From a virus: a stretch of DNA of 28,586 nt. Where the stretch lies: IMG/VR virus record IMGVR_UViG_3300025122_000107, positions 1 to 28,586 of that record, one strand, 5' to 3'. The notes beneath the pieces were generated by a model that ran no database searches, had not been told where the DNA came from, and saw nothing but the letters and a program-made list of their open reading frames with translations. Made by a program: the position numbers and the translations under genes. Of the stretch, positions 1 through 28,586 are shown in pieces (position 1 is the stretch's first letter; every line of letters begins with the position of its first letter).

Positions 1-2734
1 TTCCAGAGGTATTAATATCAACCGGCTGGATGTTAAACCCATATTTTTTTGCAATGTTTATCGCTCTTTCTTTTCTTCCTTCAGGTTCTTTGTCTAAGAA
101 CGCAGCCATCCACTCTGCTGGGTAATAATGAAACAGCCACGCGCACTGATAAGAAAGGACTGAATAAGAAACTGCATGTGATTTGTTAAACCCATATCCG
201 CTAAAGAACTCAAACTTTTGCCAAAGCTTGTTTGCTTCTTTTTCAGTTAATCCTTTTTCGACACAACCTATAACAAACTTAAATTTTATTTTATCTTTAT
301 GTGACTCTGTTTCTCCTGTCCCTTTTTTTGTTAATAGTTTGCGGAGTTTATTACCTTCGTCTAGACTAATATTTTTTCCAAGCTTGTGGGCAAGGAGCGC
401 AATTTGTTCTTGAAAAATTAGAAAACCATAAGTTTCTTTTGTATGTTCTTTAACAATATCATTTCCATATTTAATCTTGTCTGGGTTTTCTTTTGCTTCT
501 ACGTACAATTTTGCGACATCTGCACTCAATGGGCCTGGTCTATAAATTGCTGTAATTGCTGCAATATTAATTATATTTTTTGGCTTTGCCTTCTTGCAAA
601 ATTTTTGTGCTCCTGTTTCTGTAAACTGAAATATTCCAGCCCATCTTCCTTTATGAAAAATGTTGGTATATACTTGGCTATTAGTGAGATCAATTTTATC
701 CGGATGTAATTTCTCATTATAGTACTTTTGTATATCTTGAAATGTTGGATTTTTATTCCCATGATATCTTTTGAGAATATGACTAATCGCGCATTCAATC
801 ATCTTTAATGTTGAGAGTCCAAGAATATCAAATTTAATAAAACCCATTGACTCAAGATGCCTAACGTTTTGTCCTTCAGACCATGGAGTTTGTAAAACGC
901 CGCCGCTGTTAATTAAGGGCATATGTTTGTCTAGATCTTTGCCAATCACCACACCTCCTGCGTGCCTTGACAATGAGCGCGTTTGACCATGTAAAACGTT
1001 AATGTGATTTGCGATATGTGGATATTTACGGAGATATTGCTTTAGGCTATCGCTATATAGCATAACTTCTTCAAAGGTTGGAACGTAAACACCAGCTTTA
1101 ATGCCATGAGCTTTTTTTGCCAAAGGAGTGGCTTCTTTTAACATTCTAGAGGTTACAGGATTAACTTCAGTAAATGGTACTCCATAAAGTTTTGAGACAT
1201 CTTTGATGAGAGATCTTAGTTTAAGAGTATTAAAGTTTGAAATTGGGACAACTGTTGTCTTACCCCATTCTTCAATTAATAGCTCTTTTAATTCCATTGG
1301 GTCCGAAACATCATAATCAATATCTGGATAATCTTTTGCGTCACGTCTAAGGAAACGAGAAAATAATAGCCCATGTTTAATTGGATCGATTTGTGTGATG
1401 CCAAGTACATATGCGACCAAAGAGCCTGCTGCGGAGCCGCGGCCAGGACCAGTAATTTGAACCTCATTTGCTTTATCCGCGACAGCTTTCATTGTAAGAA
1501 AATATTTACTAAACCCTCTATCATCAATTACGTTTAATTCTTCTTTTAATCGATCAATGTATTCTTTATCGAGAAGCTCAAGTTTTTTTACTCCGCTCAA
1601 ACATTGTTGCGTCAAAGCTTGTGTCGCTGATAAATTCTCAGGAATAACAAAATTAGGAAGCCGTACTGTATTGTCTGGCATAAAGCTTTCAATGCGCTCA
1701 TGAGCAATTGTCTGCGTAAGTTCTATTGATTGTCGTACGATGTCTGCATCATATTCTACTCCAATTTCTTGACAATATTTCTTATATGATTGCCACATTT
1801 CATCGCCATTCTTTGGGTATAGTTCATACCCAATTTCTTCTAACGATTGAGGTAACTGGTCTGAGAGCCAGTCCGGACGATTATTTTTTCCTAGCCAACC
1901 AAGTTTTTTATAAAGCTCTCGGTCTTTCCATGCATCTGGTGCCGGGTAATGGCTGTCTGCTGTTGAAATTAATTGTATTCCAAACTCCTTGTGCATTTGT
2001 ATAATATGTTTATTTAATTTGTGTTGGTCTACTATGTTATTCCATTGTAGTTCCCCGTACCATCGATCCCCAAAAATATCTAACATTTGTGTCGTTGTAT
2101 AGCGCATCGCTTTTAATATTGCTTCATCGCCACTATCTTTGTTTTCCCAATAATCTCCAGCATATATGCCACCTAGACATGCGCTAGCTGCAATTACGCC
2201 TTCATTATAATCATTAAGATCTTTATAGTCAATTCTAGGATATCGATAAAAGCTATCACCTTGAAAAGATTTTGATACTAGCGAAAAAATATTGTTGAGA
2301 CCTGTTTGATTTTGTGCTAATAAGATTAAATGCCTTCTGCGATTGAGGATACTTTTAACTGTTTTTTTCGAAGCTAACTCATCTTCAATTACTGTTTTTG
2401 TTCCTTCGGTGTTTATTTCTTTTTTACGCTTTTTGTCTATTTTTGCTTTTTCATACTCTTCTTTCCATTCTTTCAAAGAAGGGATGAAATATGCTTCAAC
2501 GCCAAAGATTGGTTTAAAATCTTTTCCTTCAGAATGCATCTTTTTTGCATGTAACACTTGATATGCTAACCCATTCATATTTCCATGGTCAGTTAGTGCT
2601 AATGCATTGCTTCCATTTTGGAAAGAAAAATCCATATGTTCTTGAGGATACCCTAAACCATCAAAAGGAGAACCTGCGACTGAATGCCCATGTAATCCGA
2701 CAAACGGAATTGAACTTTTTTTAAAAATTTTCAT
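1..2734 (-). CDS. dnaE: DNA polymerase III alpha subunit (family C, DnaE-type), C-terminus cut by window edge
   Basis: Replicative DNA polymerase of family C. The reading frame is open from ATG at 2734 to base 1, about 911 codons, so the C-terminal part lies outside. The N-terminal PHP domain is intact: HGH at residues 15-17, a TDHGN motif near 50, SACLGG, and an STADSHYP motif. The polymerase core has GRGSAAGSLVAY near residue 430, the catalytic PDIDYD (Asp471 and Asp473, plus Asp475), and KFDILGL with the third catalytic Asp at 636. The segment FSGYGFNKSHAVSYS follows, typical of this family. The conserved PHP metal ligands suggest possible proofreading activity, but this is inferred. The gene starts 9 nt after the 96-aa gene, with only a weak AAGAAG ribosome site, so it is probably coupled. 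It is the last gene read in this leftward run. Identification is firm; only the extent is incomplete. Confidence 0.96.
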   Translation of the reverse strand, partial: MKIFKKSSIPFVGLHGHSVAGSPFDGLGYPQEHMDFSFQNGSNALALTDHGNMNGLAYQVLHAKKMHSEGKDFKPIFGVEAYFIPSLKEWKEEYEKAKIDKKRKKEINTEGTKTVIEDELASKKTVKSILNRRRHLILLAQNQTGLNNIFSLVSKSFQGDSFYRYPRIDYKDLNDYNEGVIAASACLGGIYAGDYWENKDSGDEAILKAMRYTTTQMLDIFGDRWYGELQWNNIVDQHKLNKHIIQMHKEFGIQLISTADSHYPAPDAWKDRELYKKLGWLGKNNRPDWLSDQLPQSLEEIGYELYPKNGDEMWQSYKKYCQEIGVEYDADIVRQSIELTQTIAHERIESFMPDNTVRLPNFVIPENLSATQALTQQCLSGVKKLELLDKEYIDRLKEELNVIDDRGFSKYFLTMKAVADKANEVQITGPGRGSAAGSLVAYVLGITQIDPIKHGLLFSRFLRRDAKDYPDIDYDVSDPMELKELLIEEWGKTTVVPISNFNTLKLRSLIKDVSKLYGVPFTEVNPVTSRMLKEATPLAKKAHGIKAGVYVPTFEEVMLYSDSLKQYLRKYPHIANHINVLHGQTRSLSRHAGGVVIGKDLDKHMPLINSGGVLQTPWSEGQNVRHLESMGFIKFDILGLSTLKMIECAISHILKRYHGNKNPTFQDIQKYYNEKLHPDKIDLTNSQVYTNIFHKGRWAGIFQFTETGAQKFCKKAKPKNIINIAAITAIYRPGPLSADVAKLYVEAKENPDKIKYGNDIVKEHTKETYGFLIFQEQIALLAHKLGKNISLDEGNKLRKLLTKKGTGETESHKDKIKFKFVIGCVEKGLTEKEANKLWQKFEFFSGYGFNKSHAVSYSVLSYQCAWLFHYYPAEWMAAFLDKEPEGRKERAINIAKKYGFNIQPVDINTSG

Positions 2735-2743
2735 TGTGCTTCT

Positions 2744-3034
2744 TTATTCTGACTCTAATTTAAAACGTTCACGATATTCGAGTAAAAGATTTTCAAATGC
2801 ATTTATTTGGTCTGTCTCAGTTTCTAAAATAAAATTATCTTTAAAATACACCAATTCTTCATAAAGATCAGACAAATCTTCATAAAGTTCTTCATTTTCT
2901 GCTTCACAAAAAACTTTTGCGAATGTTTGTATTAATTCTTTTTGCTCGTGTGTGGTTACTGCATAATTTGCTGGTAACTTATTGTCTTCTTTCAAAGACG
3001 TCCGTATGTTATTATATTTGCTCGCAATCTCCAT
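2744..3034 (-). CDS. Hypothetical 96-aa acidic helical protein upstream of dnaE
   Basis: I do not recognise this protein. It is rich in Glu, Asp, Lys and Leu and looks fully helical, with no membrane segment or cysteine cluster apart from one Cys. The start is an ATG at 3034 with a good ribosome site (GGAG, about 6 nt spacing) lying inside the end of the upstream gene. The two frames overlap by 23 nt, and the stop is 9 nt before dnaE, so expression is likely coupled on both sides. The position directly before the polymerase might suggest a replication-related helper, but nothing in the sequence proves it. Confidence 0.75.
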   Translation of the reverse strand: MEIASKYNNIRTSLKEDNKLPANYAVTTHEQKELIQTFAKVFCEAENEELYEDLSDLYEELVYFKDNFILETETDQINAFENLLLEYRERFKLESE

Positions 3035-3956
3035 TATCTTCTCCTATTTTTGAGTATTCACGATATGAAAGTACATGTTTAGAAGGCCTTTTAACAATTT
3101 TTGACTCCTCTGAACCTAAATAATGACATAATTTTTCCCAATTGTCAATATTATAATACCATTTTATATCCGCGATTGTTGCACATTCCGTTTCTATTGA
3201 CTTAAATATTTCTTCAAGTGTGAAAAATCTTGCAGACCATCTTTGATCAATAGGAAGCCTCTCTATTGGTATCTTATTTTTATTATCTAAGGTCTTAAAA
3301 ATCTTCGCTTGTTTTACCGGAATTTTTTCGCCTGTGCCTTGCTTTCTAACTATGTTTCTAAACTTCTTAAAGTCATTTCCATCAAAAGTAAATCCTAAAT
3401 ATTCACCATTTTTTATGGTTTTATTGTTATAAGAAAGAAAAAACCTATTCTTGCTTGAAATCTTTTTTCTGTGTTCTTTTACAACCCAAGGTTGATATAC
3501 TCCATATGGAAATGCAACATAATATTTACTTGGTATCGTCCATTTGCTAATTTTTAAATTAATCCAATATGCGCTATTGGCTCCATATAATATGCTCCAC
3601 GCTAAACAATCTCGCTTATCCTGGTCTTTTGGATGAATTGGAACATAAAATATTGGTATGGTTTTTCTGTGTTCGGATGAGTTCCAACAAAATGTATTTG
3701 TAAGTTTTGTTGGGTCTTGTACGTAATCTCCCAACCTATATCTTATTAATGGTTGCATATTGTCATGACATACGATCCAAATTGTTTCACAACCGGCATA
3801 GGCGCATTCTACAACTGCTCTTTCAACCGCTAAATAATTAGCAGCAATTGGTTGTAAGCTATCATGCCAAGGAAAATTAAAATCTAATTTTTGTCCAGCG
3901 ACAGGAACGATACCTGCTAAGTGAAAGCTATTTATATTTTGTGAACCTAATTCCAT
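3012..3956 (-). CDS. Unknown protein with nucleotidyltransferase-like (GT-A fold) N-terminus
   Basis: About 314 aa. The first 70 residues read like a sugar-nucleotidyltransferase start: a hydrophobic strand LAGIVPVAGQ, then a Pro-Trp-His-Asp turn, then LQPIAANYLAVERAV, then a helix and strand CETIWIVCHDN. The classic GxGTR glycine loop of GlmU/RmlA-type enzymes is not present, so substrate and activity are unknown. The C-terminal two thirds are basic and aromatic-rich and I do not recognise them. I chose the ATG at 3956, which follows the upstream stop by 2 nt (TAACAATG), over an in-frame TTG at 3968. There is no clear ribosome site, so translation probably depends on coupling. It forms a pair with the gene just upstream. 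The CDS is firm; the functional suggestion is weak. Confidence 0.75.
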   Translation of the reverse strand: MELGSQNINSFHLAGIVPVAGQKLDFNFPWHDSLQPIAANYLAVERAVVECAYAGCETIWIVCHDNMQPLIRYRLGDYVQDPTKLTNTFCWNSSEHRKTIPIFYVPIHPKDQDKRDCLAWSILYGANSAYWINLKISKWTIPSKYYVAFPYGVYQPWVVKEHRKKISSKNRFFLSYNNKTIKNGEYLGFTFDGNDFKKFRNIVRKQGTGEKIPVKQAKIFKTLDNKNKIPIERLPIDQRWSARFFTLEEIFKSIETECATIADIKWYYNIDNWEKLCHYLGSEESKIVKRPSKHVLSYREYSKIGEDNGDCEQI

Positions 3957-3958
3957 TG

Positions 3959-4867
3959 TTAGTTGCAAAATAAATATTGATTTATTTTTGCGCTGTAGCC
4001 TTTTTCTTTAAAAGTTGAATTTTGAATTAGTTCTTCTTCAGAAGAGTGGTTAAAAATTAATTTGTCTGTGTTGTCATATATGTTTTTAGCAATTTCTTTG
4101 ACCTCTCTTCTTGTCGGTTCAATTCTTATTGCATAATGTATGTATTTTGTAGGATCATTTTGTCGACGGCCATTGCGAGGACCCTTTATTCCAGCTTTTT
4201 TCATCAAATGAAGGATTTTAAATTTTGCATATGTATCAGAAAACTCATATGAGTTTAATTCATCAAATGTTAAATATGAAAATGATACTATATCTTTTTT
4301 GTCATGATCTCCACATAATCGATCAGATTTATAAAAATGAATTCTATTTACAAAATCATCATCTGTTACACAATAATCAAATTGATGTTGCATCCCGCGA
4401 CGAACGTCAATCCAATCTAAAACAAGCTTTTTATCATCTTTTGATATTGATTTTTTTGGTGTTGGTAAGCCATGAACATTTTCGTCATCAAATATTATCA
4501 ATTTATCAAATTTAAATTTAATCATTTTATGATTTTTTGTTATCACTTTTAAAATATTTTTTTCATTTTCAATTCGTAAATGCAAAGTTTTATCAGCTAA
4601 TGGCATTAACCCACTTAATGACAAGATAAAAGTTAGTTTATCCCATAATTCTAATTTTGAATTACCTTTTTCTTTAGTGTTAGTTGTTCCTTGTAAGGTG
4701 AGAATATCAGGTTTAATAAAAAATCTTTCTAAAGATGTATCTGGCTGAAAATGTTCAAAAAAATATGGTGGCTTTGGAACGTTAAAAATAATCGGTATAT
4801 TGTTTATATATGAATATATTAAAGCGTTTAGCGTTCCGCCAATTATAATTTTATCATGAATATACAT
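3959..4867 (-). CDS. Unknown protein with Rossmann-like N-terminus
   Basis: About 302 aa from the ATG at 4867. The N-terminus DKIIIGGTLNALIYSYINN looks like a dinucleotide-binding beta-alpha unit (Gly-Gly then helix), as in FAD/NAD proteins, but no second motif confirms this. The middle has a run DKLIIFDDENVHGLP, and the C-terminal third is basic with conserved-looking KAGIKGPRNGRRQND. There are no membrane segments. The frame is also open from two TTG codons at 4888 and 4885, which overlap the upstream stop. The ATG at 4867 removes that overlap and starts right at the predicted first strand. The gene is followed after 2 nt by the nucleotidyltransferase-like gene, so the two probably act together. 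A flavin or nucleotide-sugar enzyme is possible but unproven. Confidence 0.7.
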   Translation of the reverse strand: MYIHDKIIIGGTLNALIYSYINNIPIIFNVPKPPYFFEHFQPDTSLERFFIKPDILTLQGTTNTKEKGNSKLELWDKLTFILSLSGLMPLADKTLHLRIENEKNILKVITKNHKMIKFKFDKLIIFDDENVHGLPTPKKSISKDDKKLVLDWIDVRRGMQHQFDYCVTDDDFVNRIHFYKSDRLCGDHDKKDIVSFSYLTFDELNSYEFSDTYAKFKILHLMKKAGIKGPRNGRRQNDPTKYIHYAIRIEPTRREVKEIAKNIYDNTDKLIFNHSSEEELIQNSTFKEKGYSAKINQYLFCN

Positions 4868-4881
4868 GTGTTGTGTTTTAT

Positions 4882-5394
4882 TCAACAACCACAGCCTTGA
4901 TCTTCGCCGTCATAATTCTTTATTGTTTCTGTACACTCTTTCACGTTTTCAACTTCTCTACGAATCTTTCTTGCGAATCGTTGTACTTTTCTAGAATAAC
5001 GCCAACCACGATGCGAGCTTCTGTATTTTCGACCACATGTGAAACCCGCATTATATCCGCAAAGGGCTTTTGCCTCTGTGCGTCTTTTTAACCATTTTGC
5101 TAAAACTTTTGCTCCTGTCCGAATAGAAACATAAGGGTCTTGTAGTTGTTTACAAGTTACCCGCGGGCTTTTTGTATACTTTGGAAGGACTTGTGTCAAT
5201 CCGCATGCGTTTGAGCGGCTAACTGCAGTGGGGGTCCATCTGCTCTCATAATGTATTAATGCAATCATAGTCTCTGAACTAACGCCGTGTTGCGTTGTTT
5301 CATCTACTAAATATTCCATGTGATCGCATGCATAGTTTGCATTCGGCATGCCAATGTTAAATAATGCCAAACATAATATCTCTGCTGTTGTCAT
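4882..5394 (-). CDS. Lytic transglycosylase (SLT/goose-lysozyme-like fold)
   Basis: A 170-aa peptidoglycan-cleaving enzyme. It has the ordered SLT family motifs: the catalytic Glu-Ser at residues 50-51 (ALIHYESRW), GLTQ at 65-68 (usual GLMQ), and GYNAG at 113-117 (usual AYNAG). The basic C-terminal tail ends in an acidic stretch and GCGC. The protein has many cysteines, which fits disulphides and action in the periplasm or at the cell wall. The first 22 residues are weakly hydrophobic (EILCLALFNIGM) and could be an export signal, but they lack basic residues. The start is secure: ATG at 5394 with GGAG and about 8 nt spacing. It lies between replication genes, not with tail genes, which favours a lysis enzyme over a tail-tip enzyme, though both remain possible. 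Confidence 0.88.
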   Translation of the reverse strand: MTTAEILCLALFNIGMPNANYACDHMEYLVDETTQHGVSSETMIALIHYESRWTPTAVSRSNACGLTQVLPKYTKSPRVTCKQLQDPYVSIRTGAKVLAKWLKRRTEAKALCGYNAGFTCGRKYRSSHRGWRYSRKVQRFARKIRREVENVKECTETIKNYDGEDQGCGC

Positions 5395-5436
5395 AATAAA
5401 TTCTCCGATTAGTCTTATTAAAAATGTTTAAGACTT

Positions 5437-6066
5437 TTACCAAGTTTCACCTAGGTTTTTACGTTTCATTGCCTCAATCCAAGATTTTGGATTTTCTTTT
5501 AATTTCATCTCTACCAGTTCCCAAGTCTCTTCACGGCCAGAACCCTTTCTAAGCCTAGACCAAAAATCAGAGTCTTTACCAACAGATCTGATGTCTGTCC
5601 ATGGTCCACCCCAATCTGTTTCTGTACCATCAGCTTCATAGGATTTAATATCTGTTTCTCCGCTTGATCTATAAATAAAGGCCTCTTGATTGTATTTTTG
5701 AGCTAATTCTTTTGTAAGTTCAAATAAGTCTACAGCTTCTTCTTTAAAAGGTCGATTTGGTACAAATATAGTGTCTTCAATAACTCTTTGTTTTCCTGTC
5801 TCTTCTCCTGTTTCAGGATTTCTAACTGTTTCAACATAAGACCCAACTAATGGAATATATCGATAGCCAGCATTTTTATAATCACTTCTTATCTGTTGAT
5901 ATCTTTCTTTATTTTCAGTGGTAGACTGTTCATGTCTATTTGCTGTAACAACAGCAAAACCGACTGGTTCTTTTAAATGTTTTTCTTTAAATCTTCCTAT
6001 TGATATTTCATCAATTAAATGTTTATGAACAACGTTTTTAATTTTATCTTTTGTGATTTTTGGCAT
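5437..6066 (-). CDS. Hypothetical 209-aa soluble protein (possibly DUF3293-like)
   Basis: The N-terminal half has a recognisable pattern: a strand GFAVVTANR, then a helix with TENKERYQQIRSDYKNAGY, then RYIPLVGSYVE, and later VIEDTIFVPN. This order (TA.R, N.....L..D, G..Y.P..G, then a strand) recalls the DUF3293 family, but I am not certain. The C-terminus is Trp-rich and charged. There is no signal or membrane segment, so it is probably cytoplasmic. The start codon ATG at 6066 overlaps the upstream stop by one base (TAATG) and has an AAGGAG site 8 nt upstream inside the co-chaperonin gene, so the pair is translationally coupled. Function unknown. Confidence 0.8.
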   Translation of the reverse strand: MPKITKDKIKNVVHKHLIDEISIGRFKEKHLKEPVGFAVVTANRHEQSTTENKERYQQIRSDYKNAGYRYIPLVGSYVETVRNPETGEETGKQRVIEDTIFVPNRPFKEEAVDLFELTKELAQKYNQEAFIYRSSGETDIKSYEADGTETDWGGPWTDIRSVGKDSDFWSRLRKGSGREETWELVEMKLKENPKSWIEAMKRKNLGETW

Positions 6067-6353
6067 TATGAGCGCTCCTTATTTGGCATAACGCCAAAAA
6101 TATGATTTTCTAATATTAAATGAAAAACAATATTATTAATTTCTATTTCTATTAACATATGTTTATCTATTATAATTAAGTCTTCGTTATTAAAATCTTG
6201 TTTACAATCTGGCGCTATTCGTAATATTTGCGCCAAACCATATCCATATTCTTTAGGTTTATAATCATCAGGAACTAAAATAGTTGATTTGTCTTCTTTT
6301 GTTTCTTCAACTAATTCTACCAATACATGACGATTTCTGGGATTAAATTTCAT
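6066..6353 (-). CDS. GroES/Cpn10-like co-chaperonin
   Basis: About 95 aa, the usual length for GroES. Co-chaperonins cap the GroEL chamber; phage versions such as T4 gp31 retune the host chaperonin for capsid protein folding. The pattern fits the Cpn10 barrel: an N-terminal strand NPRNRHVLVEL, a mobile-loop-like segment EETKEDKSTILVPDD whose TILV matches the GroEL-contacting IVL of GroES, then GLAQILRIAPD, and a final strand ILENHIFGVM. A longer frame from an ATG at 6389 exists, but it overlaps nrdJ and has no ribosome site, whereas the ATG at 6353 follows a perfect GGAGG with 6 nt spacing just after the nrdJ stop. No GroEL gene is visible, so it should work with the host chaperonin. Confidence 0.82.
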   Translation of the reverse strand: MKFNPRNRHVLVELVEETKEDKSTILVPDDYKPKEYGYGLAQILRIAPDCKQDFNNEDLIIIDKHMLIEIEINNIVFHLILENHIFGVMPNKERS

Positions 6354-6359
6354 TCTTTT

Positions 6360-6364
6360 CCTCC
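6360..6364 (-). promoter_or_regulatory. Strong Shine-Dalgarno deciding the GroES-like start
   Basis: GGAGG on the minus strand, 6 nt before the ATG at 6353 and directly after the nrdJ stop codon (6367-6369). It argues for the short 95-aa form over a 12-residue N-terminal extension. Confidence 0.8.
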
Positions 6365-6366
6365 AA

Positions 6367-8796
6367 TTATCCACATTTTGAGTATCCACAATTTTTACAA
6401 GTTATGCACCCATCTTGATAAATTAATCCTTCGCTTATGCACTCCGGACATGCTTTATCAGAAAGTGCTGCTTCCCCATCTTTAATATAAAGCTTAAGGA
6501 TTCTAGCTACACATCTTGCAAAGCTGAACATATCACTATCTTTGTCTTTCAATAGTTGCTCAACTAAAAAACTCGGTTTAGAACCATGACGCAAAGCTAA
6601 TGAAATCATCCTTGTGAAAGCAGAATTATTAGGGTTATCAAAAACTTTTACAATATCTCGTACGACAATTTCATCATTTTTTTCGCCACATTGTAAATCG
6701 TATCGATTATTTTTTGTTTTAAAATGATGTTTTGTTAAAATCCCTTTTGTATATTTCTTTGGAATTTCGATTAGATTCGACAACCCCCCTAAAATTTCAT
6801 ATGGCTTCTCATCAAAAAGGCCAACCAAAATTGTCCATTTTTCACCTTTAATTGTTGTGTGATGTACATCACATAGTAATTCTTTTGGCCTTTTAGGGGC
6901 TCCATTCTGTGGAAATCGATCTTTGCCCTTTGTTATTAGCACCCCGCTTCTTGAACCATCTACATAAACAGTGATGCCTTTAAGTCCTAATTTCCATCCT
7001 TTAAAATAAAGATCTCCAACAACGCTGTGTGGAGTATTCTTTGGAAGATTAATTGTTGAGCTTATTGCATGATCAATATGTTTTTGTATTGTAGCTTGTA
7101 TGTCCACCCTTTTAGACCATTCGATCTGATCGCTAGTGATAAAGAAGTCTGGAAGTGTTTGTTGTTCTTTATACGTTTCATGATTTAAATCAATCCATTC
7201 TTGAATATTGTGATGAAAAACTTCATATTCCATCCACTTATCACCAACTTCATCAATAAAGTCTGCTTTTAAGTGCTGTTCGTCGTGACTTAGTTTTCTC
7301 CGTCTAATATACATATTTCTAAAAACAGGTTCCAATCCTGAACTAGTTTGCGACATGATTGAAACCGAGCCTGTTGGGGCATTTGTTAGAATGGAGATGT
7401 TACGACGCCCAAGTCTGGAAATTTTTTCCCGCAAAATTTTTGGGAGTTTTGCAATAAAAAGATTATTTTCTTCTTTAGCCCAATCAAATAATGGAAATGC
7501 TCCTCTTTCTTCAGCTAAATTCACACTTTCTGTGTATGCCGACACTTTTAATGTTTTATAAATACGATTAACAATTTCTAAAGCGGGTTCTGAATCATAT
7601 GCCAAATTCAATCTCGCTAGCGCATCAGCTAAGCCATGTGTTCCTAAACCAGTTCTTCTACCATCGCGGCACGCGTCTAAAAGATTTCCCCATAACATTT
7701 TCTCATCTTTTGTGTCTGCAACTTTAATAATCTTTTCAAGTTTTTCAATTTCCAGTTCTACTAGATCGTCTGAAAGTCGCATTGCGCTTGTTGCCACTTC
7801 TTCAAATTTTTTAAAATCAAAAGAGGGCTTTTCTGTAAACGCTTTTTTAACGAAATGTTTTAAGTTAATAGAAATTAATCGACAACTATCATACGCAGAC
7901 AATGGAATTTCAGCACATGGGTTTGTTGAAATTGTTTTAAAACCGTCTTCTTCATAACAATCTGCTGGTAAATATTTTTTTATGTTGTCCCACATCAATA
8001 GTCCAGGCTCAGCAGTTTTTGTTGCAGACTCAACGATCAAATTCCAAAGATTTTTTGCTTTTATTGTTTTTGTACATGATGGACTGTCTGATTCAGTTGG
8101 AAATTGAAGTGTATACTCATTGTCATTCTCTACCGCGTTCATAAAATCATCAGTTACTTTTACAGAGATATTTGCACCAGTAATCTGTGTTAAATCGTGT
8201 TTCATTGTTATAAAGCGCTCAATATCAGGATGTCTAATATCCATTGTAATCATGAGGGCGCCTCTTCGTCCATTTTGGCCAACCATTCTACATATATAAG
8301 AATAAAAATCAGCAAAAGACCAAGCACCGGTAGTTGTTCCAGCTGAGTTATTAACTGATGTGTTCTCTGGACGCAAATTTGATATGTCCAATCCCACACC
8401 GCAACGTCGCTTAAAAAGGTTTGCTAAATCTTTTCCTGTGTCTATAATAGAAGACATGTTATCTTGAGGAGAGTCCACGACAACGCAATTTGATAGGGAA
8501 ACATTAACATGATCATTTCCAATCCCCATCATTGGCGACCCTTGAGGGACAATGTATGTAAAATTATTTAAATATTCATTTATCTGCTCAAATGACATGG
8601 CACGGGGGCCGCCGAACTTTTTTTCTATTCTTGCAAATTCCTTAGCAAGACGGGTATGCATTTCAGAAGGATCTTTTTCTAGAAAGTTTTTATTGTTGTC
8701 TTTTAAAGCATATTTAGTCATCCACACATTTGTAGCTAATGCATCTCCACTAAAATATTCTAATGCAGCACAATTAACCTTGTCTTCCGGATACAT
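6367..8796 (-). CDS. nrdJ: Adenosylcobalamin-dependent (class II) ribonucleoside-diphosphate reductase
   Basis: Makes deoxyribonucleotides from ribonucleotides using coenzyme B12, with no oxygen requirement and no small subunit. The 809-aa chain has the expected residues: redox cysteines at C104 (LSNCVVVD) and C305, with the radical cysteine C294 and its neighbours N292 and E296 in STNPCAEIPL. The 11-residue spacing from C294 to C305 is the classic one. The C-terminus carries a cysteine tail, CPEC then CKNCGYSKCG, as in bacterial NrdJ, used for re-reduction by thioredoxin. The start ATG at 8796 overlaps the end of the helicase gene by 23 nt, with an AAGGAG site inside it. It supplies dNTPs for the replication genes in the same run and implies a host that makes or imports cobalamin. 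Confidence 0.95.
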   Translation of the reverse strand: MYPEDKVNCAALEYFSGDALATNVWMTKYALKDNNKNFLEKDPSEMHTRLAKEFARIEKKFGGPRAMSFEQINEYLNNFTYIVPQGSPMMGIGNDHVNVSLSNCVVVDSPQDNMSSIIDTGKDLANLFKRRCGVGLDISNLRPENTSVNNSAGTTTGAWSFADFYSYICRMVGQNGRRGALMITMDIRHPDIERFITMKHDLTQITGANISVKVTDDFMNAVENDNEYTLQFPTESDSPSCTKTIKAKNLWNLIVESATKTAEPGLLMWDNIKKYLPADCYEEDGFKTISTNPCAEIPLSAYDSCRLISINLKHFVKKAFTEKPSFDFKKFEEVATSAMRLSDDLVELEIEKLEKIIKVADTKDEKMLWGNLLDACRDGRRTGLGTHGLADALARLNLAYDSEPALEIVNRIYKTLKVSAYTESVNLAEERGAFPLFDWAKEENNLFIAKLPKILREKISRLGRRNISILTNAPTGSVSIMSQTSSGLEPVFRNMYIRRRKLSHDEQHLKADFIDEVGDKWMEYEVFHHNIQEWIDLNHETYKEQQTLPDFFITSDQIEWSKRVDIQATIQKHIDHAISSTINLPKNTPHSVVGDLYFKGWKLGLKGITVYVDGSRSGVLITKGKDRFPQNGAPKRPKELLCDVHHTTIKGEKWTILVGLFDEKPYEILGGLSNLIEIPKKYTKGILTKHHFKTKNNRYDLQCGEKNDEIVVRDIVKVFDNPNNSAFTRMISLALRHGSKPSFLVEQLLKDKDSDMFSFARCVARILKLYIKDGEAALSDKACPECISEGLIYQDGCITCKNCGYSKCG

Positions 8797-10162
8797 CTTT
8801 CTTCTCCTTCCTAAAGTTCTTATATCTCTCTTTTAATGCTTTTGCTTGATCTTGAGCAGATTTTGCCATAATTTCTTCAGGGGTTTCACCGTTAGATGGA
8901 AAAACTTTAATGTCAACATTGCCAGTATTCATAAAAATTGGATACACCTGTCCATCTTGTCCATTTCGATTCTTAGCAATGAAAATACGGCCAGTGTTGG
9001 TATTCTTATCCTCTGCAGTGCGGGAAACTGAAAAAATAAAGTCTGCTACAAAGCATTTATTAAAAGCTTCTGAAATTGATGCCATGGTAATCACTTCTGC
9101 GTTTAAGCCTGAACGGTTTGTTTGACTTGCTGTCCAACACGGACAATTGTTCTCTTGCGCAATGGCGCGAAGGTCTTCATAAATAGATTCTAGTTCCATT
9201 CTTTTCTCTTTTAAAAAAGAGATTGGTCGTAAAAGATCTGCATAGTCTACAATAATCATATCTGGTGTGATACCGCGCTGTTTAAGCTTTGCTAGATGTG
9301 TTCTTATGGTATTTGTAGATGCGCTTTTTGTAGGATATTCTTTAATTATTAGGTGTCCTTTAACATTCTTAACTGATTCATAAATTAAATCTTTATACTG
9401 TGATAGTTCTCCTAATGAAACTCCTGTAATACAACTGTCATATCGTGAAGCAATTATTGTTTCTTGAAGCTCTAGAGTATAATGTACAACCGTTTTACCT
9501 AATTTGACCGCTTCCGCGCCTAAGTGTACAAGAACCATACTTTTCCCTACACCAGTCGGTGATATGACGACTCCTAATTCTCCTTTGCCCATCCCTCCTT
9601 TACAAATATTATCAATTTCTTTCCAGCCAGATGTTATTGGGTTTCTTGCTTTAAATTCAAAACGCTTTTCAAAATCTTTTACATAATCATGTCCATAATC
9701 ATTTGCTATTCCTAAATGCATAGAATCATTAATTAACTTTTGGATTTCATCAAATGATGATCTTTGTAATAGATCAACTGATTTTAATATTGCTCTTTTA
9801 AGTGTTTGTTTCCTACAAAAATCTATGGCAGTATCTTGTATATAATTTACATCTTTTACTTCGGTGGCGATCATACGAGCAAAAAAATCTCGAACTTGTT
9901 TTTGAACTAGTTCATTTTCATTATTTAATCCTGCTCTTACAATGGATTTCATTATTTCTATAGAAGGGTGCGTTTTATACTTCTCTTTGTACTCCTTAAT
10001 TTTATAAACAAAGACCTGTAGATATTTTAATTCTAAAAAATTTATATCGAGGACTTCATATATCCGATCTGCAAATTCTATGTCTTGTAAAATAAGTTGA
10101 CATAAATTTTCTTGAAAATCTTTTCCAAATTTTGAAAAATCTGTTTTTTCATTTGAATTCAT
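8774..10162 (-). CDS. Replicative DNA helicase, DnaB/T4 gp41 type (SF4)
   Basis: A ring helicase that unwinds DNA ahead of the polymerase. The 462-aa chain has an all-helical N-terminal domain (about residues 10-150, DnaB_N-like) and a RecA-type motor: Walker A SPTGVGKS at 201-208, Walker B MIIVDYADLL with Asp306, and a conserved Gln-Thr motif TASQTNRS, followed by GRIFIAKNRNGQDG with the arginine-finger region. Length matches DnaB/gp41. It starts with ATG at 10162, overlapping the stop of the small membrane gene by one base (TAATG) without a strong ribosome site, so it is coupled. No separate primase is seen in the window. Confidence 0.93.
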   Translation of the reverse strand: MNSNEKTDFSKFGKDFQENLCQLILQDIEFADRIYEVLDINFLELKYLQVFVYKIKEYKEKYKTHPSIEIMKSIVRAGLNNENELVQKQVRDFFARMIATEVKDVNYIQDTAIDFCRKQTLKRAILKSVDLLQRSSFDEIQKLINDSMHLGIANDYGHDYVKDFEKRFEFKARNPITSGWKEIDNICKGGMGKGELGVVISPTGVGKSMVLVHLGAEAVKLGKTVVHYTLELQETIIASRYDSCITGVSLGELSQYKDLIYESVKNVKGHLIIKEYPTKSASTNTIRTHLAKLKQRGITPDMIIVDYADLLRPISFLKEKRMELESIYEDLRAIAQENNCPCWTASQTNRSGLNAEVITMASISEAFNKCFVADFIFSVSRTAEDKNTNTGRIFIAKNRNGQDGQVYPIFMNTGNVDIKVFPSNGETPEEIMAKSAQDQAKALKERYKNFRKEKKDVSGRQG

Positions 10163-10320
10163 TAATTAGTCTTTTGTTTAACCCAAACCCAGCCTACTAT
10201 GCCTATACAGAACCCAAATAAAGCTTGTGCTAGCGTTCCGGCTAGAGGCAACATTGCAAATGCAGCTATCAAACCATACCCAATTAAAAATCCTTTACTA
10301 AATTTATATAATAAATTCAT
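10162..10320 (-). CDS. Single- or double-pass small membrane protein, 52 aa
   Basis: The translation from ATG at 10320 is a basic start (MNLLYKFSKG), then two hydrophobic stretches (about residues 11-30 and 33-47) separated by Pro-Leu-Ala-Gly-Thr, and a basic tail ending KQKTN. It should insert into the inner membrane. A GAGGA ribosome site lies 10 nt upstream, and the TAA stop overlaps the helicase ATG by one base, which supports it as a real gene. I do not recognise the family. A holin is possible from size and topology, but the place next to the helicase does not support it. Confidence 0.65.
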   Translation of the reverse strand: MNLLYKFSKGFLIGYGLIAAFAMLPLAGTLAQALFGFCIGIVGWVWVKQKTN

Positions 10321-10342
10321 GATATCGTTTTCCTCGTATTTT

Positions 10343-10522
10343 TCAAATCTTTTTTACACCCCAGCTAAGAACATCAGTGTAATCAAAAGCACCAGCACTA
10401 AAAGCCACTCGCACGATTTGTTGACCATCGCTCCAATCTTTCAAAATACTAACTTTTCCAGTTTTACCATAATAATCATTATTTTTAGAAATAACTTTTA
10501 CTTTATCTCCAATTTTAAACAT
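10343..10522 (-). CDS. Small SH3/KOW-like protein, 59 aa
   Basis: Starts MFKIGDKVKVISKNNDYYGK, then TGKVSILKDW and a string of beta strands. The pattern of a GD-V start, a YGKTG turn and short strands is that of KOW/SH3-like small barrels, seen also in the tandem genes just upstream (start motif M-K/R-x-GD). It probably binds nucleic acid or protein, but nothing shows the partner. The start is ATG at 10522 with a GGGA-type site about 6-9 nt upstream, directly behind its own promoter at 10554-10582. It is the first gene of the transcript that leads into the membrane protein, helicase and nrdJ. Confidence 0.7.
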   Translation of the reverse strand: MFKIGDKVKVISKNNDYYGKTGKVSILKDWSDGQQIVRVAFSAGAFDYTDVLSWGVKKI

Positions 10523-10553
10523 TTTTTATCCCTTTCCCATCAACTTCATACAA

Positions 10554-10582
10554 ATGTTACCACACTTAATTTTTAAAGTCAA
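10554..10582 (-). promoter_or_regulatory. Sigma70-like promoter driving the helicase-nrdJ run
   Basis: Minus strand: -35 TTGACT at 10582-10577, a 17-nt spacer, and -10 TAACAT at 10559-10554 preceded by TGG (extended -10). It lies across the end of the preceding ORF and 32 nt before the ATG of the 59-aa gene. The upstream flank AGAGG and the first spacer bases match the promoter at 11432-11460. Confidence 0.6.
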
Positions 10583-10799
10583 CCTCTTTATTCACTACGC
10601 AAATAATTTCTGAATTTGTTTCTATCCAAACTTTTGCACCACATGAAAGTGGTTTGTCTGGAGAATAAATAACTTTGCAGGGTCCATCAATTATTGCTTC
10701 ATGGCAATAATCATTTGATTTATATGTTTTAACCGTGAGCACTGGTTTTCTTTCGCCAGTCTTTTGATTGCGACGAATTATGTGTTGGTTAACGTGTAT
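10566..10799 (-). CDS. ORF with no standard start codon; conserved-looking HVNQH protein, possible frame-shifted extension
   Basis: The frame is open from a stop (TAG) just upstream of 10811 to TAA at 10566 and reads IHVNQHIIRRNQKTGERKP, then TVKTYKSNDYCHEAI, IDGPCKVIYSPDKPLSCGA, and KVWIETNSEIICVV. It looks strongly protein-like, and I believe similar proteins occur in marine T4-like phages (memory, unchecked). There is no ATG, GTG or TTG before the HVNQH motif; the first is a GTG at 10742 with a poor ribosome site, which would remove the best-looking part. The listed start is an ATA. The frame is +1 to the upstream gene exactly at a run of seven A residues (10799-10805), and dropping one A would fuse the two. 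It is either a +1 frameshift product, a rare start, or a sequencing error. Function unknown. Confidence 0.5.
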   Translation of the reverse strand: MHVNQHIIRRNQKTGERKPVLTVKTYKSNDYCHEAIIDGPCKVIYSPDKPLSCGAKVWIETNSEIICVVNKEVDFKN

Positions 10800-11022
10800 T
10801 TTTTTCTTCGTCTATAGGCTCTAAATCATCTTTAAGAATCCATGTACTTTTTTTGCCAAGCTTAATTAAAACAGTTGCTTTCCTCTTGCCATCTGGGTAT
10901 TTTATATGACTTTCCTTGAGAATCAAAACTGGTTTTTCATAAGTCCAGGCATCTATGATCAATTGACTATCACCAAAATCAAATGAAGGTTGTATAATTA
11001 TTGCCAAATCACCGACCTTCAT
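10789..11022 (-). CDS. Small SH3/KOW-like protein, about 77 aa (tandem copy 3)
   Basis: Begins MKVGDLAIIIQPSFDFG and continues with alternating strands (PVLILKESHIK, RKATVLIKLGKK, STWILKDDLEPI), as in a small beta barrel. It is a diverged copy of the next two genes upstream, sharing the M-K/R-V/I-GDL start and an acidic final strand. I chose the ATG at 11022 over the one at 11070: it has GGAG 7 nt upstream and it gives the same start motif as the other copies. It overlaps the upstream gene by 14 nt. The C-terminus reads EEKNTR, where the seven-A run allows a shift into the HVNQH frame. Function unknown. Confidence 0.7.
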   Translation of the reverse strand: MKVGDLAIIIQPSFDFGDSQLIIDAWTYEKPVLILKESHIKYPDGKRKATVLIKLGKKSTWILKDDLEPIDEEKNTR

Positions 11023-11218
11023 TAACAATCTCCAATTCGTTTTCCCAACATGAACCCCTATAACCATCATCCCATTGAATATGATATAAAATATCGGGGT
11101 CTACAACCATCCCAACGCGGTAATCATCAGATGGCGGAAATGGTGGGCAAGCATCAAGTTTAATAATTAACCCAATGTGGTCACTCTCTTTATGTTTAAC
11201 CAAGTCACCGACTCTCAC
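11009..11218 (-). CDS. Small SH3/KOW-like protein, 69 aa (tandem copy 2)
   Basis: Begins MRVGDLVKHKESDHIGLIIK, then a loop with Pro-Pro-Phe-Pro-Pro, and ends ILYHIQWDDGY followed by a strand ENELEIV. The QWDDG and closing acidic strand are typical of SH3-like phage proteins. The start is GTG at 11218, with GAGG about 7 nt upstream, and it overlaps the end of copy 1 by 14 nt. Both 14-nt overlaps in this array use the same design: the start codon lies before GTCGGTGA, which contains the stop of the upstream copy. The protein is probably cytoplasmic; its partner is unknown. Confidence 0.7.
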   Translation of the reverse strand: MRVGDLVKHKESDHIGLIIKLDACPPFPPSDDYRVGMVVDPDILYHIQWDDGYRGSCWENELEIVNEGR

Positions 11219-11414
11219 TGATAACCTCTAAAATCTCATCTTCAAAAACAGAAGTAGGCATGTTTTCTCCTAAAAATAAAACTTCATAAACATAACTATT
11301 TATATTTTCGACGTAGCCATATAAAGGTCGACTTTGTTTCTTAATCGAAATAATTATCCCCGCCAATTTTATGGCCGGGAATACATCAACTTTTACTAAA
11401 TCTCCAATTTTCAT
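11205..11414 (-). CDS. Small SH3/KOW-like protein, 69 aa (tandem copy 1)
   Basis: Begins MKIGDLVKVDVFPAIKLAGI and continues with strands IIISIKKQ, YVYEVLFLG and FEDEILEVI. The order GDLV start, G-I-I-I turn strand and terminal EDEILEVI matches copy 2. The ATG at 11414 is the first gene after the promoter at 11432-11460, with a modest GGTGA site. It opens the tandem array. The length equals that of copy 2, which points to recent duplication followed by divergence. I do not assign a function. Confidence 0.7.
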   Translation of the reverse strand: MKIGDLVKVDVFPAIKLAGIIISIKKQSRPLYGYVENINSYVYEVLFLGENMPTSVFEDEILEVISESR

Positions 11415-11431
11415 TTATTCACCAGACTTAA

Positions 11432-11460
11432 ATTATGCCACATGTATATTTAAAAGTCAA
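11432..11460 (-). promoter_or_regulatory. Sigma70-like promoter of the tandem microgene array
   Basis: Minus strand: -35 TTGACT at 11460-11455, 17-nt spacer, -10 CATAAT at 11437-11432 preceded by TGG (extended -10). It lies in the short gap between the membrane protein and the first SH3-like gene. Confidence 0.65.
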
Positions 11461-11472
11461 CCTCTAAATTTT

Positions 11473-11814
11473 TTATTTCCATAATATTTGTATCCCAATA
11501 ATGAGTACTGATAAAAATAAACAAGATAATGTTTTAGCAGTAAAAATACTTTCTCTTACAAGTGCATAAGTGAATATTGCGAATATTACATTCGACGTGC
11601 CAAAGCCAATTAGTTTAGACGCCCATAACTCACCACTATCTTCTACAATATATTTAATTGCATACCAAAAACATAAGCCCATTGGAATTGCAAAAATGAC
11701 ATTAGATAAAATAGGACGATCTTGCCACCATTCCCAAACAAATTGAGAATTAAACTGAAACCATGCTAATATATTACCAATTGCAAATAATGCTATACCA
11801 ATTAATGTTTTCAA
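11473..11814 (-). CDS. Four-helix inner membrane protein, 113 aa
   Basis: Four hydrophobic segments at about residues 3-20, 37-55, 68-85 and 92-111, joined by short polar loops, with Trp-rich segments FVWEWWQDRP and ILSNVIFAIP. It belongs to the inner membrane. The pattern resembles small DMT/SMR-like four-helix proteins, and I recall similar proteins in marine phages (not checked), but no transport residue can be named. The start is a TTG at 11814; a stop lies five codons upstream in the same frame and no ATG or GTG fits, so it is the only common start. The ribosome site is weak (GAGAG 10 nt upstream). It follows tRNA-Arg by 34 nt and probably shares its transcript. Confidence 0.75.
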   Translation of the reverse strand: MKTLIGIALFAIGNILAWFQFNSQFVWEWWQDRPILSNVIFAIPMGLCFWYAIKYIVEDSGELWASKLIGFGTSNVIFAIFTYALVRESIFTAKTLSCLFLSVLIIGIQILWK

Positions 11815-11848
11815 TCCTAAGAACTCTCAATCTCTTTGTTAATTAAGG

Positions 11849-11922
11849 TACCCTCGGCAGGATTCGAACCTGCGACCCTCGGCTTAGAAGGCCGATGCTC
11901 TATCCAGCTGAGCTACGAGGGC
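11849..11922 (-). tRNA. tRNA-Arg (anticodon UCU)
   Basis: A full 74-nt cloverleaf on the minus strand: acceptor GCCCTCG/CGAGGGT, D arm GCTC/GAGC, anticodon stem TCGGC/GCCGA with loop CTTCTAA, and T arm GCAGG/CCTGC with TTCGAAT. The anticodon UCU reads AGA, a codon favoured in AT-rich genes such as these. CCA is not fully encoded (discriminator A, then CCT). It sits 7 nt after the dnaK stop. Confidence 0.95.
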
Positions 11923-11928
11923 ACAAAC

Positions 11929-13779
11929 TTACTCAATGATTTCAGCATCTAAAATATTCTCGTCTTCTTGACTCTGCTCTTCTGAGTTGTCTGTGCTACC
12001 CGCTTGCGCGTACGCTTTCTCTGCTAAAGAATGCATTATTGTTTCTAAAGATTTTAACATAGCATTAATCGCATTTTTGTCTTCAGAATTTACTAGTTTT
12101 TTAGCATCTTCCAATTTAGACTTAATGTCATTGTCATCAATCTTTAATGTCTCAACGGTAGATTCAATCTGAAAAACCATAGAGTCCAGTAGATTTCTTA
12201 GCTCAACCAATTCGCGTTTTTCTTTGTCCTTTGCTCCATGGACTTTAGCTTCTTCAATCATTTTATCGATTTCGTTGCTTGATAATCCGCTTGAATCCGT
12301 AATGGTAATCGAGTGATCTTTACCAGTTGCCTTATCCTTAGCCGAAACCTTTAAAATACCATTCGCATCAATATCAAAAGTTACTTCAACTTGAGGAATG
12401 CCGCGAGGAGCGGGTGGAATATTACCTAATTGAAATTGACCCAATGTGCGATTGTCTGTTGCCATTTCACGCTCACCTTGCAAAACATGAACATCAACAG
12501 CATTTTGATTATTAACTGCAGTTGAAAATATCTCTGATTTGCGTGTCGGGATAGTGCTATTGCGCTCAATAAGTCGTGTTGTAACACCACCTAAAGTTTC
12601 TATCCCTAAACTTAAGGGCGTAACATCCAACAAGAGTACATCTTTTACATCACCAGAAAGGACTCCACCTTGTACAGCGGCACCCAATGCTACTACCTCA
12701 TCTGGATTTACACCTTGATTTGGTTTCTTATTAAAAAAGTTTGTTACTGCTTCTACGACTTTAGGAATTCGAGTAGAACCGCCAACCAATACAATTTGAT
12801 CAATGTCTTTTATTTGGACTTTAGCATCTTTAATTGCCTGTTTGCACGATGCAAATGTTTTTTTAATAAGACTGTCAGTCAATTGATCAAATTTTGCACG
12901 GCTAATCGTCAAATTTAAATGCTTAGGTCCCGCGGAGTCCGCGGTCAAAAATGGTAAATTAACATTAGTTTCGTGTGCTGAACTTAGTTCAATTTTAGCT
13001 TTTTCTGCAGCCTCGCGAATCCGCTGAAGAACCATTTTGTCATCTGATATATCGATACCAGTTTCTGATTTAAATTCTTTCGTGACATGATCAATTAATA
13101 CCTCGTCGATATTGTCACCGCCTAAATGCGTATTTCCTGAAGTTGCCAGGACCTCAACAACGCTCTCCCCAACTTCTAAAATAGATACATCAAAGGTTCC
13201 CCCCCCAAAGTCATATACTGCAATTATCTCATCATTGTTTTTGTCTAAACCATAGGCTAAAGCTGCAGCAGTAGGCTCATTAATGATTCGTCGCACTTCT
13301 AAACCTGCGATTTTACCGGCGTCTTTTGTTGCTTGACGCTGACTGTCATTAAAGTAGGCAGGAACAGTAATCACTGCTTCTTTTACCTCTTCTCCCAAAA
13401 ATGTTTCTGCTGCTTTTTTAAGTTTTTGTAATACTTTTGCACTAATTTCCTGCGGAAAATAAGTTTTTTCATCAATCTGTACGGCGGTGCCACCGGTGTC
13501 TGAATTTATAATGTTGAATGATACCTTTTCTGCAGAATCTTTGATTTCATTTAATTCAGAACCAATAAACCTTTTAATAGAATATAGAGTTCTGTTGGGA
13601 TTAACGACTGCTTGTCGTTTTGCAGTAATACCAACTAAAGTTTCTTTATCAGTAAACGCTACAACTGAAGGAGTCGTACGATTGCCTTCTTCGTTAACAA
13701 TAATAGTTGGTTTTCCGCCCTCCATTACAGCTACACATGAATTTGTTGTACCTAAATCAATTCCAATAATTTTTCCCAT
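11929..13779 (-). CDS. dnaK: Hsp70 chaperone DnaK, full length
   Basis: An ATP-driven chaperone that binds exposed hydrophobic stretches of proteins. The 616-aa chain is a complete bacterial Hsp70: phosphate loop [10 protein letters not shown] at 5-14, [37 protein letters not shown], then the interdomain linker [15 protein letters not shown], the beta-sandwich substrate domain with QGERE, and a helical lid. The tail is acidic ([17 protein letters not shown]), close to the DAEFEEV type of bacterial DnaK. Start: ATG at 13779 with an AAGGA site. It is flanked by tRNA-Arg on one side and a 59-aa lipoprotein gene on the other, all in one leftward run. No dnaJ or grpE is seen, so host cofactors would be needed. 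By eye it is somewhat richer in G+C than its neighbours, as expected for a conserved or transferred gene. Confidence 0.97.
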
Positions 13780-13791
13780 AATATATAATCC

Positions 13792-13971
13792 TTATTTTGA
13801 TCGAACCCACCGGCAGTGAGTCTCTTTTTCGCCGTTCTTGTTTACTTTTTCAGTGCATACTTTTTCATAAGTTTCCACTACTCGCGGAACCCTTCTGCCT
13901 ACTGAGGGATACGGGATATAACACCCCGCACAGAAAGCCGTCGCCGCCAACAATACAATAAACCTCTTCAT
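13792..13971 (-). CDS. Small predicted lipoprotein, 59 aa
   Basis: Begins MKRFIVLLAATAFCAGC: a basic start, a hydrophobic core and a lipobox-like CAGC, so cleavage before Cys17 with lipid attachment is likely. The mature part is basic and proline/valine-rich (IPYPSVGRRVPRVV), with two more cysteines. It would sit in the outer or inner membrane facing the periplasm. Start: ATG at 13971 with a strong AAAGGAG site, 8 nt spacing. The stop TAA overlaps the ribosome site of dnaK, so the two are coupled. Phage lipoproteins of this kind act as outer spanins or in superinfection exclusion; neither can be shown here. Confidence 0.75.
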   Translation of the reverse strand: MKRFIVLLAATAFCAGCYIPYPSVGRRVPRVVETYEKVCTEKVNKNGEKETHCRWVRSK

Positions 13972-13992
13972 TTAACTTTCTCCTTTGTTAAG

Positions 13993-14066
13993 TACGCCCG
14001 CCTGGACTTGAACCAGGGACATCCACCTTATAAGAGTGGCACTCTAACCTACTGAGCTACGGGCGC
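13993..14066 (-). tRNA. tRNA-Ile (anticodon UAU)
   Basis: A 74-nt cloverleaf: acceptor GCGCCCG/CGGGCGT, D arm GCTC/GAGT, anticodon stem CCACT/GGTGG with loop CTTATAA, and T arm CCTGG/CCAGG with TTCAAGT. The anticodon is UAU, which reads AUA. Most bacteria read AUA with a modified CAU tRNA, so a UAU version is uncommon. CCA is not encoded. It lies just behind a promoter and 21 nt before the lipoprotein gene. Confidence 0.92.
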
Positions 14067-14090
14067 AAAATTTCTTTACCTACTGTTTAA

Positions 14091-14118
14091 AATATAGGAC
14101 TTTTAATTTGTTTGTCAA
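14091..14118 (-). promoter_or_regulatory. Sigma70-like promoter upstream of tRNA-Ile and dnaK
   Basis: Minus strand: -35 TTGACA at 14118-14113, a 16-nt spacer, and -10 TATATT at 14096-14091. The predicted start of transcription lies about 18 nt before the tRNA, so it could drive the tRNA-lipoprotein-dnaK unit. Confidence 0.6.
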
Positions 14119-14138
14119 GTTTTTTTATAAAAAAACTT
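14117..14138. repeat. Perfect 22-bp palindrome over the exonuclease stop codon
   Basis: AAGTTTTTTTA followed by its exact reverse complement TAAAAAAACTT. It spans the last codons and stop of the exonuclease gene and touches the -35 box of the next promoter. It may form a weak hairpin in RNA or be an operator. Confidence 0.55.
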
Positions 14139-15111
14139 CTTTATTGTCAACAACAATTTTTTTATATAGAGAAAATAAACTATCCCAATTAAAGACTCCA
14201 AAGCCATCCTTGATCATCTTGACATGAACTGCAGTTTGGTTAAATTCATATTCAAAAGTTTTAAGAATATTGTTAATTTTTTGTTTTGTTTGCACACTAA
14301 TAAGTGGTACATATAGTTGCATTATTTTATAATTTTTTTCAATAACTTCTTTGTTTTCTAAAATATTTCTATGGGCCTGTAAAGGGTTTTCAACAGATTT
14401 ACAAAAATCTAAAACATCATCAATAGTGTATGTTTTTTCCTCACTCAGAAATTTAAATCGTTTCATCATTGTGGGCATCCCAACACCAGGAACTCCCAAA
14501 AGATTATCTGATTTATCTCCAACAATTGCCCGGGCCAAAGCAAAGTTTGTTGGATGTATACCATGTTTATCAACAAGACGACTTGTGTTTAATATCTCTT
14601 TCTGAATTGGCCTAAAAACAATAGTCTCTTTATCACATAGTTGATAAAAATCTTTATCTGAACTTACAATAATCTTTTGAATCCCTTTCAATAGTGGAGC
14701 TTGTGTAATGTGCGCGATTATATCATCTGCTTCAATGCTTGGCTCCATAAATTGGATTAAAGGCATGTCATTAAGATATTCAATTAGTCTCGTCTGTTGC
14801 CAGATCTTATTTTGGATTTCTTCATTAGCTGTTAGATTTTTTATATCACGGTTTAAACGAATAGGTTTACGGCCTTCTTTATAATTTTTATTATAGCTTT
14901 TTCTTTTTTGTGATCCACCCGCTCCATCCCAAACAATAATAATACTATCTGGTTTAATGTCTCGGGTTAGTTTTTGAAGAATTTTAAGAAATCCTTTCAA
15001 CCCACCTATAGGTTCGCCATTTGTTGATAAACTAGGGTCAACAATGTATGCTCTATAATACATGTTGAGAGCATCAACCACCAAAAGTCTTTTCTTTTTT
15101 TTATTTTGCAC
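14125..15111 (-). CDS. 5'-3' exonuclease / flap nuclease (T4 RNase H, Pol I N-terminal type)
   Basis: Removes RNA primers and 5' flaps from DNA. The 328-aa chain has the metal-binding acids of the family: Asp13 (VVDALN), Asp62 (VWDG), Glu and Asp at 127-130 (EADD), Asp152 and Asp154 (SSDKDF), and Asp199 and Asp202 (GDKSDN), followed by the DNA-binding helix-hairpin GVPGVGMPT. There is no polymerase domain. The start is a GTG at 15111; it has no clear ribosome site and lies 14 nt after the uvsX stop, and no ATG in this frame would keep the first motif. Together with the separate polymerase gene at 18014-19210 it makes up the parts of a Pol I. Confidence 0.92.
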   Translation of the reverse strand: MQNKKKKRLLVVDALNMYYRAYIVDPSLSTNGEPIGGLKGFLKILQKLTRDIKPDSIIIVWDGAGGSQKRKSYNKNYKEGRKPIRLNRDIKNLTANEEIQNKIWQQTRLIEYLNDMPLIQFMEPSIEADDIIAHITQAPLLKGIQKIIVSSDKDFYQLCDKETIVFRPIQKEILNTSRLVDKHGIHPTNFALARAIVGDKSDNLLGVPGVGMPTMMKRFKFLSEEKTYTIDDVLDFCKSVENPLQAHRNILENKEVIEKNYKIMQLYVPLISVQTKQKINNILKTFEYEFNQTAVHVKMIKDGFGVFNWDSLFSLYKKIVVDNKEVFL

Positions 15112-15125
15112 GGTACTATGGATTA

Positions 15126-16232
15126 TTATTCAGAGTCCTCATAAAAATCAGATGCATCACCAGTTCGTTCATCAAACTTCATAATGATTTCTTCATCCAT
15201 AACTTCTAAAACTCGTTCTCTGAATTTAGGATTCTGAATTTTTTCTTTCCACCCAGATGATTGAAATTTTTCACTTGTGTCGTCAGCGTATTTAAGTGTA
15301 AACCAAGCACCACTGTTGGATAAATGTTTTGAACTTTTGATTGCGTCCAACCAGCTTTCTTCGTCTTGTACACCGACGCCTTCGCCCCATAAAATCTTAA
15401 AATTACATTGTCTGCCTTGTGTTCCAAAACGAGATTTCTCAAGTTTCACTTTTACCTCGGAACCAATTCTATATCCTTTGTCATCTGTAACAAAAGAAGC
15501 CTTAGCTTTACGCCCTGTAAGCCACACACGCAGCGAATAAGCATAAATCATAGCTTTGCCACCAGGAGTCATATAAGGTGTAGTCAAGGCTTCTGAGACG
15601 TTGCGTGTAATGTTTGTTTTAAGTTGGTTCAAAACTAAAAACGTTGATTGACTGTTCGCGATTGGGACTGTGAGTTTTGACATTCCTTTTGCAAGAATTC
15701 GTGCTTTAACCGCCATCGAAGAAAGAGGGTTAAAATCTCCTTCAACGTCTGACACCGATGGTGTAAGCGCTAATGAATCCCAAATAAATAACATCCGATT
15801 TTCATTCGAACTGAGAAGATCTTCGATTGTTTCTAGTACAAATTCAACTGATGTCGCTTGCACATAAAGAAGATTCTCTATTTTGCAACCCGCTTTTTCT
15901 AAAAAGCTTGGGTCAATTGCGGACTCCGAATCAAAATAAATTACATCAATGCCCATCTTTTGTGCGTTTGCAGCAACTTGGGCAGCTAAAAATGATTTGC
16001 CAGTTGACTCTAAACCTGCAATCTCAACAATTTTACCTAACGGTATGCCTGCTAATTTCCCACGACAAACTATTGAGTCTAACCAACGACTTCCTGTTGG
16101 AATCCAATCCTTAACTGTTGTCGGATTATCTTCATTAAGGTTATGAGCAACGTTTATTCCAGCTTTCTTATTTATTAAGTTACGCATATCAGCTACTGAA
16201 AGCTTACCTACTCTTGTTTTAACAGATCTCAT
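15126..16232 (-). CDS. uvsX: RecA/UvsX-type recombinase
   Basis: Forms filaments on single-stranded DNA and drives strand exchange for repair and recombination-dependent replication. The 368-aa chain has Walker A GLESTGKS at 73-80 (RecA: GPESSGKT), the catalytic Glu in YFDSESAIDP, Walker B FIWDSL with Asp152, and the DNA-binding loop and switch region VLNQLKTNITRN, with TPGGKA after it. The length matches UvsX/RecA. The C-terminus is acidic. Start: ATG at 16232 with GAGG about 5 nt upstream. It follows the ssb terminator directly, so it depends on read-through or an unseen promoter. It probably works with the gp32-like protein upstream; a UvsY-type loader is not visible. Confidence 0.93.
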   Translation of the reverse strand: MRSVKTRVGKLSVADMRNLINKKAGINVAHNLNEDNPTTVKDWIPTGSRWLDSIVCRGKLAGIPLGKIVEIAGLESTGKSFLAAQVAANAQKMGIDVIYFDSESAIDPSFLEKAGCKIENLLYVQATSVEFVLETIEDLLSSNENRMLFIWDSLALTPSVSDVEGDFNPLSSMAVKARILAKGMSKLTVPIANSQSTFLVLNQLKTNITRNVSEALTTPYMTPGGKAMIYAYSLRVWLTGRKAKASFVTDDKGYRIGSEVKVKLEKSRFGTQGRQCNFKILWGEGVGVQDEESWLDAIKSSKHLSNSGAWFTLKYADDTSEKFQSSGWKEKIQNPKFRERVLEVMDEEIIMKFDERTGDASDFYEDSE

Positions 16233-16262
16233 TGAAACCTCTTTTATAAATGTATTTTGTTA

Positions 16263-16294
16263 AAAAAGCAAGGGGGGATAATTCCCCCCTTGCT
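16263..16294 (-). terminator. Rho-independent terminator after ssb
   Basis: Minus strand: GCAAGGGGGG, 6-nt loop, CCCCCCTTGC, then six T. The stem has 10-11 bp and is very GC-rich for this genome. It lies between ssb and uvsX and would end most ssb transcripts. Confidence 0.92.
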
Positions 16295-16301
16295 AAACGC
16301 A

Positions 16302-17066
16302 TTATGCCTCAAGCAATTCAGCAAAGGCTGTGCCAACAGCATCGTCTGATTTGTTCTCGCCTGAATCATTATACTTAACGGACTCAGATGATACCTCTTC
16401 GATAACAGAATCATCTAAAAGATAATCATCCAGAATCGCTTGAACTTCCTGTGTCGTTTTTCGATTTTTCGCAAACATTGTATCTAAATCGGGAACGGTT
16501 TCCAGAAGTTCGCGGCACCTTTCCGGGCCGTCTTGGCAAAGCGAGGAACTTTGTCGGCGGGGGGTAATGTTTGTAACCGGATAAGTTGCCCCTGCGGGCT
16601 TTCCATAAACAAGAACAAGATCTGTTCCAGAGTCAGGGTCTGTAATATCACCATATTCTGGATTGAGCATCAAATTCAAAAGTTTTTCATAAACTTGTTT
16701 TCCAAATCCCCAAACGCGTACGCCTTGATCTTCTTCGCCGCGTACAACAACTGGTGCAAAAAATCGTTGTCGAGCAGAAAGCTTCTTTGCCATCTTTTTG
16801 CTTTCTTCAGTTCCTTCGTTCCATAGTTGATGGACAAATTCACCTAATGGGCAATCTTCGCCAAAATTTTTCTTTGGGCTAAGAAATCCCGGATTTTTTC
16901 CAACGTTATAATGGAACCAATAATCCTTAAATGGATCTCCATTTTCTGATGGACAAATTCGAATTGCGGACTCGCCCTCTGGTGGCTTCCAAAATCGGCT
17001 CGAACCATTATTTTTGTTTTGTAAAGTAGTTAATCGCTCTCGCATTTTCTTCAAATCTAAACTCAT
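16302..17066 (-). CDS. Single-stranded DNA-binding protein, T4 gp32-like
   Basis: Coats single-stranded DNA during replication and recombination. The 254-aa chain starts with a basic helical segment (KKMRERLTTLQ), as in the gp32 cooperativity domain, and has an aromatic-rich core: FWKPPEGESAIRICPS, YWFHYNVG, CPLGEFVHQLW, ARQRFFAPVVVRGEED, and VWGFGKQVYEKLL. A long acidic tail rich in Asp, Glu and Ser follows, ending FAELLEA, as expected for protein-protein contacts. It has a strong promoter, a 60-70-nt leader and a terminator of its own, so it should be made in large amounts. Start: ATG at 17066, AAGGA with 9 nt spacing. Family fit is clear by pattern; zinc binding is not evident. Confidence 0.88.
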   Translation of the reverse strand: MSLDLKKMRERLTTLQNKNNGSSRFWKPPEGESAIRICPSENGDPFKDYWFHYNVGKNPGFLSPKKNFGEDCPLGEFVHQLWNEGTEESKKMAKKLSARQRFFAPVVVRGEEDQGVRVWGFGKQVYEKLLNLMLNPEYGDITDPDSGTDLVLVYGKPAGATYPVTNITPRRQSSSLCQDGPERCRELLETVPDLDTMFAKNRKTTQEVQAILDDYLLDDSVIEEVSSESVKYNDSGENKSDDAVGTAFAELLEA

Positions 17067-17133
17067 AAAATTTTTTCCTTTTTATTTTTTTTGTTAAAGT
17101 CAAGATGATAATTTTCTCATCCTGCTACCTTAT
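17067..17133 (-). promoter_or_regulatory. ssb mRNA leader with hairpin, possible autoregulation site
   Basis: After the promoter the leader forms a 7-bp hairpin (AGGATGA at 17123-17117 pairing with TCATCTT at 17108-17102, one G-U). The next ~35 nt are A/U-rich and unstructured up to the ribosome site. T4 gene 32 mRNA uses a folded element followed by such an unstructured stretch for self-repression; the same is possible here but is inference. Confidence 0.4.
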
Positions 17134-17162
17134 AATATACCATTAAATAAATATGTTGTCAA
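17134..17162 (-). promoter_or_regulatory. Strong sigma70-like promoter of ssb
   Basis: Minus strand: -35 TTGACA at 17162-17157, 17-nt spacer ending TGG, -10 TATATT at 17139-17134. It overlaps the last codons of the tubulin-like gene. It is the closest to consensus of the promoters in the window. Confidence 0.75.
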
Positions 17163-18010
17163 GCAATTATTTCATTTTTTTGCACAACAGAACTATGAAC
17201 AACTACATAAGCATAATTCTCTTTATAATCTGTTGAAAAAATACCATACGACAACTTAAATCTTTCGTCTTCGGTATTTCCTTTATGTCGTACTTGCTCT
17301 TTGATCATTTTAAATAATTTTTCATCTGTTTCCAGTGTGTTTTGTGGTATTGCATAATAATAACATTTATTACGAGAATGTTTAAGGTCAAAAAACAATT
17401 TTTCTTCTCCATTCTTAATGTCTAATAGACCAATAGTTGATATGCGAGCTACAGCGTTTGGTTCTGAGCGGATATCAACGACAGGTTCTGAATTATTAAA
17501 AACGCTTATCATATGATAGGTTGAAACAATCAAATCATTTAAATTTTCATAGTAATTTAGAACCGATGTTCCCCCTAAAATACTTTCTAGCGCAACATTA
17601 TGCACTACATATATTCTATTAAAAAGTAAAGATCTGGCATATTCCTGCAAAACTCCAAAAAGAACATTTTCTTGTAATCTTTTAGTTTCGTTTAAAAGCA
17701 ACAAATCTGGTTTTATATATAAAATGTTAATATTACATTTCTTTTTATGCAGTTGTTCTAGAGCACATAAAGAAATTCCACTAACAAACCCACAACTAGT
17801 TATGAATAAGACATCCCCTTTTATCTTTTTAAAAAAAGTTTTAAAATTTGGGCAATGTTTCTCATAATCTTCCGGGTTATTTCGTTTTTCTAATTTAAAA
17901 CAACCTTTGCCCTCTATCTCAACATCAATTTTAAATATATTATATTGAGGATATTGCTTAAATTTTTCAGCAATAGCACAACCCGCCTGTCCTATTCCAA
18001 CCACGTTCAT
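17159..18010 (-). CDS. Divergent tubulin/FtsZ-superfamily protein
   Basis: A 283-aa protein whose whole layout follows the FtsZ/tubulin GTPase domain. Residues 1-11 read MNVVGIGQAGC, like the first nucleotide loop of FtsZ/TubZ. GDVLFITSCGFVSG at 65-78 matches the strand and loop of the tubulin signature (usually GGGTGTG), but with most glycines replaced. ILYIKPDLLLLNETKRLQE at about 96-114 matches the VTKPF....R strand and helix, VVHNVALESIL matches IPND.LL, and the helix NDLIVSTYHMI is followed by VVDIRSEPNAVARISTIG, the position of the catalytic T7 loop. It could polymerise and position DNA or organise the infected cell, as PhuZ does, or be a non-hydrolysing relative. It sits 3 nt after polA and right before the ssb promoter. 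The fold suggestion is by pattern only. Confidence 0.6.
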   Translation of the reverse strand: MNVVGIGQAGCAIAEKFKQYPQYNIFKIDVEIEGKGCFKLEKRNNPEDYEKHCPNFKTFFKKIKGDVLFITSCGFVSGISLCALEQLHKKKCNINILYIKPDLLLLNETKRLQENVLFGVLQEYARSLLFNRIYVVHNVALESILGGTSVLNYYENLNDLIVSTYHMISVFNNSEPVVDIRSEPNAVARISTIGLLDIKNGEEKLFFDLKHSRNKCYYYAIPQNTLETDEKLFKMIKEQVRHKGNTEDERFKLSYGIFSTDYKENYAYVVVHSSVVQKNEIIA

Positions 18011-18013
18011 TAT

Positions 18014-19210
18014 TTAAATGTTAAACCTTTCCATACTACCAAAATCTTTTCCCGCGCTTGAAGATATTTTAAATTTACCTAATTTAGTATCCATTAAAAT
18101 TTTCTTCAACTCTGGTAAAATGTTCTTCTCTGACTCTGAAAAATCAATTACTAGACTATCATGGATTAGAAGAGAAATAAAGGATTTTTTATTTTTTAAT
18201 AACTCATGTACCTTAATTGCTTGTCTTAAAAATAAATCTGCAAACGTGCTCTGAATGATATAATTTAAAGCATGATGTTTGTCAGCTTCAATCTTTCTAT
18301 CATAAATTGTTCGAACGTGTGTGCCATCCCAATATTTTTGTAATAATAAATCTCTATCATAAGACCGTGAAGAGAGATAGTCTTTTGATTCTGGGTTATA
18401 TAACCAAGCAAATATCCTTTTCTTCGCTTTTTCCCGGGTACCAACACCCCTGTAAACATGCTTTAAATTCCATTCATGCAAATCTTCTTGTGGTTGTTCT
18501 TTATCTAAAAGCGCAAGCATCACACGAAGCTCTGCAGCATTATAATCAAACTCAATAAATAAATCGTTTTGTGGTTTAAGCACTGAGCGATAATTTTTAT
18601 TCATTGTCAATGCTGGAAAACTATTTTTAATTGTAGAAAGTCTTCCTGTTTTTGTGCCAAAAATATTATATTTTATGTGTGGCTCTATCTTGTTTATTTT
18701 TTGAATAAAATTTCTAACTTCTAATTTATGTCTTTGGGTCTTTAGTTCCGAAAGATCTATATTTAATTTTTTATACTTAATGTCTGTAACTAGTTTTGTC
18801 AAAGAAACTAAAAAATTATAATTTACTGGCCTCTTGTAGTTTTTAAAAATATAATTTGTTATCTTATTCTTGATTACACAATATTCTATAATGAAGTGTT
18901 CTGGGATTAATTCATAAAAACAATATTTGTTTAAATCTAATTGGGCTTCTCTTGCCGAACGATAGAAAGCTTTTAATTTATTAAAAACCGGCAGCCATTC
19001 TGTTTCTAAATGTTTAGGACATGCTTGATCTAATGATTTCCCTTCACAAAATAGTTTAGCATATTCAACTTCTTCAATATCTTTTAAAAAAACAGAATAG
19101 TCCCAAGTTGTAGAAAGGTTTGTTTTTGGGATTTTGTTAAAAACTAATTTATTATTAATATATACAGCAATACATTCTGATTTATCATCAATAGTCTGAA
19201 ACAGCGCCAC
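18014..19210 (-). CDS. Family A DNA polymerase, polymerase domain only
   Basis: About 398 aa. It has the conserved core in order: TGRLS, motif A LFIEFDYNAAELRVML (Asp222), motif B with the exact R-x3-K-x3-F-x3-Y spacing at 259/263/267/271, a QSTFADL helix, and motif C LLIHDSLVID (Asp351). In motif C the usual Glu after the Asp is Ser. There is no 3'-5' or 5'-3' exonuclease domain; the latter is encoded separately at 14125-15111. A longer open frame reaches 19276 but is only overlap with the upstream gene. I chose GTG at 19210, which has GGAGG 5 nt upstream and gives a 23-nt overlap. It follows the virion genes and is 3 nt before the tubulin-like gene. Confidence 0.88.
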   Translation of the reverse strand: MALFQTIDDKSECIAVYINNKLVFNKIPKTNLSTTWDYSVFLKDIEEVEYAKLFCEGKSLDQACPKHLETEWLPVFNKLKAFYRSAREAQLDLNKYCFYELIPEHFIIEYCVIKNKITNYIFKNYKRPVNYNFLVSLTKLVTDIKYKKLNIDLSELKTQRHKLEVRNFIQKINKIEPHIKYNIFGTKTGRLSTIKNSFPALTMNKNYRSVLKPQNDLFIEFDYNAAELRVMLALLDKEQPQEDLHEWNLKHVYRGVGTREKAKKRIFAWLYNPESKDYLSSRSYDRDLLLQKYWDGTHVRTIYDRKIEADKHHALNYIIQSTFADLFLRQAIKVHELLKNKKSFISLLIHDSLVIDFSESEKNILPELKKILMDTKLGKFKISSSAGKDFGSMERFNI

Positions 19211-20474
19211 CGGCACCTCCAATTGGACTAGTCCCCATTGTATTGGATGGGGATTTAGAAGTCCCTTTTTTCCCACTCACTCCTGCAACACCACCAATCA
19301 TTCCTTTGGTTCGTAACTGTTCGCTGATCCAATGTTGTTTCATCACATCATTAATATACGTTATTGCGGTGTCAAAGTCAAACATTAAATTAATTTTTTT
19401 TGCTTTTTTAACTATACTGTGAAAATGTTTCTCTGATATCGGAGCCTTACTTTCTTTTGCGCGGATTGACGCATAAGTCTTTATCCAAAAAACAGAACTA
19501 TAATTTTTTTCATAGTCTTCTATTAAAAGTGGCTCCCTGAAATCAGTGAAAACATTAGGTTTTTTCCCTACAATATATTTTGAAGATGTCAATCCTGCTG
19601 ATACAGCAGGTTTGTTAGGACAATCAACATATTCTTGTACCATGGGATACTCTTCTATAAACGTCGTGTAGAAGTTAAAAAAGTAATTTTTTAATAGCCC
19701 AATGTCATCCAAATGCGTAGGGTAAAAAACTTTTGAGAATACATTTTCAAAAGAAACACCATGTGGTGCCATGTATGCTTGCATTTTAGGAGACTTTAAA
19801 TCAGCTATTAATCTCCATGGAATATATTTATCTATTTTAAACCCAAACGCTTCTGCCGCTGTCCTATAAAAATTAAAATGTGGGTCTTTTAAAAACCGAT
19901 CTCTTTTAGCAGAATCATTATAATCAATCTTTTCAATTTCAACCGCTAATCCGGTTGATAAAATAGAATTTAAATATGATAGTGTATAGCCAGTTTTTGT
20001 TATAGGTATGCGACTAATAACCATGTTTAAATGTTCCAAAAAAATTGGTAAAAAACTTTCGAATGATTTCATCTTATCTTTGCTTCGCAAAAAATATGTA
20101 TCTGCTTTAATAACAAATGTCGTATAAATTTCCTTTAATATAGCATCATAAGCGTGATTTATGTCAACATATCCTTTTCTAGGGTTAAGATTATAAAAGG
20201 TTGAATGTTTAGAAGTTATTTTTTTCCTTAAAAAAGCTCTTAAATCGTTAAATGCTTCTGCAACAAAATCAATTGCAAAATATTTTTGGCCCGGACCAGT
20301 AGTTTTGAGCATGCCAAGCAGCCAGCCTTCTGCTGTGTTTATTGTATTTAAATATAAGTCTACTCTTCCATAATAAAGTCTTTCATACCAGAAGTCAAAA
20401 GGAGTTTTTCCTGAAGAAGGGTATCCTTTGTCTTTATATGTTTTTTGTTTTTTATATGTTTCAGCAATTGACAT
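19188..20474 (-). CDS. Probable virion structural protein, 428 aa
   Basis: I do not know a named family, but the segments IPWRLIADLKSPKMQAYM, a helical pair with LKNYFFNFYTTFI, and SVFWIKTYASIRAKESK recall structural proteins of large marine myoviruses (memory, not checked). The C-terminal 50 residues are Gly/Ser/Ala-rich and look disordered. There is no enzyme motif or membrane segment. Start: ATG at 20474 with an AGGA site, 12 nt after the upstream stop. It is the last gene of the tail block, placed after the 935-aa hub-like protein, so a baseplate or neck role is the most likely. Its last 23 nt overlap the polymerase gene. Confidence 0.75.
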   Translation of the reverse strand: MSIAETYKKQKTYKDKGYPSSGKTPFDFWYERLYYGRVDLYLNTINTAEGWLLGMLKTTGPGQKYFAIDFVAEAFNDLRAFLRKKITSKHSTFYNLNPRKGYVDINHAYDAILKEIYTTFVIKADTYFLRSKDKMKSFESFLPIFLEHLNMVISRIPITKTGYTLSYLNSILSTGLAVEIEKIDYNDSAKRDRFLKDPHFNFYRTAAEAFGFKIDKYIPWRLIADLKSPKMQAYMAPHGVSFENVFSKVFYPTHLDDIGLLKNYFFNFYTTFIEEYPMVQEYVDCPNKPAVSAGLTSSKYIVGKKPNVFTDFREPLLIEDYEKNYSSVFWIKTYASIRAKESKAPISEKHFHSIVKKAKKINLMFDFDTAITYINDVMKQHWISEQLRTKGMIGGVAGVSGKKGTSKSPSNTMGTSPIGGAGGAVSDY

Positions 20475-20486
20475 TACATAATTTTC

Positions 20487-23294
20487 CTATGGTTTGCCGA
20501 CCGATGTCACCGGCTTCTTTTTCTTTGTAATATGTATTAAAGCAGTGCCTTCCATCAAACACCTCATATTAGTTTCATACACACCAGGCTCTATAGTATG
20601 TTCAATTTCTAATGTTCTATAATAACCAGCTAGCCCTAATTGCGCTATAGCGCTTTTGTCTCCAACCCTTTTCCCAAATTTGTGTCGAGCGGCATCAACG
20701 TAAATTAACTCACCCACACCCATTGCCGGTGTACCGACCAAATCCATATTTATTTCATATAGCGCCCCAACAACACCGCCTTTCTTAAATTGAACAGTCT
20801 CTAGATGTTTATCTGACACTCTTTTGAATTTCAATCGTTTAAGTATTCCTCTATCTGCCCCCCAATAAAAATGGGGTATTCCTAAACTCATATCCCATTT
20901 ATAATTGTGTTTTTTGTGTTTATTGTATAAATTACTAGTACCATGAATAATTGTATATTCACATAATCTTTTACTTCTTAAGGTATATCCTTCATATCTA
21001 TTCGGTTGAAATAATAAATGCTCAACATTTTCAAAATCAACATAATCGTGTCTTAGTGAAATTAATTTTCTTGTAGGTTTTACACCTACAGTATTATATA
21101 AATCAACTTTTTGTAAAGCTGCAGTTTTTTCTATAAAAGAGCCCCCATCAAACATATATCTTAATATTTCTCTTGTAAATGTATCAAACGGTATTACTTC
21201 TCTTTCTGACTTAATAATTTCCCAAAGAAAAAAATGTAAAAATTGATTTAATGCTACTGGCATATGTGCGATAGGATATTGTTTTATTTGAAATGGTACA
21301 TTCGTGCCGTACTCTTGAAAATTTGGATAAGCTAGTACCATTGGTCCCACAAGAACTCTATACCTACTCCATAAATCTCTTGGATCTCCCGGCTTGTTCA
21401 CCCAAGTGGGAGGGACTTTAGTTTTTTTCGTTACTGGGGTAAGTTCAAGGCATCCGTTCCCAGAATTCCTATGATGAGGGACATGTCTATGTTTAAAAGC
21501 TTCTAGAGCATTATCTAATATATCTCCCATCGCAAGAAAATATATTCTTTTTACGCCTTCTTCTTTCCATTTTCTATCCGGGTATGAGTTACTCTTGCCG
21601 CGCTTTGGAGTTTTCTGACCGCCCTTATAATCATCCGTACCTAACTGTGTAACGCTTTTTACTAAATTGTTAGGATCTTTTCCCCAATAGCCCATAAGTG
21701 TTTCAAAATTAGCATCGGCGGCTTTGATATCATTTACAATCCAGTCGCCAAAATCATCTGCTGTTCCTTTATCTCCGGATTTTGGTTTTATCTTTTTGCT
21801 TTTTTTCTTTTTTTTAAAATCTTTTGATTTCTCTGTTAATTCACCCGTAGAAACATCACTTCCAAAAGCCGATGATCCATTGAGTTTTGTGTTTATATAC
21901 TTAATAAAGGCTTTCCATGCGTCTTCGGGCACGTCAATCCAATAAATTGAAGCCTCATCATTTCTATTACGCTTACACATTAAAAGGCTCCTTATAAAAT
22001 AAGCGTATTTTATTCCTCGCACGCCAGCTATTGTTCCCTTACCGCTTTCGGCGTCCTCTCTTTCGTTTGCTGTAATCTCTGCAAATACGTTTGCTTCTGG
22101 CAGTCTAAACACAGTTTCAATACTACCAACATATTTTAACGTTAATTCTAGTGCTCCGCTTTCCTTAAATTCCATTTCATGTTTATAAAATGCCAATGAC
22201 AAAGTTGTCTGCATGTTATTAAGTCTTTTCATTCTTTGATTTTTAACTGTTCCTAGGAAGTCTCCACTTAAAGACCAACCAATTTCGGCTTTAAGACTCC
22301 AAAGGCCCATAGAGTGTAAAGCTTGTTTTTTCTCTTTTCTCGTTGGTTTAAATTTTCCCTTCTTTGTAGGTGGGTCTCGTTTTGTTGGCTTTGGACCCTT
22401 GCTGCCGCCCGTCCTCCACGCCTCTACTGCATCGTCGTGGGCTTTCTGTCGGCGTTTTTCGTCTGTTCTCTTGCGGCTGTCTTTAGTTTGTTTAAGGAAT
22501 CGTTCGCCTTGTAAAGCTTTATATGATAACAAATCTACAAAACTAAATCCATTTGGATGAATATTCATAAAACTAGATAAATCTTTAAATACAATTTTTA
22601 CTTCAGCATCTACTTTTTTAGCCACTGCTGGGTTATCTGCCAAAAGTCTATAAGTGAAACTTTTTAAACTATAATCCGTAACTGCTGCTGGTACAAGAAC
22701 CACATTTTGATCTGTATGGGATGGAAATACAATCTCTTTTTCTCGAATGTCTTTTCTCTCTCCGTACTGATCTAGCATTTCCATATAATACAACTTAATT
22801 TTTGGTACTAGCGCTACATATTCCGCAGGAGTTAATGAATTCAATAATTCTACATCTCTTGCATCTGTAAAAAATTTAAATCTATTCATTAAAGTATCTG
22901 GACTTTTTGTGTTAATCGATCCTATACTATTAAACTTAAGCAATGGTTTAAATTTTTCATCACCTGGAAAATTGGGGTGTTTTTTTGGCCCAGTGGTTTT
23001 AAAAAATAAATCTATATCGTCAAAAATTTCCATTAAAAAAGCTTGTTCATACAATGATTCTAATGCAAATCCGGTAGTGCCCCCAAACAAATTTAAATAA
23101 GTATCCGTGCTCATCGCCATACGATTTTTGAGATGGCCAAAAGCGCCTTTTGGTGTTGTACGACCAGGCCAATTTTTACGTATGGCTGCCTTGCTCTTGC
23201 GCGCAGGGGCGGTGCTGGACACTACGCGGACGCGTAAGCCCTTGCTTCTTTTTGAACGCCGTTGTGCGCGCCGGTGAGTTGGATCGTGCCCCAT
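20487..23294 (-). CDS. Large baseplate/hub-like virion protein, 935 aa
   Basis: A large soluble protein with a very basic Arg/Lys start (residues 1-50) and two further Lys-rich linkers near 295-345 and 485-510, which probably tie compact domains together. The last ~90 residues run GVGELIYVDAARHKFGKR, then GLAGYYRTLEIEHTIEPGVYET: the beta-strand pattern of tail-hub proteins (gp27/gp44-type C-terminus, strand-H-x-I-x-x-G). It starts with ATG at 23294, AAGGA 7 nt upstream, 4 nt after the gp53-like gene. The neighbourhood (tape measure, tail proteins, gp53-like) supports a baseplate role. Its N-terminal domains are not recognised. Confidence 0.75.
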   Translation of the reverse strand: MGHDPTHRRAQRRSKRSKGLRVRVVSSTAPARKSKAAIRKNWPGRTTPKGAFGHLKNRMAMSTDTYLNLFGGTTGFALESLYEQAFLMEIFDDIDLFFKTTGPKKHPNFPGDEKFKPLLKFNSIGSINTKSPDTLMNRFKFFTDARDVELLNSLTPAEYVALVPKIKLYYMEMLDQYGERKDIREKEIVFPSHTDQNVVLVPAAVTDYSLKSFTYRLLADNPAVAKKVDAEVKIVFKDLSSFMNIHPNGFSFVDLLSYKALQGERFLKQTKDSRKRTDEKRRQKAHDDAVEAWRTGGSKGPKPTKRDPPTKKGKFKPTRKEKKQALHSMGLWSLKAEIGWSLSGDFLGTVKNQRMKRLNNMQTTLSLAFYKHEMEFKESGALELTLKYVGSIETVFRLPEANVFAEITANEREDAESGKGTIAGVRGIKYAYFIRSLLMCKRNRNDEASIYWIDVPEDAWKAFIKYINTKLNGSSAFGSDVSTGELTEKSKDFKKKKKSKKIKPKSGDKGTADDFGDWIVNDIKAADANFETLMGYWGKDPNNLVKSVTQLGTDDYKGGQKTPKRGKSNSYPDRKWKEEGVKRIYFLAMGDILDNALEAFKHRHVPHHRNSGNGCLELTPVTKKTKVPPTWVNKPGDPRDLWSRYRVLVGPMVLAYPNFQEYGTNVPFQIKQYPIAHMPVALNQFLHFFLWEIIKSEREVIPFDTFTREILRYMFDGGSFIEKTAALQKVDLYNTVGVKPTRKLISLRHDYVDFENVEHLLFQPNRYEGYTLRSKRLCEYTIIHGTSNLYNKHKKHNYKWDMSLGIPHFYWGADRGILKRLKFKRVSDKHLETVQFKKGGVVGALYEINMDLVGTPAMGVGELIYVDAARHKFGKRVGDKSAIAQLGLAGYYRTLEIEHTIEPGVYETNMRCLMEGTALIHITKKKKPVTSVGKP

Positions 23295-23298
23295 CTTG

Positions 23299-23643
23299 TT
23301 ATCCTTCTAAGTCGTAAGTTTCTAAAACTATATGTAAAGGTTTCGGAATAAAAATTGTATCACCTAAATCACAATGTGCTTCTGTGGGTTTTTTATTAAA
23401 ATATGCAATAACCCACCACATCTCTCTATCGCCATAATATTTTTCTGCTAGTTTGTAATATCTATTCCCTAAAGTCCATATGTGAGGAACTAATTGAAAG
23501 GTGCTGATTTCTTCTATAGTGGGATACCTAAATACTGGTGTTTCATAGTGACGTATAAAAGTAACATTTCTTGTTCTTAATATTTCATCATATTCTTCGG
23601 CGTCGTTAATAACTGTTTCTCTGTCGTATCGTAAAGTTGCCAT
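23299..23643 (-). CDS. T4 gp53-like baseplate wedge protein with LysM-type domain
   Basis: A 114-aa protein. The second half, IWTLGNRYYKLAEKYYGDRE, MWWVIAYFNKKPTEA, LGDTIFIPKPLHIVL, is the LysM-like pattern of T4 gp53 and related baseplate proteins: an asymmetric strand-helix-helix-strand unit with G-D-x-x-I-x-I-P. It joins baseplate wedges together. The N-terminal part is extended, with FRYPTIEEISTFQLVPH. Start: ATG at 23643 with AAGGA about 10 nt upstream. It lies between the large hub-like gene and the tail proteins, as expected for a baseplate operon. Confidence 0.82.
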   Translation of the reverse strand: MATLRYDRETVINDAEEYDEILRTRNVTFIRHYETPVFRYPTIEEISTFQLVPHIWTLGNRYYKLAEKYYGDREMWWVIAYFNKKPTEAHCDLGDTIFIPKPLHIVLETYDLEG

Positions 23644-23683
23644 AATTTATTTTTCCTTATAGTCTACCATTGTGAGGTGGTGG

Positions 23684-25120
23684 TCATTTTTTTGGCACTT
23701 CATTATACCATTTGTCTCTATCACTATAGCGATGACCAATTATTCCCATTGTTATGCTCTGTGCAATTTCATTTCCAACGGAGCCATGCTTTGACCATGT
23801 TCCATAACCATCGCCGCTGCTCAGGTTTGCGAGATTTGCATCCACAACACTATCGACAGTGTGCACCGTATGATATGGATAAGCACCAGCACCGGCGTCC
23901 CAGAAATCAACCACCCGGGTGCCGCCCGTGTGCCCCCCAAAGCGATGTGGGTTATATTTTCCAGATGCATCAATCCAAAAATCTCGCTCCCACATTGGCG
24001 GTGGTGCGACGGCATGGCTGATTCCAGAAGACCGCTCATTCCAATCAACGTCAACCTCAGTCATTTGATGCAAAACTGTCATCGTAGCAGTAAGTTTAAT
24101 TACTTTTGGCATTATTGAGAAAGGTTTTTTGTACATCAACCATCCATCATCCTCAGAATATTCCTGAGAAAAGCTTTCAAATTTACATAGCGCGCCGTCA
24201 TCGATTGGCATGCCCGCGGGGCTATATCCCTTAAGCCAATCACGAATAAGATTTCCAAATTTAACTAACAGCACGCCACCTGGTGATTTCGTTTCAATAT
24301 TATATGCTGCGTTTTGACTGTAAAATTCAACAGGGTCTCCTGCTTGGTAAGATCTTGATCTTGTTTCCCACGTTTCTCCGCCCTCATGTGGCTTTCTTCT
24401 TTTTCTCCTCGTTGTTTTGGAATCTGCATGTACATGAGATGCAAAAGGCTTTTGAATTGCTATATGCGGATAAAGCGATTTTATAAGTCCATTAACAGTT
24501 TGCATATTATAAAAAGCTTCATCAACATCCTCCGCAACTGTTTTCCATGATAATGTTATTGTTCTTTTATTAGCAGTAAACATTTCCATATGGTCCATTC
24601 TATTGAATCCTTCCTCTGATTCCCAGCCATGATCCCACGAATCGGAAAAGTCCGTTATAAATGCTTTAAAGGCAAAAAGTCTGGTCCCATTAAGCGATTG
24701 AAACAATAATTTTTGTCCTTTATTATATAAAGAATCAGCAGAGTGTCGTTGGCCGGTTCTTCGCCTAGGCCTTTGTGACGTCACACCGGTGTCCGAACGA
24801 TATTTGGCGCTATGAAAACCATGTTCGTTTTTATATTTGGCCGGCGAATATTCCCACCACGCGGCGGAGTCGGCGTTGGGCGGTGGCCGAAGCTTCGCCT
24901 TTGAAACTGTTAGTTTTGGAATGGTACCGTCTGGCAGAACACTTTCGTCTATTTCGAGTAAATTTTTCTGGTGTGCGATATTATGGCTACGTGTTTTAGT
25001 CCATTTTTTTCTTTCGACTTGAAACCAATATTTTTTCTTTTCCACACCAGTCACATTTTCTCGCACTAAATCAGAAGCAGGCATTGGAGGCTCATTAAGC
25101 GTATGTCGTCGTTTACCCAT
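23684..25120 (-). CDS. Tail/baseplate protein, 478 aa (paralogue of the next gene)
   Basis: The N-terminus is basic. The central part holds GFNRMDHMEMFTANKRTITL followed by VAEDVDEAFYNM and IKSLYPHI, then a disordered basic linker with RRKRRK, and then FGNLIRDWL and CKFESFSQEYSEDDGW, closing with ATMTVLHQM. The same order is found in the gene upstream (25142-26563), so the two are paralogues. No enzyme motif is present. I infer a tail tube, tube initiator or wedge role from position and size. Start: ATG at 25120, GAGGA about 8 nt upstream. Confidence 0.78.
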   Translation of the reverse strand: MGKRRHTLNEPPMPASDLVRENVTGVEKKKYWFQVERKKWTKTRSHNIAHQKNLLEIDESVLPDGTIPKLTVSKAKLRPPPNADSAAWWEYSPAKYKNEHGFHSAKYRSDTGVTSQRPRRRTGQRHSADSLYNKGQKLLFQSLNGTRLFAFKAFITDFSDSWDHGWESEEGFNRMDHMEMFTANKRTITLSWKTVAEDVDEAFYNMQTVNGLIKSLYPHIAIQKPFASHVHADSKTTRRKRRKPHEGGETWETRSRSYQAGDPVEFYSQNAAYNIETKSPGGVLLVKFGNLIRDWLKGYSPAGMPIDDGALCKFESFSQEYSEDDGWLMYKKPFSIMPKVIKLTATMTVLHQMTEVDVDWNERSSGISHAVAPPPMWERDFWIDASGKYNPHRFGGHTGGTRVVDFWDAGAGAYPYHTVHTVDSVVDANLANLSSGDGYGTWSKHGSVGNEIAQSITMGIIGHRYSDRDKWYNEVPKK

Positions 25121-25141
25121 TTTTTATTTCCTCATAAAATA

Positions 25142-26563
25142 TCATCCCAAAGCCCGGATCTCTTGGGTTTTTCGAATCAGATCTTTAGAACGTTTTTTAT
25201 CTTCTGTTTTTAGCGCAGCATCGCTTAGATAATAGTTTGGCACGGCGTGGGATACCTTTTTATCCCATTCAATCATTTCTCGCATTTGTGGTGGAACTTT
25301 ACTGTTTGTTACCTTACCGTCTGGGTCAAATGTCCATTTAACCTCCTCTAGCCCAACAGAGCCTGGTTTTGTTGGTGTTGATGGAAATTGACCCAGTTGA
25401 ACTGCTTGATGTGCCCAACTATCTGCAGCGGTGATTCTGCCGGTGCGATCAATAAAGTTAGTTTTAGTTGCTGCCCAGCCTCCAGCGCTCAAATATCTAT
25501 CTTGTGGTGTGCCCCCACCGCCATCAATTAAGCCCAAATAATGAGTATGATGTACAACTATTGAAAAGCTTAAATTTAAAATTTTTGGAGCATATGTTGG
25601 CTGCCAACTGGACATGTCTATGACAGGCGGATTACTGGAGGTATCCGAACCAGCACCCCATTTTTTAGGTTTATACTTATGCTGCTCATCCAACCCCGTT
25701 AAAAGATCTTCTTCAATTGCATCACTCCAATTCACTTCAAACCCTTCAATACGACCGGTAAGGCCATCAGTGAGGATCGTGTCGCCTTTTCCATAATATG
25801 GTGCTCTAGAATTTCTAATTAAATTAAGGAATCTAAATAATAAACGTGGGTCAGAATTTTTTAAAAATGTTTTCATTCCCGTACTAGGCAATATATATGT
25901 TGGATAAAGCCAACGAGATATAAGCCCCACTTTATATACATTGTGTTCTGCTTCTTCGAAACTCTCTGCGACTACCTTAAAATTAAGGTCTATTTTCCTT
26001 GTTGTCCTTTTGTATGTTGACATTGGGTCCATTCGACCAACGATGGTTTCATCTTGCCATTCTAAAGCATAATTTTCTTTTATCGATTCTATAAAAGCTG
26101 GGAATGTTACATATTCTACCGCATGGGCGGTCTCGGAGCTGCTCTTCGAGTCGGTCCAGTTCTTTTGCGGCGGGCCAACTCTTCCTATTTCAATTTGTAA
26201 CTCTTGTTTCTCTAAAGTTTCTTTGTTTTGGGCCCAGCGCGCGCCTTGATGGCGTTTTTTCCGGGCGCGCTTCCGTCGATGAAAATCAATTCTAGATGAA
26301 TCTTTATAAGCTAGTGGGGACTTCTGCTTCCAGGCGAGCGAAGCATTATCATATATTTCTCCCAACACCGCTGCATAACTCACTTCGCCGCTTGTCCGCC
26401 GGATTGACATTTTAGCCGGATTGGCCTGCTTCCAAAAATGAAACGAATCGGAGGGCTGAGTTACTGTGACTGGCTTTCCAGGTTGCTTAAACAGCCAGCT
26501 AAGTTTATCAGGGTCATATTCAAACTTCATATTAGTGGCATCTGTATCGGTCAAGCTAGACAT
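25142..26563 (-). CDS. Tail/baseplate protein, 473 aa (paralogue of the next gene)
   Basis: Basic N-terminal region with RKRARKKRH, then IVGRMDPMSTYKRTTRKIDL, VAESFEEAEHNVYKV, RWLYPTYILP, RFLNLIRNSRAPYYG, GRIEGFEVNWSDAIEEDLL, and a final strand LSFSIVVHHTHYLGL. The repeated points shared with the downstream gene are RMDxM...R.I.L, VAE...EA..N and LYP. It starts at ATG 26563 behind GGGGGA (9 nt) and a possible late promoter. It directly follows the tape measure gene in transcription order, which is where tube-initiator or distal tail genes often lie. The exact role is unknown. Confidence 0.78.
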   Translation of the reverse strand: MSSLTDTDATNMKFEYDPDKLSWLFKQPGKPVTVTQPSDSFHFWKQANPAKMSIRRTSGEVSYAAVLGEIYDNASLAWKQKSPLAYKDSSRIDFHRRKRARKKRHQGARWAQNKETLEKQELQIEIGRVGPPQKNWTDSKSSSETAHAVEYVTFPAFIESIKENYALEWQDETIVGRMDPMSTYKRTTRKIDLNFKVVAESFEEAEHNVYKVGLISRWLYPTYILPSTGMKTFLKNSDPRLLFRFLNLIRNSRAPYYGKGDTILTDGLTGRIEGFEVNWSDAIEEDLLTGLDEQHKYKPKKWGAGSDTSSNPPVIDMSSWQPTYAPKILNLSFSIVVHHTHYLGLIDGGGGTPQDRYLSAGGWAATKTNFIDRTGRITAADSWAHQAVQLGQFPSTPTKPGSVGLEEVKWTFDPDGKVTNSKVPPQMREMIEWDKKVSHAVPNYYLSDAALKTEDKKRSKDLIRKTQEIRALG

Positions 26564-26585
26564 TAATAATATCCCCCTTCATATA

Positions 26586-26593
26586 TATTTATG
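26586..26593 (-). promoter_or_regulatory. Possible T4-type late promoter
   Basis: CATAAATA on the minus strand, one mismatch from the T4 late box TATAAATA, in the 52-nt AT-rich gap between the tape measure gene and the next tail gene. Its predicted start would fall just before the GGGGGA ribosome site. AT-rich context makes chance matches likely. Confidence 0.25.
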
Positions 26594-26615
26594 TTTAATA
26601 ATAAAATATTAATCA

Positions 26616-28586
26616 TTAAAATGTTTCCTCCATAAATTTATCTGCTTGCTTCGAATTAACAAATTTCATCAATGTTCTTCCGTTTAATTTTCCTTCTACA
26701 TTAATTTTTTGTGGCCTGCTCGCAACTTGCTTAGCAATTTCTTCCCCTAACTTTTTAATTGTGTCATCAGATAATGTTGTTGGTCCTGGTTCTCCAGCAG
26801 GTGTTCCTCCTCCACCGGCACTGCCTAGCCCCATTATAGGTGGTGATTTACCAGCAATTGTTAGACCTCCTCCTGCTGCTATAGCAAGAGTTACCAAAGG
26901 TACAGTTGTTAATGCTTTAAGGCTAATAACTAAAGTGTTGACAGCAGAAGCCACCGCATCAAATGGACTTACCAATGCGCTAACTGCCGTCCCCATCGCT
27001 AAAAGTGTTTGGGTCGATTCTTTAAGAGCCGGGGCCAGTTCAGAAAACTTTTGTCCTGATGTCATGACGTTGCCTAGGCCCGTGAACATTTGGCCCAACG
27101 CTTCCAAGTCTTTTGTCTTAATAAATGCCAATGCTAATGCTAACGCGCCAAACCCGAGCGCCATTAAAAAGAGCCCTATTGCTGCGAAAGGCCCTGCGAG
27201 AGCGATCCCCATGGCAGCGAAGGCTATCATTCCCAGCGCCAAAGCAGTTTCCATTATATTTGGATTTGCAGATAATAATACTTCTACAAGCCCAGTCACA
27301 GCATAAATAACTAAGGATAAACCAGCCGCAATTATAAATATGGCCGCGGCAAACAACAACATTGGTATGGCTGCCGTCATTGTCGCTGGGGCTAATGCCG
27401 CAAAAGTCGCAATCATCGCAACCAAAACTACCCCTAATGCAATAAGTACTCCTATGACCATCCATCCTGCATCACCACTGTCTTTTAGGGCGACTGCCAA
27501 TTTAGCAACAGCGTCAACTAATGGCACTAGTGCTATTATTACTATGGCAATTGCAGCGGCAAAAAGCAGTATATTCCAATTTAACCCGCGTGATGCTTTA
27601 GTGGCCGTAACTTGAGCCACAGCCATTGTTTCAGTGGCGGTAGTGTTTATTCCTTTTGCAATGGTATCTGCTTCAACTGCTGTGGTCTCTGCGGCTTTTG
27701 CAGTGACTGAAGCCCATACTTTAGCGACCAATCTCCCAACGGCTGTAAACATTTCATTTGTTAAAATACGCCATGTAACATATAACCCTAATAAAATTCC
27801 TAATGCTGGAATCAAATATCCGTTTAGTACTTCATTCCAACCCAACAATGTGTCTACTAAATAACGAACTAGATCTATAATTGGTTCAACAGCTTGAGCG
27901 AATTGTCTTTTTAATTCTGTTAATTTCTTTGTTATGTCAACTTGATTTACATATTGTGCCTCCATTTCTTCCATTGTACCGGTAAACCCTTGAGCTTGTA
28001 ATTCAGCTTCTCTTAGTGATTCCGCATTACCACTCATTACAGCTGCGACGGCTTCCATATCGCCCCCTAATGTTTTTGCGATATAATTTCGTTGGAAGCG
28101 GTCCATCGACGCCCATGATTGCCCAGAAGCATCTAGAGACTCTTGAATCATTCTTAAGCGTTCAGGTTCTTCTGCTTCCAGCATTTGTAGAGAATCCATA
28201 TATTGACCCCCTAATATAGCATTTAAACCCATTGCAGCTTGGGCTGCATCTTCAAAAGTATCGAACCTCTCTGTTATAGCAAGTAATTGTGAAGTAGCAG
28301 TGCCTGTCGCTTTCGCTTGCGCGGCCATACTTTTAAAAATTCTAGTGGCATCTTTTCCATACTTTGCAAGCGATTTACCAGCAGACTTTAACTCTTGAGC
28401 TAAGCGTTTGGGTGGTATTCCTATCTCTGATCCCATTTTAACAAGATCCATCGATAGTTGTTGCGCTTCTGCATGTGTCATACCTAAAGATTTTGTCATA
28501 AGGTTCATATTGTCTGAAAATTCTGTTGCACTAACTCCTGCCCCTTCCATATAAACAGCCAATTGAGTTATTTCTGCTTGCGCGCT
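26616..28586 (-). CDS. Tail tape measure protein, N-terminus cut by window edge
   Basis: The frame runs open to the last base, so the start is outside; an in-frame TTG at 28560-28562 is not a real start. The visible ~656 residues begin with a helical, Ala/Met-rich region (FSDNMNLMTKSLGMTHAEAQ, then alternating helices with QAKATGTATSQLL), then several long hydrophobic segments (about residues 330-480, e.g. LNWNILLFAAAIAIVIIALV), a Gly/Pro-rich hinge, and a closing helix. This is the usual pattern of tape measure proteins, which set tail length and may cross the host membrane during DNA entry. The next genes are tail genes, which agrees. Confidence 0.85.
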   Translation of the reverse strand, partial: SAQAEITQLAVYMEGAGVSATEFSDNMNLMTKSLGMTHAEAQQLSMDLVKMGSEIGIPPKRLAQELKSAGKSLAKYGKDATRIFKSMAAQAKATGTATSQLLAITERFDTFEDAAQAAMGLNAILGGQYMDSLQMLEAEEPERLRMIQESLDASGQSWASMDRFQRNYIAKTLGGDMEAVAAVMSGNAESLREAELQAQGFTGTMEEMEAQYVNQVDITKKLTELKRQFAQAVEPIIDLVRYLVDTLLGWNEVLNGYLIPALGILLGLYVTWRILTNEMFTAVGRLVAKVWASVTAKAAETTAVEADTIAKGINTTATETMAVAQVTATKASRGLNWNILLFAAAIAIVIIALVPLVDAVAKLAVALKDSGDAGWMVIGVLIALGVVLVAMIATFAALAPATMTAAIPMLLFAAAIFIIAAGLSLVIYAVTGLVEVLLSANPNIMETALALGMIAFAAMGIALAGPFAAIGLFLMALGFGALALALAFIKTKDLEALGQMFTGLGNVMTSGQKFSELAPALKESTQTLLAMGTAVSALVSPFDAVASAVNTLVISLKALTTVPLVTLAIAAGGGLTIAGKSPPIMGLGSAGGGGTPAGEPGPTTLSDDTIKKLGEEIAKQVASRPQKINVEGKLNGRTLMKFVNSKQADKFMEETF

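Follow-up and report, generated by a model that had tools for sequence, protein, structure and literature searches.

Judged by its predicted fold, a compact phage protein that escapes sequence searches represents a new family within the tubulin/FtsZ superfamily, and synteny shows that its gene has a fixed place in the replication operon across a large clade of uncultured, Far-T4-like phages. The family, which we call TUB, appears to have kept the nucleotide pocket, while the parts used for catalysis and polymer formation are gone. So far, tubulins of phages have been described chiefly from jumbo phages that form a nucleus, plus a few plasmid-like elements, and in these they are accessory. Our results open to testing the idea that tubulin-fold proteins can be replication factors, and they indicate how far the superfamily can shed its hallmarks and yet stay conserved. 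An earlier note on this DNA had both the fold and the setting right. The one gene on which that note was based could not reveal how widespread the feature is, nor how much it has been altered.

The gene and its predicted fold

The window, that is, the whole stretch of DNA that was analyzed, is a 28,586-nt fragment from an uncultured virus (IMGVR_UViG_3300025122_000107). The earlier note had placed a 283-residue tubulin/FtsZ-like gene at positions 17159-18010, and the ends of the open reading frame match exactly. A single frame of 283 codons runs on the minus strand from an ATG at 18010 to 17159, and the plus strand across the same interval is rich in stops (Table 1). Library searches gave no match over threshold in Pfam, PHROGs, NCBIfam, or PDB sequences, and Pfam models PF00091 and PF12327 matched nothing in the window, compared to 13 of 14 control genomes with matches. 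Likewise, tblastn against 50,697 phage records revealed no relative. Matches in Gordonia (E about 0.6) covered only 42 residues and were dismissed as chance, and phiKZ-like phages were absent from the matches at E 10. Scattered sub-threshold matches to TrkA_N and dehydrogenases were also set aside, as they reflect GxGxxG alone.

Relatives were found among the uncultured viruses of IMG/VR, with 52 stretches recovered from a single-sequence query and at least 566 from an alignment query. Given this number of homologous stretches and the invariant position of the gene within them, TUB is far beyond chance. When 84,980 species genomes were searched, one match was obtained, in a candidate WOR-3 chromosome (CP070664.1, locus L135, 2241201-2262037). 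We rejected it as evidence of a host, as it lies on a phage piece of ~5 kb with N runs on either side, and this fragment is likely a scaffolding chimera in a public genome.

The tubulin fold consists of a Rossmann-like GTPase domain, a core helix (H7), and a C-terminal domain. An AlphaFold2 model of the window protein, built with 29 homologues, had a mean pLDDT of 92.5 and a pTM of 0.91. In a Foldseek search of the PDB with this model, TubZ and FtsZ led the matches (E 2e-12 to 1e-10, probability 1.00), with TM values of up to 0.73. VIA ranked CetZ best (Z 24.5, 3.0 Å, 258 residues), followed by TubZ (Z 23.4 over 276 residues) and by FtsZ and beta-tubulin (Z about 22), and its matches span residues 1-283. 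A second member, L046, is ~35% identical to the window protein. When modeled separately, it reached a pLDDT of 93.8 with the order of elements unchanged, and VIA gave Z 23.5 with CetZ and 21.9 with FtsZ. Both models thus have a predicted two-domain tubulin fold, with VIA Z of 20-24 over 250-278 residues for CetZ, TubZ, FtsZ, and tubulin. This was the AlphaFold and Foldseek check that the earlier note had proposed, and it returned the tubulin/FtsZ/TubZ/CetZ fold; no different Rossmann-like family, the outcome that would have counted against the claim, occurred among the Foldseek and VIA matches listed. PhuZ was not among the 50 VIA matches listed, which carries no weight against kinship.

Similarity to FtsZ is also detectable between sequence profiles, even though single-sequence library searches fail. 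With hhalign, a profile of 77 TUB members scored 35.1 against 29 FtsZ sequences, with 157 collinear columns covering residues 3-167. The controls fell below this value: 100 column shuffles reached at most 28.0, the reversed profile 16.2, an epimerase set 17.9 against the TUB family, and eight other phage families no more than 20.7 against FtsZ. For comparison, PhuZ scores 36.2 against the same 29 FtsZ sequences. Because two models agree and the hhalign score exceeds all controls, we regard membership in the tubulin superfamily as secure at the level of the predicted fold and as supported in sequence. The likeness to tubulin and FtsZ claimed in the earlier note therefore extends to the predicted fold of the whole chain.

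Table 1. Coordinates of TUB, its sequence elements, and neighboring genes in the window
Feature	Coordinates	Strand	Basis
TUB, tubulin/FtsZ-superfamily gene, 283 aa (predicted fold)	17159..18010	(-)	ORF, AlphaFold, Foldseek/VIA fold, IMG/VR homologues
T1 nucleotide loop, residues 5-14, GIGQAGCAIA	17969..17998	(-)	102 homologues
T4 signature-loop position, residues 72-80, SCGFVSGIS	17771..17797	(-)	hhalign to FtsZ GGGTGTG
Hallmark QEYARS, residues 122-127, H5 end before S6	17630..17647	(-)	conservation in homologues
T6 asparagine N138, putative guanine/ribose contact position	17597..17599	(-)	102/102; aligns with FtsZ IPN
H7 start, residues 152-158, NYYENLN, putative guanine contact position	17537..17557	(-)	N158 102/102; aligns with FtsZ AND
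H7 end, residues 166-169, HMIS	17504..17515	(-)	H166 102/102; position 169 N/S
T7/H8 region, residues 173-188	17447..17494	(-)	shortened loop, no H8, no conserved acid (DSSP, both models)
Short family A DNA polymerase (polA)	18014..19276	(-)	Pfam DNA_pol_A E 7e-16
gp32-type SSB	16302..17066	(-)	Pfam gp32 E 1.6e-14
UvsX/RecA-like recombinase	15126..16232	(-)	PHROG 97 E 7e-55
5'-3' exonuclease, encoded apart from PolA	14125..15111	(-)	Pfam 5_3_exonuc_N E 2e-27
DnaB-like replicative helicase, end of replication module	8774..10162	(-)	PHROG 19 E 4e-71
Large ORF	6367-8796	same strand	read as ribonucleotide reductase from its sequence

A conserved pocket and a possibly rebuilt face

Conservation across 102 homologues is concentrated first in the nucleotide pocket. 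The nucleotide loop GxGxAGC (residues 5-11) is nearly invariant (G5 98%, G7 100%, G10 98%, C11 95%), and KP at residues 100-101 is also conserved. Furthermore, hhalign sets N138 (S6 end) and N158 (H7 start) on residues of FtsZ that contact guanine. In FtsZ and tubulin these two asparagine positions contact the base, and in TUB both are present in all 102 homologues. The T4 and T5 nucleotide contacts are weakened, and for this reason the pocket might be empty or hold another ligand. Nevertheless, the conservation pattern suggests that TUB likely binds a guanine nucleotide.

The catalytic elements are a different matter. The signature-loop position reads TSCGFVSG (residues 71-78), with a family consensus of (S/G)(S/C/A)Gx(I/V)SGA, and the canonical GGGTG(T/S)G was found in none of the 101 members scanned. 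The glycines of the FtsZ T3 loop are missing. At T7 there is no conserved acid, with Asp or Glu reaching at most 55% at any position, and N-x-D-x-x-D occurs in 0/101 members, compared to N-x-DFAD in 23/29 control FtsZ sequences. Helices H8 and H9 are absent from both AlphaFold models (the window protein and L046), in which H7 ends at residue 172 and a loop then leads directly into strand S7. The TUB family is thus predicted to lack both the catalytic T7 acid and H8. In protofilaments of tubulin, FtsZ, and phiKZ TubZ, the interface is made of T7, the base of H8, and S9, and the catalytic Asp sits in T7 (PMC3678025). With T7, H8, and GGGTGTG lost, TUB is unlikely to hydrolyze GTP or to build protofilaments in the canonical manner, and sequence and predicted structure together indicate that this chemistry has very likely been abandoned. 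These observations agree with what the earlier note had described in one protein. The order of elements (GxGxAGC, TSCGFVSG, KP, N138, N158) is conserved across the 102 homologues, the change from GGGTGTG to TSCGFVSG is seen in the hhalign alignment and family-wide, and the T7 acid pattern, which had been called weak, is depleted more strongly than claimed.

A second set of conserved residues lies outside the pocket. H166 has the top conservation score of the whole protein, and the most conserved non-pocket residues also include Y23, Q122, Y124, R126, S127, Y20, Q22, and M167. Within the hallmark QEYARS, Q122, R126, and S127 are at 100% and Y124 is at 98%. The tubulin fold has a parallel sheet with the nucleotide loops T1-T6 at the C-terminal ends of the strands. 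By this known topology, the ends of H1 (Y23), H5 (QEYARS), and H7 (H166) are predicted to lie on the face opposite the nucleotide, beside the T7 position. The loop after H4 and the T7/H8 stretch are not conserved (z -0.53 and -0.54, respectively). Because the ends of H1, H5, and H7 are invariant while these stretches vary, a different invariant patch seems to have taken the place of the old catalytic interface.

A fixed place in the replication operon

The neighbors named in the earlier note, polA and ssb, do flank TUB, and in the window 3 nt separate the polA stop from the TUB start. This arrangement is general. All 202 loci with a recognized TUB are co-oriented in the order polA-TUB-gp32-uvsX. 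Where the preceding gene could be identified, it is polA in 189 of 191 loci, and the following gene is gp32 in 186/187. The median spacing between polA and TUB is -4 nt, with overlap or a distance within 10 nt in 137/189 loci, which suggests translational coupling. With polA as bait, TUB was present in 79 of 80 loci; the exception ends 463 bases past polA, leaving 79/79 informative loci, a count that is biased toward the clade since the polA profile was built from TUB-linked polymerases. Each of twelve long carrier contigs (71-204 kb) contains exactly one copy. TUB diverges at about the same rate as polA (median identity 44% vs 47%), and the adjacent baseplate-side genes diverge far more (28%). 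The operon position is evidence of co-expression, not of physical interaction.

Several other features of the window were recorded. One upstream gene matches a T4-type baseplate wedge family. A 428-aa protein (19188-20474, minus strand), found just upstream of polA in related loci with 29% median identity, is probably a baseplate component. The listed polA start overlaps the upstream gene, and homologues suggest a start further in. The functions of DNA polymerase I are split between the separate exonuclease and the short polymerase, which has no 3'-5' exonuclease domain and is strongly diverged from the polymerases of cultured phages. Between exonuclease and helicase lies a full-length dnaK/Hsp70 gene (11929-13779, minus strand, 616 aa, Pfam E 2e-245). 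The flanks of related loci showed no homologue of this gene, which suggests an acquisition peculiar to this phage. Beside the ribonucleotide reductase lies a small GroES-like frame (6066-6389, minus strand) with homologues in eight related loci.

The carriers form a large set of T4-like bacterial viruses that are uncultured and, for the most part, marine. T4-type gp23 was identified in five of seven long carriers examined. When one of these gp23 sequences was searched, its nearest cultured relatives were Flavobacterium phage immuto and Microcystis phage Mel-JY01, then Rhodothermus phage RM378, with cyanophages ranking behind all three. The gp23 neighborhood of immuto, Mel-JY01, and RM378 is that of the Far-T4 group (PMC4360716), whose hosts have been predicted to be Bacteroidota/Flavobacteriales (PMC7198788, PMC13037479); the main texts of these three papers make no mention of tubulin or FtsZ. 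Judged by gp23, which is T4-type in five long carriers and was placed by search in one, the carriers belong with the Far-T4 phages. Placement of the window itself rests on operon synteny, as 28.6 kb is too short to hold gp23. In addition, a single-sequence query with phiKZ chimallin gave no match in ten carrier contigs, which may be incomplete. With T4-type gp23 in the long carriers and no chimallin homologue found in these ten contigs, the contrast with nucleus-forming phages drawn in the earlier note appears to stand.

TUB is diagnostic of one clade and not of all Far-T4-like phages. A profile search found it absent from RM378, immuto, Mel-JY01, and LR756508. In immuto, polA and ssb are separated by two small genes; the idea that these are split halves of TUB was rejected. 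Using gp32 as bait and Mel-JY01 as reference, we found a sister lineage of 80 IMG/VR loci in which gp32-uvsX-exo-DnaB occur in the same order without TUB. In the 19 of these loci with polA in view, the interval between polA and gp32 holds 1-5 kb of variable cargo; the genes seen at the TUB site (L317, L330, L292, L319, and others) are epimerase-like, methyltransferase-like, or unknown. Since the sister lineage and the cultured relatives run a homologous operon without TUB, the gene is not a general requirement of such a replisome. TUB also provides a genetic marker, and a way into function, for those Far-T4-like phages that infect marine bacteria.

Possible roles and known relatives

The reading that we favor, with confidence evenly balanced, is that TUB is a noncanonical, guanine-nucleotide-binding protein of the tubulin superfamily that organizes or tethers the phage replication center. 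GTP or GDP would most likely be bound through the T1 loop, N138, and N158. With the signature, the glycine-rich T3, the T7 acid, and H8 lost, hydrolysis would probably be poor or nonexistent, and canonical protofilaments would probably not be built. The invariant face could be a rebuilt contact, either for a partner made from the same message, PolA or SSB, or for the next subunit in a nondynamic assembly. Nucleotide-loaded TUB may then organize or tether the replication center, and on balance a role with PolA and SSB at such a center is probable. The suggestion in the earlier note of a nonhydrolyzing protein tied to replication fits both the loss of T7 and H8 and the position in the operon. 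More tentatively, and with less than even confidence, TUB might be a core part of the replisome or replication center that senses nucleotide without hydrolyzing it, with the old filament interface now serving as a partner-binding face. If true, one of the commonest groups of uncultured marine phages would be using a tubulin mainly for DNA replication and not for movement or division.

The complete predicted fold, including the C-terminal domain, and the conserved guanine pocket would also suit a dynamic PhuZ-like filament that polymerizes with GTP, positions phage DNA or capsids, and uses a catalytic geometry outside T7. In that case the H1/H5/H7 patch could provide a novel longitudinal contact in which R126 or H166 acts in trans, and phages do use tubulins in this way, as exemplified by PhuZ (PMC11724907). 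We nevertheless consider such a filament unlikely, given that the T7 acid, H8, H9, and GGGTGTG are missing family-wide and that the shell protein of the phage nucleus was not found in ten carriers by single-sequence search. PhuZ is, moreover, accessory and often lost, with one clade that makes up 24% of known chimalliviruses lacking it (PMC11724907), whereas TUB is fixed beside polA. It is quite improbable that TUB is an accessory subunit of PolA, whether for processivity, as a clamp-like part, or in the regulation of proofreading, with the tubulin fold as scaffold only. This would accord with the overlap or near-overlap with the polA stop, with a PolA of 390-420 aa that is a polymerase without a 3'-5' exonuclease domain, and with the similar evolutionary rates of the two genes, but PolA is equally short in cultured relatives without TUB (immuto, 441 aa; Mel-JY01, 408 aa), and the conserved guanine contacts would be left unexplained. 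Highly doubtful is a poison of host FtsZ that would cap or co-assemble with it and block cell division: TUB invariably sits in the replication operon and not with the variable genes for host takeover, and an anti-host factor that meets diverse hosts would not usually keep a patch invariant across its whole family, even if an FtsZ-like fold without T7 may resemble a filament cap and FtsZ-binding phage proteins such as T7 Gp0.4 exist (PMC13423816). The chance that TUB is no tubulin but a generic Rossmann NAD(P)- or nucleotide-binding protein sharing GxGxxG only is negligible, since the weak TrkA_N and dehydrogenase matches are set against a full-length two-domain tubulin fold predicted for two divergent members, no Rossmann families among the top structural matches, and hhalign scores of 17.9 for epimerases and 35.1 for FtsZ.

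CetZ of archaea (3zid, 4b45, 4b46) is the best structural match and shares the two-domain fold and a T1 loop of GxGQAG, but identity is 12-16%. CetZ retains GGGTGTG and the T7 acids, which TUB lacks along with H8 and H9. TubZ of Bacillus plasmids (4ei7, 2xka), the top Foldseek match, is likewise encoded on mobile DNA. TubZ acts in partition with the DNA-binding adaptor TubR, and no TubR-like partner was seen in a fixed place near TUB, which differs from Bacillus TubZ in its lytic-type replication operon and is about 100 aa shorter. PhuZ and phiKZ TubZ are phage-encoded proteins with the same fold, although matches in the Foldseek viral library were weak (E about 1e-6, TM 0.5). PhuZ as closest relative was rejected, as hhalign gave a background-level score of 19.1 (probability 0.7%). 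PhuZ also belongs to another phage group than the TUB carriers with their T4-type gp23, and it is an accessory protein with a T7 Asp, in contrast to TUB, which is fixed in its clade without that residue. FtsZ shares the collinear profile match over residues 3-167 and a VIA Z of 22, but TUB is without GGGTGTG, the T3 glycines, NxDFAD, and H8/H9, and is not in a cell division operon. Finally, FtsZl1 and FtsZl2 are remote families of the superfamily that, like TUB, were recognized by profile and context, and FtsZl1 also misses canonical filament parts (PMC2875224). Unlike TUB, both are cellular, membrane-linked, and keep the GGGTG(S/T)G loop, and FtsZl1 has no recognizable T6-H7 (PMC2875224), the segment that is the best kept part of TUB.
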